The notes below the pieces were generated by a model. It ran no database searches and was not told the origin of the DNA. It saw nothing but the letters and a program-made list of their open reading frames with translations. A DNA stretch of 64,000 bases from Candidatus Poribacteria bacterium (GTDB lineage: Bacteria; Poribacteria; WGA-4E; PCPOR2b): positions 137,332 to 201,331 of the forward strand of contig JAPPKS010000029.1 of the NCBI GenBank assembly GCA_028819845.1, read 5' to 3'. Shown here piece by piece: positions 1 through 64,000 of the stretch. A program made the translations under genes and the position numbers. How positions within the stretch are numbered: the stretch's first letter is position 1; each line of letters begins with the position of its first letter.

Positions 1-285
1 ATTCTGGTAGACCGTCAGATGCGGGTAGAGTATATGTGATTGAAATACAAAGGCGACATCTCGTTCAGCCGGAATGAAATCGTTGATTCGCTCACCATCA
101 AAATAGATAGAACCTTCATCCGGGCGGTCAAGTCCAGCGATGCATCGCAGTGAGGTCGTCTTACCTGCACCCGTTTGACCAAGTAACACGAAGAATTCCT
201 CGTTGTTTATCTCCAGATTGATGTTGTCAAGGGCTACGACTTCATCGAATCGTTTCGTGAGATTTTCCAGTTTGACAGCTGTCAT
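1..285 (-). CDS. Carbohydrate ABC transporter ATP-binding protein (MalK/UgpC type), N-terminal part
   Basis: First 95 codons of an ABC ATPase whose remainder lies beyond the window edge. The Walker A motif G-Q-T-G-A-G-K-T-T is at residues 36-44 and the Q-loop glutamine at about residue 82, followed by the LYPHLTV stretch typical of MalK-type sugar importers. The ATG at 285 is read on the minus strand. It is the last visible gene of an operon that runs binding protein, two permeases, ATPase, so it probably energises that importer from the cytoplasmic face. The signature motif and C-terminal regulatory domain are off-window, so the substrate class is inferred from neighbours. Confidence 0.9.
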   Translation of the reverse strand, partial: MTAVKLENLTKRFDEVVALDNINLEINNEEFFVLLGQTGAGKTTSLRCIAGLDRPDEGSIYFDGERINDFIPAERDVAFVFQSHILYPHLTVYQN

Positions 286-342
286 AGGACGATTGCAGAG
301 AAACAGTGACTCTTACAAACGAGAATATACGCAATTATGAAT

Positions 343-1560
343 CTACTTTTTCACTGCTCCAAACGTAACGCCGCGAAGGAGATGCGCCCGCATAAGGAAC
401 GTGAAAATCGCAACGGGCAACAGAAACACAAAGGTCTTTGCCGCAATCTGCCCCCACTCTATGCCGCCAGAGCCAATCTCGCTCGGGATTGAAGGCGGTG
501 CCGTTACAGCTTTACCGCCAACTTCCGTCAAGACTAGCGCGAACACAAACTCATTCCACGCCGTGATTAAACAGAAAACCGCCGTGGCGGCGATACCTGT
601 CACGGATTGTGGGAGAACAACCTTTACGAAAGTTTGAAATCGAGTATACCCGTCGACAAGCGCGGCGTCTTCATACTCTTTTGGGATTTCATCAATGAAG
701 CCCTTCATAAGCCAAACTGCGAAGGAGACGTTAAAAGTTGTATAAAGAAGGATGAGTCCAAAATGAGTATCGCGCAACCCCAGTGCGCTGTACATCAGAT
801 AAATCGGGATGACCACAACCACTGGCGGAAGCATGCGCGTACTCAGAATAAAGAAGAGCAAATCCTCTTTTCCCGCCACCTTAAACCGTGAAAACGCGTA
901 GGCCGACAATGTGCCTAACGAAACGGCGAGTAGAGTGCTAGCAAATCCAATGATGATACTATTCGACAGTTGATGGAAAAATTTTGATCCGCTGCATGCA
1001 AGCGACAAGCAAACAGCCATGACTGACAAGATGACATGGCTAATGAAAGAATATCGAATTAATTTGAAGTCTGTTTTGTTTTTCGGTGAGATGAACAAGT
1101 AAGCGGCGACGCCGTAGATAATTAGCATCAGGAAGTTATAGCGGACTGTAGCTACAAACGCATACATGCAGGTTAAAACCAGCACCCCGCTCCAAATATG
1201 CGTAAATCGGAACATTAGCGCCGTACTTCGAACAAGCGGAAGAAGGCACAATATTCCCACAATAGCCTGTGTTACAAAAATATACGTGAGGAAGTTCACT
1301 TCAGCCGGCATCAATGCTTGATAATGGTCTAACGTCCATTCAAACAGCAACAGTTTTGGCGTTTTGTCATGAATGTCGCCCGATGCCTTTAAAGAGGTGG
1401 TAACAATCCAGTATATCGGGATCAAATAGACAATAGCAGCTATCGCTATCAGAACCAGCGCTGTGTGATGCCGCAGTCTTTTGCGCCTTGCTCCGTGCGA
1501 TCGGATTTTGGGGCTTTTAACGCCATCCCGCGAAATTTCACCTTCCGCAATTCGAGACAT
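343..1560 (-). CDS. Carbohydrate ABC transporter permease (MalG type) with extra membrane insert
   Basis: Inner-membrane permease of the MalG/binding-protein-dependent family. The C-terminal half is canonical: about residues 195-400 carry the conserved transmembrane core and the EAA coupling loop (E-Y-E-D-A-A-L-V-D-G, residues 295-304) that contacts the ATPase. The protein is 405 aa, whereas MalG-type permeases are usually about 280 aa. The excess is mainly residues 88-193, an additional hydrophobic block with roughly three predicted membrane spans, inserted in the periplasmic region after the first helix. The N-terminal 30 residues are basic. The start codon lies 1 nt from the stop of the upstream permease, implying translational coupling. 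Confidence 0.9.
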   Translation of the reverse strand: MSRIAEGEISRDGVKSPKIRSHGARRKRLRHHTALVLIAIAAIVYLIPIYWIVTTSLKASGDIHDKTPKLLLFEWTLDHYQALMPAEVNFLTYIFVTQAIVGILCLLPLVRSTALMFRFTHIWSGVLVLTCMYAFVATVRYNFLMLIIYGVAAYLFISPKNKTDFKLIRYSFISHVILSVMAVCLSLACSGSKFFHQLSNSIIIGFASTLLAVSLGTLSAYAFSRFKVAGKEDLLFFILSTRMLPPVVVVIPIYLMYSALGLRDTHFGLILLYTTFNVSFAVWLMKGFIDEIPKEYEDAALVDGYTRFQTFVKVVLPQSVTGIAATAVFCLITAWNEFVFALVLTEVGGKAVTAPPSIPSEIGSGGIEWGQIAAKTFVFLLPVAIFTFLMRAHLLRGVTFGAVKK

Positions 1561-1561
1561 T

Positions 1562-2476
1562 TTATGCCTCCCGCAATCGGTTCAGATATTTGACGTAGAT
1601 GTTGCTGAGTGCCACAATGACAACCAGAAGAATGTATGCCATAGCGCACGCTTTTCCCGTGTTGTAGCTTCGAAACGCCAACCTGTATAAATTCATCGAA
1701 ACAGTCTCGGTCGCAGTGCCCGGTCCCCCTTCATGCGTGAGCACATAAACAATGTCAAACATTTTGAAAGCATCCATTGTGCGAAACAGCAGGGCAATTA
1801 GCAGAAGTGGAGACACCAATGGTAAGGTAATTTGACGAAATTTGAACCAGCCGGACGCGCGGTCCACATCCGCTGCTTCATAGAGGTATTTTGGGACAGC
1901 CGAGAGTCCGGCCAATGAGATTAACATCATGAATGGCGACCACATCCACGTATCGACAATAACAACTGCAATCATCGCCATGTTTGGGCTTGTTGTCCAG
2001 GGAATCGAATCGCGGTTTAAAGCGTTCAAGAGCGGGCTTAGAAAATAGTTGACCAATCCTGAAGCATCCGAGGCCAAAATGAAGCGCCAGAACAACCCGA
2101 CAACTACGGGGGAGAGCATCATCGGTAGGAGAATCAGCGTTGTCACCAAGCCCTTATATCGAAATTGGCGGTTAAGCAACAGAGCAAGTCCGAAGCCGAT
2201 GATAAATTGCGCAGCAACCGCGAGCACGACAAAATAAGCAGTCGTCCGGAAATACTCCCATATTTCGGGATCTGAGAGCAATTGCGCGTAGTTGCGAACG
2301 CCGATGAATTTCGGGAGGCGATTGGGAAGTGAAGCTTTATAACGATGAAAACTCAGATATAACGACCATAGAAGCGGGAATATATTCATCAAGATGAGCA
2401 ATATCATTGTTGGCATGATAAACGCCATCTTGATTTGATAGTCGCTCAACCCACGAGCAAAACGGATTTTTTGCAT
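1562..2476 (-). CDS. Carbohydrate ABC transporter permease (MalF type)
   Basis: A 304-aa inner-membrane permease with about six hydrophobic segments and a canonical EAA loop in the last third (E-A-A-D-V-D-R-A-S-G followed by F-R-Q-I-T-L-P). Length and motif fit the MalF/UgpA-type subunit that pairs with a MalG-type partner, which is the next gene downstream. It lacks the large periplasmic P2 loop of enteric MalF, as is usual for this broader family. It sits between the substrate-binding protein gene and the second permease with near-zero spacing, so one transporter is encoded. The sugar cannot be told from sequence. Confidence 0.93.
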   Translation of the reverse strand: MQKIRFARGLSDYQIKMAFIMPTMILLILMNIFPLLWSLYLSFHRYKASLPNRLPKFIGVRNYAQLLSDPEIWEYFRTTAYFVVLAVAAQFIIGFGLALLLNRQFRYKGLVTTLILLPMMLSPVVVGLFWRFILASDASGLVNYFLSPLLNALNRDSIPWTTSPNMAMIAVVIVDTWMWSPFMMLISLAGLSAVPKYLYEAADVDRASGWFKFRQITLPLVSPLLLIALLFRTMDAFKMFDIVYVLTHEGGPGTATETVSMNLYRLAFRSYNTGKACAMAYILLVVIVALSNIYVKYLNRLREA

Positions 2477-2509
2477 AGATTCTATTGTGCAAATTAGTCA
2501 AGACGTAAT

Positions 2510-3823
2510 TTACTCGTCGTAGTAGCCCGCTTCTTCAAAAATCTGTTCATGTTTCCGGGCAATCTGATCCAGAGCCGCTTTTGGCAATTTAGCGCCGACA
2601 ATCACCGCATTCCAGTTTGTTTGGCATACTTCTAGAAGGTCTGCGTACTCAGGCACTGCCCAAAAGTCTTTTAGGTAAGGCATGCTATCTGAAAACGCCT
2701 GATTGAACGGCGTTGCATTCAGGAACGTTTCCGACTGTAGTACCTCCCTATGCGGTGTGAAACCGCCGAGCATTGCCCATTTTTCCTGTACAGATTTCTG
2801 AATAAACCATTTCATGTACTGTTTGGCGACCGGTTTGTTCTTGGAATAAGAAGAAATAGACATGCCTTGCCCGCCGATGCTGATGTAGTGCCCCTTCGGT
2901 CCTTTCGGCGCAATAAAGAAGCCTGTCTTATCGTAATATTTTGGATTCTGATTCGCATCAATAGCTCCTGCGAAAAAGGCAAAATATTCCATTGCCATAG
3001 CGACTTTCCCCGCCTTATAGGCATCTAAAACCTGCTGCCAATAGTAATTCGGTGCATCGGGAGGGGCGAACTTTATGAGTCTTGCGTAATATTCCAACGC
3101 CTTCACGGAATCTTCGTTGTTAATATAACCATCGACTCTGTACGTGTGAGGGTCGCCGTAAGACCCGCCAAACGACCACATCACCTGCTGGAATCCCATT
3201 GTGATACTGTCGTATTCTTTACTGAAGTATGCCGCAATTCCGTAGAGATCAGGAGGTCGAGTGAAGAATTCGGCAATATCGAGCAGTTCTTTGTATGTTG
3301 TTGGCGGGGCTAACGCATATCCGTATTTGGCTTTGAACGCCGCCTGTTCCTTCGGATCTTCAAATAGGTCTTTGCGGTACATAAAGCCGTTGATGTCCAC
3401 CTCCGCAGGAAGCGCCCAATATTTCTTGCTCCCTTTCGGATACTCAGCAAAGGCTGTCATTGCTGTGTCGGAAATCGAACTGACATCAATGTTGTCATTC
3501 ATCCACTCCGTCAGCTCAATGTAATGTCCACCAACAGAGTTTCTGCCAAGCCACTGGCTATCGCCAATGACAATATCATAGAGATCGCTCTTTCCAACAA
3601 ACGCGGCAGAAATCTTCTCCTGAAAACTCCCCCACGGAATTTGAACTACGTTGACCGCAATACCCGTTTCTGCTGTAAAATCCTTCGATAGCTCATCCAG
3701 ATAATCCGCAGGCGCCCATTCTGCCCAAACGACGGTCAACGGTTTTTGCGCATTTGTCGAGGGGGCGAGCAAAATTATGGCGCTTATGGCAACTACGAAA
3801 ATATAGATGTGTGGTTTTTTCAT
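2510..3823 (-). CDS. Extracellular solute-binding protein of a sugar ABC transporter
   Basis: A 437-aa periplasmic binding protein (family 1 type). The N-terminus is a basic K-K-P stretch, a hydrophobic core and a T-N-A/Q-K site, a Sec signal peptide without lipobox cysteine, so it is probably soluble in the periplasm. The mature part opens with L-T-V-V-W-A-E-W, typical of sugar-binding proteins, and is rich in aromatic residues. I take the ATG at 3823, which has a strong AGGAGG 6 nt upstream, over a TTG one codon earlier. It is the first gene of the importer operon and likely determines its specificity. Confidence 0.92.
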   Translation of the reverse strand: MKKPHIYIFVVAISAIILLAPSTNAQKPLTVVWAEWAPADYLDELSKDFTAETGIAVNVVQIPWGSFQEKISAAFVGKSDLYDIVIGDSQWLGRNSVGGHYIELTEWMNDNIDVSSISDTAMTAFAEYPKGSKKYWALPAEVDINGFMYRKDLFEDPKEQAAFKAKYGYALAPPTTYKELLDIAEFFTRPPDLYGIAAYFSKEYDSITMGFQQVMWSFGGSYGDPHTYRVDGYINNEDSVKALEYYARLIKFAPPDAPNYYWQQVLDAYKAGKVAMAMEYFAFFAGAIDANQNPKYYDKTGFFIAPKGPKGHYISIGGQGMSISSYSKNKPVAKQYMKWFIQKSVQEKWAMLGGFTPHREVLQSETFLNATPFNQAFSDSMPYLKDFWAVPEYADLLEVCQTNWNAVIVGAKLPKAALDQIARKHEQIFEEAGYYDE

Positions 3824-4063
3824 CAATCTCCTCCTAAATTAGTCGATGAGGTAAAGTAGTTTACAAATTCAAACTAAGGAAACTGCCGTGCGGGAATATA
3901 ACAATTTGTCATCTAGCAACGGATTTTTTTGCCCATATTTGGACAAATGTCTGAGAATACTTGAGCACACAAAGCAAGGCAATGCGCGTAGAGCAAATGA
4001 AAACGTGCAGCGAATTGGTTAGGTCTTCCGCTGCATTTGCACAACGGGATATTATCACGATTT

Positions 4064-6094
4064 TCATATTTCGTTCAATGAAAAATCCTCGCTGCGGGTC
4101 GAATCTTGGCTTTCGGGAAAATCGAAAAGATCGGCAATCTGCGCTATTTTTTCGGGATGCCCGAGCAGATATACTTCATCATCAACCTCAATCCGCATGT
4201 CTCCATGTGGATTCGGTAAAACCTGGCCGTTCCGTAGGATTGCAACGACTGACACCTCGAATGTCTTTCGTAATTTGATTTCCTCAAGGGTTTTTTCAAC
4301 AAAAGGGGATCTCTTATCAACCCGTAAAACTGAAATCTCAAGATCGGGAAGATGCACGTCCCGGTGGGGAAGAGATAACATATCTTTGGATGGAGTGCGG
4401 AACATCTTGTAACCATCGGCACGCACGTCGGCAATGAAACGTTCAATCTCATCGTGCGGGACGAGGTACTCCATTAATACTCGAGTGAAAATCTCGACTG
4501 ATGTCTCAAACTCCTCCGGAATTACTTCGTTCGCACCGGCATGATATAGCGGTTCTACCTCGGCTATATGGCGAGTTCTGACGATTATATGCGCCGCGTG
4601 ATTCAATGCACGGGCGGTTCCTACGATTCGGCGGGAGGACGCGTCGTCCGAAATTGCTACGACAACGACACGCGCGGATTTGATGTTTGCATGGTGAAGT
4701 ACGGCATCGTGAACAGCGTCACCGAAGAAAATGGGCTCGCCATTTGTCCGGGCGGAACGCACAATTTCATTATTCATTTCGATAACGACATACGGTAGCT
4801 CTGCCGCCGCGGCCGCCTTTGCAACGTTTTTTCCGTTGATTCCGAAACCGATAATTATGATATGGTTACTTTGCTCCGGATTTGGTTTCGAATGAGTTTG
4901 CCTCAATCCTGACACCAGTCGTTTCGGAAGCCGTAATCGCAGTATCCCATCGGCAACTCGCCCGGATACCGAGACGACAATCGGTGTAGCAGCCATCGTT
5001 ATAACCGAAACAGCCAGAAACAATTTATAATTTGCTTCGCTGAATAAACCGTGTTTTATGCCTTCATTCGACAGGATAAATGCAAATTCTCCCACTTGAC
5101 TAAGTGCGAGCCCCGCGAGGATTGCCGTGCGCAATGGATATCCAATACTGGAAGTTACTGCGCCTGCGACGATGCTCTTTGCAGCCAAAACGCCAATTGC
5201 GAGACCGGCAATCAATAATGGCTTTTCGATCAGAACGTGAAAATCGAATAACATTCCTACTGATACGAAGAAGAAACTCGTGAACACATCCCTAAAAGGT
5301 GAAATATGACCCAGCGCGTCGTGGCTGGATTCTGATTCGGAGACAATCAGTCCTGCCAGAAATGCGCCAAGTGCCAATGAGACACCGAAAATTGACGTCA
5401 CCCACGTGACAGCTAAGCAAATGGCGAGAACGCTCAATAAAAAAACCTCGCGGCTGCGCGTTCTTAGCACCTGCGAAAGCATTAGTGGGACGACGTATTT
5501 TGCACCCACAATTACCACGACAACCATAACCGCGCCCTTTGCCAGCAACGAAATGAGTGCTTGGTTCACCTCACTCGCTTCACCGGCAAGAATTGGAGTA
5601 ATCAATATCATGGGTACAATCGCGATATCTTGAAAAATAAGGATTCCCAGCGCCGTACGGCCGTGAGGTGTTCGAGTTTCATCTCGCTCTTGTAGAAGTT
5701 TCATCACAATTACAGTACTGCTTACGGCCGAAAGGCATCCTACGAATATCGCTTGGTTGGCAACCATGCCAAAATGCCGAGCGATGATAAACGTCGCCAA
5801 AAGCGTAAATCCTACTTGCAGCGGTCCGCCTATGAGTACGGTGCGCTTGACCTGCAGCAGATGATCCAAAGAAAATTCAATCCCGATAGTGAACAACAGC
5901 AAGATGATTCCCACCTCTGCTAGAATCTCTACTTCACCATCGGCCTGAACCAGCGCCAACCCATGAGGTCCAGCTATCAGTCCCGTCAAAAGAAATCCGA
6001 CAATTGCAGGTACATGGAGCCTATGGCAGATAAGCAAACAACAAATAGACAACACGAATATGATGCAGATGTCGTAAAGCAAAGGAATTTCCAT
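4064..6094 (-). CDS. CPA2-family monovalent cation:proton antiporter (KefB-like) with RCK domains
   Basis: A 676-aa membrane protein. Roughly the first 380 residues form the Na+/H+-exchanger-type domain of a dozen hydrophobic helices, including the G-P-H-G-L stretch after helix 2. From about residue 410 a TrkA-N (RCK) Rossmann domain starts with H-I-I-I-I-G-F-G-I-N-G, and the last ~85 residues form a TrkA-C ligand-binding domain. This order is that of KefB/KefC-like K+/H+ antiporters regulated by nucleotides. About 240 bp separate it from the ABC operon and about 420 bp from the upstream VOC gene, so it is probably monocistronic. K+ as the ion is inferred from the family. Confidence 0.92.
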   Translation of the reverse strand: MEIPLLYDICIIFVLSICCLLICHRLHVPAIVGFLLTGLIAGPHGLALVQADGEVEILAEVGIILLLFTIGIEFSLDHLLQVKRTVLIGGPLQVGFTLLATFIIARHFGMVANQAIFVGCLSAVSSTVIVMKLLQERDETRTPHGRTALGILIFQDIAIVPMILITPILAGEASEVNQALISLLAKGAVMVVVVIVGAKYVVPLMLSQVLRTRSREVFLLSVLAICLAVTWVTSIFGVSLALGAFLAGLIVSESESSHDALGHISPFRDVFTSFFFVSVGMLFDFHVLIEKPLLIAGLAIGVLAAKSIVAGAVTSSIGYPLRTAILAGLALSQVGEFAFILSNEGIKHGLFSEANYKLFLAVSVITMAATPIVVSVSGRVADGILRLRLPKRLVSGLRQTHSKPNPEQSNHIIIIGFGINGKNVAKAAAAAELPYVVIEMNNEIVRSARTNGEPIFFGDAVHDAVLHHANIKSARVVVVAISDDASSRRIVGTARALNHAAHIIVRTRHIAEVEPLYHAGANEVIPEEFETSVEIFTRVLMEYLVPHDEIERFIADVRADGYKMFRTPSKDMLSLPHRDVHLPDLEISVLRVDKRSPFVEKTLEEIKLRKTFEVSVVAILRNGQVLPNPHGDMRIEVDDEVYLLGHPEKIAQIADLFDFPESQDSTRSEDFSLNEI

Positions 6095-6510
6095 AATTAA
6101 TCCATGCTTTAATGAATGGTGACAAAATGGATTGGTTTAACTAATTTCGTCGTAGGGGAACCCTTCCTTCAAACCACCGATCAAGTTCTCCCGCCAAAAA
6201 CGCCACCTTAAGAAAATTCAATCCAATTAATAGCAGGCTGCGTTCTTCAAATTCCGGTTACATGTTTCTAACCGGGGTAATCTTGTCAAAATCTACTGGT
6301 AGCGGCAAACTGGGTTTCGTGGTGAAAAGGCAGGAGGTGGTTCGGGTTGACGATTGGGAATATGCTTACTTGCGGTAAATCTCTAAGTCGCATTTATTCG
6401 AGCAGCACCGATTGAAATCATATCAATGATGGATGAAAAACTCCGGTGATGTGAACAACTGTGTTGACAATATTCCCCGATTCACACACCCGCGTTGGCT
6501 AATCCTCGTG
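6095..6510. other. Intergenic region with one hairpin
   Basis: No convincing gene. It contains a perfect 7-bp inverted repeat, CCGGTTA at 6254-6260 and TAACCGG at 6269-6275, with an 8-nt loop. There is no T-run on either strand, so a Rho-independent terminator is not supported. Short ORFs here have no SD sequence or recognisable family. Confidence 0.5.
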
Positions 6511-6939
6511 TTAATTCGGTTGCACAAACTCGATGAGGATACCGTCCGGGGCTTTTGCGCAAGCAACGCCCACAGCATCCGGTGCGTCGACAGGATCAGC
6601 CACAAACTCTACCCCTTTCTGTTTGAGTTTTTTGACGGTTCCCTCAATATCATCGACGAGAATAGTTAGCCAACCTAAACCGGCGCCAAAACTGTGTTCG
6701 GGAGGCGATGGCGGCGTTTCAATATCCATCAGTTTAATCAGTGTGTTACCAGCCTGCACTCGGACTTGATGAAATCCACGCGGCGCAAGACCGACTTTTT
6801 GTGCCAACGGCGCGGAAATGTCGAGTTCCATCACAATCTCCAAGCCCAGCAACTCGTGGTAGAAGCGAAGCGATTCCTCGAAATTACTGCAGGTGATGGC
6901 AATGTCAACGGTTGGACGTTTCAGTTTGAGTATGGACAT
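6511..6939 (-). CDS. VOC (glyoxalase/bleomycin-resistance fold) family protein
   Basis: A 142-aa protein of the vicinal oxygen chelate superfamily, built from two beta-alpha-beta-beta-beta units. It has the F-Y-H-E-L-L-G-L motif in the first half, G-W-L-T-I-L-V-D-D opening the second, and a final D-G-I-L-I-E-F with the usual C-terminal metal-ligand glutamate. The start is the ATG at 6939, preceded by GGAGG at good spacing; the longer upstream reading has no family-like residues. Members are metal-dependent lyases, dioxygenases or isomerases, and the reaction here is not determinable. It lies downstream of the DUF3500 gene on the same strand. Confidence 0.87.
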   Translation of the reverse strand: MSILKLKRPTVDIAITCSNFEESLRFYHELLGLEIVMELDISAPLAQKVGLAPRGFHQVRVQAGNTLIKLMDIETPPSPPEHSFGAGLGWLTILVDDIEGTVKKLKQKGVEFVADPVDAPDAVGVACAKAPDGILIEFVQPN

Positions 6940-7101
6940 AAAAACCTCCGTTCTTTTTTGGATTTCAAGATTGGAATGCGAATACCGCTCAAAAATCACC
7001 CGATCGAAATGGCACCGACTACTGCACGGGTGTCCGTCACGTAGGAAAACTCGGCGGGATTGGTGTAGCCCATCCAAAGGCTTTCCGATTCTGAAGGGGC
7101 T

Positions 7102-8145
7102 CTAATCATGACAGTGTCCATAGTGATAGTGCAAGCGGAGTAGATCCAAACCGAAATCATCCTCCAAATGCCGCCAGACCGAATGGATATGATTCGCGTC
7201 GTTTTGCGTATTGTCATATTCCACAAAAAATGACGGTCCGTGAATCCGATAATAATGCGCTGCGCCGCGATCCAGTCTGCCTGCCCAGGCGAAGTGAATG
7301 TCGTTTACACCGTCATGACGCAACTTCTGTGTTTCAATTGCAGCCAGTGAATCTGGAAGCCGATTGATGTACGTTTGTACGAGATTCATCAATGTGCCGC
7401 GCTGGTCGGAAGTCATCAAATCCGCTGCCAACCCTTCAACAGCCTCAAACTCTATTTTCGGGGCAGCTTTCGTGATAATGTCTCTGGGCGCTGTCGTCGT
7501 GATAACCGTATTCTTTTTCTGTTCACCGTTCAGGCTGTCCAAAAGAAGACGCGCAAAATCTTCCTCGGCTGACAGGATGCGCAGCCCCGTTTTGGGTCCA
7601 TACCTCACATGTGCGGGGTTGGACCCGAAGAAGAAAGGTGTCGGTGCGATTAACGCTCGGTTCACGATTGTAAAATTAACCGAGATGTGATGCCCTTCCG
7701 TTCGCCAGCCCCAAGGCTCTGTGTTTGTAGGATCGCCGAACACGCTGAAATAGTAGAGATTCGGTATCCTGGCAAACCGAGCCGTACCGTCCCGGCGCTC
7801 CAGGTCGCCAAGCGTGGATTCCAAGTCAATTATCGCCCTAGCCTTTTCGTACCCCGTTTGACTTAATCCGCAACTGAGCAACCCAAGTGCCGCTGCCTGC
7901 TGCTTTTCATTCATCTCTTTCAGCGGTAAACCCTTGCGTTCAAAATTCTCCCGCGGAAAGTAATGCCAACGGCGGCGCTCATCCACGTCGAATGCAAACT
8001 CTGCCTTGTGTCTCAAATTCGGCGTCAGTGACTCTAAGAATTGTACGCAGAATGACGCCATCTCATCTGCGACTTCCGGCGCGGAAATCAGCGATGGAAC
8101 GGTTGGTATGCGCGTATTTTCTTGTGGATGCGTGTGTTCTGCCAT
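7102..8145 (-). CDS. DUF3500 domain-containing protein
   Basis: A 347-aa protein matching the DUF3500 family, recognised from the middle region (F-S-V-F-G-D-P followed by P-W-G-W-R-T-E-G-H-H-I-S-V-N) and the C-terminal F-A-W-A-G with H-Y-Y-R-I-H-G-P. No signal peptide is seen. The longer reading begins at a TTG (8158-8160), but that codon overlaps the GGAG (8155-8158) placed ideally for the ATG at 8145, so the shorter start is chosen. The family has no established reaction. The final residues are histidine-rich (H-Y-H-Y-G-H-C-H), which could bind metal; that is inference. Confidence 0.88.
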   Translation of the reverse strand: MAEHTHPQENTRIPTVPSLISAPEVADEMASFCVQFLESLTPNLRHKAEFAFDVDERRRWHYFPRENFERKGLPLKEMNEKQQAAALGLLSCGLSQTGYEKARAIIDLESTLGDLERRDGTARFARIPNLYYFSVFGDPTNTEPWGWRTEGHHISVNFTIVNRALIAPTPFFFGSNPAHVRYGPKTGLRILSAEEDFARLLLDSLNGEQKKNTVITTTAPRDIITKAAPKIEFEAVEGLAADLMTSDQRGTLMNLVQTYINRLPDSLAAIETQKLRHDGVNDIHFAWAGRLDRGAAHYYRIHGPSFFVEYDNTQNDANHIHSVWRHLEDDFGLDLLRLHYHYGHCHD

Positions 8146-8343
8146 GCTGTAAATCTCCAATTAAACGCTAATGACAATACCGTGTGAATACACGATCGCC
8201 GTAATTCTCAAAAATTATGCGGCAATTGCACACACAACAGTGACTCCTAAATGTCAAATCTTCTAATTTCACGATTTAAAAACTGACGCGAATCTGATTC
8301 AGATTAGACAGCTTTTATGAATAACTTCAAACCTGTGGAGATC

Positions 8344-9342
8344 CTAATCGTTCTTGGATGACTTTTGCCGATCACAATCATACTCAATCTGATTTACCGG
8401 ATAACGAGGACGTTCACCGCTGAGCACCCGCACCACCTCTTGAGCGGACCAGGCGCGCATATCTCGGCCTGAAGCCTCCGAGTACCAACCAATATGCGGC
8501 GTAATCATAATTCTTTCGTCGCGCAAAAGTGGGTCGTCCAGCGGCGGCGGTTCGGCCAACAATGCGTCGAGTGCGGCACCTGCAATTGTCCCAGACTCAA
8601 CCGCACACAGCAGCGCGTTTTCATCAACGAGTCCGCCCCTTGCAGTGTTGATTAGGAACGCTGTCGGCTTCATGAGCGGCAACGCCTTCGCATCAATGAT
8701 GTGGTGAGTGGCGTTTGACAGAGGCATATGCAGCGTCAAAAAGTCGGATGTGCGAAGAATTGTTTCAAAATCAACTGACCGCACCCCCATCTCCTGCATT
8801 GATGCCGCATCAACGAAAGGGTCGTGGGCGGTAACCGCAAGGCCCAACCCAATCCCTTTTTTCGCAACTGCTCGGCCGATTCTGCCAAACCCCAAGACGC
8901 CCAAATACTGGCCAGCGAGCCGCTCAAGCGGCCGAACTAACATCGAATCCCATATTCCTTGGCGCGTCATTTCGACCAGACGCGGGATTCGTCTGACATA
9001 AGCCAGCAGCAGTGCAATGGCGTGCGTAGATACCTCGTCCACTGAGTAATCGGGTACGTTCGTCACCCAGATGCCGTATTTGGTCGCGGCTCCCACATCA
9101 ATGTTGTCAACGCCGGTACCCGCGCGGCTCACGATTCGGCACCGGCGCAGACGACTCAACAATTCGCCGGGTACCTTTTGCCGTGCGACGATTAAAGCAT
9201 CAGCCTCGATAGCTGCTTCAATCGCTTCTGGTGTGGTGAGGTTTCGGGGGTATAATACGGTTGCTCCAATAGCGCTAAGTACGTCCTCTTCAACGGTTGC
9301 ATCAGTAAATTCGTCGTGGGCAACTACGACGATTGGTTTCAT
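8344..9342 (-). CDS. D-2-hydroxyacid dehydrogenase, C-terminal-binding-protein-like (CtBP)
   Basis: A 332-aa NAD-dependent D-isomer-specific 2-hydroxyacid dehydrogenase. The Rossmann motif G-F-G-R-I-G is near residue 155, and the catalytic elements follow in order: the arginine in N-T-A-R-G-G, the glutamate region A-L-D-A-L-L-A-E-P, and the histidine in I-T-P-H-I-G-W-Y-S-E. The W-Y-S-E after the histidine and the overall layout point to the CtBP-like branch rather than SerA. It follows the mannonate dehydratase gene by about 50 bp on the same strand, suggesting a shared role in sugar-acid metabolism. Substrate unknown. Confidence 0.9.
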   Translation of the reverse strand: MKPIVVVAHDEFTDATVEEDVLSAIGATVLYPRNLTTPEAIEAAIEADALIVARQKVPGELLSRLRRCRIVSRAGTGVDNIDVGAATKYGIWVTNVPDYSVDEVSTHAIALLLAYVRRIPRLVEMTRQGIWDSMLVRPLERLAGQYLGVLGFGRIGRAVAKKGIGLGLAVTAHDPFVDAASMQEMGVRSVDFETILRTSDFLTLHMPLSNATHHIIDAKALPLMKPTAFLINTARGGLVDENALLCAVESGTIAGAALDALLAEPPPLDDPLLRDERIMITPHIGWYSEASGRDMRAWSAQEVVRVLSGERPRYPVNQIEYDCDRQKSSKND

Positions 9343-9393
9343 GGCATACCTCGTGTATGGGAAACAAGTGGAGTAACATCAAAAGGAACAAAA

Positions 9394-10365
9394 TTACGCC
9401 GCTTCTGCATTCAATATTTCAAGGAAAGCCGTCATGTAACCAATCGTATACGCCCGCCCTCGATGGTCCCACGGTGTATCATCGACGACATGCGGGACGT
9501 GATCGGGAATCATGAACCCGTTAAATCCGACTGACTTCAAAGTCTTCATGACTGCAAACATATCGCAGTTGCCTTCATTGACGAACGCTTCGGCAAATTT
9601 CGGCACATGACCTTGGACATCGCGGAAGTGTACGTAAAAGATTTTGCCTCGCTCCCCAAAATATCGTATCGCATCGATTACTCCAGGCCCCATCTCCGAC
9701 CATGAACCGACGCAGAAATCCAAGCCGTGTATTTGACTGTCCCCAATTTCCATCCCTTTCTTGAATCCCTCAAAGTTACGGAAAAGACGCGGCACGCCGG
9801 CCAACGATTCCACCGGCGGATCATCCGGGTGAAGCGCAAGTTTCACGCCAGCCTCTTCCGCGACCGGGAGAATCGCCTTCATGTAGTATTCATAGTTATC
9901 CCACATTTCTTCTTCACTGAAGATCCGTCCGTGAGAAAGCGGCGCGTCTTTGACAAGCGCTAAATCGAAGCTTGTGACGGTTGCGCCGCCCCGACTAGGT
10001 GTTGTACTGGACGTGCGCCACACACTGTTCGGCATCCAGTGGTAACCGAATGTCTCTACGCCTGCCCGTCCCATATTGCGGATGGTGTCCGCCATGTTCT
10101 CAATTTGTTTGTCCCGGCCGGGCAAACCTAGCATGATCTTGTCGTAGAATTGAATCGGAACATTCTCAAGCGCACCTAACCGTAAACCGGCACTTTCAAT
10201 CTGGGTGCGTAGGTGCAGCACATCCTCAAATTCCCAGTGCGTGTCACCGGGCAACGCCGGGGTATTGAGAAGTACGTCATCAACACCAAGTTGCTTGATA
10301 AACTTGAGCCGTTCTTCGCTTAACTGGTTGAATTGGCCCAAACCGAGCCGCATTTGACGTTCCAT
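9394..10365 (-). CDS. uxuA: Mannonate dehydratase
   Basis: A 323-aa TIM-barrel protein of the UxuA family, which dehydrates D-mannonate to 2-keto-3-deoxygluconate in glucuronate breakdown. Visible family features include F-G-Y-H-W-M-P near residue 105, the metal-site segment L-A-L-H-P-D-D-P-P, a G-L-D-F-C-V-G-S-W strand, V-H-F-R-D-V-Q-G, and a final I-P-D-H-V-P-H followed by R-G-R-A-Y-T-I-G-Y. It is shorter than the E. coli enzyme (about 394 aa) but in the range of shorter bacterial members. The next downstream gene is a 2-hydroxyacid dehydrogenase. Some UxuA-like proteins act on other sugar acids, so the exact substrate is inferred. Confidence 0.87.
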   Translation of the reverse strand: MERQMRLGLGQFNQLSEERLKFIKQLGVDDVLLNTPALPGDTHWEFEDVLHLRTQIESAGLRLGALENVPIQFYDKIMLGLPGRDKQIENMADTIRNMGRAGVETFGYHWMPNSVWRTSSTTPSRGGATVTSFDLALVKDAPLSHGRIFSEEEMWDNYEYYMKAILPVAEEAGVKLALHPDDPPVESLAGVPRLFRNFEGFKKGMEIGDSQIHGLDFCVGSWSEMGPGVIDAIRYFGERGKIFYVHFRDVQGHVPKFAEAFVNEGNCDMFAVMKTLKSVGFNGFMIPDHVPHVVDDTPWDHRGRAYTIGYMTAFLEILNAEAA

Positions 10366-10378
10366 AGCTCATCCTTAC

Positions 10379-10735
10379 TTAATGAAATGTTGCCACCTGA
10401 ATTAGATTTTTGCTAGAAATTGAACCTTCCTCATAGCAAGAATACCATTCGTTAGCATTTGGGATATTCACCATGTCCGCTTCTGCCTTCTTAGCATCGT
10501 CCTTTGATTTCCAATAAACGATGTCGGTATAGCCTCCATCGTTGTTTTTGTGAATCTCCCATTTGATAAAACCCGATTGTTTGCTCATCCAATTTTTGGC
10601 GATATCATTTGCTACATTTAATAATTGCTCTTCAGAAATATTCTCTGATAACTTGTAACTAATCACATCCTTGTACATACCAACATCCTTAAGAAATTCC
10701 GCCAAACCACCGGTTACACTTGAGTGCTCATTCAC
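10379..10735 (-). CDS. Small protein, possible dimeric alpha/beta-barrel (ABM-like)
   Basis: A 118-aa protein without signal peptide or membrane segment. The order of elements (V-I-S-Y-K-L strand, long helix, G-F-I-K-W-E-I-H strand, D-I-V-Y-W-K-S-K-D-D-A-K-K-A-E strand and helix) resembles antibiotic-biosynthesis-monooxygenase or stress-responsive barrel proteins that work as dimers. I cannot assign a specific family. It lies between dtd and uxuA on the same strand with 7 and 13 bp gaps, so co-transcription is likely. Its codon use looks more AT-rich than the neighbours, which could hint at transfer. Confidence 0.65.
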   Translation of the reverse strand: MNEHSSVTGGLAEFLKDVGMYKDVISYKLSENISEEQLLNVANDIAKNWMSKQSGFIKWEIHKNNDGGYTDIVYWKSKDDAKKAEADMVNIPNANEWYSCYEEGSISSKNLIQVATFH

Positions 10736-10742
10736 TGAAGCA

Positions 10743-11192
10743 TTAGAATAGCTTAGTGCTGTCGAGCATTATTGTAACCGGACCATCGTTAATCAACTCG
10801 ACATCCATCATCGCTTGGAAAATACCCGCTTTGACCGGCACATTCATACGCGTGACGGTTTCTATGAATTCCTGATAGAGTGCGTTTCCTTTTTCTGGGT
10901 TCGCCGCCGCAATGAAACTTGGACGCCTGCCTTTGCGGCAATCACCATAGAGTGTAAATTGAGAAACAACAAGGAGTTCACCACCGCTCTCAAGAAGTGA
11001 TTCATTCATGCGTCCCGTTTTGTCTTCAAAAATTCGGAGATTGGCAATTTTATTTGCCAGATAAATTACATCGTTGGAGGTGTCATCCTGCCCAACGCCG
11101 AGGAAAACAAGCAAACCCTGACAAATCTCGGAAATGCATTCTCCCCCCACCTTTACATTTGCAGATTTTACCCGTTGAACAACAGCTCTCAT
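10743..11192 (-). CDS. dtd: D-aminoacyl-tRNA deacylase
   Basis: A 149-aa cytosolic enzyme that hydrolyses D-amino acids mischarged to tRNA. It starts M-R-A-V-V-Q-R-V, has the signature S-Q-F-T-L-Y-G near residue 77 followed by G-R-R-P-S-F, and ends with the cross-subunit G-P-V-T-I-M-L-D-S motif. Length is the family standard. It is followed closely by the small barrel-like gene, and about 140 bp separate it from larC upstream on the same strand. Confidence 0.96.
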   Translation of the reverse strand: MRAVVQRVKSANVKVGGECISEICQGLLVFLGVGQDDTSNDVIYLANKIANLRIFEDKTGRMNESLLESGGELLVVSQFTLYGDCRKGRRPSFIAAANPEKGNALYQEFIETVTRMNVPVKAGIFQAMMDVELINDGPVTIMLDSTKLF

Positions 11193-11331
11193 CGTTAACC
11201 GAAATTGTTGATAATCATTCAGATTTCCTCATCTTCGTGCGCATTATTCTAGCACCGTTGATACAATTGTGCAAGCGAAACAAACGTGCGATCGGCGTCG
11301 TCGCCGATCGCATGAAGTAGGTGTTCGGCAG

Positions 11332-12582
11332 TTAATTGCCGTGATTCGCGGAATCTATGGTTTGCCCGCAACGGACGGCTTCGTTATAAACCTCTTGAAG
11401 CGGAATGTGATACTGCTCCGCGAGACGTTTACAATCTTCGTATTCGGGTATACTTTTGAGTAGCTTGTCTCCCAAATACCCGTGTTTCACTCGAATGATA
11501 CCCCATCGAGTCTTGACTTCGGTGAAATTGCGGGACAGTTTATATCTTTGAACGGTGGAACATCTGACGCCAAATGTTGTTGTTTCCGTGAGCAGCGATT
11601 CCATCATCGCCTCCCGGTGTGTGATATTTGCGAGCACACTCAGTTTCGTCGCCGGCCGCCCTTTCTTCATCAAGATTGGTGTCAGGAAAACGTCTAGCGC
11701 CCCTTGATTCAAAAGTTTCTCCGTGACGTAAGCCGTAATCTCCGGCGAAAGGTCATCAAGGTTCGTTTCGATGAGACAGACTTGTTCGTGCTCGAAGCCG
11801 CTCCTCTTTTCACCGGTAACCATACGTAGGAGGTTCGGTTGTTCCTCAAGGTCGCGCGTTCCTGCACCGTACCCGATTCGACCTATAACCATTTCGGGCA
11901 TAGGTCCAAATCCACGTCCGAGCGTGGTTACGATTGCCGCGCCCGTGGGAGTCACTAGTTCATGCCGAATTTTGGTTTGATGTACCGGGGTACCCTGCAG
12001 CAGTTCTAGCGTCCCTGGCGCCGGGACGGGCATCAGCCCATGATCGCAGCGGACAAACCCGCTTCCCAGCGATAATGGAGAGGCATAAATCTCCTCAATT
12101 CCCAGAAGGTGAAGTCCAATCACGACGCCGGTGATGTCTACTATTGAATCAACAGCGCTCACCTCGTGCAGGCGAACCCTTTCTTTTGGCATGTTGTGGA
12201 TTTTTGCTTCTGCTTCCGCGAGCCGATCGAAAATTTTTTTCGCACGCGAAACTAGAGATTTCTCAAGAGTGCTGTTGTCAAGGATATCTAGAACGTCTGA
12301 AAGGCAGCGACTCGGCTGATGGGCGTGTCCATGGTGATGGGCGTCGCCGTGAGGATTCTTGGAATGTGATACCGCTGATTTCGATTCGGCTGTTTCCACA
12401 ACGGCTCGTGTCCCCGTAATGCCATGTTTAGTTATTTTTTCAAAATGCAAGGCGAATTCGTCAAGGTTTAACTTAGCCAACTCTGTCTTCAGCGCGTCTG
12501 GTTGCACGCCAACATCAACTAATGCACCAAGTGCCATATCGCCGCTGATGCCCGAGAAGCAATCAAAATATGCGATTTTCAA
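11332..12582 (-). CDS. larC: Nickel pincer cofactor biosynthesis protein LarC
   Basis: A 416-aa protein of the LarC (DUF111) family, which inserts nickel into the pyridinium cofactor of lactate racemase-type enzymes. It opens with L-K-I-A-Y-F-D-C-F-S-G-I-S-G-D-M, has a histidine-rich linker (H-G-D-A-H-H-H-G-H-A-H, about residue 82), and the conserved P-T-G-A-A-I and E-T-N-L-D-D segments. The C-terminal half is read without the programmed frameshift known from Lactobacillus. I choose a TTG start at 12582, where AAGGAG sits 6 nt upstream; an ORF begins 16 codons earlier without SD. No larA, larB or larE is in the window. Confidence 0.93.
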   Translation of the reverse strand: MKIAYFDCFSGISGDMALGALVDVGVQPDALKTELAKLNLDEFALHFEKITKHGITGTRAVVETAESKSAVSHSKNPHGDAHHHGHAHQPSRCLSDVLDILDNSTLEKSLVSRAKKIFDRLAEAEAKIHNMPKERVRLHEVSAVDSIVDITGVVIGLHLLGIEEIYASPLSLGSGFVRCDHGLMPVPAPGTLELLQGTPVHQTKIRHELVTPTGAAIVTTLGRGFGPMPEMVIGRIGYGAGTRDLEEQPNLLRMVTGEKRSGFEHEQVCLIETNLDDLSPEITAYVTEKLLNQGALDVFLTPILMKKGRPATKLSVLANITHREAMMESLLTETTTFGVRCSTVQRYKLSRNFTEVKTRWGIIRVKHGYLGDKLLKSIPEYEDCKRLAEQYHIPLQEVYNEAVRCGQTIDSANHGN

Positions 12583-13089
12583 TTGATTCTCCTTTTGGTT
12601 TGTATCCTTCAACTGTGTAAGTACCATCAATACGCAGGAAGGATTACATTCTCGCTTTCCGCCAATCTAGTTCTTGGCGTTCGCATGTTGCCGTCTGGCA
12701 CGCTAGGCGCACGGTGCTCCTACGATACTGGTAGCATGGCGGCGCATCTTCGATTAGTTAAATTCTAAATTTCAAAAATTTCAGGCGTTGAACCGGCGGC
12801 GAATCAAATTGGAAAACAACCAAGAACAAAATCAGCCCAATTGAACTAGTTCGCTTTAATCTGGTAAATTCAACAATGGGCTGCGTTCCGTCTCCTACAG
12901 CGGGGCCATCTCTATTGTACCAGATTCATCATACTGCTTCAACACGAATGAAAGTGACGCATTGCAATGAGCGATGTATCATTCATTCGAGAACTACGAA
13001 GTCTCAAAAACACCGCGATTTATGTTTTAGCAGGTAAAATTATTGCGCATCTGCTATAATTACGTTAGCTCAATTACCGGAGGCGAGTT
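12583..13089. other. Divergent intergenic region between larC and the YciI gene
   Basis: No gene supported over about 500 bp. It should hold promoters for larC (minus) and the YciI gene (plus). The only clear signal is an extended -10 at 13052-13060. A GC-rich stretch near 12690-12720 (GCACGCTAGGCGCACGGTGC) could fold into a small hairpin but has no T-run. Confidence 0.5.
13052..13060 (+). promoter_or_regulatory. Extended -10 promoter element upstream of YciI gene
   Basis: The sequence TGCTATAAT is a perfect extended -10 box, 30 nt before the ATG at 13090. No good -35 hexamer is seen at 17 bp, which is common for extended -10 promoters. An SD (GGAGG) precedes the ATG. Confidence 0.6.
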
Positions 13090-13410
13090 ATGAAAACTTA
13101 TGCTGTCATCTTCACCTTTGTGCCGAATGCTATGGAACGGCGAAAACCCTATCGTGATGCGCATCTGAAGCACTTTAATGAACTTAGAGACGCTGGCAGA
13201 ATTATTATGGCCGGTCCGTGGGCGGACGCATATGACGGAGGACTTATTTTATTCCGGGCGGAATCTCAGATGGAAGTAGAGGCGATAATTCAGGACGACG
13301 CCTACTATAAAGCTGATCTTTGGCCTGAGATACAAATCCGTGAGTGGAACGTGGTTATATCGTCGCAATCGGCGTTTTTGGATGCAATAGCCCTGCCTTA
13401 TCCGGTATGA
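13090..13410 (+). CDS. YciI family protein
   Basis: A 106-aa protein of the YciI/YCII ferredoxin-like fold family. It shows the usual layout: a first strand ending F-T-F-V-P, R-D-A-H-L-K-H-F with the conserved histidine near residue 25, G-R-I-I-M-A-G-P-W-A-D with the glycine and aspartate of the putative active site, and D-D-A-Y-Y-K-A-D-L-W-P-E. GGAGG precedes the ATG. Biochemical function is poorly defined for most members; some act in breakdown of chlorinated aromatics. The zinc-dependent dehydrogenase gene follows 65 bp later. Confidence 0.88.
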   Translation: MKTYAVIFTFVPNAMERRKPYRDAHLKHFNELRDAGRIIMAGPWADAYDGGLILFRAESQMEVEAIIQDDAYYKADLWPEIQIREWNVVISSQSAFLDAIALPYPV

Positions 13411-13475
13411 ACATCTACGCAGGGCAGGAATAAACATAAGATTATGCAAAAATCGAGCATTTTCAGGGAGTCGGC

Positions 13476-14546
13476 ATGAAAGCGGTTGTATTTCACGCAC
13501 GTAACCAGCCCTTGCTACTGGAAGAAGTAGAGTTGCCTTTTCCTGGTCCTGATGAGGTGCTTGTGCAAGTTATGGCGTGCGGCGCAGACATTACTGACTG
13601 GAAGATACTGGATGGGTTTGCTTACATACCTAAACTGCCAATTGTGCTTGGCCACGAGACAGCAGGAGTTGTGGCAGAAGTCGGAAGCGAAGTGACAAGC
13701 TTCAAGCCCGGTGACCGTGTTGCAGTCTACAACTATTTCTACTGCGGCAAATGTTCCAATTGCCGCGCCCGCAGGGAACAGCTCTGCTTGAACATGGCTG
13801 GGCTCTTAGGAATACTTGAGCGGGACGGCGGTTACAAGGAGTACACCACGGTGCCCGCCCGGCAACTTGTCCTCGTTCCAAAAAACGTTGCGTGGCATGA
13901 TGCTGCGGTGTGCTGTGATGCGGGAATCACGGCAGTTCATGCTGTTGATAGGAGTGGGGTGAAACTGGGAGAAACTGTACTTGTCATCGGCGTTGGGGGC
14001 GTGGGCGCAGTAGTAACGCAGCTGTGCAAGCTGGCGGGCGCTCGTGTCGTGACTGTTGACCAGTCCGAGGTGAAAGTGCGGCGCGCCCGGGAAATGGGTG
14101 CCGATACTGCGCTCAACTCGCGTGAGGTAGACATCACTCAAGCCGTCCTTGACCTCACTGAAGGCGAAGGCGCAGACTGTGTAATGGACGTTGTCGGGGT
14201 TGAGGAGACCGTAACCTACGGAATGGATTCACTGCGGCGCGGCGGGCGGCTCGTGCTTGTCGGATATACCGAGGAACGATACCCGCTGAAAGGTGAGCAG
14301 CTTGACCAAAACGAACTGACTATCATTGGCACTCGTGGCGGCCGGATGCTAGACCTAATCACTACAGTTCAACTGGTAGCCGCGGGCAAGATTAAGTCCA
14401 TCGTCACAGATTTTTACCCCCTGGAAAAAGCCAACGACGCCCTTGCCTTCTTGCGGGCTGGAAAAGCGTTAGGTCGAGTTGTGTTGCTAACACCAGCCGG
14501 CAGAAAGGCGGTTGGACGACGATCTACCGCACCGCCAATGGGATAG
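13476..14546 (+). CDS. Zinc-dependent alcohol/polyol dehydrogenase (MDR family)
   Basis: A 356-aa medium-chain dehydrogenase. The GroES-like domain has C-G-A-D-I-T-D-W (cysteine 35 as probable catalytic zinc ligand), G-H-E-T-A-G and the four structural-zinc cysteines in C-G-K-C-S-N-C followed by E-Q-L-C (about residues 89-103). The nucleotide-binding motif G-V-G-G-V-G is near residue 172. The C-terminal tail of about 15 residues is basic and family-atypical. Substrate could be an alcohol, polyol or aldehyde. It is followed after 235 bp by the BKACE gene, so a shared degradation route is possible but unproven. Confidence 0.9.
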   Translation: MKAVVFHARNQPLLLEEVELPFPGPDEVLVQVMACGADITDWKILDGFAYIPKLPIVLGHETAGVVAEVGSEVTSFKPGDRVAVYNYFYCGKCSNCRARREQLCLNMAGLLGILERDGGYKEYTTVPARQLVLVPKNVAWHDAAVCCDAGITAVHAVDRSGVKLGETVLVIGVGGVGAVVTQLCKLAGARVVTVDQSEVKVRRAREMGADTALNSREVDITQAVLDLTEGEGADCVMDVVGVEETVTYGMDSLRRGGRLVLVGYTEERYPLKGEQLDQNELTIIGTRGGRMLDLITTVQLVAAGKIKSIVTDFYPLEKANDALAFLRAGKALGRVVLLTPAGRKAVGRRSTAPPMG

Positions 14547-14781
14547 GAATCGACCAATCGCTCGTATTTGAAAATTTCTGCATTACTCATCAATGCGTTA
14601 AATTGCCTCATTCGGCTGCCAATTCGCCAAACGTTGTGTCCATTTCTGTCAATGTACGGCATCTAAACTCACACACATAGATTATCACCAATTTCGTGTG
14701 TCAAATTCAATCCTATTCCCCTAACCTCTCGAAAGTAAAGTTCAATTTCGACGAAGTCGAAAAAAAAGGAGATAACAGAAA

Positions 14782-15705
14782 ATGGATAAACTAATCATCA
14801 CTATCACCTCTGACTCAACGATGTGCTGGCCGCGCAATCCCTATTGCCCCAAGCCATCAGATACCAAGGGCGTTGCGCAGGAATACGTTCGGTCGGTCAA
14901 TGCCGGAGCTGCTATCGCCCACACGCACGGATCATACGAGATTGATACCGAGATACAGCCCGACGGACGCCAGTTGCAAGTTCCAATCATGGATGGTTGG
15001 CGTGACATTACCGATAGAATACGGGCTTCAGGCAATCCGATTTTACAGTTTGGGCTGGCTAGTATTCGGTTAGAGCAAAAGGTCGAGATGTGGAAAGAAT
15101 TTCGCCCCGAGATGACTTCCATTAATTTTAACTCGCATGACGAATTTTTTCAGCCCGACCCTGAATATCCACCGATTGCCTGCTACTCCGTTCACCCAAT
15201 TAACGAGTTGAGGGAATACGCCCGATTGGCTAACAAATATAATGTCAAACTAGAAGTTGAGTGCTTTAGCCCCGGGGGTTACTGGGCTGTCAGCAAGATT
15301 CGTGAAGGTAAGTTTTTCAATGACGACGGTACGTACCAGGAAGAGATGGGACTTTTGCCAGATCCGCTTTGGATTGAACTCCTGTTTGGATGGACCGGGC
15401 AGGGATGGATGCCGCCAACAGCGCGTGCGCTCAACTTCATGGTAGACCACTTACCACCTCGTGCAAATTACCATGTGAGTTGTTTGGATCCGGACGCATA
15501 CTGGCGCTTGATAACACACGCCATTGCACTCGGCGGCCACGTGCGTATCGGATTCGAGGACTGTCCCTTCATCGAACCGGGCACGTATGCGACGAGTAAC
15601 GCTCAACTCGTGGAAAAAGCGGTCAAAATCGCGAGATCCATGGGGCGGGAAATAGCATCACCTGACGAGGCGCGGGCAATTATAGGCCTGAACAACAAGG
15701 CTTAA
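14782..15705 (+). CDS. BKACE family beta-keto acid cleavage enzyme (DUF849)
   Basis: A 307-aa TIM-barrel protein of the BKACE family, whose founding member Kce condenses a beta-keto acid with acetyl-CoA to give an acetoacetate and a CoA thioester. The zinc-binding H-x-H is present as A-H-T-H-G-S, and the distal glutamate is in H-V-R-I-G-F-E-D. The start has AAAGGAG upstream. The usual H-L-H-V-R-D is replaced by H-T-H-G-S-Y, so it belongs to a divergent branch whose beta-keto acid cannot be named. Confidence 0.88.
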   Translation: MDKLIITITSDSTMCWPRNPYCPKPSDTKGVAQEYVRSVNAGAAIAHTHGSYEIDTEIQPDGRQLQVPIMDGWRDITDRIRASGNPILQFGLASIRLEQKVEMWKEFRPEMTSINFNSHDEFFQPDPEYPPIACYSVHPINELREYARLANKYNVKLEVECFSPGGYWAVSKIREGKFFNDDGTYQEEMGLLPDPLWIELLFGWTGQGWMPPTARALNFMVDHLPPRANYHVSCLDPDAYWRLITHAIALGGHVRIGFEDCPFIEPGTYATSNAQLVEKAVKIARSMGREIASPDEARAIIGLNNKA

Positions 15706-15814
15706 TCGGCGGCAACTGTTCAGATTCATAATAGACAGATGATGCAAATGGAATTTGGATAATCCGTATAAAGTCATGGAGTTGCAGTCGATGCGTCAAC
15801 AGTCTGTATGTATG

Positions 15815-16744
15815 TTATGCGCTGGAACTGGTACGCGGTTCTTCCAACACCTCCCGCAAAAATCCCTTGTGCCGTTCCAATTGGGCAACGGCATCATCCA
15901 AATCAACCTCTTTTACCAACATGATAATTGCAACCTTCGCGCTTCCATTGGCGTGGTTTAACGCCGATCTCGCCGTTGCGTAATCCGTATTCGTAATTTC
16001 CATGATGATGCGTGTACCTCGATCTATCATCTTTGCGTTGGATGCCTGAACATCGACCATGAGGTTGTTGTAAACCTTACCTATTTTAATCATTGAAATT
16101 GTAGTCAGCATGTTCAGAACGAGCTTCGTCGCCGTACCGGCCTTCATGCGGGTTGAACCTGCGACTATCTCTGGTCCTACAATCGGCGTAATGAATACGT
16201 CCACAAATGTCGTCAACCCGCCCGCTGGCGGGACACAACTGAGGAAGATTGTCTTTGCTCCGATTTGATGTGCCTCCGCTAGTGCCCCAATCACGTAGGG
16301 TGTGCGTCCGCTGCTGGTGATGCCCACAACTGCATCTCGATTTGTAACGCCGTGCTCTCGGATTGCGCGTGCACCCGCGTCAGGATTGTCTTCCGCCCCT
16401 TCCACGGACTGCCGCAGTGCACTATCCCCGCCCGCGATGATTCCATGCACCATACCTGGATCAGTGCTGAAGGTCGGTGGACATTCAGAGGCATCAAGGA
16501 CGCCAAGCCTGCCGCTTGTCCCGGCTCCAATGTAAATCAGTCTGCCGCCGCCGCGAAACACGGTTGTAATCAACTCTGCTCCTTCCACGATTGACGGCGT
16601 AGCGGATTCAACAGCAGCGAATACACTTCGATTTTCATCATTGAAGATCTGTACAATGTCGTCGGCCGATTTGAGATCTATATCGATTGAACTTGAATTT
16701 CGTGCTTCGGTGATGAGTTTAGACAGATTTTCTAACATATTCAT
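15815..16744 (-). CDS. murQ: N-acetylmuramic acid 6-phosphate etherase
   Basis: A 309-aa SIS-domain enzyme that cleaves the D-lactyl ether of MurNAc-6-phosphate to GlcNAc-6-phosphate in cell-wall recycling. The diagnostic region G-A-G-T-S-G-R-L-G-V-L-D-A-S-E-C-P-P is near residues 72-89, with the catalytic glutamate within it, and a second family segment G-S-T-R-M-K-A-G-T-A-T-K lies near residue 190. The start lies 3 nt after the stop of the upstream kinase gene, so the two are translationally coupled and probably consecutive steps of one pathway. Confidence 0.97.
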   Translation of the reverse strand: MNMLENLSKLITEARNSSSIDIDLKSADDIVQIFNDENRSVFAAVESATPSIVEGAELITTVFRGGGRLIYIGAGTSGRLGVLDASECPPTFSTDPGMVHGIIAGGDSALRQSVEGAEDNPDAGARAIREHGVTNRDAVVGITSSGRTPYVIGALAEAHQIGAKTIFLSCVPPAGGLTTFVDVFITPIVGPEIVAGSTRMKAGTATKLVLNMLTTISMIKIGKVYNNLMVDVQASNAKMIDRGTRIIMEITNTDYATARSALNHANGSAKVAIIMLVKEVDLDDAVAQLERHKGFLREVLEEPRTSSSA

Positions 16745-16747
16745 TTA

Positions 16748-17671
16748 TCATGGCGTAACGGGCGGAAATTGAGACATTGCTAACAGGACAGCGCCATAAG
16801 CCGGCTCGTGTTTTGCCAAGTCTATCCGTGCATTCGGTGCAATAGGTTGTAAACGCTCGCGCAATAGACTTACAAACCCCGGCTGATGCGTCAAAACTCC
16901 ACCGCTAAGAATTATGTCGGCTGGTTGCTCTGGTCCTAATTCGGTAATAACCGCTTGGGCGGCGCGCACAAGCTCATCGGCGGCGTGTTGAATAATTCGT
17001 CGGGCGACCAAATCGCCGTCATTCATCGCAACAAAAACCGAATTTGCAAGTGCGGAAACACAATCTATGCTCGCACCGTGAACGCAACGAATGAGATCGC
17101 CCGGTTTTTGCAGTCCAATTTCGCTTAGCATCATATCCGTCAGTTGTGTACCTGCCCCTCGTCCATCCGATGCCAAGACGATCGCGCGTAGGCCGGAAAC
17201 CGCGATGCCGTAGCCGCTCCCCTCATCGCCAAGCAGATGTCCCCACCCGCCGGAGCGCACCTCCACCCCGTCGGAGTTTATCCCGTAGACAATCGACCCT
17301 GTCCCGGAAACTATAATTACACCTTCGAGTTTCCCGGTGCCACCGACTAGCGCAATTTGCGCGTCGTGTGTCAGAATACAGTTTCTTCTGAAACCAATTT
17401 CGCGGCAGATTTGCCCTATTACTTCCCGATCAGCTCGGCAACCAAGTCCCGCCATGCCGAAACACGAGCCGATACAGTCCTCAAGCGTAAAATTTGCCTG
17501 TAAAAGCAGTTGTGAGACGAGGTCTTCCAGAACTTTTTTCGTTTGCGTTTTCCCGGCAGTGTGATAGTTGGCAGCACCAACTTCAACCCTTGCGTGAAGT
17601 TGTCCTGTTTCGTCCGCTAGAGTCCCAACCGTTTTCGTGCCGCCGCCATCAATACCAATAACAAAACGCAC
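16748..17671 (-). CDS. BadF/BadG/BcrA/BcrD-type sugar kinase (probable MurNAc/GlcNAc kinase)
   Basis: A 307-aa ASKHA-fold kinase. The phosphate-1 motif G-I-D-G-G-G-T-K-T is at residues 6-14, the second ATP-binding region I-I-V-S-G-T-G-S-I near residue 118, and I-L-S-G-G-V near residue 265. The GTG start at 17671 has GGAG 6 nt upstream. Coupling to murQ indicates a cytoplasmic MurNAc or GlcNAc kinase (MurK-like) supplying MurNAc-6-phosphate. A TTGACA/TAAATT promoter lies about 70 bp upstream. Exact sugar specificity is inference. Confidence 0.9.
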   Translation of the reverse strand: MRFVIGIDGGGTKTVGTLADETGQLHARVEVGAANYHTAGKTQTKKVLEDLVSQLLLQANFTLEDCIGSCFGMAGLGCRADREVIGQICREIGFRRNCILTHDAQIALVGGTGKLEGVIIVSGTGSIVYGINSDGVEVRSGGWGHLLGDEGSGYGIAVSGLRAIVLASDGRGAGTQLTDMMLSEIGLQKPGDLIRCVHGASIDCVSALANSVFVAMNDGDLVARRIIQHAADELVRAAQAVITELGPEQPADIILSGGVLTHQPGFVSLLRERLQPIAPNARIDLAKHEPAYGAVLLAMSQFPPVTP

Positions 17672-17742
17672 TCATGTCTCCGCGTGGAAGGGATATCATG
17701 TAAATCAAACACCATCACCAATGATACCCGAAAATATAGGAC

Positions 17743-17772
17743 AATTTATCGTAGTTCAGGTAGAATTGTCAA
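17743..17772 (-). promoter_or_regulatory. Probable sigma-70 promoter of kinase-murQ
   Basis: On the minus strand TTGACA (17767-17772), an 18-bp spacer and TAAATT (17743-17748). It drives away from a plus-strand promoter 26 bp further on, so the two operons are divergently transcribed from a compact control region. Confidence 0.55.
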
Positions 17773-17797
17773 GCGCTTAATGAACCACAAAGCGTGC

Positions 17798-17826
17798 TTG
17801 ACATATTCGGCAACTTTCGGTATCCT
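17798..17826 (+). promoter_or_regulatory. Probable sigma-70 promoter of SMP-30 lactonase gene
   Basis: TTGACA (17798-17803), 17-bp spacer and TATCCT (17821-17826). The -35 is perfect and the -10 is four of six. Transcription would start near 17833, leaving an untranslated leader of about 135 nt before the ATG at 17968. Confidence 0.6.
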
Positions 17827-17967
17827 TGAGTCGATAATTTGATTTCCATCCACGACGGGTAATTCTCCCCTATACGTACGCTGCGCGGCATGATTCAGAG
17901 GAAAGTGGAAGCACGAATTCTATATGATAAGACCGTACATGATGATTAATTTAATTGGAGGTTAAGC

Positions 17968-18828
17968 ATGACACCAGAACTAATCGCCGACTACAAATGC
18001 GTGATAGGTGAAGGCCCCTTGTGGCATCCCGGCGAAAAGTGTGTATATTGGACTGATATTCCTATGGGAAGGATGTTCCGTTACAATCCAGCTACCGGTG
18101 CGCATGAACAGTTTTACGACGGTGAAGTAGTAGGTGGATTCACAATTCAGGAAGACGGTTCCCTGCTGCTTTTTATGGCAAAGGGTGCTATTGCCATCTG
18201 GCGGGACGGGCGTCTCGAGTATGTGTACGAAGAAATCCCACATGAACGGGAGACGCGCTTCAACGATGTAATTGCCGACCCGGCCGGTCGTGTCTTTTGC
18301 GGAACTATGTCGACTGCGGACCGACCGGCTCGACTTTACCGCCTCGACGTTGATACTCAATTAACCGAGATATTGGACGATGTCGATATCTCAAACGGCA
18401 TGGGATTTACACCTGACCGGATGCAGATGTATTATACCGATTCGCCGACGCGCGAAATTTACTTGTTCGACTACAATCAAGATACGGGCGGCATTACAAA
18501 CAAGCGGGTATTCGTTCGGACGCCCGAAGGCGGGGGCGTGCCGGACGGAATGACGGTGGATGCGGAGGGCTATGTTTGGTCGGCACGCTGGGATGGGAGT
18601 TGCCTCGTCCGCTACTCGCCTGACGGCCGGGTGGACCGCCGCATCGAATTTCCGGCAAAGAAAGTGTCCAGCGTAATATTCGGCGGCGAAGATTATACGG
18701 ACATGTATGTCACAACGGCAGGTGGCGACAACAAAGTGGACGAGGGTTACGGCGCTGGCGCTCTGTTTCGAATTAACTTGGGAATCCGAGGAGTGCCAGA
18801 ATTCCTGTCCCGAATATTTCTCAAATGA
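17968..18828 (+). CDS. SMP-30/gluconolactonase/LRE family protein
   Basis: A 286-aa six-bladed beta-propeller of the regucalcin/gluconolactonase family, which opens sugar lactones using a bound divalent metal. Family landmarks are G-E-G-P-L-W-H-P with the metal-ligand glutamate near residue 14, R-F-N-D-V with the asparagine, D-I-S-N-G-M-G-F with the second asparagine, and V-P-D-G-M-T-V-D-A-E-G with the catalytic aspartate. GGAGG precedes the ATG. Together with mannonate dehydratase and the 2-hydroxyacid dehydrogenase it fits sugar-acid catabolism. Confidence 0.93.
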   Translation: MTPELIADYKCVIGEGPLWHPGEKCVYWTDIPMGRMFRYNPATGAHEQFYDGEVVGGFTIQEDGSLLLFMAKGAIAIWRDGRLEYVYEEIPHERETRFNDVIADPAGRVFCGTMSTADRPARLYRLDVDTQLTEILDDVDISNGMGFTPDRMQMYYTDSPTREIYLFDYNQDTGGITNKRVFVRTPEGGGVPDGMTVDAEGYVWSARWDGSCLVRYSPDGRVDRRIEFPAKKVSSVIFGGEDYTDMYVTTAGGDNKVDEGYGAGALFRINLGIRGVPEFLSRIFLK

Positions 18829-18886
18829 GATGATCGCTTGATGACAGTTATGTCCAAAATCGTAGTACGATTATCAGATTAACGCG

Positions 18887-18933
18887 AACCGATTTTGCTG
18901 TGTCGAACCACACACCGTCTCAGGTAATCGGTT
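18887..18933. repeat. Nested inverted repeat between convergent genes
   Basis: Outer arms AACCGATT (18887-18894) and AATCGGTT (18926-18933) enclose inner arms TGTGT (18899-18903) and ACACA (18910-18914). It lies just after the SMP-30 stop and before the dioxygenase remnant on the other strand. It could be a bidirectional transcription stop, but no T-run accompanies it. Confidence 0.45.
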
Positions 18934-18985
18934 GATGTGCCGGTTCCTGACACCGTATCCCTATGCGAACGAATATTGGTCTTTA

Positions 18986-19195
18986 TTACCGTCTTGCAGC
19001 ATGAACTTCTAACCGATGATCGCCCCATAGTGCGAGTTCGCGCTCAATTGTCTGCTCAAGGTGCAGCATGATTTCTGGCGAGGCACGCTCAAGCATTCGC
19101 ATCGAATAGAAAGGTTGGCTGGTCCGGCGTTGAACGGCTAGAAACCAATTGAGATCTTCTACGGTTTTTGAAAAACTGACACAGCACGTCCCAGT
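18986..19195 (-). pseudogene. C-terminal remnant of a duplicated phytanoyl-CoA dioxygenase-family gene
   Basis: Translating the minus strand from about 19165 to the TAA at 18986-18988 gives a peptide that matches, almost residue for residue, the last ~57 residues of the intact dioxygenase immediately upstream. Shared pieces include Q-P-F-Y/Q-P-I-Y, R-M-L-E-x-A-S-P, H-L-E-Q-T, E-R-E-L-x-L-W-G and H-R-L-E-V-H-A. Further back, to about 19195, similarity continues only in another frame and meets a stop. The N-terminal three quarters are missing. This is a decayed partial tandem copy, begun within 10 bp of the intact gene's stop. Confidence 0.85.
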
Positions 19196-19203
19196 CGCAC
19201 ACG

Positions 19204-20037
19204 CTATGCTGCCTTTCCCCGCCTGTTAGCATGTACTTCCAATCGGTGTTTACCCCAAAGCACCAACTCCCTCTCCATTGTCTGTTCGAGATGAACCATT
19301 ATTGTGGGCGAGGCTTGCTCAAGCATTCGCTTTGTATAAATCGGTTGCCCCGTCCGGCAGGTGAATTCGAGAAATGAGTCGAGATCTTTTAATTCGGCTT
19401 CTGTACGAGCTCGGCAGCCGACGTTGATAGCGAACATACGCCGGTAAGCGTTGCCGCCGAATGACGCATGAAAGGTGTTGTGGTTGAAGATCACAACGTC
19501 ACCGGGTTCATTCTCCAGCGCCATTGATGGCATCTTCTCTCTAAGCTCCGGCAAGCTGTCACGGCCGCTTGTATTCCGGCGGACCTGCACGTTTGCCCAT
19601 TTGTACACCTGGTTCCGCCACGGTCCCTGAAGGTGACTACCCGGTATTACTCGAAGGCAGCCAGTGTCTTGTGTCAAGGAATCCAAATACATCCCGAATT
19701 TCAACGACATACACGAGTGGCGGTCGCTATCCGGGTGGAAATCAATCTCGTCCGCGTAGTAATGGCCGTCGCTGCCAAGATAATTGAAATCTTCCCCTAC
19801 CAACGGAGTAAGTGCGCCGCGCACCTTCGGATGCTCCAGCAAAGCCGTGAAACGGTCGCTCAGTGCGATAAATGGAATGAGATCTACTGTTCGCTCACCG
19901 TCCGGCTCAAGATCGAATTCAACGAACAGCTTAGCGTGCTCTTCACATATCCATTCAAGCTCATCGCGCATATAGCCCGGTAGATGCAGGTATCCAAACG
20001 CCTCGAAAAATGCCACTTGCGCTTCTGTCAACGCCAT
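19204..20037 (-). CDS. Phytanoyl-CoA dioxygenase family protein
   Basis: A 277-aa Fe(II)/2-oxoglutarate-dependent oxygenase of the PhyH family. The double-stranded beta-helix shows F-H-P-D-S-D (first His and Asp ligands, near residue 100), M-Y-L-D-S-L-T followed by G-C-L-R-V-I-P-G-S-H, and the second histidine in N-H-N-T-F-H-A-S with the 2-oxoglutarate arginine following in Y-R-R-M. AAGGAG sits 6 nt before the ATG. Families of such paralogs hydroxylate varied small molecules, and the substrate is unknown. A truncated copy follows it. Confidence 0.92.
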   Translation of the reverse strand: MALTEAQVAFFEAFGYLHLPGYMRDELEWICEEHAKLFVEFDLEPDGERTVDLIPFIALSDRFTALLEHPKVRGALTPLVGEDFNYLGSDGHYYADEIDFHPDSDRHSCMSLKFGMYLDSLTQDTGCLRVIPGSHLQGPWRNQVYKWANVQVRRNTSGRDSLPELREKMPSMALENEPGDVVIFNHNTFHASFGGNAYRRMFAINVGCRARTEAELKDLDSFLEFTCRTGQPIYTKRMLEQASPTIMVHLEQTMERELVLWGKHRLEVHANRRGKAA

Positions 20038-20134
20038 AATTTACTCCTTCCGAACGAGTACCATCATTCTCGGGATATTTCTGTCTCCCTTGCGTCCAGC
20101 TTTATATTTTATCCGTAATCCACTGTGTCCGACT

Positions 20135-20836
20135 CTACTCTTTCCCGGCAATCACAACGGTGAATTCTCCGCGCGGCAATACTGCTTGAAATTTATCAAT
20201 GGCTTGGCTTACATTCCCTCGAAAAACTTCCTCAAATTTTTTCGTCAATTCCCGTGCAACGGCGATCCGCCGATTCCCGAAAAGCTCCATGACCGCTTGT
20301 AGAAATGGGATTAGGCGGTGGGGGGATTCGTAAAAAATAAGCGTTCGCCTTTCATTACTTAGCCCCTCCAAGTGTTGTTTTCGTTTGCCCGACTTTGGTG
20401 AAAGGAATCCTTCAAAGACAAAGTTATGCAGCGGAAGCCCCGCAACCGAAGCCGCCGCTATGCAAGCGGAAACGCCGGGAATCGGAACCACTGGGATTTC
20501 TGCTTCGATACACCGAACCACGAGTTGGTAGCCGGGATCCGAAACTGTCGGTGTGCCTGCATCCGAAACCAAAGCCAAATTGTCGCCGCCTTTCAGTCTT
20601 GAAATTAGTTTTTCCCCTTTCCGCAACTGATTGCCCTCAAAGAAACTGGTGATGGGTGTGTGGATATCGAAGTGCGCAAGAAGTTGACGGGTATGGCGCG
20701 TATCCTCAGCAGCGATTAGATTCACCTCTCTGAGCGTGCGCAATGCTCGCAGAGTGATGTCTTCCAAGTTTCCGATTGGTGTGCTTACGACGTAAAGCAC
20801 GCTGTTTTTGGAGTTGGAGTTTGCGGCAGTCGACAT
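20135..20836 (-). CDS. rsmI: 16S rRNA (cytidine(1402)-2'-O)-methyltransferase
   Basis: A 233-aa SAM-dependent methyltransferase that modifies C1402 in the decoding centre. It begins with V-V-S-T-P-I-G-N-L-E-D-I-T-L-R-A and includes A-A-E-D-T-R-H-T, the SAM-site segment V-S-D-A-G-T-P-T-V-S-D-P-G, and F-Y-E-S-P-H-R. It stops after G-E-F-T-V-V-I-A-G, lacking the small extra C-terminal domain of the E. coli protein, as many bacterial RsmI do. I take the second ATG (20836), which has AAGGA 6 nt away, over the ATG two codons earlier. Confidence 0.95.
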   Translation of the reverse strand: MSTAANSNSKNSVLYVVSTPIGNLEDITLRALRTLREVNLIAAEDTRHTRQLLAHFDIHTPITSFFEGNQLRKGEKLISRLKGGDNLALVSDAGTPTVSDPGYQLVVRCIEAEIPVVPIPGVSACIAAASVAGLPLHNFVFEGFLSPKSGKRKQHLEGLSNERRTLIFYESPHRLIPFLQAVMELFGNRRIAVARELTKKFEEVFRGNVSQAIDKFQAVLPRGEFTVVIAGKE

Positions 20837-20989
20837 TCTCATTCCTTCGTTTGAGCATAAGGCACGGCGAAACGAAGATTCCCAAGTTCATTGTTAACGC
20901 CGGAGAAGATTTTCGAAATTTTTGGCGTATCCCGATAACCCCAAATCTTGGAACCACATTTTGCCTAAGTCTGTCAAGGTATTACGCGC

Positions 20990-21616
20990 TCAATAGGTAC
21001 GGAATAATATATCAAACACAGGACGTTCATCGACGCGATAATCGAAGGTATCTCGGCACATGATCGTTTTCCCGTGCTGATCCGTGAATTTCAGGCGAAT
21101 TTTAATCTTGGTACTGGGAATTAGTTCATCAAGCGCAAAGGTTTCGTAGAAATCCTGCCGTTCATCAGGTTTTAACGTCAAAGGAAGGTTATTGCGGAGC
21201 AAACTCGGAAAGATGACCGCTTGAGGAACATCATAAAGTTTGGTACCGTACCATTTGCGGCCTATCTTCGATTGTAATCGGGATTCTTGAACTGAAACGG
21301 CAACTTGATCGTTATCATTGTAAATCCGGAACGAGGTCAGAAACAATAAATTCCCGCCGCGCGTCATGAAGCAATTCGTCTGGCCTTCCAAGAGTTCCAC
21401 CCTAATATCCGATGCCCGCCACCTACGCCGACGGCTTCCCCGATTTGGTTGGCTCGTCCGAAAATCATAAATCCATTTTGCGCTTGAGATTAAGATAGCT
21501 GCAATGCCGAATATGAGAGCAATTGTCGCACGGTCCACTTGTAAGTAAGTCCCAGAAATCAAAGAGACAACTCTGCTTCTGCTTGGTAATGTCACAGTCT
21601 TTGGCGTTGCGGACAC
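20990..21616 (-). CDS. Hypothetical protein with one membrane segment
   Basis: A 208-aa protein not recognised. One hydrophobic segment lies near residues 28-47 (I-A-L-I-F-G-I-A-A-I-L-I), followed by a strongly basic stretch (S-R-R-R-R-W-R-A), and then about 140 residues of mixed strand-like sequence ending in F-R-T-Y. The layout suggests a membrane-anchored domain, with the basic residues favouring a cytoplasmic C-terminal part. The apparent GTG start has no clear SD. It stands alone between rsmI (same strand) and the divergent selenoprotein gene. Confidence 0.55.
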   Translation of the reverse strand: MSATPKTVTLPSRSRVVSLISGTYLQVDRATIALIFGIAAILISSAKWIYDFRTSQPNRGSRRRRWRASDIRVELLEGQTNCFMTRGGNLLFLTSFRIYNDNDQVAVSVQESRLQSKIGRKWYGTKLYDVPQAVIFPSLLRNNLPLTLKPDERQDFYETFALDELIPSTKIKIRLKFTDQHGKTIMCRDTFDYRVDERPVFDILFRTY

Positions 21617-21734
21617 GGAAGAGGCGTTTCTCGTCCATTCCTTTTGACTTTTGTATTGCAGTTGGGTAAAATCTTGGACATCAAAGCCAAACGCAGTTTA
21701 TGGAGAGAAGACGGATTTGTCTTATTAGCCAACA

Positions 21735-22220
21735 ATGCCGCGAAGAAACAAAGTCCTCAACATCGGTGACAATGCGCCGCTGTTCACCTTGCAATCCGCT
21801 CAAAGAGAGGATGTTAGTCTCGCATCGTATCGCAATAGGCGGCACGTCATTTTAGCCTTTTTCCGAGGCACATGGTGACCTAATAGCCGCCGCCAGTTAG
21901 GCGATTTACAAACTCACTTGAATGAATATGTCAGATTTGGCGCCGCAGCCATCGCGGTCGCCGGGCAGTGGCCTCGAGAAGTTCGCCGTTATGCTCAGAG
22001 GCACGGCATCGCCTTTCCGTTACTCATTGATAAGCACCGGACCGTCATTAAAAGCTACGGCGTTTATCATTGGCTAGGACTCGACGCTTATAACATTGCA
22101 CGTCCCTCGACATTCATTGTTGATAAGGAGGGAATTATCCGATTCATTCATGTAGGCTCACACCAGTTTGACCTTCCTAAACATGCCAGTCTCATCGCAT
22201 GTGTAGAATCCTTGGAATGA
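21735..22220 (+). CDS. Peroxiredoxin-like selenoprotein (in-frame TGA read as selenocysteine)
   Basis: Reading from the ATG at 21735 gives 161 residues with one in-frame TGA at 21876-21878 (position 48). Sequence on both sides is a thioredoxin-fold AhpC/TSA-type protein: N-I-G-D-N-A-P-L-F-T-L before, F-F-R-G-T-W-[TGA]-P-N-S-R-R-Q-L across, and P-S-T-F-I-V-D-K-E-G-I-I-R after. Relatives carry W-C-P-x-C-R-R-Q-L, so the TGA sits exactly at the reactive cysteine and the resolving position is serine. A hairpin fitting a bacterial SECIS follows. The ORF stays open for 113 further codons with intact family features, arguing against decay. There is no strong SD at the ATG. A nonsense pseudogene is the alternative. 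Confidence 0.8.
21879..21903 (+). promoter_or_regulatory. Candidate bacterial SECIS element
   Basis: Directly after the TGA, the RNA can form a hairpin CGCC (21891-21894), loop AGUUA, GGCG (21900-21903). The apical loop begins 16 nt after the UGA and has G as its second base, the geometry known for SelB-recognised elements inside coding sequence. An alternative 5-bp stem CCTAA/TTAGG (21879-21883/21897-21901) is mutually exclusive with it. Confidence 0.6.
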
Positions 22221-22253
22221 ATGAAAATGTAACGGCGCCTGATGACTCTGCAA

Positions 22254-23258
22254 TTAAAGCGTATCGCGAGTCAGTTGGTTCAATATTCCCAACTGCCTAT
22301 TATCCGCGATGACAATAAGCGCGTCGCCCTCATCCAGCCTGAGATTGCCAGAGGGATTGTATATGATATCGCCGGCTCGATTGCGGACAGCTACGACGAC
22401 GAGACCTGTTTCATCCGGGATTCGGGCATCGTTGAGGGTAAGCCCCAAAAAAGGTGATTCGCTCTGGATTGTGGATTCGGCAAAGCGCGTCGTCACTTGG
22501 TGTTTGAGCATATCATCCAAAAAATCAACGACAATTGGACTAATGACTGTCGATACTAGACGCAATCCTCCAATCTGATCCGCGAGTACGACATCATCCG
22601 CACCCGCTTTCGTCAACTTTGCCCGTGAACTCTCCTCGACAGCCTTCGACGTTATTCTCAAGCTCCGATTTAGCTGTTTCGCCGATAAAACAACGAAAAG
22701 ATTGTCTTGATCCGTCGAAAGAGAAGCAATCAACCCTTGCGCACGATCGATTCCAGCACGGATGAGCACTTCGTCTTCTGTTGCATCGCCTTGTACATAG
22801 TGGAAATGTCTTGTTTTCAGTAAATGTTCAATTTGCACTTGATCTCTCTCAATTGCGACGAAGTCAGCGTTCAGGTGAATGAGTTCATCAAGCGCATGTA
22901 CCCCAGTGTCGCCTACCCCGCAAACGATGTAATGGTTTGAAAGTTTGTCAATAGATTTTTCCATGCGTCTCTTCAAAAAAACTTCCTGTAACTGCCCTTC
23001 AATAATGAATGTAGCTGTTATACTAATGCCGTATCCAAGAACTCCAATCCCTCCAAGAATCAGCGCAACTGTGAAAATTTTTCCCTCATCCGACATATTG
23101 TAATCTGCATAACCGACTGTTGTCAATGTGATTACCGTCATGAAAATTGAGTGAAGTAGTGTCCAATCCTCCTCAATTACTTTATATCCCGTGACGCCAA
23201 TGGCGAAAACGGCAATCATCGCAAATACTGCGATAACAATGTTGCGTTGATACTCCAA
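22254..23258 (-). CDS. Potassium channel protein with RCK (TrkA-N/TrkA-C) domains
   Basis: A 334-aa two-helix K+ channel of the MthK/Kch kind. Membrane helices at about residues 7-25 and 60-85 flank the pore helix and selectivity filter T-V-G-Y-A-D (residues 47-52). A Rossmann RCK domain follows (H-Y-I-V-C-G-V-G-D-T-G, about residue 108) and then a TrkA-C domain ending near the C-terminus. RCK domains gate such channels in response to Ca2+ or nucleotides. It is the second K+-related membrane protein in the window besides the KefB-like antiporter, but they are 16 kb apart. Confidence 0.94.
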   Translation of the reverse strand: MEYQRNIVIAVFAMIAVFAIGVTGYKVIEEDWTLLHSIFMTVITLTTVGYADYNMSDEGKIFTVALILGGIGVLGYGISITATFIIEGQLQEVFLKRRMEKSIDKLSNHYIVCGVGDTGVHALDELIHLNADFVAIERDQVQIEHLLKTRHFHYVQGDATEDEVLIRAGIDRAQGLIASLSTDQDNLFVVLSAKQLNRSLRITSKAVEESSRAKLTKAGADDVVLADQIGGLRLVSTVISPIVVDFLDDMLKHQVTTRFAESTIQSESPFLGLTLNDARIPDETGLVVVAVRNRAGDIIYNPSGNLRLDEGDALIVIADNRQLGILNQLTRDTL

Positions 23259-23401
23259 TTTCCTCGCCTTTCAAGATCAAAAGACCAAAAACTCCCGCCC
23301 GAACAATTTTCAAGTTTCGGGACGTGAAAATTGCATTCAACTGATGGCCCACAACCTGTAAACCATCAGTTTGGCCCGCGGTTTATGTAATATACCGCGC
23401 T

Positions 23402-24088
23402 TCACGTTCCCTCCATCTGCTGATACTGAATGGTTTCCAACCGCGATTTCAGCCGTTCGGTTTGGAAGCGCAGCATTAGGAAAAACACGTAGAGGACGGT
23501 AAGCGCCAGCCAGGCAATCACCCAAGTTTTGAACATCGTCGGTGGAAGGTTCATTTTAGTTTCTATTCCTGGATGTAACTTGTCTTTCCAGAGCTCGACC
23601 GAGAAGTAGACAATTGGGACATCAAGATAAGCGAGTATACCTAGAACCGCTGAATAGACTCTCTTTTTCTCTTCGGGCAACGCCGATCTCAGTATAAAAT
23701 AACCGATATACATGAGCCAAAGGATGAGTGTGCTGGTTAATCGTGGTTCCCAATTCCACCACGTATTCCAAGCATATTTTGCCCAGATGGGGCCTGTCGT
23801 CAAAACGACTGTACAGAAAACGATGCCAAGTTCCGCTGACGCAACGGCAAGCAAGTCGAATTTTTCATTACGTTTTATCAGGTAAAAAATGCTGCACAAA
23901 AAAGTTACACCAAAAGCAAGGAAAACAGTAAACGCTGAAGAAACATGGAAGTAGAAAATTTTCTGGACTTCCAGCATCGTCTTTTCAATCTGGGCGTAAC
24001 TGAAAACAAAACAGAGGGCAGTAAACAGGCAAACTGCTGCAAGAATGCCAACGAGTTGAGTAAGCGTCACTTTCTTCAATCCCTCCAA
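23402..24088 (-). CDS. ccmC: Cytochrome c biogenesis protein CcmC (heme handling)
   Basis: A 228-aa inner-membrane protein with about six helices. The tryptophan-rich heme-handling motif is W-N-T-W-W-N-W-E-P-R-L-T-S near residue 88, and conserved histidines lie in F-Y-F-H-V-S-S near residue 45 and in L-H-P-G. The motif's usual aspartate is glutamate here. CcmC presents heme to CcmE in system I cytochrome c maturation. The neighbouring upstream gene is ccmB on the same strand, with 75 bp between. A CcsA-type relative is the alternative, but size and context favour CcmC. Confidence 0.88.
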   Translation of the reverse strand: MEGLKKVTLTQLVGILAAVCLFTALCFVFSYAQIEKTMLEVQKIFYFHVSSAFTVFLAFGVTFLCSIFYLIKRNEKFDLLAVASAELGIVFCTVVLTTGPIWAKYAWNTWWNWEPRLTSTLILWLMYIGYFILRSALPEEKKRVYSAVLGILAYLDVPIVYFSVELWKDKLHPGIETKMNLPPTMFKTWVIAWLALTVLYVFFLMLRFQTERLKSRLETIQYQQMEGT

Positions 24089-24163
24089 TTGGTGATTTTC
24101 ATTTCAATTGTCAAAAATGCGTATTGTCACTTCTAGGTCTTACATACAAAATGCCAGTGATGG

Positions 24164-24880
24164 TCAGTCCTCAATTACGAACTCAAATAGCAGAAAAGAA
24201 CTCGCCAGAAAAACAAGGCTATAGGCGGCTAAAAGCGTAATCCAAAACAACCCTTTTAGTGCGCCGATTGTCAAAAGAGAGACAGTGCACTTTGCCCCGG
24301 CCATAATGACGGGAAGAATCAACGGCAGTAATATTACTGAAAGTAGACTTTCGTTCCCGTGTGTACTAGTAGAAACGCCGGATACCACAACCCCCACCGC
24401 GCAGAAACCCAGTGCGCCGATTGCGAGCACGCCCATAAGCTGGACCAGAATCTGAGGGAGCTTTTTTTGTAAATCCGGTGTCAAAGTATCAAACACATCC
24501 AAAAATTGCAACCCAACTAGCAGGACAATTATTTCCAGCCCGGTTAGCAGAACCAAGTTGCTCAAAACCTTGGCTAGGTAAAAGTTGCCCGGATCAATCC
24601 CTGTTAGTCTTATCCCATGTAATGCGCCGTCTGCACGTTCAATCTCGAAGGATCGGTTCAGCGTAATGATTCCCGCGAACGCAAATGCTGACCACAGCGC
24701 ACTCGCAGCGAGTTTTCCACGCTCGGCAGCACCTTGGGGAAAAATGGATCCAAATGCAAAAATGAAAATGAGTACAACCAGTATGCTGAATACGAGAATT
24801 AAGGCGAGTGTATCCTTTGTACGAAATTGCAGCGCGAGATCCTTGCGTATGAGCCAACCAACCTGATGGATTCCAGTCAT
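24164..24880 (-). CDS. ccmB: Heme exporter protein CcmB
   Basis: A 238-aa membrane protein with six predicted helices, matching the CcmB subunit of the CcmABCD complex. Recognisable parts are the N-terminal I-R-K-D-L-A-L-Q-F-R-T, W-S-A-F-A-F-A-G-I-I-T-L-N-R-S-F-E-I-E followed by G-A-L-H-G-I-R-L, and L-L-S-V-I-L-L-P-L-I-L-P-V. The ATPase partner CcmA, usually directly upstream, is not present; the 470 bp upstream hold no ORF of that kind. It is probably co-transcribed with ccmC. Confidence 0.92.
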   Translation of the reverse strand: MTGIHQVGWLIRKDLALQFRTKDTLALILVFSILVVLIFIFAFGSIFPQGAAERGKLAASALWSAFAFAGIITLNRSFEIERADGALHGIRLTGIDPGNFYLAKVLSNLVLLTGLEIIVLLVGLQFLDVFDTLTPDLQKKLPQILVQLMGVLAIGALGFCAVGVVVSGVSTSTHGNESLLSVILLPLILPVIMAGAKCTVSLLTIGALKGLFWITLLAAYSLVFLASSFLLFEFVIED

Positions 24881-25351
24881 ATTGGGTATTGCGTAAAACG
24901 AGATTTCCTTATCTCAAATGATATCATTCACGCCAAAAAAAGGTAGGTAAGTATATCACGTGCATTTGAAAAAGGACAAGGAATATTGTCATTTCGACCA
25001 TCCGGATAATGTTTTCCGTTCTCGGCATGAAGCTGTCTTTTCACACATTGTCAAAACGATAAAATAGTAAAATATGGAAAATCGCAATCCTCAAGTCCTA
25101 CACACAAAAGTACAGGCTTTTTGCACTTGAAGAATCGCGCAATTCTGAGGTAAGATACAACACTTACACGGTTTCCATTAACCGGAGTAAAATCCGTCCT
25201 GAAAATCGGCGGCGCTTTAGCTTACGAATACCCACCGTCTCCACTGCTAAGCTCATGAACGTTGACAATTGGACGTATTAAGAATTGGCGTTTTAATGCA
25301 AATGAAGGCTCTTCGATTTAATGGTTTACGCACTTCAAACACGAGTGTTTC
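24881..25351. other. Divergent intergenic region between ccmB and sixA
   Basis: No gene is supported. It must contain promoters for both flanking genes, but only weak matches are visible. The last part holds the inverted repeat described separately at 25333-25357. Confidence 0.5.
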
Positions 25352-25357
25352 ATGAAG
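25333..25357 (+). repeat. Inverted repeat spanning the sixA start codon
   Basis: CTTC-A-AACAC-GA-GTGTT-TCAT-GAAG: the core AAACAC/GTGTTT (25337-25342/25345-25350) is perfect, and the outer CTTC/GAAG pair extends across the ATG at 25352. There is no SD, so the start codon would lie in the stem of an mRNA hairpin. Confidence 0.5.
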
Positions 25358-25846
25358 ACATTATTGCTTTTACGTCATGCAAAATCAAGTTGGAAACGCC
25401 CAGAATTACCGGATCACGACCGGCCGCTCAATAAACGCGGTAAGCGAGACGCACCGCGTATAGCCAAGATTATCCGCGATAATGGGTTGGTGCCTGACTT
25501 AATATTGAGTTCAACAGCCAAACGTGCCCGCAAAACGGCAGAAATCGTCGCCAAGACCTGCGGTTATGCAAGGAACGTTGATTTGACACCGGCGCTTTAC
25601 CACGCCGCCCCGAGGACCTATATCGGTACGTTATCCAATCTAGCTGACGATTACCAGCGCATTATGGTGGTAGGGCATAATCCCGGTCTGGAGGAGCTGC
25701 TAGAAATATTAGTGGGACGGATGGAACTTATCCCCACTGCTACTTTAGCGCTTGTTCTGTTGCCGCTTGCCCAATGGCGGGAACTCAATTATGAAACCAC
25801 GGGTAAGTTAATCAACGTGTGGCGGCCAAGAGAAATAGCGCGGTAG
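25352..25846 (+). CDS. sixA: Phosphohistidine phosphatase SixA-like (histidine phosphatase family)
   Basis: A 164-aa member of the histidine phosphatase superfamily. The catalytic R-H-A-K-S-S-W motif is at residues 8-14, with the second arginine region D-R-P-L-N-K-R-G just after, S-S-T-A-K-R-A-R-K-T-A near residue 54 and the late V-V-G-H-N-P-G-L-E-E. This pattern is SixA, which dephosphorylates histidine on phosphotransfer proteins. No HPt kinase is nearby, so the target is unknown. The ATG lacks an SD. Confidence 0.93.
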   Translation: MKTLLLLRHAKSSWKRPELPDHDRPLNKRGKRDAPRIAKIIRDNGLVPDLILSSTAKRARKTAEIVAKTCGYARNVDLTPALYHAAPRTYIGTLSNLADDYQRIMVVGHNPGLEELLEILVGRMELIPTATLALVLLPLAQWRELNYETTGKLINVWRPREIAR

Positions 25847-25878
25847 AAATCGATAGCATCCGCGGGATACGAGCGAAG

Positions 25879-25907
25879 TTGACTTTCGACAAAACCGTTG
25901 CTATAAT
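25879..25907 (+). promoter_or_regulatory. Near-consensus sigma-70 promoter for the SUMF1 gene
   Basis: TTGACT (25879-25884), 17-bp spacer, TATAAT (25902-25907) preceded by TGC, an extended -10. It lies 31 bp before the chosen ATG at 25938 and downstream of sixA, so the SUMF1-ABC pair can be transcribed independently. Confidence 0.75.
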
Positions 25908-25937
25908 GGATTGCCGACGTACAAGCCGAGGCGCCGG

Positions 25938-26684
25938 ATGAATGAGATGAAAACGGCTTTACCACTCATCGAAATGAAAGGCGGCACCGAAAAACCGAAA
26001 TTCATTGAACCCAAGATGGTCGTCATACCTGAAGGCGATTTTCTCATGGGGAGCGTAGGCGGCGCACCCAATGAAACCCCGATTCACCGTGTATGGGTCA
26101 ATGCGTTTGCAATTGCCAAATACCCCGTGACAAACCGCGAGTATAAACTCTTTATGCATATGACGGGTCATCCTCCGCCCCGGTTTTGGGGCAATCCCAA
26201 ATTTCAGGAGGATTATCAGCCGGTTGTCGGGCCAAGTTGGTACGATGCAGTTGCCTATTGTGAATGGTTGCGCGATTTGACATGCAAGGGGTATCGTCTG
26301 CCGTCCGAAGGGGAACGCGAAAAGGCTGCGCGCGGTGGATTGCAAGGATGTGAGTATCCGTGGGGAGATGAACTACCTCACGATCACCTAGGCGGACGGA
26401 ATGCTCCGCATTTCCTCATTGGAACTGATGGCCCAAACGGTTACGGACTGTACAACACGTCGGAGGGTGTCCACGAATGGTGCGCCGACTGGTACGATGC
26501 CGCTTATTACAACATCTCGCCGACTCGAAATCCAAAAGGTCCGAAGTACGGGAACCGCCGTGTAGCGCGCGGAGGGTCGTGGCGGCACCGCATCCGTTTC
26601 GCCCGGTGTGCTGCACGCAGCAGTCTTGCGCCCGATAAACAGTTCAGTGATTTCGGATTTCGCTGTGCCTTGACAATTGATTGA
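25938..26684 (+). CDS. Formylglycine-generating enzyme family (SUMF1/EgtB/PvdO-type) protein
   Basis: A 248-aa protein of the SUMF1 fold. Typical segments are V-V-I-P-E-G-D-F-L-M-G-S near the start, V-N-A-F-A-I-A-K-Y-P-V-T-N, W-Y-D-A-V-A-Y-C-E-W-L, Y-R-L-P-S-E-G-E-R-E-K-A-A-R-G, and the final R-V-A-R-G-G-S-W followed by G-F-R-C-A. The paired cysteines of true sulfatase-activating enzymes are not clearly present, and no sulfatase is nearby, so another role is possible. I take the ATG at 25938 (GAGG 6 nt upstream), because an upstream TTG lies almost at the transcription start. Confidence 0.88.
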   Translation: MNEMKTALPLIEMKGGTEKPKFIEPKMVVIPEGDFLMGSVGGAPNETPIHRVWVNAFAIAKYPVTNREYKLFMHMTGHPPPRFWGNPKFQEDYQPVVGPSWYDAVAYCEWLRDLTCKGYRLPSEGEREKAARGGLQGCEYPWGDELPHDHLGGRNAPHFLIGTDGPNGYGLYNTSEGVHEWCADWYDAAYYNISPTRNPKGPKYGNRRVARGGSWRHRIRFARCAARSSLAPDKQFSDFGFRCALTID

Positions 26685-26694
26685 AGAGGGGATT

Positions 26695-27729
26695 GTGGAA
26701 CATAGCGCTAACACAGAAGAAACGGCCTCAAATCTTCTCCTCACGGCTAGCGGGCTAAAAAAACATTACCCGGTTAAAATGGGCCTGCTACAGCGCTCAC
26801 AGAAATCGGTGAAGGCGGTCGACGGCGTAGACCTATCTGTACAGCGGGGTGAAACACTCGGACTTGTTGGTGAAAGCGGGTGCGGTAAAACCACTATCGG
26901 GCGGCTATTGGCGCGCTTAATCACACCGACCGCCGGCAAGGCGGAGATGTATATTCATTCCGATGAGCAGCGAACCTCACATGAACACTATAATATCTTT
27001 GAGCTCAAAACGTCGCATTTACGCCAGCTCAGGCGCCATATACAATTAATCTTTCAAGACCCCTACGGTTCGCTTAACCCGCGCATGACCGCTGGTCAGA
27101 TTCTTGGCGAACCGTTGAAAATTCACCGAATCGTGCCGAAAGCGGCACGGGTAAATCGCGTACGCGAACTGCTTGAGACTGTCGGACTGCACTCTAACCT
27201 TACGCATCGGTACCCGCATGAGTTCAGCGGCGGGCAGCGGCAGCGAATCGGCATTGCGCGGGCTTTGGCGGTAGAACCGAATCTGATTATTGCTGATGAA
27301 CCTGTTTCGGCGCTGGATGTTTCTGTCCAATCTCAAGTCATCAACCTGCTGCAAGAACTGCAGAGTCGTTTTGACTTGAGTTACATCTTTATTTCACACG
27401 ATCTCAGCGTTGTGCATCATATTAGCCACCGTGTCGCCGTGATGTATCTGGGTCAAATTGTCGAAATTACGGATAAAGAACGGCTTTTCAAGAATCCTCA
27501 ACATCCGTACACACGCGCATTACTGTCGGCAATACCCAATGTTGACCCGAAAACCTCCCGGACGCGCATCGTTCCGAGTGGGGATACGCCAAATCCTGCG
27601 GACGTGCCTTCAGGCTGTCGATTTCACCCTCGATGCCCAATGGCTCAAGCTGATTGTGCAATTCAAGAGCAACATCTCGTCCAAGTCGATCCAGGGCATC
27701 AAGTCGCGTGTCATGTCGTCACCGGATAG
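26695..27729 (+). CDS. Oligopeptide/dipeptide ABC transporter ATP-binding protein (OppF/DppF type)
   Basis: A 344-aa ABC ATPase. Walker A is G-E-S-G-C-G-K-T-T, the signature is F-S-G-G-Q-R-Q-R-I-G-I-A-R-A-L, Walker B ends L-I-I-A-D-E-P-V-S-A-L-D, and the H-loop is F-I-S-H-D-L. The C-terminal oligopeptide-transporter domain has P-S-G-C-R-F-H-P-R-C-P with further cysteines, as in OppF/DppF. I prefer the GTG at 26695 with GAGGGG upstream; an in-frame TTG at 26677 would overlap the SUMF1 stop. No permease, binding protein or OppD partner is adjacent. Confidence 0.93.
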   Translation: MEHSANTEETASNLLLTASGLKKHYPVKMGLLQRSQKSVKAVDGVDLSVQRGETLGLVGESGCGKTTIGRLLARLITPTAGKAEMYIHSDEQRTSHEHYNIFELKTSHLRQLRRHIQLIFQDPYGSLNPRMTAGQILGEPLKIHRIVPKAARVNRVRELLETVGLHSNLTHRYPHEFSGGQRQRIGIARALAVEPNLIIADEPVSALDVSVQSQVINLLQELQSRFDLSYIFISHDLSVVHHISHRVAVMYLGQIVEITDKERLFKNPQHPYTRALLSAIPNVDPKTSRTRIVPSGDTPNPADVPSGCRFHPRCPMAQADCAIQEQHLVQVDPGHQVACHVVTG

Positions 27730-27886
27730 CCAAGACTATATTGCAGGCGTAGTGCGGATAGACGGGTTTTGCGCCGGCAGAGCGGAATGAATACCTGGAC
27801 GATAATTATAAACCTTTGTAAGGGCGCACCGCGTCGGTGTCCACCCTACCTATATCATGTGACAGATTTCAAGGAGGATAATTCGC

Positions 27887-28717
27887 ATGCAACCGATGTC
27901 TGTTGGGATTATGCTGGGCGTTGGCGATGACCCCAATACTAGCTTTGAAAAAGCAAAATCCGTTGGTGTTGACAACGTCCAAATGGGCTGTCCCCCTGAC
28001 CAATACTTCACCCCCGATGCACAAGAAGATTTAAAGCAGGCAATTTCTGCCTCGGGCATCATGATTACGACGGTATTTTGTGGCTTCGTAGGAGAGAGCT
28101 ATGCCGATATTCCGACCGTCAAGCGAACCGTTGGCTATGTGCCCGCTGATTCCCGCGCGGAACGCATCGAAAAAACCAAGCGCATCTCCGATTTCGCCAA
28201 GAATCTCGGCGTGTACCAAATCGCAGCCCATGCCGGTTTCATCCCTGAAAACCATTCCGATCCGCTCTACCCGGTAATGGTGAAAACGATGCAAGAGATT
28301 GCTGACTACGTGGTGGGAAACGGGCAAATCTTTGCGCTCGAAACCGGGCAAGAAACCGCGCCGGCATTACTAAGTTTTTTGACAGATGTCAATCGAGGCA
28401 ACGTCAAGGTCAACTTCGATCCGGCGAACATGATTCTTTATGGCTCCGGGGAACCCATTGAAGCCCTTGAACTCCTCAAAGACTTCATCGTGAGCGTCCA
28501 CTGCAAGGACGGAAAATGGCCCACTGAAGATAATCAACTGGGAGTCGAAACTCCGCTTGGCGATGGTGATGTTGGTATGGACAGGTTTGTAAATAAACTG
28601 AAAGAGATTGGCTACCATGGGCCATTGACAATTGAGCGAGAAATTTCCGGCGGACAGCAACTCCGAGATTTAATCAAAGCCAAAGAATTGCTTGAGAACT
28701 TAAGGGACGGGGAATAA
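27887..28717 (+). CDS. Sugar phosphate isomerase/epimerase family (xylose isomerase-like TIM barrel)
   Basis: A 276-aa TIM-barrel protein of the AP-endonuclease-2/xylose-isomerase-like family. Metal-site landmarks include A-A-H-A-G-F-I-P, I-F-A-L-E-T-G-Q-E-T with the conserved glutamate near residue 152, V-N-F-D-P-A-N-M, V-S-V-H-C-K-D-G and L-T-I-E-R-E. AAGGAGG precedes the ATG. Such proteins isomerise or epimerise sugars or inositols, or act as dehydratases; the substrate is not identifiable. Confidence 0.88.
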   Translation: MQPMSVGIMLGVGDDPNTSFEKAKSVGVDNVQMGCPPDQYFTPDAQEDLKQAISASGIMITTVFCGFVGESYADIPTVKRTVGYVPADSRAERIEKTKRISDFAKNLGVYQIAAHAGFIPENHSDPLYPVMVKTMQEIADYVVGNGQIFALETGQETAPALLSFLTDVNRGNVKVNFDPANMILYGSGEPIEALELLKDFIVSVHCKDGKWPTEDNQLGVETPLGDGDVGMDRFVNKLKEIGYHGPLTIEREISGGQQLRDLIKAKELLENLRDGE

Positions 28718-28778
28718 CCAACTAGCGGGAGCGCAGAGAGTAAAGAAAAATCAACACATCACTCATCGCGTCTCACTT

Positions 28779-29720
28779 ATGAAGTCTCCACTCATTTTTA
28801 TCGTTGGTCCCACTGCCGTCGGTAAAACGGAAATCTCGATTCGTCTAGCGCAACGCATCAATGCCGAAATCGTCTCGATGGATTCGCGGCAAATCTTTCG
28901 GCAAATGGACATCGGCACTGCGAAGCCGACATCCGAGCAACAACACGCCGTCCCGCATCATCTAATTGACTGTACGGACGTTGATCGGCCTTTCACCGCT
29001 GCGGACTATCAGCGGCGGGCAGATGCAGCTATTGAAGACATCTGTAGACGAAAGAAACGGCCGCTGATCGTAGGCGGCGCAGGTTTGTATTTCCGCGTTT
29101 TGGTTGATGGACTCTTTGAAGGCCCCGGCGCAAATGGGGATATCCGTTCCAGACTCTTTCGCGAATTAGAGGATCAAGGCGCAGCAGCACTGCATAATCG
29201 TCTTCGCAGCTGCGATCCGGAAGCCGCGAATCGCATCCACCCTAATAACCTCGTGAAGGTGATTCGTGCGCTGGAAATTCACGAATTGACGGGAAAACCG
29301 ATTTCGTCATTTCAACAGCAGTGGACGCGCTCTGACTCGCGTTATCCGTTCCGTGCTTTCGGGCTTTGCGTACCCAGAGATTGCCTCTACCGCCGGGTTG
29401 AAACACGTGTGAATCAGATGATAGAAAGCGGATTGATTGAAGAGGTAAAAGGGCTGCTAGACGGCGGATGTCCGCGAAATTGCGTCGCCATGCAGGGCAT
29501 CGGATATAAGGAAATTGTCGGTTATCTCGACGGACAGCAATCGCTTGACGAGGCGATTGCACTGTTAAAAACGAACACCCGCCGCTTCGCGAAACGGCAG
29601 TTGACATGGTTTCGCAACGATCCGCGCATTCAATGGGTTGAACTCACCCAATATGAATCAGTGCATCAAGCGGTGGACAACCTATTGTCGCAATCCGACG
29701 TACGCGCCTTAAAGGCCTAA
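28779..29720 (+). CDS. miaA: tRNA dimethylallyltransferase
   Basis: A 313-aa enzyme that adds a dimethylallyl group to A37 of UNN-reading tRNAs. The P-loop G-P-T-A-V-G-K-T is at residues 10-17, followed by M-D-S-R-Q-I-F-R-Q-M-D-I-G-T-A-K-P, D-V-D-R-P-F-T-A-A-D-Y, the V-G-G-A-G-L-Y motif, and the C-terminal M-Q-G-I-G-Y-K-E with F-A-K-R-Q-L-T-W-F. Length is standard. No SD is obvious; it follows the TIM-barrel gene by 61 bp on the same strand. Confidence 0.97.
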   Translation: MKSPLIFIVGPTAVGKTEISIRLAQRINAEIVSMDSRQIFRQMDIGTAKPTSEQQHAVPHHLIDCTDVDRPFTAADYQRRADAAIEDICRRKKRPLIVGGAGLYFRVLVDGLFEGPGANGDIRSRLFRELEDQGAAALHNRLRSCDPEAANRIHPNNLVKVIRALEIHELTGKPISSFQQQWTRSDSRYPFRAFGLCVPRDCLYRRVETRVNQMIESGLIEEVKGLLDGGCPRNCVAMQGIGYKEIVGYLDGQQSLDEAIALLKTNTRRFAKRQLTWFRNDPRIQWVELTQYESVHQAVDNLLSQSDVRALKA

Positions 29721-29967
29721 GTGCTAAAGTTTCGACGAAAGTCGGCGAAACCACTTTCCTAAATGCCATCGTTACAATTTTGCATTCGTTCAATTTGCAG
29801 GTGAAAGTTGGATAAGCTCGAATGAAAAAGCTCATCCCTTCCTTTCCATGGGGGGTTAAGAGCAGTTTGTAGGCAGAGCTAATTTGCGTTTTTGATTGAT
29901 ATAAGGGCAAAGTGCCGTTACCAGTTGCAGTGACGCTACAGGTTGTAAAGGAGTAAGAAAGACGCTA

Positions 29968-31035
29968 ATGGGGGAAAACTCAGAAACGTACACAACAGTC
30001 TCGGCTGAATACCTGCGGAAGCTAGGTTCGGCGGTGTTGGAAAAGGCGGGAGTGTCGGTCGATGACGCCGAAGTCACGATCAACAGTCTCGTAGAAACCG
30101 ATCTTCGCGGTGTGCACTCACACGGAATGATGCGCCTGCCCGGCTATGTCGGAAGACTTAAAAAAGGTGGAATTAACCCCAATCCGAATGTGCAGTTGGT
30201 GACTGAGTCGGAAGGGATTGCCGTGATAGACGGGGACAATGGATTCGGTCAAGTCGTGAGCAATCGCGCAATGGGGATTGCGATCGAAAAGTCTAAGGCT
30301 GTCGGCGTCGGTATTGCCGGCGTGCGTAACAGCGGTCACTTCGGTGCTTGTGCCCATTGGGCACAGATGGCGCTGCCCCATGACATGATTGGAATCGCTA
30401 CGACAAACGGCGGCCCGATTATGGCGCCTTGGGGCGGTGTGACACCGACAATGGGCAACGACCCGCTTGGCGTGGCAATCCCGGCTGGCGAAGAATTGCC
30501 CATTGTGCTGGACATGGCGACCAGCGTCGTCGCAGGCGGAAAGCTGGATTTAGCCATCCGCAAAGGGGAAAAAATCCCAAAAGGATGGGCGCTTAACGCG
30601 CAAGGCGAACCGACGGAAGATCCAGCAGAAGCCAGAGCCGGCCTCGTTCTCCCAATCGGCGAATACAAGGGCTACGCGCTCACGATCGTATTTGAGGTTC
30701 TCGCTGCTGTGCTCATGGGTGCAAATTTTGGCCGCCAAGTCGTCCGCCACGAAAGCCCCAAACTCGTCAGGAATGTCGGCCACTTCTTCCAAGCCATCAA
30801 CATCGCTGCATTCATGCCCGTCGCCGAATTCAAAGCAAGGGTTGATAACCTAATTCATCAGATGAAATCGTCAAAACTCGCTCCCGGCTACGAGCGTATC
30901 TACTTGCCGGGTGAGCCGGAACACGAAAAACGCGCACGGTACCTTAAAGAAGGAATTCCGATGCTCTCGTCCGTAATCACAGATTTGATTGCCCTCGCTG
31001 CGGAGCTAGGTATTGAGCCGCCTGAGCCCGCGTAA
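29968..31035 (+). CDS. Malate/lactate/ureidoglycolate dehydrogenase (Ldh2) family protein
   Basis: A 355-aa NAD(P)-dependent oxidoreductase of the Ldh2/ComC/YlbC family, whose fold differs from classical lactate dehydrogenases. It shows D-L-R-G-V-H-S-H-G-M-M-R-L near residue 46, G-Q-V-V near residue 91, R-N-S-G-H-F-G-A with the active-site histidine, T-N-G-G-P-I-M-A-P-W-G-G, V-L-D-M-A-T-S-V-V-A-G-G-K, and G-E-Y-K-G-Y-A-L. AAAGGAG is 14 nt upstream of the ATG, longer than ideal. With the alpha-galactosidase 66 bp downstream it may form a two-gene unit. Substrate could be a 2-hydroxy or 2-keto sugar acid. Confidence 0.92.
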   Translation: MGENSETYTTVSAEYLRKLGSAVLEKAGVSVDDAEVTINSLVETDLRGVHSHGMMRLPGYVGRLKKGGINPNPNVQLVTESEGIAVIDGDNGFGQVVSNRAMGIAIEKSKAVGVGIAGVRNSGHFGACAHWAQMALPHDMIGIATTNGGPIMAPWGGVTPTMGNDPLGVAIPAGEELPIVLDMATSVVAGGKLDLAIRKGEKIPKGWALNAQGEPTEDPAEARAGLVLPIGEYKGYALTIVFEVLAAVLMGANFGRQVVRHESPKLVRNVGHFFQAINIAAFMPVAEFKARVDNLIHQMKSSKLAPGYERIYLPGEPEHEKRARYLKEGIPMLSSVITDLIALAAELGIEPPEPA

Positions 31036-31101
31036 ATTGTAAAAACCCCATGTGTGTTGGAATCTATTTCAGAAATGCTGCCGCAAAATCGGAGGAGCAA
31101 C

Positions 31102-33285
31102 TTGGACAAAGAAACTGACATTGCGGCCCGAAATTCCGCCGACCATCAAATCCAATTCACGTCCGGCAGGACAATTTACGTCGAAGCGTTGCTAGGCGGT
31201 CGATGGGTGGGGCGGTATTGGAGCGCCAATGGCCGCTCCAATTGGGCGTACGAACTCTGGCAGCATGATGCCTTCCAACTAGAGATCGATCATGCCATAC
31301 TTGCCGCTGGCTGGCGGTGGATTTCGGGGGTCGAAGTCGCCGTGACCGACCGCGGCGCTAGACATTTTGTGGTTGAAATTTCCAACGCCGCCCGCCCTGT
31401 CTGCGTCCGAATGCATACTCTACTTGATGGGACGCCGGTGCTGACACGTTGGCTCGAAATTACAAACAACGGTGACGAACCCATGGCGTTGACGAAGGTC
31501 TACCCTTGGTCAAGCCTTTTAAAGGCACACGCAGGGCATAGGCATTTTCCGCCCGATGGACTTGACGGCGCTTTCAACTTGGGTTTCTTCAGCGAGAGCG
31601 ACTGGGGTTACGAAGGATGGTTCAATTGGAAGCCGCTTTCAACTGGATCCACAATCGTTGAATGCGGCAAGGGGCAAGGGTTCGATGATCCATTCTTTAT
31701 CGTAAACAACCGAGCAAGGGGAGAATTCTTAATCGGTCATCTGGCTTGGCCAGCGAATTGGCGCATGGAATTCGACTGCCAGGAAGGTGTCAATGCTGAC
31801 TATGAACGGCGGTGGGGGCCCTTACGGTCTTCCGCACAAGATTTTCTGAACTTCAAACTGGGTCCCTCGGCAGACGCGCCGCAGCGTATTATTGCGCCGA
31901 GGGAGACAATCGAAACGCCCGCTGTCCACCTCGGACTCGTCTCAGGAGATCTCGACGTGGCTGTTCAGGCGATGCACGACCATCTGCGTCGCTTTGTGCT
32001 CCCGTCCGTCAGTTCCGATTCGACGTGCCGCATTCAGTTCTTGGTCCCCGGCGACCAAGGTTACCTTGAACGCGGGGGTTATGCTTTCGACGAAAACACT
32101 GCTGCTGAGGCAAATGACCCGAATCAACGAATCTTCGATGAGGCGGCCGTACGCGAATGTATTGACATTGCCGAGTCAATCGGGGCGGAACTGTTCACAC
32201 TTGACGCAGGATGGTGGGACGAACAAGGGGATTGGTTCCCATCTCCTAGCCGGTTTCCCCGTGGTTTGGAGCCTCTTGTTGAATATGCCCATCAGAAGGG
32301 GCTTCGATTTGGAATGTACGGCGAGATAGAACGCGCGTACGGAAAAGGGTGTAAAATCGTAAAGGAACACCCGGACTGGATTGGACCCAGTGGAATTTTG
32401 AACCTGACACGGCCCGAGGTCGCCGAATACGTTGAGTCCGAACTCGTCCGGCTAATCGAGGGTTACGAATTGGACCTGTTCAGACTCGATTACAATCCCC
32501 TTTTCACGTACGAAGGTCCCACAACACACCGGGACGGCTTTATCGAAAACAACTATTGGCGGTATTATAGTGCTTTCTACACCATTTTTGATCGCATCCG
32601 GAAAAGATATCCCAATCTAATCTTGCAACAGTGTGCTGTCGGCGGAGCTCGTAACGATCTCGGCGTCGTCAGCCGATTTCATGAGGCTTACCTCACCGAT
32701 GTGCTTTGGCTGCCCCACGTTCTTCAAAACTACAGCGGATTGACAATGGGGCTGCCGCCGGAAATCATCGTTACGGCGTTCGGCGCCTGCCGAGAGGGAA
32801 TCGGGTATCCTGAGAATTTCGATACCTTGCTGCGTTGTATCTTTACGCTCGGCACACCCTTGATTTTTGCCGGGATGGTCGGGCCAAGTCGAGAAGGATT
32901 GACCCGCGAACGCCGCAGCGATTTCCTACGGTACGCGAAGCTCTATCGGGAATTTATTCGTCCGGTGTTGCCCATGTGCAAAATGTACCATCACGCGCCC
33001 GTTTCCGCTCGCGGCGGCGTGACTTCAAGCGGTTGGTTTGCAGTGGAGTATGCGTCCACAGACCGTTCAAAAGCTTGGGCGACAATTGCCAAGATTGGTA
33101 AGTGCGAATCCGACACATACCTCTTTATACCCAAAGGATTGCATCGGGGAAAGACCTACACAGTCACGTACGATAGCACTGGCGAATCAGCTACAGCCGA
33201 CGGATTGCGTTTAGTTCAGGACGGCATACCGATTCGGCTGGAATCCATCGCTTCCTCCGAACTACTGATATTTGTAGAACAGTAA
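31102..33285 (+). CDS. Alpha-galactosidase-like glycoside hydrolase (GH36 type)
   Basis: A 727-aa protein with an N-terminal beta-sandwich and central TIM barrel. Diagnostic segments are F-T-L-D-A-G-W-W-D-E near residue 380, L-R-F-G-M-Y-G-E-I-E with H-P-D-W, and D-L-F-R-L-D-Y-N near residue 465, whose aspartate aligns with the GH36/GH27 nucleophile. No signal peptide is seen, so it is probably cytosolic. The TTG start at 31102 has GGAGG 6 nt upstream; the open frame runs 16 codons further without SD. Linkage specificity is not determinable, although alpha-galactosides are likely. Confidence 0.87.
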   Translation: MDKETDIAARNSADHQIQFTSGRTIYVEALLGGRWVGRYWSANGRSNWAYELWQHDAFQLEIDHAILAAGWRWISGVEVAVTDRGARHFVVEISNAARPVCVRMHTLLDGTPVLTRWLEITNNGDEPMALTKVYPWSSLLKAHAGHRHFPPDGLDGAFNLGFFSESDWGYEGWFNWKPLSTGSTIVECGKGQGFDDPFFIVNNRARGEFLIGHLAWPANWRMEFDCQEGVNADYERRWGPLRSSAQDFLNFKLGPSADAPQRIIAPRETIETPAVHLGLVSGDLDVAVQAMHDHLRRFVLPSVSSDSTCRIQFLVPGDQGYLERGGYAFDENTAAEANDPNQRIFDEAAVRECIDIAESIGAELFTLDAGWWDEQGDWFPSPSRFPRGLEPLVEYAHQKGLRFGMYGEIERAYGKGCKIVKEHPDWIGPSGILNLTRPEVAEYVESELVRLIEGYELDLFRLDYNPLFTYEGPTTHRDGFIENNYWRYYSAFYTIFDRIRKRYPNLILQQCAVGGARNDLGVVSRFHEAYLTDVLWLPHVLQNYSGLTMGLPPEIIVTAFGACREGIGYPENFDTLLRCIFTLGTPLIFAGMVGPSREGLTRERRSDFLRYAKLYREFIRPVLPMCKMYHHAPVSARGGVTSSGWFAVEYASTDRSKAWATIAKIGKCESDTYLFIPKGLHRGKTYTVTYDSTGESATADGLRLVQDGIPIRLESIASSELLIFVEQ

Positions 33286-33330
33286 CACCCTGAAAATCCA
33301 TACCCATACATGCGGGAACCACTTCAATCT

Positions 33331-33519
33331 TCCCCCGTCCGAGAGGAGATAGAACTGAAACAATCCAATTCTCTCCTCGTCTGAGGGGAGTTAAATTTGA
33401 AACAATCCGATTCCTTCCCCTCTCTAGGGGACATAGAACGTAAACAATCAATTGGTTCCCCTTACTAAGGGGCATTCGCTTCATTTCCTCCCCCTTACTA
33501 AGGGGGAGCGAGAGGGGGT
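33331..33519. repeat. Degenerate tandem array of palindrome-bearing ~30-45 bp units
   Basis: Five imperfect units begin near 33331, 33372, 33416, 33458 and 33489. Each carries a C-run/G-run palindrome such as CCCCTCTCTAGGGG or CCCCTTACTAAGGGG; the first three are followed by a linker containing AAACAATC. The last unit (33488-33519) recurs inverted at 62067-62098. The array fills the gap between the galactosidase gene and the next dioxygenase gene and resembles REP-type intergenic elements. Confidence 0.75.
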
Positions 33520-33531
33520 AATGAACAGACA

Positions 33532-34527
33532 ATGAAAAACCAAACAACAAACAATCTGCCCCAACCCACGACCAATCTGCGCATCGCAAAAACACATTTG
33601 GACGAATTCGGTTATTGCCTCGTAGCTGATGCGCTCAGCGATGATACCGTGGCGCGTTTGCGAACCCGACTCGAAGAGCAAGCAATCGCCGAAAAACAGC
33701 GCGGATTTGCTTTTGAAGACGGAGGTGCAACGCAGAACTGGGGCGACTTTCGAAAACCGGACGGCAGTCTCAGGCCCGAAGCCTTTACCGAGGAACATGG
33801 AGGGCGCAACCAACGCATCTGGATGTTAATCAACAAAGGGGTGGTCTTCCACCATCTGTTATTCCACGAGCGTATCCGCGAATTGATTTCTTATCGGCTG
33901 GGCGACGAATTCCTGTTATCAAGCCATACCGCAAATATTGCCAAACCGGGCGGCGTCGCCATGGATTTGCACACCGATCAGTGGTGGATGCCGGCGCCAA
34001 CACGTCGAGACCGGTCCCCGTTGCCGCCGGGTTCAATTAACCGTCGCCGCTTCGACGTGGATAAAGCATGGCCTCCCGCGATGATCGCCCCAGCCGTCGT
34101 CGTGAACGTCCTGTGGATGTTAAGCGGTTTCACTGCAGAAAACGGGGGAACGCGGGTGGTGCCGCGGAGCCATCTTATCGGGCGGCAACCGGACGCCGAT
34201 CGGGACACGGACGTTGAAACCGTAGCCGCTGAAGGACGCGCCGGAACCGCTTTGGTGTTGGATGGACGTACTTGGCACGGTACCGGCGCTAATGTGACCG
34301 ATGCCCCAAGGTGGGCAGTAATTTCGACGTTCTGCGGTCCGCAGTTCCGTCCACAGGAGAATTTTACCGTCGGTACATCATCTGAGGTGCTGAAACAGGC
34401 GTCCCCGGAGCTATTAGCACTCCTGGGTTTTAAAGTATGGAATGCCTACGGCCGCATCGAAAGCCCCGCTGTCGAATTCATTTCCCCAAGCGAAACCTCA
34501 CTCGGCGAAATGCAGCCCGAGCCATAA
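33532..34527 (+). CDS. Phytanoyl-CoA dioxygenase family protein
   Basis: A 331-aa Fe(II)/2-oxoglutarate oxygenase. The iron ligands are visible as M-D-L-H-T-D-Q-W-W (near residue 147) and R-T-W-H-G-T-G-A-N (near residue 245), with T-R-V-V-P-R-S-H between them and the 2-oxoglutarate-binding arginine in A-P-R-W. The N-terminal region H-L-D-E-F-G-Y-C-L-V is typical of the family. It differs strongly from the other two PhyH-type proteins in the window, so they are not recent duplicates. It starts 13 bp after the repeat array. Confidence 0.91.
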   Translation: MKNQTTNNLPQPTTNLRIAKTHLDEFGYCLVADALSDDTVARLRTRLEEQAIAEKQRGFAFEDGGATQNWGDFRKPDGSLRPEAFTEEHGGRNQRIWMLINKGVVFHHLLFHERIRELISYRLGDEFLLSSHTANIAKPGGVAMDLHTDQWWMPAPTRRDRSPLPPGSINRRRFDVDKAWPPAMIAPAVVVNVLWMLSGFTAENGGTRVVPRSHLIGRQPDADRDTDVETVAAEGRAGTALVLDGRTWHGTGANVTDAPRWAVISTFCGPQFRPQENFTVGTSSEVLKQASPELLALLGFKVWNAYGRIESPAVEFISPSETSLGEMQPEP

Positions 34528-35012
34528 TGCGGCGCCGCACCTATATCATTTCGTTGGATAGACTTACCATCTACTCCTCCGGCATTAACGCCATGGGAAG
34601 ACGCTCCAAAACCGCCAGGCGACAATCAAACTATCCATTGATGGACAAATTTAACTGGTTGCAAATCTTAATCACTAAATCCGCATTGTTGCCAGAACCA
34701 TCGCTCCCGTTGAGATTGCGCACGTGTACGAGCAAGCTCAATGGTGAGCTACGCATCAGCCGATACGCCGGTGTTTGCTGCCTTGAAAATGACGATAATT
34801 ATTTGGTATACTAGCTGTACGGCGCACGTCCGTAAGGTAGCAACCGCGTGGCTTGGATTAGGTGTTTTGCTCTTCTTATTTGGAGCGAATTAGTGGAGTT
34901 TTCCGGCAAATTCGAAAACCGTTGTCGCCCCAAAAGTTGAAAATTTCACGCGCATACCCGTCACCAAATCGCCATCGCTGGATTTTATAACGAATTCGAA
35001 CGTTCAGAGTAG
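34528..35012. other. Intergenic region without supported gene
   Basis: About 485 bp. An open frame continues through the first part but has neither SD nor family resemblance. No promoter consensus, hairpin with T-run or repeat stood out. Confidence 0.45.
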
Positions 35013-36095
35013 ATGATGTCCCCCAAAGAAATCGCGCAGTTTCGCAATAAGCTAGTGGCGTGGTTCGATGCACATCACCGTAAGCTGCCTTGGCGTGACA
35101 CCCAAAATCCATACCATATCTGGGTCTCTGAGGTAATGCTTCAGCAAACTCAGGTCAAAAAGGTGTTGCACTATTACCGGAAATTTCTCGACAAATTTCC
35201 TGATGTGCATTGCTTGGCTGAAGCAGACCTACAAGACGTATTGAAAACCTGGGAAGGCCTAGGCTACTACGCCAGAGCGCGAAATCTGCACAAAGCCGCC
35301 AAAGTGATAGTGTCGAATTTAGGCGGCAAAATACCGGCGGATTACGCAATTTTCCGGAATTTGCCTGGTGTCGGCGACTATATTGCCGCGGCAGTACAGA
35401 GTATCGCGTTTCATGCGCCTTACGCAGTTGTGGATGGCAACGTAAAACGAGTAGTGGCGCGGTTGTTTCTCATTAATTCGCCTATTAACGCGTCGTCCTC
35501 TAGTAAGACTTTTCAAAACATGGCGGACATGTTGTTGGATCGAGATTCGCCGGGCGCATTTAATCAATCAATGATGGAATTGGGTGCAACGGTTTGCCGC
35601 CCAAAATCTCCGCTTTGCGTAGTTTGTCCCGTAAAATCCGTATGTTGTGCTTTTCAATCTGCGCGGCAGAAAGAATTTCCCATCCGCCTAAAACCCAAAC
35701 CAATTCCGGAATATCGCCTTGCAGTAGGTGTTGTCCGCAGAAATAACCGCGTTCTCATCACTCAACGCAAATTTGATGGATTACTTGGCGGTTTGTGGGA
35801 ATTCCCCGGTGATAAAATCAGAGCGCAGGAAACGCCCGAAGAGGCTTGTATCCGGCAAATTAAAGAACATGTCAATCTCGCCGTTGAGGTAACCGAATAC
35901 CTCACCCGTATCAAGCACGCTTTCACGCATTTCAAAATTGTCGCAGATGTCTTTTGCTGCCGTTACCAATCCGGCGAAGTCGCCTTAAACGGGCCGGTCG
36001 ATCATCGCTGGATTACGGTTGACGAAATCGATCAATTCCCATTTCCACGCGCCCATCAGCAAATCATTCCTAGTGTTAAGGGAAATTCGGCTTAA
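35013..36095 (+). CDS. mutY: A/G-specific adenine glycosylase
   Basis: A 360-aa DNA repair enzyme that removes adenine opposite 8-oxoguanine. The N-terminal part has L-P-W-R-D-T-Q-N-P-Y and W-V-S-E-V-M-L-Q-Q-T-Q-V (catalytic glutamate), then the helix-hairpin-helix L-P-G-V-G-D-Y-I-A-A-A and catalytic aspartate in V-V-D-G-N-V. The iron-sulfur cluster ligands are C-x6-C-x2-C-x5-C near residue 195. The C-terminal half is the Nudix-like domain (L-W-E-F-P-G-D) that reads 8-oxoguanine. It may start at the first or second of two adjacent ATGs. Confidence 0.96.
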   Translation: MMSPKEIAQFRNKLVAWFDAHHRKLPWRDTQNPYHIWVSEVMLQQTQVKKVLHYYRKFLDKFPDVHCLAEADLQDVLKTWEGLGYYARARNLHKAAKVIVSNLGGKIPADYAIFRNLPGVGDYIAAAVQSIAFHAPYAVVDGNVKRVVARLFLINSPINASSSSKTFQNMADMLLDRDSPGAFNQSMMELGATVCRPKSPLCVVCPVKSVCCAFQSARQKEFPIRLKPKPIPEYRLAVGVVRRNNRVLITQRKFDGLLGGLWEFPGDKIRAQETPEEACIRQIKEHVNLAVEVTEYLTRIKHAFTHFKIVADVFCCRYQSGEVALNGPVDHRWITVDEIDQFPFPRAHQQIIPSVKGNSA

Positions 36096-36305
36096 ACGCT
36101 GCCGGTGATAATTACCCGGCGAGTTGATGAAATACCGCTGAATTCAGATAACAGTTGAGTCGGCGCTCTGTGTTTATGCCATTTCAGGTTTTGCCGGTAA
36201 TAAGAGTAATAGCCGCCGAGTGCAGCGTTGCAACGATGCAACTTTCAGCACAAGTTTGGGTATAACACAGTGATTACCAAATGACGCTGTACGAGGAGAC
36301 ACATA

Positions 36306-36848
36306 ATGATAGATAGAATCTTGAACCCCACCCTACTGCTGATTTCATTCTCGTTAATCGGTTTCCATCTCGCCTGCAAGCAGGCGCAAGAAAGCGCAAC
36401 CCTATCGGGAAATAACGCGGAATTACAAGAACAGAAAGAGGTAATTATGTCGGAGAAAGACGAAAAAACAGAAGAACAGTGGCGGCATTTGCTGACCCCC
36501 GAACAATTTCACGTGACTCGGAGAAAGGGAACCGAAAGGGCTTTCACTGGTGAATATCACGACTTTAAGGGAAAAGGCGTGTACAAGTGCATCTGTTGCG
36601 GAAGCGAACTCTTCAGTTCTGAAACAAAGTATGACTCTGGAACCGGATGGCCCAGCTTCTGGCAGCCGATTTCGGCGGATAAAATTAGTACGGAAACTGA
36701 TAACAGTTTCTTTATGACGCGTACTGAAGTATTGTGCAGTAAATGTGATGCACATCTCGGTCACGTTTTTGAAGATGGGCCGCCGCCGACCGGACTTCGT
36801 TACTGCATTAATTCTGTCGCGCTTAATTTTTCGGAGAAGCGCGAGTAG
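36306..36848 (+). CDS. msrB: Peptide-methionine (R)-S-oxide reductase, probable lipoprotein
   Basis: A 180-aa MsrB. The N-terminus is a signal peptide ending in a lipobox (H-L-A-C, cysteine 24), so the enzyme is probably anchored to the periplasmic side of a membrane. The catalytic domain has K-C-I-C-C-G and L-C-S-K-C-D (zinc cysteines), [19 protein letters not shown] and the active cysteine in L-R-Y-C-I-N-S. GAGGAG precedes the ATG. It would repair oxidised methionine in envelope proteins. Confidence 0.94.
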
Positions 36849-36989
36849 ATTTTGAAGACGAATTTTTCATGGCTAAACCTCAAAAAGCGAGTTGAACGGT
36901 TCACCCGCACAGATGAACGGTGCTTGCTTTGATTGGGGGCACTGCCCTTGCTTTCTTTCTCTATACAGGATTCAAAGATTAGAATTGGG

Positions 36990-37018
36990 TTGACAACGGC
37001 AAAATTCTTCAGTAGAAT
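36990..37018 (+). promoter_or_regulatory. Sigma-70-like promoter for the following hypothetical gene
   Basis: TTGACA (36990-36995), 17-bp spacer, TAGAAT (37013-37018): perfect -35 and five-of-six -10. It lies 76 bp before the ATG at 37094. Confidence 0.7.
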
Positions 37019-37093
37019 TAGCAAAATTAGTGTTCCCCCAGTGGGGATACATATTCCGATATTGAAGATTCAGAAGAGTTAGCGAGGTAAACT

Positions 37094-37453
37094 ATGGCGA
37101 ATGAAAATACTCAACAAAACGGCGATGGAGCGGTTGAAGCACAAAGTGGTGTCCTAATCAATACAATCCAGGTGCAGTCTATCGATGTCCCGGCAAAATT
37201 CTCCAGAGAAAAAACATCAGATGGGTGGCAGATCAGCCTTCATGATGCTTGCAAGGTCGTAATTAATCTCACAACGAGCATGCGAAAAATTGAAATTAAT
37301 TTAATCGAGGGCGATAGAATTGAAAAAGACGGGTCAGATATACTCGTAATTCGAAATCATCCCGCTGATGTTTACAGATCACACAGCCAGCCATCGCCGC
37401 TCGCTCGAAGTCGTGATGAGTTATTGCAGCAGGGCGAACCCGCGAAGGTGTAG
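37094..37453 (+). CDS. Hypothetical protein
   Basis: A 119-aa acidic soluble protein, not recognised. It has no signal peptide, membrane span or cysteine motif beyond a single Cys. The central part (G-W-Q-I-S-L-H-D-A-C-K-V-V-I-N-L) looks strand-rich, and the ends are polar and probably disordered. A near-consensus promoter and a plausible SD (GCGAGG) support expression. The zinc-ribbon gene downstream on the same strand may be its partner. Confidence 0.6.
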   Translation: MANENTQQNGDGAVEAQSGVLINTIQVQSIDVPAKFSREKTSDGWQISLHDACKVVINLTTSMRKIEINLIEGDRIEKDGSDILVIRNHPADVYRSHSQPSPLARSRDELLQQGEPAKV

Positions 37454-37619
37454 ATGAGATAACTGTAGATTAAAGGGCAGCCACAACTCGACCCCCACGA
37501 GGACGACTGGAGTCAAGAGAGAATCGGCGGCATTCCGCACACGACGATGCGGATAGCGTAGCGTCATCAATTCCGAGTGCGGTGCATTTACCGAAGCAGC
37601 ATTACATGACCCCGTTTTT

Positions 37620-38168
37620 TTGGCAGTGGAGCGGACTGGCGTGAGATTAGAAAATTCAACTTCAACACTTGATAGAATCCACAATATAGTGTTCAGCTTG
37701 CGCGGGGCAATGGCTCCAGCCCAGATTATATTTAGCCCCGAAACATACCAAGAAATCATAAATCAGCAGGTTGTTCGACAAGCAATCAATGCTGAATCAG
37801 ATGTCAGGCAAATGCTGGAGCGTCATTTTTCGACGCCAATCGCAATTCGGGAAGAGAATTCCGATGTGATTATTACTAAGGAACTCTATCCAAACCCTTG
37901 CCCGATTTGTGGGTGTCGCATTCCGTTCCTGCGGGAACTCATTGAACGCATCGAATCACAGCCTACCAGAAGGATTCGGTGCCCGAGAGGACATCGCTTC
38001 GAGGGAGAGATTAAAACCTACTACCTTAACATTCGGCACGACCCCAATCCCCTAAAATCAAAAGCCCGCCCGACCTGCCCTCAATGTGGAAGTCAAAATT
38101 TACAAAAACTTAGCCAAACCGATTTTTTCTGCCTCGATTGTGAATGGGATAACCTCCTACAAATTTAG
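37620..38168 (+). CDS. Zinc-ribbon protein of unknown function
   Basis: A 182-aa protein, family not recognised. The second half has two zinc-ribbon-like units: C-P-I-C-G-C near residue 98 paired with C-P-R-G-H, and C-P-Q-C-G near residue 158 paired with C-L-D-C-E-W. Such ribbons bind nucleic acid or protein. The apparent start is a TTG at 37620; a GTG two codons later or an ATG near residue 31 are alternatives, and none has a strong SD. It follows the small hypothetical gene. Confidence 0.6.
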   Translation: MAVERTGVRLENSTSTLDRIHNIVFSLRGAMAPAQIIFSPETYQEIINQQVVRQAINAESDVRQMLERHFSTPIAIREENSDVIITKELYPNPCPICGCRIPFLRELIERIESQPTRRIRCPRGHRFEGEIKTYYLNIRHDPNPLKSKARPTCPQCGSQNLQKLSQTDFFCLDCEWDNLLQI

Positions 38169-38337
38169 TCGTCAGGCGGGCAGATACGGTAGAGTGCTAT
38201 CCTTGCCCACAATTGTATTATAACTGTATACCGCTTGGTTTTGATTGGGCAGTAAGAGAATCCAGCCGCACCAAGCTGACGATCCCGCTGGAAAGATGTC
38301 TTATGTAATTTAAAATAACCTGGCAAAACGAGAAAAG

Positions 38338-39951
38338 ATGAAAAAAATCCGCGTTGCGGCATTCAGTGAATTGCAGGATCGCCAACCTGCTCACGCATTG
38401 GTTGGTAACGTAGACCTTGTAATTGTCAGATACGACGACAATATTTCGGTGTTGTACGGACGCTGTCTTCACCGCGGTGCCCTGCTCGCAGACGGACATA
38501 TTGATGGAAAAAACCTAATATGCGGGCTGCACAATTGGGATTACCGCTACGATACGGGTATCAGCGAATATCACAATGAGGAGCAGCTGGAGAAATTCAC
38601 GGCGTGGATTGAGGACGATACTGTGTTTGTAGATGAAGAGGAAATCACTGCTTGGGAGAAGAAGAATCCTGAACCGTACATACGTGACGAATATCAAGGT
38701 GCATACCAAGATATACACGGCGCATCTGAAGAACCCTATGTGGGCTACATTCGCCATCTAGCCAGTTATGGGCTAAGCAAGGTCGGAGATCACGGCCGTA
38801 TGGATGCGATGGGTGTGCCAAGGGACCAACTTCCTAGCTGGGACGATCTACAATTTGTCACCGCTCAATTACAAAAATTCGCGCAGCTAGATGATGTTCC
38901 GGTTGGAACGGAATTGACCATCGGTCGAAACGCCAAAAAGCCGCTCTACCTTGACATACCCGTTTTTGTTTCCGACATGAGTTTTGGCGCTTTGTCCGCG
39001 GAAGCAAAGATTGCCTTAGCTCGAGGCGCCGAAATGTCCGGGACGGGAATATGTTCTGGTGAGGGCGGAATGCTGCCGGAAGAGCAGACCGAAAACAGCC
39101 GTTACTTTTACGAGCTGGCTTCCGCGCGCTTCGGCTTCTCCTTCGACAAACTAAACCTAGTTCAAGCCTTTCACTTTAAAGGGGGGCAAGGCGCAAAATC
39201 CGGCACCGGCGGCCATCTCCCGGCGGAAAAAGTGGAAGGAAGAATTGCCGAGGTGCGGGGTTTAATAGCGGGACAGCCGGCCGTGTCACCGGCTCGATTT
39301 ATTGATTGGAACAGCTTGGAGGACTTCAAAGCATTTGCGGGCGAGGTACGTAAACTGACCGGAGGCATTCCGATCGGGTTTAAGTTATCCGCACAGCACA
39401 TTGAAGAGGACATCAATTGCGCCCTTCAAATCCCGGTTGACTACATCATTCTTGACGGGCGCGGAGGAGGTACGGGGGCAGCACCACTAATTTTCAGGGA
39501 CAACATTTCAGTACCAACTATGCCAGCCATTGCGCGTGCGCGAAAATACTTGGACGAAACTGGGAATAGCAATGTTACCTTGATTGCCGCCGGTGGCTTG
39601 CGGAGTCCTGCTGATTTCGCAAAAGCGTTAGCCCTCGGCGCTGACGGTGTAGCAATTGCCAACTCCGCGATGCAGGCAATCGGATGTGTCGGAATGCGCG
39701 CGTGCCATACCAACAATTGCCCGGTAGGGATCGCAACGCAAAAGGAAAACCTCCGTGCTCGGCTGATTGTGGATCAGGCGGCGCGCCGACTAAACCGCTT
39801 TCTCGGCGCCTCAACTGAATTGATGCAGGCGCTTGCTCGCGCCTGTGGGCACACGCATCTGAATCAACTGTGTGCGGCCGATTTAACAACCTGGAAACGC
39901 GATGTTGCTTACTTGACCGGCGTTAAATACGCGGGAATTGTCCCGTTATAG
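38338..39951 (+). CDS. Rieske domain fused to FMN-binding glutamate synthase-type domain
   Basis: A 537-aa protein with two recognisable parts. Residues 1-100 are a Rieske [2Fe-2S] domain with C-L-H-R-G and C-G-L-H-N, supplying the two-Cys/two-His ligand set. From about residue 135 it is the FMN/(3Fe-4S) synthase domain of glutamate synthase, with F-V-S-D-M-S-F-G-A-L-S, G-E-G-G-M-L, K-G-G-Q-G-A-K-S-G-T-G-G, D-G-R-G-G-G-T-G-A-A-P and the cluster cysteines in C-V-G-M-R-A-C-H-T-N-N-C-P-V-G-I-A. The amidotransferase and GltD parts are absent. The Rieske domain may deliver electrons; the reaction is unknown. Confidence 0.9.
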   Translation: MKKIRVAAFSELQDRQPAHALVGNVDLVIVRYDDNISVLYGRCLHRGALLADGHIDGKNLICGLHNWDYRYDTGISEYHNEEQLEKFTAWIEDDTVFVDEEEITAWEKKNPEPYIRDEYQGAYQDIHGASEEPYVGYIRHLASYGLSKVGDHGRMDAMGVPRDQLPSWDDLQFVTAQLQKFAQLDDVPVGTELTIGRNAKKPLYLDIPVFVSDMSFGALSAEAKIALARGAEMSGTGICSGEGGMLPEEQTENSRYFYELASARFGFSFDKLNLVQAFHFKGGQGAKSGTGGHLPAEKVEGRIAEVRGLIAGQPAVSPARFIDWNSLEDFKAFAGEVRKLTGGIPIGFKLSAQHIEEDINCALQIPVDYIILDGRGGGTGAAPLIFRDNISVPTMPAIARARKYLDETGNSNVTLIAAGGLRSPADFAKALALGADGVAIANSAMQAIGCVGMRACHTNNCPVGIATQKENLRARLIVDQAARRLNRFLGASTELMQALARACGHTHLNQLCAADLTTWKRDVAYLTGVKYAGIVPL

Positions 39952-40104
39952 GCTAACGCTAACCCCACCTTTATTAACTTGCGGCGGTTAACCCGCTGCT
40001 GCCCGTGATCAAGGAATCTCTAGACGGATTTATGTTAGACGTACTATCCAAACCATAGCGCATTTTTTCAATATTCCAATCTCGGTTGCGTTCTTTTGTA
40101 CTTT

Positions 40105-41133
40105 TCACCCATCTACCAGCGACCCACCCTGGTGCAATAATCTCCGGCGTGTGATTAGCGGCTGAACTTGCGCTATCCACTCGCCAAGTCTTATTAACTT
40201 TTGCTGGAAATCTTCTCTGGACAAAAAGCCGATTCGGTCCAAGAATCGCTTACAGTGCGAATAATGTTTTGAAGAATCGGACGCATGGTTGTCGGAGAGA
40301 ATCGAATGCATTGCGCTCATCAAGGTCAGAATTGGCCAAATCGCCTCTCGATAAAAACCTTCGGCTAACATCTGCCGTATCCCGTGCTCCCAATATGCGC
40401 GTTTGTCCAGAGAAATATGGAAGTGAGGTACATCGCTAAAGGAGTTGACGTAAGTAATATTGTCAAGCGCAGCGATCAAAAACGTCTCGACTTCCGTTTC
40501 ACCGACACAGTCCGCGCCTAGCGTTTCCAACCCTGCCGGGTACAGTTCAGGGGCGTCTAGGCGAGCACCCACATCTTTCAATTCAATCATTAATCTGCGG
40601 TGATTCGGAACTTCGTTCAACATCAGGGCTGGTGTTTCGCCTGTCCAGAAAATTGCGCAGCGCACATCCCAAAGGGAAGCCTGTTCTCCTGACTCAAAAC
40701 TGCTGCGAATTCTGTCGTACAGCAACTTGGCGACATCCAGCAGACGCTGGCTTCGCTCGATTTGGTATGAAGGGCGATCGTAAACTGAAAGAATATCCGC
40801 TCTAACTTGACCCAACCAGCCAGTCGGATCGTAGACAATGATTCCCTTTGCGAGTTCTAATGCAAGAAATGAAGCGTTTAATAGCGTATTCCTGTCGTCG
40901 AAACGCCGCTTGGGAAAAAATGTCCATTCGAGCGGGACACCTTGCTTCATCTCAAAAAACCCGGATTCCAGCCCGTCCGATTTAATGACAACGCGCAAAT
41001 CGACATCAGTATAATCCGGCGGCGATTCCTTTACGATTGAACCGCACGCAAATACACTGATTACGTCTCCACGTTCCCGTGCGAGTCGGGTAGACTCTTC
41101 CGCCGCTACTTCTAAACAGAATTCCCGGTCCAA
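40105..41133 (-). CDS. Nucleotidyltransferase-fold protein
   Basis: A 342-aa protein whose first ~90 residues are a polymerase-beta-type nucleotidyltransferase domain: F-A-C-G-S near residue 29 and D-Y-T-D-V-D-L near residue 40 supply the metal-binding acidic residues. The remaining ~240 residues are helical and unassigned, reminiscent of aminoglycoside or uridylyl-type transferases. The start is a TTG at 41133 behind a G-rich SD. It shares orientation with the CCA-adding enzyme upstream, 190 bp away. Substrate unknown. Confidence 0.78.
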   Translation of the reverse strand: MDREFCLEVAAEESTRLARERGDVISVFACGSIVKESPPDYTDVDLRVVIKSDGLESGFFEMKQGVPLEWTFFPKRRFDDRNTLLNASFLALELAKGIIVYDPTGWLGQVRADILSVYDRPSYQIERSQRLLDVAKLLYDRIRSSFESGEQASLWDVRCAIFWTGETPALMLNEVPNHRRLMIELKDVGARLDAPELYPAGLETLGADCVGETEVETFLIAALDNITYVNSFSDVPHFHISLDKRAYWEHGIRQMLAEGFYREAIWPILTLMSAMHSILSDNHASDSSKHYSHCKRFLDRIGFLSREDFQQKLIRLGEWIAQVQPLITRRRLLHQGGSLVDG

Positions 41134-41322
41134 TGTCGTTCATCCCCCCAAGAAGGCAACATCAATGGCTGCACAGCATCTATTTCTACCATTACGGAAG
41201 AGACAGGTTATTACAAAATTGCGGTCAAGTATGCTGCAAACTGACGGCATTGCCGCCATGCCGCCTCAACTCGAATTTCACGGGAAATTCGACGTAGTTG
41301 AAGATTCTGGCGCACTTCCTTC

Positions 41323-42852
41323 CTACGCTTCATTCTCTTCTAAATATCTGTTCGCTGCTGCTAGTGCTTCTTTGGGAGTATTTATTTTTCCTTCAAACTG
41401 AAGCGCTTCAATATGCTTCAAAATGTGCCCAACTCTGATGCCCGGTTTCAACCCTAATATTCGAATGATGTCATGCCCGGTGATTAATCGGCCGCGTTCA
41501 ATCATCGGCGAGATTTCGTTGTAATAAAGATCGGCAATGTTACGCATTACTGCTTCTATTTTGGTCAGTTCGTCCGGCGGGCAAAGTCTGCCCTGTGTTG
41601 CGCGCTCATGCGCAGAAAACAGCAAAAGTACGCCTAACCATTCTTCATCTGCGTTCTTTAAAAAGCGAAGCATGGATTGGCGTGTTGGAGGCGATAAGCT
41701 GACAAGGTTCCGTATTTGAAGATGACCTAGAACCAGACAGTGTATGAGCCTTACCACTTTTTTGCCTAGTCTCAAACGCTTCGCAATGCCGGCCGCAATC
41801 TCCGCGTTAGCCTTCTCGTGACCGAGTAATTGTACGTCATCTTCTGAGTTGATTGTTTTCATTGCCGGTATGCCAGGATCGTGAAGCATCAAGCCCAGCT
41901 TAATTATCTGCCTTCGCTTCACGCCGTTGACGATGTATTGGTCTAAGTACGCTTGAACTTCGCCGCGGTATGGATGCAGCGCATCGGGAAATGGTTGCGC
42001 CTCAAAATTCGAGATTGCCGTCAAGGAAAATTCCCAGACATTGATACCGTGGTAATCATCCTGTTGTACACGCCGCATGTCCTCGATTTCGGGAATCACC
42101 CCTGAAAGGAGGCGTATCTCGTCCATTTGTCGTAGATGGATGGCAGAATTTTTGACATTCAAGATTTTAATGAACTCATCTCGGACGCGTTCGATCGATA
42201 CTGTTGATAGTTCTTCTTTATGCTGACGAATTAGATTGACCGTGGACTCTGAAATCTCAAAATCTAATTCTGCTGCTAGACGATATGCACGCAACATTCG
42301 GAGCGGATCGTCCGCCACAACTCGGGGGTTAGGAAAACGCAAGCGTTTCGCTTCAACATCTCCAAAACCTCCGCAAGGATCAATTAGTTTTACCGTTGGC
42401 TGCGTCAATAGCGAAGAAAGGTCAATAGCAATGGCGTTAATCGTGAAGTCGCGCAACTGCAAATCCGCCTCCAATGTTTCGCCGCGAAATTGTGTAAAGT
42501 CCAGTGTGAGCCGAGTCTTTCGTATAACAACGCGTGCTGTCGGCGGGTGTTCTTCTAATTTCACAAACGTGTCGCCGGTACGATCCGCGTACGCTTTAGC
42601 GAACGGAATCGCATCGCGGTTCACAGCAAAATCGAGATCAGTGATTTCCCGGTTGAGAAGTAAATCCCTAACCGATCCCCCCACAAGGTAGAGCCGAACG
42701 CCCCGGTTTTCGGAGAGTGAATTGAGCTCAGAAAGCAGATTAACATTTGGTATGTGTTTTAGTAACGTTGGGCTTGGAAGAGGTTGCATGCTTGATGGGG
42801 AAATTTTAGACGTGCTCGTCGAACAGTCCGATTCGATGTGGAAGAACATCAA
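41323..42852 (-). CDS. CCA tRNA nucleotidyltransferase / poly(A) polymerase family with HD domain
   Basis: A 509-aa class II nucleotidyltransferase. The head domain has L-V-G-G-S-V-R-D near residue 58 and D-L-D-F-A-V with the catalytic aspartates, then R-D-F-T-I-N-A-I and D-P-L-R-M-L-R-A-Y-R-L-A, the ATP/CTP-recognition segment. The C-terminal half includes an HD phosphohydrolase-type region (L-M-L-H-D-P-G-I-P and later H-E-K-A-N). It probably completes tRNA 3' ends. The N-terminal ~20 residues look non-conserved; translation may start at the internal Met near residue 22. Confidence 0.9.
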   Translation of the reverse strand: MMFFHIESDCSTSTSKISPSSMQPLPSPTLLKHIPNVNLLSELNSLSENRGVRLYLVGGSVRDLLLNREITDLDFAVNRDAIPFAKAYADRTGDTFVKLEEHPPTARVVIRKTRLTLDFTQFRGETLEADLQLRDFTINAIAIDLSSLLTQPTVKLIDPCGGFGDVEAKRLRFPNPRVVADDPLRMLRAYRLAAELDFEISESTVNLIRQHKEELSTVSIERVRDEFIKILNVKNSAIHLRQMDEIRLLSGVIPEIEDMRRVQQDDYHGINVWEFSLTAISNFEAQPFPDALHPYRGEVQAYLDQYIVNGVKRRQIIKLGLMLHDPGIPAMKTINSEDDVQLLGHEKANAEIAAGIAKRLRLGKKVVRLIHCLVLGHLQIRNLVSLSPPTRQSMLRFLKNADEEWLGVLLLFSAHERATQGRLCPPDELTKIEAVMRNIADLYYNEISPMIERGRLITGHDIIRILGLKPGIRVGHILKHIEALQFEGKINTPKEALAAANRYLEENEA

Positions 42853-42990
42853 TACGGTCGCTCAGCTTTTTGTGCTGTGGAATAGTAGGCTATTTCGTTT
42901 GCTGCCGCAATAGGGCGGGGCGAAATTTCAACAAATTTTCCTCAAAAGTGAAAAAATGCGGTCATTAAATAAGATGGTCTCGCAAGAACG

Positions 42991-43749
42991 TTAAAACTGC
43001 TTTATCCGGCCCCAAGTGTAGGTGAGTTTGGCTTGTGGGGACACCGCGAGCTGCCATTCGCCAAAATTCAAGTCGGCATCGGGAATGTTATCGCCCGTAA
43101 TCACCACTTCATCAAAGTGAACCTCGCAATTCTTGGCGAGTAGCACAGCCGCCCCCGCATCAAGAGACGTCCCAAATTCGGGGGGATTTTCATACTCACA
43201 TACCAACTCGTCGTTCAGAAACATCCGGTATAAATCGCCTTCCGCAACAGCTCGCACTCTATACAAGTGATTTTCTCTGAGTTTGCGGTTGTTTCTACCT
43301 TCAATCCGCAGATAAAATCCCTCCCAAAATCTTTGGCAAATTCCCAGTGTCCAGTGAACATGATCTTTTGCGATGATGATAAAATTTAAACCGTTGAGCA
43401 CGTCTTCATTTGGCTTGTTGTAGTGTAAACCAAATCCGACCTCCGGCGACGACGGTGCACTCGGAAAAGAGTCTTTGATCTCAAATTGGCACTTAAACTC
43501 GTAATTTCTCCATGTCCGATTCCCAATGCCAAAGACGCTTGCGAAACCCCTGGCTTTTCGAGATTTGGCAACTAACTTCCCGGTTTCGGCAGACCATTGA
43601 GTAGTTTCGTCGAATTGGGAATTGAATATTTTTCCTCCGAACTTTCGCCAACCGTCTGCATCCCCGTCGTCAAAATTGTCTCTCAGTACGCCCGCCCATG
43701 CTGTTGTACCCAATAGAAGCATTATCAATCCGAATATTGACCTTTTCAA
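42991..43749 (-). CDS. Secreted DUF1080/LamG-like beta-sandwich protein
   Basis: A 252-aa protein with a cleavable signal peptide (L-K-R-S-I-F-G-L-I-M-L-L-L-G-T, cleavage after A-W-A), then a concanavalin-like fold: D-N-F-D-D-G-D-A-D-G-W, E-F-K-C-Q-F-E-I, V-G-F-G-L-H-Y and a closing F-D-E-V-V-I-T-G-D. This resembles DUF1080/3-keto-disaccharide hydrolase-like and laminin-G-like domains that bind or cut carbohydrate. The TTG start at 43749 has AAGGAGG upstream; the longer reading would bury the signal peptide. Confidence 0.78.
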   Translation of the reverse strand: MKRSIFGLIMLLLGTTAWAGVLRDNFDDGDADGWRKFGGKIFNSQFDETTQWSAETGKLVAKSRKARGFASVFGIGNRTWRNYEFKCQFEIKDSFPSAPSSPEVGFGLHYNKPNEDVLNGLNFIIIAKDHVHWTLGICQRFWEGFYLRIEGRNNRKLRENHLYRVRAVAEGDLYRMFLNDELVCEYENPPEFGTSLDAGAAVLLAKNCEVHFDEVVITGDNIPDADLNFGEWQLAVSPQAKLTYTWGRIKQF

Positions 43750-44074
43750 GATTCCCCTCCTTCTTTCGAGTAAAACCTCACACATGATTATCGGATAACG
43801 TTCCTTATGGTAGACCGTCCGACGCAGAAGTTTGCCATTCCGATGTGACTTTTATGGCCAATGCGGACCTGTGCCCATATTAAAATAGTTTAAAACCCAT
43901 TATCATCCGCGGTGAAGCCCCCAAAATCCCGCTGCGTATTCGCGTTGCGATTCAAAAAATCTTACTTCGTCTTAGCAGCATTGCGGGCTCTACCTATTAG
44001 CCGCGAGTGCGAATCGCTTTAAATCTCGACACACATTTATCAGTACACTCAGTAGAATCCGTCAGGAGTCGTAT
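43750..44074. other. Intergenic region without supported feature
   Basis: About 325 bp between two minus-strand genes. No consensus promoter, hairpin with T-run or repeated element was recognised. Confidence 0.4.
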
Positions 44075-44860
44075 TCATTTGGACCAAAAGACGGGCAAAT
44101 TGTTCTTGCTAACGGAGTGATATTCGTCCTCTAGCCCGCACATCCAGTAAAACAGTTCAGCGGCATCGTTTATCGCTCGATGGTGTTCCCGGTGGAAATA
44201 ATAGAGGGCTGGCCGTCCCTTGGCGTACCGAGGCTCAAAACCCGGCTCCTGAATCCAGTCGCGTTCGGGCGGAACCGTCCGCGTGTACCAATATTTCATC
44301 TGGTTCCGAATAGCGGTTGCTGTAGACGCTGTGCGGCGGTGCCAAATCCGGTAAATCGTTAGAAAAATTGTACCCGCGCTGCCGGCGGTCGAGACAGCAC
44401 CGCGTATCCTACCGTAATGCCTCATCCAACACTGCAAATTGAAAAGAAAATGAGACTCTGGCAATAACTCCGTAGGACCAAGTTCAACCGGAGTGTCTTG
44501 AGGGTAATAAAACACCTGCAGGCTATCAAGACCGGGAATGTACGACGAGCCTCCGTCCGTGTGCCAACCGCCTTCCATACCGGCAGGACACTGAATTCTA
44601 GTATTCCCCAATTGGGTCGGGTACGTGAAGTTTTTGCCCAAAACAGAGCGAATCGCACCAGCCGCTTGGGGATTCAACGTCACATTCTCAATGTACCAAT
44701 CCTCCTCTGATGGCACGGCTCCGTCATGTTCATCGCAATATTCACACACCCGCCGGTTGATTTCATCCGGGACAACTCCGTCCAGAATTAAAAATCCCTT
44801 TTTGCAGAACTCCAATACTTGTGAATCCGTCAATGTGGGAGCACAATCATGGGTAGGCAT
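44075..44860 (-). CDS. Phytanoyl-CoA dioxygenase family protein
   Basis: A 261-aa Fe(II)/2-oxoglutarate oxygenase. Metal ligands appear as G-W-H-T-D-G-G (residues near 99-101) and the histidine in I-W-H-R-R-T-A-S, with L-G-P-T-E-L-L-P-E-S-H between them. The N-terminal L-E-F-C-K-K-G-F-L-I-L-D-G-V-V matches the family. GGAGG precedes the ATG. Third full-length PhyH-type gene in the window, again with distinct sequence. Substrate unknown. Confidence 0.91.
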   Translation of the reverse strand: MPTHDCAPTLTDSQVLEFCKKGFLILDGVVPDEINRRVCEYCDEHDGAVPSEEDWYIENVTLNPQAAGAIRSVLGKNFTYPTQLGNTRIQCPAGMEGGWHTDGGSSYIPGLDSLQVFYYPQDTPVELGPTELLPESHFLFNLQCWMRHYGRIRGAVSTAGSAGTIFLTIYRIWHRRTASTATAIRNQMKYWYTRTVPPERDWIQEPGFEPRYAKGRPALYYFHREHHRAINDAAELFYWMCGLEDEYHSVSKNNLPVFWSK

Positions 44861-45156
44861 GGTGGGGTACCTCCGTTAATCTAATGACTCTCATCAAGGT
44901 GAAAGTGACAATGGGAAAAAGGTTCGGCAGACTAAATTCAAGTTAACTTGTCCGCACTCTCCCGTTTCTTGCCTGCGCTGTATAGCATAAATCGCTCTTC
45001 TTAACCTTCAGTATAACATAAATACAGCATGATTACCACATCAACCCTGACGTTTAGCGGAATCTGTTTTCCGCTGCGAATAGAGGAAAATAGATGAAAT
45101 CAAGCGCAATATCGGGCATAATATATCACAAAAGCCAAATGATAAGAGAGGCGTTC

Positions 45157-45873
45157 ATGGCGGTGATTACGATTATCGGACGCGGCCACTCCGGTACACG
45201 CGCAATCTCACAGACATTGTATGCCAGCGGTGTGTACATGGGCAACACACTAAACCCTTCCGGCGACAAGGTTCCGCCTGATGCCATGTACGATGCCTGC
45301 AGAGTGATGGGACGCCGCGTTAAATGGAACGGCGGTTTATCATGGGACTTTACACCGCTGCATACCATGGAGATTGACAGTGAATTCAAAGACCTGATAC
45401 ATGCCTATCTAGCTGACGTGCTTCGCAATAAATCCGCGGATAAAGGTTGGAAAATACCCGAGACCACCTTGGTCTACCCGTGGATTGTACGCATGTTTCC
45501 GGACATTAAATATATTCATTGGATTCGCGATCCAAGAGACTGTATTCTTGGAAGCCACATCACGGATGACCTGCAACGGTTTGGAGTTGACTGCCCCGCA
45601 GCGAATGACGTCCGCAGACGCAGAGCAATCTCATGGCAATACCAATATGAACTCGTGAAATCAACGCCTAAACCCAAAAACTATATGCTAATCAGATTTG
45701 AGGATTTCGTTCTTAAGCACGACAAAACAATCCAGTATCTTGAGGACTTTTTGGGCATGCCATTAGCGAAAGTAATTGTCAGGCGAGAATCAGTCGGCCG
45801 CTGGAAAACGGATACGGGAGAGCACAATTTTGAATTCTTTCGGGAAGCGTTGGCAGCGCACCATTACGATTAA
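45157..45873 (+). CDS. Sulfotransferase family protein
   Basis: A 238-aa protein of the sulfotransferase fold. The N-terminal I-I-G-R-G-H-S-G-T-R-A-I resembles the 5'-phosphosulfate-binding loop for PAPS, and the middle W-I-R-D-P-R-D-C-I-L-G-S supplies the 3'-phosphate arginine and serine. Near the end are R-F-E-D-F-V and W-K-T-D-T-G. The chosen ATG at 45157 has GAGAGG upstream; an in-frame start 21 codons earlier lacks it. Acceptor molecule unknown; sponge-associated bacteria often encode many such enzymes. Confidence 0.85.
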   Translation: MAVITIIGRGHSGTRAISQTLYASGVYMGNTLNPSGDKVPPDAMYDACRVMGRRVKWNGGLSWDFTPLHTMEIDSEFKDLIHAYLADVLRNKSADKGWKIPETTLVYPWIVRMFPDIKYIHWIRDPRDCILGSHITDDLQRFGVDCPAANDVRRRRAISWQYQYELVKSTPKPKNYMLIRFEDFVLKHDKTIQYLEDFLGMPLAKVIVRRESVGRWKTDTGEHNFEFFREALAAHHYD

Positions 45874-45971
45874 AGGAAGCCGGCCTGCGCTGAGTAGTGG
45901 GCTGATCCATCTTTCCTTCGGACGCTACCATTCGTTAACATCAATACAATGTACAACTACCTAGTTTGCGC

Positions 45972-46000
45972 TTGACTGATCCGGTCTAGACGGATATAAT
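45972..46000 (+). promoter_or_regulatory. Near-consensus sigma-70 promoter for the DUF6785 gene
   Basis: TTGACT (45972-45977), 17-bp spacer, TATAAT (45995-46000). It lies 130 bp before the GTG at 46130 and after the sulfotransferase gene, so the two genes need not share a transcript. Confidence 0.72.
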
Positions 46001-46129
46001 ATTTATTATTCTGCGCAACAGATATGAGGTTGGGTTATCATCAAAACCTCCGTGAAAAAGCCGCATTCTTTCCCCTCAAAACCTCATCCCTTCGCTCACT
46101 CCAGTACATTTTTCAAAGGCAGGTGATAT

Positions 46130-48070
46130 GTGAATCAATCCACGCCCACCAATAGCGGCACGACAAGCAGTGTTGCCCTGCGGGCGGTGGTAATCGGACT
46201 TATCTTCGTTGTTGCAAACGCCTATTGGGTTGGAAGAAATGACCTCATAACAGGGCCGAAGCACAATTACATGTCTCTGTTCAGCAATGCCGTTTTCACG
46301 TTTTTTGTGTTGACGCTTGTAAACCTCCTGCTGCGGAAGTTGGCACGGCATTTTGCGTTATCGGACTCCGACCTCTTGGTCGTCTACATTATGGTTGTTA
46401 TGATTACAACCGTTGCTGGGCACCAGACTATGAGCAAATTGGTCGGAACACTTGTCCACCCGTACTGGTTTGCCACGGCAGAAAATGACTGGCGTAATCT
46501 CTTCTGGCGGTATATTCCCGAATGGTTTACGACAACGGACGAAAAAGCGTTGACCGGCTTTTTTCGCGGCGAGACCACGGTGTTCACTCCGCATTTCCTC
46601 GGCGTCTGGCTGAAACCCATCGTGTATTGGTCAGCATTCACCTTTGTCCTATTCTTCGTCCTCATCTGCATTAACACAATTATCCGCAGGCAGTTTACTG
46701 AGCATGAACGGCTCACCTATCCGATTACTTGGATGCCGCTAGAGATGGGTCGCGATCCCGTCGCCTTCCTCAGAAACAGGTTGATGTGGATAGGTTTTGG
46801 AATCGCAGCAGCAATTAGTCTATTGAACGGGCTGAGCAATCTCTATCCCGCTCTACCTTCTGTCCCGGTTGGGTGGACGCGGTTCAACTTTAATGAGAAG
46901 CCGTGGAGTTACATGGTCTATACGCGCATCTCATTTCAGCCCTTCGTTATCGGTCTTTCGTTCTTCATGCCGCTCGACCTCGCCTTTTCTGCCTGGTTTT
47001 TTTACTTCCTTAAAAAGTTGACACAACTGCTCTTGGGCGCCACGATGGGTTGGCGGAATCTGTATCTTGATGAACAAGCCCAAGGCGCCTGGAACGCATT
47101 GGGGATTTTGGCGTTGTGGGTCGGACGTAGACACCTCAAACGCGTATTCACGCACGCTTTTACGGGAAAGGGAGGTATTGATGACTCAAAAGAACCCATG
47201 CCTTATCGGACAGCACTCTTCGGAATCGCAGGCGGATTCCTGTTTTTCATCTGGTTCGCCTTTAAGGCGGGATTCTCGATCTGGGTGATGCTGCTGTTTC
47301 TGGTGTTGTACTTCTGCACGGCGATTGGCATCAGTAAAATCAGGGCTAGTCTGGGCGTAACTGTGCATGAATTGTTGTGGGTGGATCCCGGCAGAACCAT
47401 GGTTACATCGTTGGGTACACGGACATTCGGCCCACGAAACCTGACCATTCTCTCATTTCTGTACTGGCTCAATCGAGACCAGGCTGCCCATCCAATGCCA
47501 AGTCAGCTTGAAGCGTTTCGGATTGGTGAACAGGTGAATATGAACTCTCGCCGGTTATTCTGGGCGGTGATTATCACTTTTGCCGTCGGAATTCCGGCGA
47601 CCTTTCTGATATATTTCGACATTTTGTATCACCACGGAGCCGCGAATCCTGCAACGTCCTTCATCATGGGGGTCGGAAGGGAAGGCTTGGGACAACGCCT
47701 TCAGACGTGGTTGACTTTCCCAACGGCAGGAGACTACGTGACCATGGGTTTTATGGGGCTAGGCTGCGTTCTTACCGGCTTTTTCTTAATTATGAAGATG
47801 CGGTTCCTTTGGTGGCCCTTCCATCCGGTAGGTTATGTGCTCGGCGTAAGCCCGGCAGAGATGGTCTACATCTGGGTTCCCGTCCTCATAAGTTGGTGGT
47901 TAAAATTCATCATCCTCAGATACGGCGGTTTGCGGGCATATCGGAAAGCCATCCCGTTTTTTGCGGGGTTGATACTTGGGGATTATTCGATGGGCGGCAT
48001 CTGGAGCATCATTAGCGCCATAACCAAAATCACAACCTACAATATGGGGTGGCACCCTGTGTTGAACTGA
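46130..48070 (+). CDS. DUF6785-type polytopic membrane protein
   Basis: A 646-aa integral membrane protein with roughly 14 hydrophobic segments and large charged loops. I recognise it as the DUF6785/DUF6784 type seen in Poribacteria, Planctomycetes and relatives, from the N-terminal A-Y-W-V-G-R-N-D-L arrangement, the E-H-E-R-L-T-Y-P region, and the late M-K-M-R-F-L-W-W-P-F-H-P-V-G-Y with D-Y-S-M-G-G. The E-x-E-R-L-x-Y-P motif recalls oligopeptide transporters (OPT), so it may be a transporter. GTG start with AGGTG upstream. No defined function. Confidence 0.82.
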   Translation: MNQSTPTNSGTTSSVALRAVVIGLIFVVANAYWVGRNDLITGPKHNYMSLFSNAVFTFFVLTLVNLLLRKLARHFALSDSDLLVVYIMVVMITTVAGHQTMSKLVGTLVHPYWFATAENDWRNLFWRYIPEWFTTTDEKALTGFFRGETTVFTPHFLGVWLKPIVYWSAFTFVLFFVLICINTIIRRQFTEHERLTYPITWMPLEMGRDPVAFLRNRLMWIGFGIAAAISLLNGLSNLYPALPSVPVGWTRFNFNEKPWSYMVYTRISFQPFVIGLSFFMPLDLAFSAWFFYFLKKLTQLLLGATMGWRNLYLDEQAQGAWNALGILALWVGRRHLKRVFTHAFTGKGGIDDSKEPMPYRTALFGIAGGFLFFIWFAFKAGFSIWVMLLFLVLYFCTAIGISKIRASLGVTVHELLWVDPGRTMVTSLGTRTFGPRNLTILSFLYWLNRDQAAHPMPSQLEAFRIGEQVNMNSRRLFWAVIITFAVGIPATFLIYFDILYHHGAANPATSFIMGVGREGLGQRLQTWLTFPTAGDYVTMGFMGLGCVLTGFFLIMKMRFLWWPFHPVGYVLGVSPAEMVYIWVPVLISWWLKFIILRYGGLRAYRKAIPFFAGLILGDYSMGGIWSIISAITKITTYNMGWHPVLN

Positions 48071-48168
48071 GGTTAAACCGCGCGATGTTTTTTCTTAACT
48101 GCATCGCTGTGTACTCAAGCGTGAATGCCTGCACGCAAAACTAGTGATTTGAAGAAAGCTAAGGTAGT

Positions 48169-49863
48169 ATGAGTTCAGACAATGCTAAAGGGATAAAAAA
48201 AGGTTTAACAAACTACGGCGACCCTGAGTTTAGTGTGTACATTCGGAAGGCGTTTTTTAAGGCGATGGGTTACGGCGACGAGGAGCTTGAACGGCCTATC
48301 ATCGGCATCATCAACACCTTCAGCGGGTTTAACAGTTGCCACCACAATTTCGGTGACCTAATCGAAGCGGTTAAACGGGGAGTGCTGTCCCAAGGCGGGC
48401 TGCCGATCGAATTCCCGACTATTTCGCTCGGCGAAATGTTTACGGCGCCTACGACCATGATGTTTCGCAACCTGATGGCGATGGACACAGAAGAGATGAT
48501 TCGCGCCCAGCCGATGGACGGCGTCGTCCTTTTGGGCGGTTGCGACAAGACTGTCCCCGCCCAGTTGATGGGTGCGGCAAGCGTGGATATTCCTGCAATC
48601 TGTTTAGTCGCAGGGCCAATGATTACAGGCGATTATCGCGGCGAGCGGCTCGGCGCATGCACCGATTGCCGCCGATTTTGGAGAGAATACCGCGCAGGCA
48701 ACATAGATAAAGGGGAAATCAATGAAATTGAAGGTCGGTTGTGTGCCAGTACCGGTACCTGCATGGTAATGGGAACGGCTAGCACCATGGCAGCCTTGGC
48801 AGAAACGCTCGGTATCATGCTGCCCGGCGGCGCCGCGATTCCTGCAGTGATGGCGGAACGCCGACGGCAAGCTGAGGCGACGGGGAGAACCATCGTCTCA
48901 ATGATACGAAAACAGCTGCGTCCGTCAAAGATTATGACCCGGAAATCATTCGAGAACGCGCTCCGAATCCTCATGGCGATTGGCGGTTCGACAAACGCGG
49001 TCATCCACCTCACAGCAATTGCGAGGCGCTTAGACATTGAATTGAGTCTCGACGATTACAATCGAATCAGCGATGAAACGCCGGTATTGGTGAATGTCAG
49101 ACCGAGTGGTCAATATTACATGGAAGATTTTTGGAAGGCGGGGGGCGTACCGGTAGTCATGAAAGCGCTCGAAGACTTTCTACACTCAGACGCGCTCACC
49201 GCCTTAGGGTCAACTGTCGGCGAGAACCTGTCGGGCGTTCCTCAACCCCCGGCATGGCAGGATGTGATCACGGGAAAAGATAATCCCCTGTTCGGAACAG
49301 GTTCGCTCGTCTGCCTATTCGGCAACCTTGCACCAAACGGCGCGGTCATCAAACGATCAGCGGCTTCTCCTAATTTACTAACACATCAAGGTCCCGCGGT
49401 TGTCTTTAAGTCGCTTGAAGACCTGCACAACCGTATCGATTCACCGGACTTGGAGGTCACGGAGGAGCACGTTATGGTGCTTCAGAACGCGGGGCCCATC
49501 GGTGGACCAGGCATGCCGGAAGCCGGTTACCTACCAATTCCGAAGAAACTCCTACAAACCGGCGTCAAAGATATGGTTCGTATCTCGGACGCTCGCATGA
49601 GCGGCACGGCATTTGGTGCTGTGGTGCTGCACGTCTCGCCTGAAGCCGCAGTTGGAGGCGCATTGGCATTGGTCCAGGATGGCGACCTGATTGAACTCGA
49701 TGTCCCCAATAAACGCCTAGAATTGCTGGTAGACTGCGAAGAATTGGCGACACGCCGGGATAATCTCACCCTCCCATCTCCCCATTTTGAAAGAGGGTAT
49801 GGCAAACTCTTTATCGATCACGTCGAGCAAGCCCACCTCGGTTGCGATTTCGATTTTCTTTAG
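48169..49863 (+). CDS. IlvD/Edd family dehydratase (sugar-acid or dihydroxy-acid dehydratase)
   Basis: A 564-aa iron-sulfur dehydratase. Cluster-ligand cysteines lie in N-S-C-H-H (near residue 64), G-G-C-D-K-T-V-P-A (near residue 128) and S-T-G-T-C-M-V-M-G-T-A-S (near residue 200). Other anchors are S-T-N-A-V-I-H-L, G-P-I-G-G-P-G-M-P-E and D-A-R-M-S-G-T-A. The A-C-T-D-C-R-R-F-W segment and size fit the arabonate/xylonate/galactonate dehydratase branch better than classical IlvD, which suits the sugar-acid theme, but IlvD activity cannot be excluded. Confidence 0.9.
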   Translation: MSSDNAKGIKKGLTNYGDPEFSVYIRKAFFKAMGYGDEELERPIIGIINTFSGFNSCHHNFGDLIEAVKRGVLSQGGLPIEFPTISLGEMFTAPTTMMFRNLMAMDTEEMIRAQPMDGVVLLGGCDKTVPAQLMGAASVDIPAICLVAGPMITGDYRGERLGACTDCRRFWREYRAGNIDKGEINEIEGRLCASTGTCMVMGTASTMAALAETLGIMLPGGAAIPAVMAERRRQAEATGRTIVSMIRKQLRPSKIMTRKSFENALRILMAIGGSTNAVIHLTAIARRLDIELSLDDYNRISDETPVLVNVRPSGQYYMEDFWKAGGVPVVMKALEDFLHSDALTALGSTVGENLSGVPQPPAWQDVITGKDNPLFGTGSLVCLFGNLAPNGAVIKRSAASPNLLTHQGPAVVFKSLEDLHNRIDSPDLEVTEEHVMVLQNAGPIGGPGMPEAGYLPIPKKLLQTGVKDMVRISDARMSGTAFGAVVLHVSPEAAVGGALALVQDGDLIELDVPNKRLELLVDCEELATRRDNLTLPSPHFERGYGKLFIDHVEQAHLGCDFDFL

Positions 49864-50053
49864 TGCTGCGTAAGTTGGTAATCTGCATTCGGGACGATTC
49901 GGTGTAACATCCACGATCAATTTCTTAATCGTCGTGGGACTTTATAGTCATTGCAATCAAATAATTATACATTTACGCATTGGTTTGTTCGAGAGCCTTC
50001 CTAGCCTCGATAATCAATCAGTCGATCCCTCCTTGTGTAAATATGGACCTAAA

Positions 50054-50434
50054 TCACGATAACTTGTACCGGTTCGTCTCGGGTTGCCAGTCTCGAATTA
50101 GCCTTGTCTCCAATTCGAGCGTGTCCGTTACTCCTGCTGTGAATACCGCCGAAAACTGGGCGATATCGCGAAACATGCGAAGTTGCCGCCTTAAGTCTGG
50201 ATTATCTTCGTCGGAAAGGTGCTGCAGCAGGCACCTGCGAACGCACGTAGTTGATTGACCGACGTAAAGGCGTTCCGGCGCATCCTCGGTGCAGGTCGGC
50301 AGCCACAACGCGTATAGACCGCATCTACCCTTCGGCAGTTGCAACACCTCAGTGCGTGTAAATGGCCGACGCTCGTTCTCTACCCGGTACTTCACAGAGA
50401 ATGGGTTGGGGTAGTCGTGTGGTGTATTGGACAT
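50054..50434 (-). CDS. Small GIY-YIG nuclease-fold protein
   Basis: A 126-aa single-domain protein. The GIY-YIG core is visible as G-L-Y-A-L-W-L-P (residues 39-46) and R-L-Y-V-G-Q-S (near residues 56-62), followed by the conserved arginine in C-V-R-R and histidine in L-Q-H-L. The metal-binding glutamate is in L-E-L-E-T-R-L-I-R-D-W, ending P-E-T-N-R. It has all the catalytic elements but no DNA-binding domain. It is preceded by a palindrome-rich region. Stand-alone members occur in mobile and repair contexts; its role is unknown. Confidence 0.85.
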   Translation of the reverse strand: MSNTPHDYPNPFSVKYRVENERRPFTRTEVLQLPKGRCGLYALWLPTCTEDAPERLYVGQSTTCVRRCLLQHLSDEDNPDLRRQLRMFRDIAQFSAVFTAGVTDTLELETRLIRDWQPETNRYKLS

Positions 50435-50493
50435 GGGGTGTCAAATAGGGTGCCTCAAATACCGAACAGCGATTGTTGCAACCGCTAAGCTAA

Positions 50494-50556
50494 TATGTAT
50501 AATTTTTGCTGATTTTTATACATATAATATGTGATATGTATAAAACGTATACATAT
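50494..50556. promoter_or_regulatory. Pair of perfect TATGTATA-type palindromes
   Basis: First inverted repeat: TATGTATAA (50494-50502) and TTATACATA (50516-50524), 13-nt loop. Second: ATATGTATA (50534-50542) and TATACATAT (50548-50556), 5-nt loop. The same 7-mer TATGTAT appears in both, like a doubled operator. They lie 60-120 bp upstream of the GIY-YIG start and downstream of a broken minus-strand ORF. Confidence 0.6.
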
Positions 50557-50607
50557 TGATGAGAGAAAACGAGTCTTTTGGAAAAACGCGGATTCTTTAA
50601 GGCGGCG

Positions 50608-50838
50608 CTACGTTAGAAAATTGAGTTGTTCCCTGTCGTCCATCGCGGTGCGGATGTTACCCCATTCCGTAACGAGGTTATTGAAGATAACCGCGTTCTC
50701 CGAATCGCCCGGAAGGCAGTAGGCATACGCCGTATGCCGTAACCTTGGTTCAGAAGGCGCGAACGGCGTCAAAGCAAAATGTGCAAGTTATGCCGCACGG
50801 CGTATACCTATTACTTCCCCTTGCGCGTTCAATCGCAT
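50608..50838 (-). pseudogene. Possible small gene interrupted by an in-frame TAA
   Basis: From the ATG at 50838 the minus strand reads 16 codons, a TAA at 50788-50790, then 59 further codons in the same frame to a TAG at 50608-50610. The downstream part (for example A-Y-A-Y-C-L-P-G-D-S-E-N-A-V-I-F-N-N) has protein-like composition. I recognise no family. It could be a gene with a nonsense mutation, a C-terminal remnant, or chance. Confidence 0.35.
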
Positions 50839-50953
50839 AAAGCCTAATTGAGGCTATATAGTAGCACAGACGGCGGCCAAAATCTGCCAGTTTGTGGTGA
50901 TTGCCCAGCTTGCCCTGATAAAAATATCGTTGTGAGCGAATCCCAAAATTGTG

Positions 50954-50982
50954 TTGACAAAGCCCATCTACATAGTTATAAT
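50954..50982 (+). promoter_or_regulatory. Perfect-consensus sigma-70 promoter
   Basis: TTGACA (50954-50959), 17-bp spacer, TATAAT (50977-50982), every position matching consensus. Transcription would start near 50989, after the 5' end of the open frame (50951). This supports the downstream TTG at 51017 as the start of the outer-membrane protein. Confidence 0.85.
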
Positions 50983-51016
50983 GGGGATATTCGTAAGTTT
51001 ACAGAGGAGAGCAGAC

Positions 51017-51952
51017 TTGCCAGCGTACAAGCGATTCGTTGTTGCTGTTATTCTATGTACGACGTTACAACCGTGGAACGTCGCCATTGGAGCGGACATA
51101 CACCCGAACGCCGGTACAAGAGCCATGCCGTTTCTGAAAATCGGCATTGGGGCGCGAGCTATCGGCATGGGGGAATCCCAAGTTGCCGACGCAAGTGATC
51201 TCTACGCCTCCTATTGGAATCCGGCAGGCCTCGCTCGCGTGAAACGACCGCAGCTAGGCTTGATGCACAATGAATGGTTTGAAGGCATTAACCACGAGTT
51301 CTTTGGGTTTGTTCAACCCATTGGTGATGCGGGCGCCTTCGGCGGCAGTGCAATTTTCCTCGATTTTGGCGAACTGCAAGGGCGCGACGCGAGCGGCAAC
51401 GAAACGAAAAAGTTCCGTCCCTACGATCTCGCGCTCGTTCTCTCCTATGCCCGCCAGTTCGCATCTGCCTTCTCCGTGGGAATCAATAGCAAATGGATTC
51501 GGGAGCAGATTGACGACACAAATGCCCAAGTCATCGCATTCGACGTGGGGGGGTTGTACACCGTTCCCAAGAGACCACTCACCTTCGGGTTAAACATCCA
51601 ACACCTCGGCGGCAAAGTGACGTTTGTCGAGGAGTCATTTAACCTGCCGGTCAACATAAAGGTGGGTGCGGCTTATAAATTGCTCGATGATGCGTTCACC
51701 GTCGCGGTTGATGTGAATCGCCCCTCTGATAATGATATCACGGTCGGATTCGGAGGCGCGCTCACGGTGTCTCAACTGCTTCATTTGCGCACCGGTTACA
51801 AACACACCGTCGGCGGAAACGACTTGGGAGTATCATCGGGAATAACCGCCGGCATTGGATTTAGCATTGAAGGATTCCAGCTTGACTACGCCTTTGTCTC
51901 ATACGGAAACCTTGGACCAACGCATCGATTTTCCCTCATCTTAAATTTTTGA
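51017..51952 (+). CDS. PorV/PorQ family outer-membrane beta-barrel protein
   Basis: A 311-aa protein with a signal peptide (L-P-A-Y-K-R-F-V-V-A-V-I-L, cleavage after I-G-A) and a FadL-like barrel. The mature start A-M-P-F-L-K-I-G-I-G-A-R-A-I-G-M-G-E-S-Q-V-A followed by Y-W-N-P-A-G-L-A is the hallmark of PorV/PorQ (UPF0164-type) proteins. The rest alternates polar and hydrophobic residues and ends in aromatic I-L-N-F, as barrels do. The TTG start has AGAGGAG upstream and lies just after a perfect promoter. In Bacteroidetes such proteins assist type IX secretion; no other such genes are here. Confidence 0.88.
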   Translation: MPAYKRFVVAVILCTTLQPWNVAIGADIHPNAGTRAMPFLKIGIGARAIGMGESQVADASDLYASYWNPAGLARVKRPQLGLMHNEWFEGINHEFFGFVQPIGDAGAFGGSAIFLDFGELQGRDASGNETKKFRPYDLALVLSYARQFASAFSVGINSKWIREQIDDTNAQVIAFDVGGLYTVPKRPLTFGLNIQHLGGKVTFVEESFNLPVNIKVGAAYKLLDDAFTVAVDVNRPSDNDITVGFGGALTVSQLLHLRTGYKHTVGGNDLGVSSGITAGIGFSIEGFQLDYAFVSYGNLGPTHRFSLILNF

Positions 51953-52098
51953 TAACCGGCACACCCAGTTTTCAGATGTTACCCCCAACTGACACCCATC
52001 GTCTGAATTTTCTAATCAGATCCATCCGGCGCCGTCGCTGATTTTCACGCCAGAAATGCGCCAAGTGGCGAGTCACCGCGCTAACCGAAAGACGGACA

Positions 52099-52929
52099 AT
52101 GTACCCAACCATCATCGATCTCGGATCAATCCCGATCGGACCAATTAACATTCCGCTGGCGATACATAGCTATGGGTTAATGTTAGCGGCAGCATTCCTG
52201 ACTGTGATGTTCGTCACACAGCGGGAATTAGCGCGCAAACAACTCGATCCGCAATTGGCGTCATCAGTTGTCTTTGCCAGCGCCATCGGCGGTATCATCG
52301 GCGCAAAACTCTACGCGGCGTTTGAGGATGGAAGTTTCTCCGTCAATGAACTGTTTTCGACTAGCGGATTAGTCTGGTACGGCGGGATGATGGGCGGCAC
52401 AGCGGCTGCATTTTTCGTTCTGCATCGATCGCGCAGTCCAGTGCTTCCGGTGCTTGATGCATTCGCACCTCTGTTTTTGCTCGGATACGGAATCGGGCGA
52501 ATCGGCTGTTTTCTCGCCGGGGATGGCGATTACGGAAAGGCCTCTGACCTGCCGTGGGCAATGGCATTCCCGAACGGCACCGTGCCGACCCATGAACGGG
52601 TTCATCCAACACCCCTTTATGAAACCGGGATGTCGGTCATCGGATTCGGTCTGCTGTGGTCGTTACGCAAAAAGAAGGAGATGACGCCTGGGTGGATGAC
52701 AGGAGGTTATCTAATTTTGGCGGGGTTTGAACGCTTCCTAGCCGAGTTTTGGCGAATCAACTCACCCGCTTTCCTCGGATTAACAACTGCCCAGTTTCTC
52801 AGTCTCGTACTCGTTGGCATCGGGGGGTGGCTCATCTACTGGGTTACGCATCGACCCGTCGCTGATGAAGCGGAGAATATTCCAACCCCTAACCCGCCGC
52901 GAAGAAAACGGCCAAGGCGTCGAGCCTAA
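52099..52929 (+). CDS. lgt: Prolipoprotein diacylglyceryl transferase
   Basis: A 276-aa inner-membrane enzyme that adds diacylglycerol to the lipobox cysteine of prolipoproteins. Conserved elements are I-H-S-Y-G-L-M near residue 22, W-Y-G-G-M-M-G-G, the Lgt signature G-R-I-G-C-F-L-A-G-D-G-D-Y-G-K near residue 135, V-H-P-T-P-L-Y-E, and E-F-W-R. The C-terminal tail is arginine-rich and cytoplasmic. It would serve lipoproteins such as the MsrB in this window. Convergent with proA, 15 bp apart. Confidence 0.96.
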   Translation: MYPTIIDLGSIPIGPINIPLAIHSYGLMLAAAFLTVMFVTQRELARKQLDPQLASSVVFASAIGGIIGAKLYAAFEDGSFSVNELFSTSGLVWYGGMMGGTAAAFFVLHRSRSPVLPVLDAFAPLFLLGYGIGRIGCFLAGDGDYGKASDLPWAMAFPNGTVPTHERVHPTPLYETGMSVIGFGLLWSLRKKKEMTPGWMTGGYLILAGFERFLAEFWRINSPAFLGLTTAQFLSLVLVGIGGWLIYWVTHRPVADEAENIPTPNPPRRKRPRRRA

Positions 52930-52944
52930 GAAAGCATTGCCGGC

Positions 52945-54207
52945 CTAAGTTCGCACCTGCCCGTTTCCGTAGATGATGTACTTGTAGCTCGTCAATCCTT
53001 CAAGCCCCATTGGTCCGCGGCAGTGCAGCTTCTGCGTGCTAATGCCGACCTCCGCACCGAGACCAAACTCATAACCGTCGGTGAACGCGGTGCTCGCGTT
53101 GACGTAGACGGCAGCTGAATCAACCTGCTTGAGGAATTGTTGCGCCGCGGCATAATTTTCCGTGACAATCGAGTCCGAATGATGCGAACCGTAGGTTTCG
53201 ATATGTTGTACAGCTTCGTCGAAGTCAGATACGATTCTGATAGACAAGATTTTATCGAGGTATTCCGTACGCCAATCATCCTCGGTCGCAGGAACCACGT
53301 CGGGACTCACCCGCTGCGTCTTTTCGCAGCCGCGGAGTTCCACGCCTTCGGCCGTAAACTTTTCGAACATTGGCGGGAGGAACTGCGGAGCGATTCGCTC
53401 GTGGACCAGCAGCGTTTCCATCGTATTGCAAACAGCCACCTTGTATCCGACCTTTGCGTTGTAACAAATCTGCTCTGCCATGTCGGGATCAGCGGCTTCA
53501 TCTACATAAACGTGGCAGACGCCGTCCGCATGTCCGAGGACGGGAATCTCCGAATCCCGCATGAGAGAGCGCACTAACTCATAGCTCCCGCGCGGAACTA
53601 TTAGATCGATGTAATCGGGAAGCGCAATCATCTCTCGCACCGCCTGCCGATCGGTTATGCCGATAAACTGGATGACATCTTTGATGCCTTCCCTTTCGGC
53701 GGTCTCGCTCAATATATTGGCAAGCGTCGTGTTTGAACGAATGGCTTCCGATCCGCCGCGCAAAATTACGCCATTGCCGGATTTGACACACAAGGCTGAC
53801 ACCTCGACGGTGACGTCCGGACGCGACTCGTAAATTACCCCAACAACGCCGATCGGTACACGGACGGTCCCAATTCGCAGTCCATTGGGGCGTTCCCACA
53901 TACGCGTCATTTCGCCGATCGGGTCTGGCAGCCCGGCAACCTGCCTCAAATTATCCGCCATTCTTGCAATCTTCTCTTCGTCCACAAGCAGCCGCTTCAT
54001 CAGCGGCTCGGCGAGTCCAGTCTTTTGCCCCTCCTCCAGGTCAATCTGATTGGCTTCCAAGATTTTATCTTTGAACGTTAAAATGCTATCCGCCATTGCC
54101 AACAGCGCGCTGTTGCGCACATCAACAGAAGTGTTTGACAGGTGGCGCATGGCATTTCTAGCAGATTCCGCTTTCGACTGGATCATTTCCTGAACCGTCT
54201 GACCCAT
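52945..54207 (-). CDS. proA: Gamma-glutamyl phosphate reductase
   Basis: A 420-aa aldehyde-dehydrogenase-fold enzyme making glutamate-5-semialdehyde in proline synthesis. Family segments are I-G-V-V-G-V-I-Y-E-S-R-P-D-V-T, V-I-L-R-G-G-S-E-A, V-P-R-G-S-Y-E-L, the active cysteine in V-C-N-T-M-E-T-L-L-V-H, and the closing R-G-P-M-G-L-E-G-L-T-S-Y-K. The ATG at 54207 has AAAGGAG 8 nt upstream; an in-frame GTG at 54225 overlaps the proB stop. Downstream of proB in one operon. Confidence 0.97.
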   Translation of the reverse strand: MGQTVQEMIQSKAESARNAMRHLSNTSVDVRNSALLAMADSILTFKDKILEANQIDLEEGQKTGLAEPLMKRLLVDEEKIARMADNLRQVAGLPDPIGEMTRMWERPNGLRIGTVRVPIGVVGVIYESRPDVTVEVSALCVKSGNGVILRGGSEAIRSNTTLANILSETAEREGIKDVIQFIGITDRQAVREMIALPDYIDLIVPRGSYELVRSLMRDSEIPVLGHADGVCHVYVDEAADPDMAEQICYNAKVGYKVAVCNTMETLLVHERIAPQFLPPMFEKFTAEGVELRGCEKTQRVSPDVVPATEDDWRTEYLDKILSIRIVSDFDEAVQHIETYGSHHSDSIVTENYAAAQQFLKQVDSAAVYVNASTAFTDGYEFGLGAEVGISTQKLHCRGPMGLEGLTSYKYIIYGNGQVRT

Positions 54208-54221
54208 GAAATTTTCTCCTT

Positions 54222-55388
54222 TCACGCTTCCTTTATCAAAACCAGGTTATCTCGATGAATCACCTCGTCATAGTGGTGATAGCCGAGAATCTTTTTTATT
54301 TCACTGGTGTGTTTACCCATTATTTGGGAAACTTCTAACTTACTATAATTCGCAAGCCCTCTAGCAAATTCATTCCCGTTTTCATCGTAGCAGGAAAGGG
54401 TGTCGCCGTACTCAAAATCACCTTCTACGCGTCGCAAACCGGATGGGAGCAGACTTTTGTCGCGGTGGATTAGCGCGTCGCGGGCACCGTTATCGACGTA
54501 CAGCGTTCCTCTGGGCAGGCGTGAATAAGCAATCCACCTTTTACGTGCGGATATCCGCTGTTGCGGCAGAAACAGCGTGCCAATCTCCTCTCCAGCGAGA
54601 ATACGACTGACCACTGCGGGCTGGTTTCCGTTCGCAAGCACCAGAATTTCCCCAGATCCTGTCACAATTTCTGCCGCTCGCAGTTTCGTAATCATTCCGC
54701 CGGTGCCGTCACTGCTGCCCGCCCCGCCGGCAGAGCGCTGGAGCGTCTCCGTGATCGCTGGCACAACGCTGATAAACTCGGCGTTGGAATTTTTGCGGGG
54801 ATCTTGCGTGTGAAAACCGTCCTGATCCGATAGAATTATGAGCAACTCAGCCTCCGCGAGATTGGTCACTTGGGCTGACAGCGTGTCATTGTCGCCAAAC
54901 TTAATTTCTTCTACAGCAACGGAGTCGTTTTCGTTTATAATTGGGATTGCGCTAAGTTGAAGCAGGGCACCCAGGGCGTCGCTTATGTGCGTGTAGCGCT
55001 CACGGTAACTAAAGTCGTCCTGAGTCAGCAACATCATCGCTGTGATTATGCCGTGCCGTCGAAACCGTTGTTCATAGGCGCGCATCAGGTGGTATTGTCC
55101 AACCGCCGCGGCCGCCTGTAAATTCGGAATCGTTTGCGGCCGCTGCCGGAAAAGCTTTCCCGTGCCCGCGGCGATTGCCCCCGAAGACACGAGGATAATC
55201 TCTATCCCCTGCTGTTTCACCGATGCGAGATCGTCTACGAGGACATTAATGCGGCTCGGATTGAGAATGTAATTCTGAGAGATGACTCTGCTGCCAACTT
55301 TCACTACCACCCGTTTGACACGGGACAACAATTGACGCCTTTCAATCAGCGTCGCCCCCGTCGGGGCTGTATGTAAATTCGAATTCAT
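54222..55388 (-). CDS. proB: Glutamate 5-kinase with PUA domain
   Basis: A 388-aa enzyme phosphorylating glutamate as the first step of proline synthesis. The amino acid kinase domain shows V-V-V-K-V-G-S-R-V, V-S-S-G-A-I-A-A-G, I-N-E-N-D-S-V-A and L-S-D-Q-D-G, with G-T-G-G-M-I-T-K-L near residue 225. The last ~100 residues are a PUA domain. Its start overlaps the end of obgE by 47 nt, and proA follows after 14 nt, so obgE-proB-proA is a tightly packed unit. Proline feedback is a known family property. Confidence 0.96.
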   Translation of the reverse strand: MNSNLHTAPTGATLIERRQLLSRVKRVVVKVGSRVISQNYILNPSRINVLVDDLASVKQQGIEIILVSSGAIAAGTGKLFRQRPQTIPNLQAAAAVGQYHLMRAYEQRFRRHGIITAMMLLTQDDFSYRERYTHISDALGALLQLSAIPIINENDSVAVEEIKFGDNDTLSAQVTNLAEAELLIILSDQDGFHTQDPRKNSNAEFISVVPAITETLQRSAGGAGSSDGTGGMITKLRAAEIVTGSGEILVLANGNQPAVVSRILAGEEIGTLFLPQQRISARKRWIAYSRLPRGTLYVDNGARDALIHRDKSLLPSGLRRVEGDFEYGDTLSCYDENGNEFARGLANYSKLEVSQIMGKHTSEIKKILGYHHYDEVIHRDNLVLIKEA

Positions 55389-56652
55389 CTATTTTGACCG
55401 TATCTCCTGCTTGAGCGCCCGTTCTGTTAAGCGCGTTGATTACGCCCATCTTTTTGAGTTTCCGGTGAAGCAAAACAAGCGCCTGATCATTCTGCATATC
55501 CGTCATCAGTACCGCCCGGTGTGGCTCCTCGCCCCGAACAACGAAACCGTCTCCTACTTTCAAGAGTTCAAATCGCCCGTGCTGATTGGAGAAGGTCGGC
55601 AATGAAATCATATCGGATTCCGCCGCGCCGCCGCTCTCCTGCCTTTCACGGTTGCGTTCATGGATACGTTGGAGCCGTCCATACGCCGCACGAATTAACC
55701 CATCAACACCGTCCCCGGTAAGTGCTGAAATTGAAAATATCCGTCGTTTACCAAAGTAATCAATAATCTGTGGAAGATTGAACTGTACATTGGGCAAATC
55801 CGCTTTGTTGAGCGCGACTAACTGCGGCATTCGGACTAACCGCGGATTGTATAGTTCAAGCTCCTCGTTGAGTTGTTCATAGTCCTCAATTGGATCGCGA
55901 CCGTCGACGGATGCACAATCGATGACGTGGATGAGTAGTTTCGTGCGTTCGATATGCCGTAAGAAGTCGTGCCCCAACCCCGCGCCTGCGTGCGCCCCTT
56001 CGATGAGTCCGGGGATATCTGCAACCACAAAGTTTTGCGCCGCTCCGATACGCACAACCCCCAGGTTCGGCGCAAGCGTCGTAAACGGATAATTCGCGAT
56101 TTTCGGCTTCGCATCGGATACCCTTGCAAGCAGCGTCGATTTGCCGGCGTTCGGATATCCTACCAATCCAACCTCTGCAATAACTTTGACTTCCAGTTCA
56201 ACACGCCGCGCTTCGCCGGGCTCACCCTTTTCTGCGACACGCGGCGTTTGAAAGATGCTGCTCTTGAATCGCGCATTTCCCCTGCCGCCGACTCCGCCTC
56301 GCGCAACAATGACCCGTTGGCCATGCCGCTTCAAATCGGCGAAATCATCGGTCATTTCAGGATCCCGGACGACCGTGCCGACTGGAACTTTTACAACGCG
56401 GTCCTCCGCTTCCTTGCCGTGCCTGTGTTTTCCCTTGCCGTGTTGCCCATCGGGCGCCTTCTGGCGTGGTTGGTATCTGAGATCCAACAGTGTACTAAGC
56501 CCTTCTGCTGCTTCGAGAACCACACTTCCCCCGCGCCCGCCGTCGCCGCCGTTCGGTCCCCCGCGCGGCACATACTTCTCCCTGCGGAAACTAATGCATC
56601 CGTTTCCGCCGTTTCCGCCCGCGACGTGAATCGTTGCTGTGTCTACGTTCAT
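55342..56652 (-). CDS. obgE: GTPase ObgE/CgtA
   Basis: A 436-aa ribosome-associated GTPase. The glycine-rich Obg domain (G-G-N-G-G-N-G-C-I-S-F-R-R-E-K-Y) covers residues 1-160. The GTPase domain has G1 G-Y-P-N-A-G-K-S-T-L, G3 D-I-P-G-L-I-E-G and G4 N-K-A-D. The last ~80 residues fit the OCT domain. I use the ATG at 56652 (GAGG upstream), since a longer open frame adds a proline-rich non-family stretch. The linked rplU, rpmA and rng lie 6 kb away rather than adjacent. Confidence 0.96.
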   Translation of the reverse strand: MNVDTATIHVAGGNGGNGCISFRREKYVPRGGPNGGDGGRGGSVVLEAAEGLSTLLDLRYQPRQKAPDGQHGKGKHRHGKEAEDRVVKVPVGTVVRDPEMTDDFADLKRHGQRVIVARGGVGGRGNARFKSSIFQTPRVAEKGEPGEARRVELEVKVIAEVGLVGYPNAGKSTLLARVSDAKPKIANYPFTTLAPNLGVVRIGAAQNFVVADIPGLIEGAHAGAGLGHDFLRHIERTKLLIHVIDCASVDGRDPIEDYEQLNEELELYNPRLVRMPQLVALNKADLPNVQFNLPQIIDYFGKRRIFSISALTGDGVDGLIRAAYGRLQRIHERNRERQESGGAAESDMISLPTFSNQHGRFELLKVGDGFVVRGEEPHRAVLMTDMQNDQALVLLHRKLKKMGVINALNRTGAQAGDTVKIDEFEFTYSPDGGDAD

Positions 56653-56670
56653 TGCTAAAACCTCTGAAGC

Positions 56671-57038
56671 GCCCCTCTTTAGGAGAGGCATCCTTGCCTC
56701 GACCATATTATTATTGAGTCTGGGCGGAGCCGGTCTCGTCACAGTAAAATGTAGGTTGGGTTGAGCGGATAATTCCGATGTATTACCTAAGGCAATACTA
56801 CGATATGAATATCAGACGATGCGATGACAGATATTATGTAGCGTAACCCAACAATCAACTGAACGAATAGCGAAGGCGATAGTCTTCAGCGACATCAAAA
56901 CTATCGCGCTCCCTGTTCTGTCGGTTGATTGCTCAACCTAATTTACAAGAACTAAGATTGACTATCTCTCAATGAATCAAGCACATCGGCCCCTGTATGA
57001 GAGGCATCCCTGCCTCGACCATTTCTTATTGAGACTGG
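56671..57038. repeat. Two direct copies of a hairpin-bearing ~50-bp repeat
   Basis: Copy 1 (about 56671-56723) and copy 2 (about 56989-57038) share CCCCT, GAGAGGCATCC, TGCCTCGACCAT and TATTGAG-CTGG. Each contains the inverted repeat GAGGCA/TGCCTC with a 4-nt loop. They flank the inverted-repeat element described next. No coding potential. Confidence 0.75.
56752..56945. mobile_element. MITE-like element with imperfect terminal inverted repeats
   Basis: Terminal arms TAGGTTGGGTTGAGC (56752-56766) and GCTCAACCTAATTTA (56931-56945) are inverted repeats matching at 12 of 15 positions. Inside, CAATCAAC (56852-56859) pairs with GTTGATTG (56924-56931), and GCGATAGT (56876-56883) with ACTATCGC (56900-56907), separated by equal 16-nt interruptions: an ~80-bp imperfect hairpin. 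No ORF, so it would be non-autonomous. No clear target duplication was identified. Confidence 0.5.
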
Positions 57039-57257
57039 TGGCAGCGGGACTCGCCAAAGATTGCAAAATTACAGTAATTACAGTCTATAAAAAAAGCGGA
57101 CAAAAACTGCAATACCAATGTTTTGGCAGTAAGATGAATCTGTAAAACAGCTAGGAGTTACGCAGTTGAACGTCCAAAGGTTCGTAGTAGGGCGTTATAT
57201 TGCCCGTTTCTACATAAAACAACATGTCAGGTCAAGGAAGTGAACGACCTGCCGGAC

Positions 57258-57273
57258 GCGCAATAAATTGCGC
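57258..57273. repeat. Short perfect palindrome in non-coding region
   Basis: GCGCAAT-AA-ATTGCGC, perfect 7-bp arms. It lies in the roughly 840-bp gap between obgE and the VOC gene, which otherwise holds only the repeats listed. A short ORF overlapping it (57268-57519) is not credible as a gene. Confidence 0.5.
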
Positions 57274-57493
57274 TACTACAAGCTGCACTGCGTAAGTCCT
57301 AACAACATCAAAATACACAAGATATCACAGATACACCCGAAAGTCAAGCCGTTGCCATCTTCTCAATCGGAAAAGCAGTGTAAGATAGGTAGACCTTTTG
57401 ACGCATCACCATTTTGCTTGAAACTTGACGCCTGCTTTGCTATGCTATCTCATCATCGGCACATGAACTTAGCGGCTAGACAGGAGGCGTCAC

Positions 57494-57973
57494 ATTATCG
57501 GCTCGGTAAACATCCTTGATCACGTCTCAGTAACTGTAAGCGATATGGATCGGTCACTCGCGTTTTACCGAGATCTACTCGGACTCGAAGAAGTCGAGCG
57601 GCATCGGCTCGAAGGCGAAACCATCTCCGAAATGGCTGGCAAACCGGATGTGGTTATGCAGGTCGTACGGTTGCAAGCCCCCGAAACCCCTGGGGTTTTG
57701 CTCGATCTGCAGCAATACATCACTCCCCAAGGCGAAAAATCTGACGCGCAGTTGGGTGACGTTGCTCACTCGCATTTTTGTTTCGGTGTGCCGGACTTAT
57801 TCGGAACCTACACCTCGCTAAAAGCCAAAGGTGTCGAGTTCGTCTCGGAACCGGTTAATTTCGATCTCGAATGGGGTATCGTGCACGTGGTGTTCTTCAA
57901 GGATCCGGACGGATTTGTTCTCGAACTCATGGAGTATCCAATCAAAAGAAAAGCATCGACCAATCAGCCGTAG
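57494..57973 (+). CDS. VOC (glyoxalase-fold) family protein, apparent AUU start
   Basis: A 159-aa vicinal oxygen chelate protein. The first strand I-L-D-H-V-S-V-T-V-S-D-M contains the usual first metal-ligand histidine, followed by S-L-A-F-Y-R-D-L-L-G-L; later H-S-H-F-C-F-G-V-P-D and F-K-D-P-D-G-F-V-L-E-L-M-E supply the other ligands. The first in-frame ATG (57545) would delete the first strand and its histidine. Upstream, an in-frame TAG at 57470-57472 bounds the frame and no ATG, GTG or TTG lies between. An AGGAGG (57482-57487) stands 6 nt before ATT at 57494, taken as start. The SDR gene follows 14 bp later. Confidence 0.8.
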   Translation: MIGSVNILDHVSVTVSDMDRSLAFYRDLLGLEEVERHRLEGETISEMAGKPDVVMQVVRLQAPETPGVLLDLQQYITPQGEKSDAQLGDVAHSHFCFGVPDLFGTYTSLKAKGVEFVSEPVNFDLEWGIVHVVFFKDPDGFVLELMEYPIKRKASTNQP

Positions 57974-57987
57974 TGCGGAGATAACTC

Positions 57988-58785
57988 ATGCCCAAGTACG
58001 ATTTAGATGGACAAGTAGCGGTGGTGACGGGCGCCGGACGTGGGATTGGCCGCGCCATTGCACTGCGCTTCGCCGAAGAAAGTGTACGTGTAACTGCCGC
58101 CGACATCAACCATCAAAACGCACAAGGTGTCGTCCAAGACATCGAGGCGATGGGCGGTAAGGCAATGCCGCTCACAGTGGATGTGACTTGCAAAGACGAC
58201 ACTGAACAGATGGTTAGCCGGACAGTTGAACGATTCGGGCGGTTAGACATCCTGGTCAATAACGCTGGAATCGGCGTCATCGCCCCGTTATTGGACACCG
58301 GCGAGGATGCCTGGGATGCGCTCATGAACGTCAACGCCAAGGGCGTTCTCCTCTGCTCGCAAGCCGCGGCGCGGCGCATGATTGAACAGGGCAGCGGCGG
58401 CCGCATCATCAACAATGCCTCCGGCGCCGGCAAAATCGCAACCGGCAAAGATATTCCGCTTGGCGCTTACGCCGCCAGCAAGCATGCCGTGGTTGCACTG
58501 ACCAAACAGATGGGGTTGGAATTGTCTTCGCACGGGATTCTTGTCAACTGTGTGTGTGCCGGGATTGTGGACACGCCGATGTGGGATCTGATCGACCGTG
58601 AGGTGGCGGCGTTGCAAGGTGCGCCGCTAGGGTCGGTAAAGGCAAGTGCCGTCGATCGAATACCGCTTGGTCGCATCGAAAAGCCGGAGGATGTCGCCAA
58701 CATGGTCGCCTTCCTCGCCTCCTCCGATGCCAGCTACATTACCGCGCAAGCCTTAAACGTGTGCGGCGGCATGCTACCCTATTAA
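57988..58785 (+). CDS. Short-chain dehydrogenase/reductase (SDR) family oxidoreductase
   Basis: A 265-aa classical SDR. The cofactor motif T-G-A-G-R-G-I-G is at residues 13-20, N-N-A-G near residue 91, the catalytic serine region N-N-A-S-G-A-G near residue 152, and Y-A-A-S-K near residue 167. The closing N-V-C-G-G-M is typical. Aspartate in A-A-D-I-N after the second strand suggests NAD preference. It follows the VOC gene by 14 bp and probably shares its transcript. Substrate unknown. Confidence 0.93.
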   Translation: MPKYDLDGQVAVVTGAGRGIGRAIALRFAEESVRVTAADINHQNAQGVVQDIEAMGGKAMPLTVDVTCKDDTEQMVSRTVERFGRLDILVNNAGIGVIAPLLDTGEDAWDALMNVNAKGVLLCSQAAARRMIEQGSGGRIINNASGAGKIATGKDIPLGAYAASKHAVVALTKQMGLELSSHGILVNCVCAGIVDTPMWDLIDREVAALQGAPLGSVKASAVDRIPLGRIEKPEDVANMVAFLASSDASYITAQALNVCGGMLPY

Positions 58786-58831
58786 ATCATATTGTAACTG
58801 CCACGCAGAACAAGACTACCTACATGAGAAG

Positions 58832-59662
58832 TTAGGAATCCACTTCGTCTATCCTTAATCGATAGTGGCTTTTGGAGGCACGAGCTTGCTGGATACGTAA
58901 ATGCCCAAACTCGGCATCATCCCGTCGTAAGGTCAAGATTTTGTCTTTCAAATTTTCCAACCTGCGACATCCAAGGACTACCCCCATTATGCACTTGGGA
59001 GGCAACCGGAAGAGACTCACAGACGGAGAATTGGGCTTATCTATTCGCTTGTCAGCATCGCGACGGAACTTTGGATGCCGCACTCCTTCTCATGTTCCCA
59101 GTGAGATCCCTTAATGAAAAAGAGCTCTAGCCCGGACACTTCTTCAATTGTTGTGCGAGGACGATTCGAACTACATTGAACTCGCGCCGGTGCTGCAAAC
59201 CCTCGAATTGAATCGTTACCCTTGAAGAAATCGTGGGAACCGTCAAGCATAAGGGCAAAACCGGTGTGTTCTTCTGCATAGTGCCCCACACTAGGAGATT
59301 GCCCGGCGTAACCGAAATCGATAGGATACCAACACCGTCGCACAGTTTATACGTTCTGTTCCGTGAGTAAGTGAAAGGATTCGGCAAATCGGCATCCTTG
59401 TGCAATTGTTCTGCGTAAACTGGATCTCCTTCAATATCTGCAAAGACGCTCGCAAATCCCTCCCTTGTGGCGATCGCTTCAATATTGGGTCGAGCTTCAA
59501 AGGGAACATTCATCGAGTAGGGCTGCGTGAATCGGATTTGGCGTTTCTGAAGAATATCGATTCGATCTGCGGAAACATGTTTGTAGAAACCACAAGCGTT
59601 GCACCGCAGTCGTCAACAATTCCCTGATGTTTTTTGGCTTTCAATGTCTCGTTTAGTGACAT
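58832..59662 (-). pseudogene. Frameshifted DUF2971-domain gene
   Basis: Three minus-strand frames must be joined to read one protein. The middle frame gives G-F-Y-K-H-V-S-A-D-R-I-D-I-L and I-R-F-T-Q-P-Y-S-M-N-V-P-F-E, matching the DUF2971 N-terminal pattern. One base appears lost near 59285, after L-V-W-G, restoring H-Y-A-E-E-H-T-G-F. Another is lost near 59087, where E-K-E-W-R would be expected, restoring P-P-K-C-I-M-G-V-V-L-G. A third shift lies near the N-terminus (about 59600). The stop of the protease gene overlaps its first ATG. Function of DUF2971 is unknown; homologs are often accessory genes. Confidence 0.75.
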
Positions 59663-60777
59663 CATTCCACAATCTCAAAATCAAGAATTCTGAACTCCAC
59701 CCCCGTTTCTGTAATGATTCCCTGCTCGTATGGCCCACCTAAGTCATTTGTCGCTTGATACCGGGTCGACATTTTTTTGACACTCTCGTCGCTCACCTGA
59801 CGCTTTATCCGTTTTGCCAACCCCGCAGGTATCAGCCCCGGAAATTCCACAACATCTACATCAATTGGGTCACCGTACTCATCGTAGAAAATCACGAGAT
59901 AATAGACATTTTTCACAGCTTCACGTAGTCGGTTTCGCAGCGAAAATGAGTACCAGTTACCAGCGATTCCGTAAATTATACCTTTATACCCTTTTTTCAA
60001 ACTCCACGTAAATTTGCCAGCCGTCACCCCTTCCACACTTCGCCCCCCGAGATCAGCGAGTATTGAGCGTTTCGATTGAGTATGTTTCGCCCTCGACAAC
60101 GGTTTCGCTGCACCCACCCGCGCAACAAGCGCCCTGAGATAGTACGACGGGATGGCGAAATTGAGATTCTGTCCACGCCGGAAGGTTGCTACCGACACGC
60201 CAATCACCTTACCTTTGCTGTTTAACACGGGCCCGCCGCTGCTGCCCGGTGAAATCGGAGCCGTTAGTTGAAGTATTTTGTCTGCACCGACTCTTCGGAC
60301 GCTGCTGATTATGCCCTGGGAAAACGTGTCTTCGAGACCATGCGGGTTGCCAACTGCATAAACTGTCTCTCCCACCTGAACGGCATCGCTGTCACCGAAG
60401 GAAAGCGATTTCGTGCCCAACGCCGAGACTCTCAAAATAACCCAGTCTCGTTTAGCGTCAATCGCGGTGATGCCTACGATGTCGTGTTTGGTCTGCTGAC
60501 CGACGAGTTTAGCATAGCCTCTTGCTGCATCTTCGACGACGTGGAGGTTAGTTGCGATTTGGTTCGGCCGAACGAAGAATCCGCTGCCCAATCCGACCGG
60601 CTGTCCGTTAGCATCCTCCATAACCAAGAGCACTGTTGAACCGAAGGCGTTTTGGGCAATTTGTTGGGCGGTCTGCGCATTTGCTGCAGATATTCCGCAG
60701 CGAAGGAAAAGTGCTAACACTATGATGCGTAAACACAGTGCACGACCCGACAATAACGCTTTTATCTTATGCTCCAT
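59662..60777 (-). CDS. Trypsin-like serine protease (DegP/HtrA-like, S1C type), secreted
   Basis: A 371-aa protein with a signal peptide (basic start, hydrophobic I-I-V-L-A-L-F-L, cleavage after A-N-A). The catalytic triad is visible: histidine in T-N-L-H-V-V-E, aspartate in K-R-D-W-V-I-L, serine in S-P-G-S-S-G-G-P-V. The C-terminal ~140 residues are not an obvious PDZ domain; they look strand-rich. The ATG at 60777 has GGGAGG upstream, and the longer open frame adds a non-signal stretch. It likely acts in the periplasm in protein quality control or processing. Confidence 0.9.
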   Translation of the reverse strand: MEHKIKALLSGRALCLRIIVLALFLRCGISAANAQTAQQIAQNAFGSTVLLVMEDANGQPVGLGSGFFVRPNQIATNLHVVEDAARGYAKLVGQQTKHDIVGITAIDAKRDWVILRVSALGTKSLSFGDSDAVQVGETVYAVGNPHGLEDTFSQGIISSVRRVGADKILQLTAPISPGSSGGPVLNSKGKVIGVSVATFRRGQNLNFAIPSYYLRALVARVGAAKPLSRAKHTQSKRSILADLGGRSVEGVTAGKFTWSLKKGYKGIIYGIAGNWYSFSLRNRLREAVKNVYYLVIFYDEYGDPIDVDVVEFPGLIPAGLAKRIKRQVSDESVKKMSTRYQATNDLGGPYEQGIITETGVEFRILDFEIVE

Positions 60778-61074
60778 AATGTTGCCCTCCCAGTGTTTAT
60801 TGTCGATGCTTTCCCACCCATAGACCAAAAAATGTGAGAAAAATGTATTGGCCAAAGAAATTGCATATACTGACGACTTTTTTCGCTTGGTCTAGCTTAC
60901 CACATTTGCAATTTTTGTGAATTGCGAAGTTGATGCAACCCTGTCTGTGTTCTTTGATGACTGCCTTCGTGATTCCAATGAGTGAATAAACATTATTCTA
61001 CGCCGTTTTAAAATCGCCGCACTAAGTAGGGAATGGTTGTGATTTGATTACGGCTGATTACAAGCGACGGATGG

Positions 61075-61290
61075 TTAGTTAGTAGCAACATCAATGAACG
61101 CTACTGTTGACGATGGCAGCGGAACCACAAGACCATCTTTGCGCAGACCTTCGACGTGAAATTGAATCGCTTCGGCAATTAATCCGTGTACTTCATCCAT
61201 CGTCTCGCCTATTGCGACACAACCGGGTAGGTCTGGCACATAGGCACCGTAACTACTCGCACCTTTTTCAAAAATTACGAGGTATTGCAT
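61075..61290 (-). CDS. hicB: HicB-family antitoxin
   Basis: A 71-aa antitoxin of the HicB family: M-Q-Y-L-V-I-F-E-K start, Y-G-A-Y-V-P-D-L-P-G-C-V-A with the family core, and E-A-I-Q-F-H-V-E-G-L. It lacks a C-terminal DNA-binding domain. GGAGG precedes the ATG. It lies 13 bp after the hicA reading frame, the normal hicA-hicB order, but that toxin gene carries a stop codon, so the antitoxin may now be without a partner. Confidence 0.9.
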   Translation of the reverse strand: MQYLVIFEKGASSYGAYVPDLPGCVAIGETMDEVHGLIAEAIQFHVEGLRKDGLVVPLPSSTVAFIDVATN

Positions 61291-61303
61291 GGAATCCTCC
61301 AAG

Positions 61304-61492
61304 TTAATCTTTGAGACCGGCTTGCTTGAGAGCACTATTGAGTGTACCGGCGGGTACATCCAATCCTAATTTCCCGGCAACGGTAACAGTACCTGATTTG
61401 ATTGGATGCCGAAATTGCCGATGACTGACTCGTGTCCGTATCAAATATCAGCCATCTTTTTCAATCAACCGAATAAGGTTTTTAACCTTCAT
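61304..61492 (-). pseudogene. hicA: HicA toxin gene with in-frame TGA
   Basis: Minus-strand frame of 63 codons from the ATG at 61492 to the TAA at 61304. It reads M-K-V-K-N-L-I-R-L-I-E-K-D-G-[TGA]-Y-L-I-R-T-R-V-S-H-R-Q-F, continuing K-S-G-T-V-T-V-A-G-K to A-G-T-L-N-S-A-L-K-Q-A-G-L. This is HicA throughout, with the catalytic histidine in S-H-R-Q. The TGA (61448-61450, codon 15) replaces the tryptophan normally found in D-G-W, a single TGG to TGA change. The toxin would be truncated to 14 residues. Confidence 0.85.
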
Positions 61493-61592
61493 GATACGAG
61501 TCAACTCGAAGTGCGGAGAATCCCCACACTCTGCCTTAAGGCTTGCCTGTCGCGGTGGCGAGCGCCATCACCTACACTAATGAGTTGCGGAA

Positions 61593-61991
61593 TCACACGA
61601 ACACAGTTGGCGATACATGAAATCTAGCAGCTAAGGTTTGAAGGTGTCGCACTGTAAGCCCACGCTTGCCACTGAGGATCTCTGACACAGTCTCAGGAGA
61701 ACCAATCTCTGGCAGATCCGACGGTTCAAGTTGATGTTCTTCCATCAAAAACTGAAGCATCTCAACACCACTGCACTCTGGCATTGGATGGTGTTTTTCC
61801 TCATAAGTATGTATGACCGCACCTAAAGTGTCAAGTAGTTCGTACAAGGGGTGCTGCTCCCCATCGCCAATTTCATCAATTAGTGCGTTAAGCCGCTCCA
61901 CTGCCAGATTATATTCGTTTTCATTGCGAATTGAAAAAAGCGGTCGCACAATACGCCAATGTTCCTGAATCTCCTCGGCAATTACGCTCAT
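61593..61991 (-). CDS. higA: HigA-like antitoxin / HTH regulator
   Basis: A 132-aa protein. The N-terminal ~55 residues (I-R-N-E-N-E-Y-N-L-A-V-E-R-L-N-A-L-I-D-E) are the usual HigA lead, and the C-terminal half is an Xre-type helix-turn-helix ending G-L-T-V-R-H-L-Q-T-L-A-A-R-F-H-V-S-P. It would bind DNA and a RelE-like HigB. No higB-like frame lies on either side, so it appears orphaned. It sits next to the broken hicAB pair, a small toxin-antitoxin remnant cluster. Confidence 0.85.
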   Translation of the reverse strand: MSVIAEEIQEHWRIVRPLFSIRNENEYNLAVERLNALIDEIGDGEQHPLYELLDTLGAVIHTYEEKHHPMPECSGVEMLQFLMEEHQLEPSDLPEIGSPETVSEILSGKRGLTVRHLQTLAARFHVSPTVFV

Positions 61992-62066
61992 TGCTTACAT
62001 CTCCTACTTTTGCACGGTTTACGACACCTAAACCGGTTTCGGATAGTGCGCGCGTGAAACTACGTG

Positions 62067-62098
62067 ACCCCCTCTAGCTCCCCCTTAGCAAGAGGGAG
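62067..62098. repeat. Inverted copy of the REP-like element from 33.5 kb
   Basis: Read on the minus strand, these 32 bp match 33488-33519 at nearly every position, including the CCCTCTTGCTAAGGGGG palindrome and the trailing GAGGGGGT. It lies between higA and the rpmA terminator. Confidence 0.75.
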
Positions 62099-62140
62099 AA
62101 ACAATACGTGTGCATCTACTCTTAACTACCCCAAAATACA

Positions 62141-62170
62141 AAAAAAGCCCCGCTTGATGACGAGGCTTTG
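62141..62170 (-). terminator. Rho-independent terminator of rplU-rpmA
   Basis: On the minus strand AAAGCCTCG, an 8-nt loop, CGGGGCTTTTTTT: a GC-rich stem with one G-U pair followed by a T-run, about 30 nt after the rpmA stop. Confidence 0.85.
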
Positions 62171-62200
62171 AGTTTGGACCAATCCGATTGAAATACGCGG

Positions 62201-62467
62201 TTAGAAATCTGGGCGATCTGCGTAGACGCTGACCTTTCTGCGGTACTTGTCCTTCCGTTCGAACCAGACGTAGCCGTCAATCTTTGAGAAGAGCGTATAG
62301 TCGCTCCCAAGCCCGACGTTCGTGCCCGGATGAAGGTGCGTCCCGCGCTGCCGGACGAGGATGCTTCCTGCTGTCACGTGGTTTCCAGCGAAACGCTTCA
62401 CGCCAAGTCGTTTGCCGCAGCTATCCCGCCCATTACTTGTACTTCCGCCGCCTTTTTTATGTGCCAT
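62201..62467 (-). CDS. rpmA: 50S ribosomal protein L27
   Basis: An 88-aa ribosomal protein. It starts [16 protein letters not shown] and continues with R-L-G-V-K and Q-R-G-T-H-L-H-P-G, the L27 signature region; the N-terminal tail reaches the peptidyl-transferase centre. Its start overlaps the last 11 nt of rplU, indicating coupled translation. A terminator follows. Confidence 0.98.
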
Positions 62468-62807
62468 TTTCTGTTGCCTCCTCGGGACTTTGTTCTTGTT
62501 GAATTTCAGTGATTCGTAATCGAGTCAATCTCTGCCGGTGTCCGAGCTTACGTTTGTAGCCTTTTCGTCTCTTTGATTTGAAAACTACCATCTTCTTCGC
62601 TTTGCCCTGCTCAACAACCTCTCCAATTACGGCGGCTTTTTCCAGATAAGGCTCCCCAACCTGCAGATCGCCTTCGCCGTCTCCAATCGCTAATACTTCC
62701 GGGAAGGTAATAGTCTCGCCTACGGGAACTTCAACCTTTTCCACATCAATCAGAGTCCCCACTTCAACGCGATGCTGTTTTCCACCGGCGGCAAATACAG
62801 CGTACAT
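62457..62807 (-). CDS. rplU: 50S ribosomal protein L21
   Basis: A 116-aa ribosomal protein: [14 protein letters not shown] start, [14 protein letters not shown] signature near residue 80. It extends about 13 acidic residues beyond the usual end, overlapping rpmA. The ATG at 62807 has AAAGGAG 6 nt upstream; a GTG one codon earlier is less well placed. A sigma-70-like promoter lies about 75 bp upstream. Confidence 0.97.
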
Positions 62808-62881
62808 CACTTTCTCCTTTAAAACAAACAGTTATGAATGCGAGCCTACATTATCGGAATTACGGGTAGGCACGATCGAAA

Positions 62882-62911
62882 AGTATACCAAACCAGTACT
62901 TCTGCTGTCAA
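62882..62911 (-). promoter_or_regulatory. Sigma-70-like promoter of rplU-rpmA
   Basis: Minus strand TTGACA (62906-62911), 18-bp spacer, TATACT (62882-62887). It sits directly after the rng stop, letting the ribosomal genes be expressed apart from rng. Confidence 0.7.
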
Positions 62912-62914
62912 TAC

Positions 62915-64000
62915 TTAATCTACATAGATTTCACGATTTGTGTCTTGGGCGAATATCCGATAGTCTTCGAGGTGCATATCGGGATCTCCCTTAAACCGAA
63001 TGGTCAGTTTCATTGATTCTTCAAGTTGGCGAACCTTGCCGGCTTTCTCATTGAGAAGATGCGACACAATCATCTCATTGGCCACGATTTCCAATCTTCT
63101 TTTTCGCGATTTCTGGTGGGCTTTCTTTACGGTTCGAAGTAAGCCGATTGTAACCGTGTCCACCGAAAACACAGTGCCGTGTCCTTCGCAGTAGGGGCAC
63201 GGCTCAGTGAGCAGCGTTGGCAGACTCGGTTTGGTTCTCTGCCGGGTCATTTCGACGAGGCCGATTTCAGAAAAGTGGAGGATATTCGTTCGGGCGCGGT
63301 CCTTTTTCAATGCCTGCTGCAACAGCTTGTACACCATCTTTCGGTGTTCGGACTGGTCCATATCAATAAAATCAATAACTATAATCCCGCCAATGTCTCT
63401 CAATCGGATTTGCCGAACCACCTCCTCAACGGCTTCAAGGTTTGCGCTCAGAATGGTATCATCCGGATCGCCTTTGCCGACGAATTTTCCCGTATTGACA
63501 TCAACGGAAAACATCGCCTCCGTTTTTTGGATGACGATATGTCCGCCGCATTTTAGCCAGATTTTCTCGGTTAATGCCTTCTTAAGCTCTTTTTCAATAC
63601 CGTAGGATTCAAAGATAGGGCTGGGTTTGTCGTAGAGTTTGACGCGTGATCGAAGTTCCGGCAGTGCGGAGGATAGGTAATTGAGGGTTTCTCGGTATTT
63701 TTCTTTGGAATCAATGAAGATTTGGCTGACTTCGTTCGTCAAATAGTCACGGATCATTCGGGCGGTGAAGCCGAGATCTTTATGCACCAAGTGGGGTGCG
63801 GACATTTTTTCAGACCGTTCGCAGATTCCCTTCCATTGATTAATCAAGTATCGAATTTCCGTCGCAAGTTCCTCTTCCGAAGCCCCTTCGGCCGCTGTGC
63901 GAATAATAAAGCCGCCTTCAACATCGGAACGCAGCGATTGCGCGATGTCTTTGAGGCGCTGCCGCTCTTCCGCGGATTCAATCCGCCGTGAAACGCCGAT
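62915..64000 (-). CDS. rng: Ribonuclease E/G family protein, C-terminal part
   Basis: 362 codons of an RNase E/G, open to the window edge; the N-terminal S1 RNA-binding region lies beyond. The catalytic-domain features are G-G-F-I-I-R-T-A-A-E near the visible start, M-F-S-V-D-V-N-T-G-K, the catalytic aspartate in G-I-I-V-I-D-F-I-D-M, and the zinc-link C-P-Y-C-E-G-H-G. It ends soon after, without the long RNase E scaffold, so it is RNase G-sized. Linkage to rplU-rpmA is a common bacterial arrangement. An internal Met near 63847 is not the true start. Confidence 0.94.
   Translation of the reverse strand: MGVSRRIESAEERQRLKDIAQSLRSDVEGGFIIRTAAEGASEEELATEIRYLINQWKGICERSEKMSAPHLVHKDLGFTARMIRDYLTNEVSQIFIDSKEKYRETLNYLSSALPELRSRVKLYDKPSPIFESYGIEKELKKALTEKIWLKCGGHIVIQKTEAMFSVDVNTGKFVGKGDPDDTILSANLEAVEEVVRQIRLRDIGGIIVIDFIDMDQSEHRKMVYKLLQQALKKDRARTNILHFSEIGLVEMTRQRTKPSLPTLLTEPCPYCEGHGTVFSVDTVTIGLLRTVKKAHQKSRKRRLEIVANEMIVSHLLNEKAGKVRQLEESMKLTIRFKGDPDMHLEDYRIFAQDTNREIYVD

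Follow-up and report, generated by a model that had tools for sequence, protein, structure and literature searches.

A putative one-selenocysteine UxxS protein of predicted peroxiredoxin fold in Poribacteria

Selenoproteins of the AhpC/TSA type that carry a UxxS motif have already been catalogued, both under pfam13911 (PMC9312934) and under cd02970 (PMC13188914). Within the thioredoxin fold, the active site of ArsC is CxxS, which places it in the 'Cxxc' class, and peroxiredoxins have lost the N-terminal thioredoxin cysteine (TxxC) and carry arginine in place of the cis-proline (PMC2757866). The published bSECIS model describes a hairpin with a loop of 3-9 nt, a G within the first two loop bases, an upper stem of 4-16 bp, a spacing of 16-37 nt, and a minimum free energy (MFE) of -7.5 kcal/mol or below (PMC13188914).

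Here we analyse one gene within a 64,000-nucleotide stretch of a Poribacteria genome (the whole stretch is referred to as the window, and the genome as the source genome). Poribacteria are a sponge-symbiont lineage, and the literature searched yielded no description of their selenoproteome. Enrichment of selA and selB in sponge symbionts is on record, with no selenoproteins named in the relevant passages of that report (PMC5649159). Based on (i) the exchange of a conserved UGA with Cys, (ii) purifying selection on both sides of this codon, (iii) the presence of the selenocysteine machinery, (iv) a constrained hairpin, and (v) evidence from the protein fold, the gene almost certainly encodes a SelB-decoded selenoprotein. 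We assign a probability of roughly 0.9 to the full explanation, in which SelB decodes selenocysteine (Sec) at UGA48 of a protein with a peroxiredoxin fold and a thioredoxin/glutathione peroxidase (GPx)-type site, most likely a one-Sec reductase.

The gene and its predicted active site

The features of the gene are collected in Table 1. A single AhpC/TSA-type frame, containing one internal TGA and closed by its own TGA at 22218-22220, encodes the product MPRRNKVLNIGDNAPLFTL...AFFRGTW-U-PNSRRQLGDLQ...RPSTFIVDKEGIIRF... Readthrough of the internal TGA gives a product that Pfam AhpC-TSA (PF00578) matches over residues 10-137 with an E-value of 1.2e-28. A preliminary description of the locus had proposed a protein-like frame on either side of one TGA, located between FFRGTW and PNSRRQL, of which ORF calling would report only the C-terminal part; the Pfam match spans both sides, the frame has its TGA at exactly this place, and the standard ORF listing gives only a C-terminal piece of 100 aa starting at TTG 21918.

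Table 1. Positions of the gene, its key residues and the putative recoding element in the window
Feature	Position	Strand	Basis
Predicted selenoprotein gene, 161 aa, AhpC/TSA (peroxiredoxin fold), UGA48 as Sec, UGA stop	21735..22220	+	Pfam match; full-length orthologs 58-73% identical; dN/dS
In-frame UGA (codon 48), predicted to be read as selenocysteine	21876..21878	+	TGA in 70/71 ortholog loci; aligns with Cys of CxxC relatives
Ser51, replacing the second Cys of the UxxC/CxxC motif	21885..21887	+	AGY Ser in 67/67 distinct orthologs; Cys in other UGA relatives
Gln78-Trp79-Pro80, invariant	21966..21974	+	66/66 distinct orthologs; after the beta strand following helix 1
Arg123-Pro124, with Pro at the thioredoxin cis-Pro position (position of the peroxiredoxin catalytic Arg)	22101..22106	+	Invariant in orthologs; AhpE alignment
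Putative bSECIS upper hairpin: CGCC 21891-21894 / GGCG 21900-21903, loop AGUUA 21895-21899, G at 21896	21888..21905	+	Folding; synonymous constraint

The close named relatives are Poribacteria metagenome-assembled genomes, and in the genome collection about 67 genomes belonging to the same order encode orthologs, which align over their whole length. Ser51 is encoded exclusively by AGY, and the second Cys at +3 is absent throughout; no Cys is conserved among the orthologs, and 38 of the 67 contain no Cys at all. Invariant residues include R44, T46, W47, N50, S51, R52, R53, Q54, Q78, W79, R81, E82, H112, Y119, N120, R123, P124, H143, Q144, and D146. Near the C-terminus, His, Gln, and Asp of an HQFD motif (H143-Q-F-D146, window 22161-22172) belong to this set, and the motif is kept as HQMD in a CxxC relative (G193). 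To our knowledge, this motif lies outside the usual peroxiredoxin signature.

The AlphaFold2 model (pLDDT 93.3, pTM 0.90) finds its best PDB fold matches in Bcp4 and the one-Cys peroxiredoxin AhpE (TM about 0.87-0.91). The protein shares its overall fold and a single chalcogen nucleophile with these AhpE/Bcp peroxiredoxins (PF00578), but differs from them at the catalytic positions: when the sequence is aligned with that of AhpE, U48 corresponds to the Thr of TxxC, Ser51 to the peroxidatic Cys, and Pro124 to the catalytic Arg. The peroxiredoxin signature PxxxTxxC/TxxU, with the nucleophile at its second position, is absent (U stands at the Thr, Ser at the Cys), as is the catalytic Arg at the cis-Pro position, where Pro is invariant. 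The TGA had been described beforehand as falling on the peroxiredoxin catalytic cysteine, which is correct with respect to CxxC/UxxC Prx-like relatives but not with respect to AhpE. Given that Sec48 occupies the position of the N-terminal Cys, Ser the peroxidatic position, and Pro the position of Arg, the protein is predicted to combine a peroxiredoxin fold with a one-Sec site of the thioredoxin/ArsC/GPx type.

Profile alignment with glutathione peroxidases (hhalign, probability 96%) places U48 opposite the catalytic Cys and Ser51 opposite the Thr that comes after it. The protein resembles GPx (UxxT) in the +3 hydroxyl residue and in its presumed single-Sec chemistry, and differs from GPx in yielding no match to PF00255 at E<=1. 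While Gln78 and Trp79, candidate members of a Gln/Trp/Asn tetrad, are invariant, the register of the alignment with GPx is ambiguous at Gln78, which we hypothesize to be a functional analogue of the active-site Gln of GPx.

In the proposed mechanism, translation would be initiated at ATG 21735. The hairpin, which lies 12-25 nt beyond UGA48, would bring in a SelB-GTP-Sec-tRNA(Sec) complex that inserts selenocysteine at this codon, and translation would run on until it stops at UGA 22218. The product, of 161 aa, would adopt an AhpE/Bcp4-like peroxiredoxin fold in which helix 1 carries the only Sec at its N-terminal end (U-P-N-S) and an invariant Pro lies opposite. Its selenolate, which Ser51 may help to hold, would attack a hydroperoxide (or disulfide), and the resulting selenenic acid or selenenyl-sulfide would be resolved by an external thiol. 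Because the orthologs have no conserved Cys, resolution is expected to come from an outside thiol or a small molecule. The protein probably reduces hydroperoxides or disulfides with its one Sec and needs an external thiol.

The most serious competing explanation retains the same selenoprotein but assigns it a different chemistry, namely that of a monothiol-type reductase of disulfides or mixed disulfides (e.g. deglutathionylating), or of another ArsC-like UxxS reductase with a single nucleophile, rather than that of a hydroperoxide reductase. The AhpC/TSA fold also serves thiol-disulfide reductases, the catalytic Thr and Arg of peroxiredoxins are not conserved, and among the NCBIfam models searched, none of which passes its cut-off, the best sub-cut-off match is ResA. 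Moreover, UxxS together with Pro at the cis-Pro position is the arrangement of the 'Cxxc' class, as in CxxS of ArsC (PMC2757866). ArsC-like UxxS selenoproteins are alike in motif, thioredoxin-class fold, and single nucleophile, but differ in Pfam family and fold subclass. Given that the nearest solved folds are those of the peroxidases AhpE and Bcp, and that UxxT of GPx aligns with UxxS, we consider the monothiol chemistry a tenable but less favoured alternative.

A constrained hairpin downstream of the UGA codon

The distance from the UGA is 12 nt to the stem of the putative bSECIS and 16 nt to its loop. The hairpin had previously been described with a 5-nt loop, G as the second loop base, and a start 16 nt after the UGA; the hairpin, loop, and G are present, but the distance given is that to the loop and not to the stem. 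In the window sequence, folding predicts the lowest free energy for an alternative register, which pairs 21888-21891 with 21900-21903 around an 8-nt loop. With its 5-nt AGUUA loop, 4 bp, and 16 nt spacing, the hairpin fits the geometry of the published bSECIS model, and its energy over 33 nt (-7.4 kcal/mol, z -1.7) is borderline with respect to the published limit. The surrounding 61-nt fold reaches -10.3 kcal/mol (z -0.7), and thermodynamic support from the window sequence alone is modest; in some orthologs the MFE is -12.0 kcal/mol. Covariation across the orthologs is not significant, which is a genuine weak point in the case for the hairpin.

Codon choice across the orthologs marks the same region. 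Codons 51-55, which contain the loop and the 5' arm, are under stronger synonymous constraint than any other contiguous stretch of the gene: Gln54 is CAG in 67 of 67 (CAG makes up 52% of Gln codons elsewhere in the gene), Leu55 is TTR in 67 of 67 (24% of Leu codons elsewhere), Ser is restricted to AGY, and Arg is CGY with one CGA at each of the Arg codons. A comparison of 75 segments along the gene with their synonymous recodings gave the greatest relative stability for the segment that opens with codon 51 (mean z -1.33, against a background over all segments of mean z -0.13, sd 0.45). Separately, unusually low synonymous diversity (entropy ratio about 0.2) is observed at Pro2 and Leu8 (codons 2 and 8; window 21738-21758), which is perhaps a translation-initiation signal. 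A codon-usage scan of the window for further recoded UGAs gave no discrimination.

It is conceivable, though improbable, that the hairpin is constrained without being a SECIS, in which case the conserved codons would represent another signal and Sec would be decoded via a different downstream structure. Covariation in the hairpin across orthologs did not exceed that of shuffles (201/500), the stem register varies between families, and the 61-nt fold is unremarkable. Against this, the constraint is strongest precisely at the 5' arm and the predicted loop (CAG UUR), at least five of six pairs are formed in either a tetraloop or a pentaloop register by 54 of 56 distinct sequences, and the geometry agrees with the published bSECIS model.

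Conservation of the UGA codon and the selenocysteine machinery

Among the 71 ortholog loci, a few of which represent the same locus from two collections, the only departure from TGA at codon 48 is a TGT (Cys) in one genome (G046), where it lies in the same context as TGA in the other orthologs (FFRGTWCPNSRRQL). The preliminary description had supposed that relatives carry Cys at this codon, and had named a different disrupting mutation in close relatives as evidence to the contrary; Cys is found both in the G046 ortholog and in the CPNC motif of G193, and codon 48 shows no disruption other than TGA. In the tree, the Cys form sits within the Sec forms, and its neighbour is a genome from the same genus that carries TGA; the Cys form is therefore most simply read as a Sec-to-Cys change. 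This ortholog (L094) retains the full 6-bp hairpin despite its TGT, and SelB is still encoded in its genome; the change is apparently recent, with the SECIS-like element left as a vestige.

Median pairwise dN/dS is 0.11 before the UGA and 0.08 after it, which argues that both halves are made as protein. While ORF callers give the C-terminal piece only, termination at the UGA, leaving either a pseudogene or the 100 aa from TTG 21918 alone, is hardly credible given that the UGA is kept in 70 loci and several families with dN/dS of about 0.1 on both sides, and that the C-terminal fragment would lack two parts of the fold, its first strand and its redox residue.

The preliminary description had further proposed a search for selA, selB, selC, and selD, and held that absence of selB or selC would count against a selenoprotein; all four genes are present in the source genome. 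Genes for selA (C21:7622-8719, E=8.6e-158), selB (C21 around 5644, a 648-aa frame), and tRNA-Sec (C21:5473-5562, scoring 77.5 bits where the gathering score is 47, anticodon TCA, i.e. UCA) lie adjacent to one another on one strand. The selD gene (L171, G000:C10:184709-185632) contains one in-frame TGA of its own, suggesting that the selenophosphate synthetase is probably itself a selenoprotein. SelB is present in 77 of the 85 genomes of the phylum.

UGA is weak as a stop signal when C comes next, and codon 48 always stands in a UGA-CC context; even so, reading of this UGA as another amino acid, by genome-wide reassignment or by near-cognate readthrough as Trp or Cys, is very unlikely in view of the termination of the same gene at UGA in the source genome, the full Sec machinery encoded there, the redox Cys at that position in relatives, and the constraint on the SECIS-like element.

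Relatives and significance for Poribacteria

A UxxC Prx-like gene is likewise present in most of the order's Poribacteria genomes. The UxxC Prx-like thiol:disulfide oxidoreductase selenoproteins (PF00578) are homologous to the UxxS protein and share with it the motif R-G-x-W/F-U-P, but the UxxS protein forms a distinct clade with an invariant Ser for the second Cys and no conserved Cys. In a degenerate DNA pattern search of 387 genomes, AGY Ser was limited to the Poribacteria orthologs among the matches listed, and the non-orthologs among them were of the UxxC type; in the genomes searched, G193 is the closest relative from beyond the phylum. Three other AhpC/TSA frames with a TGA at a redox position are found in the source genome (L115, L116, and L117, on C35, C22, and C10), comprising a TxxU Bcp-type peroxiredoxin, a UxxC ResA-like protein, and a UxxC Prx-like protein; the last (L117) has the motif FYRGQFUPFC and, at about 479 aa, includes a long extension at its C-terminus. 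In four genomes, two UxxC Prx-like TGA genes lie within about 1.3 kb of each other (G013:C12, G017:C47, G022:C140, and G051:C88), which suggests local duplication of selenoprotein genes. None of eight tested window neighbours recurred beside the gene in the ortholog loci, many of whose flanks extend only about 0.5-1.5 kb (the positive control gave 72 hits), and genomic context therefore offers no clue to function.

Ser in place of the resolving Cys had been regarded as unusual, and it is, but it has precedents in the catalogued UxxS AhpC/TSA proteins (PMC9312934, PMC13188914). The Poribacteria protein resembles these in its AhpC/TSA-type fold label and in the single Sec of its UxxS motif, and is set apart from them by profile score, with a strong match to PF00578 but only 15.2 bits to PF13911 (cut-off 27). 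Given that this score lies below the cut-off, and that no NCBIfam cut-off was passed, the protein may belong to a subfamily separate from the catalogued one. We lean, by a narrow balance, towards an undescribed one-Sec subfamily typical of one Poribacteria order, in which a peroxiredoxin fold carries a GPx-like UxxS site, the peroxiredoxin catalytic positions and the CxxC Cys have been lost, and the protein is often free of Cys.

In dozens of genomes of sponge symbionts, annotation pipelines would miss the half of this protein that holds its active site. Members with one Sec and no Cys would provide a clean system for establishing what a single selenium does in a peroxiredoxin fold, and the natural TGA-to-TGT revertant would provide a matched Sec/Cys pair for kinetics. 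For sponge symbionts, in which selA and selB are enriched, the UxxS protein would represent a concrete, conserved selenoprotein.
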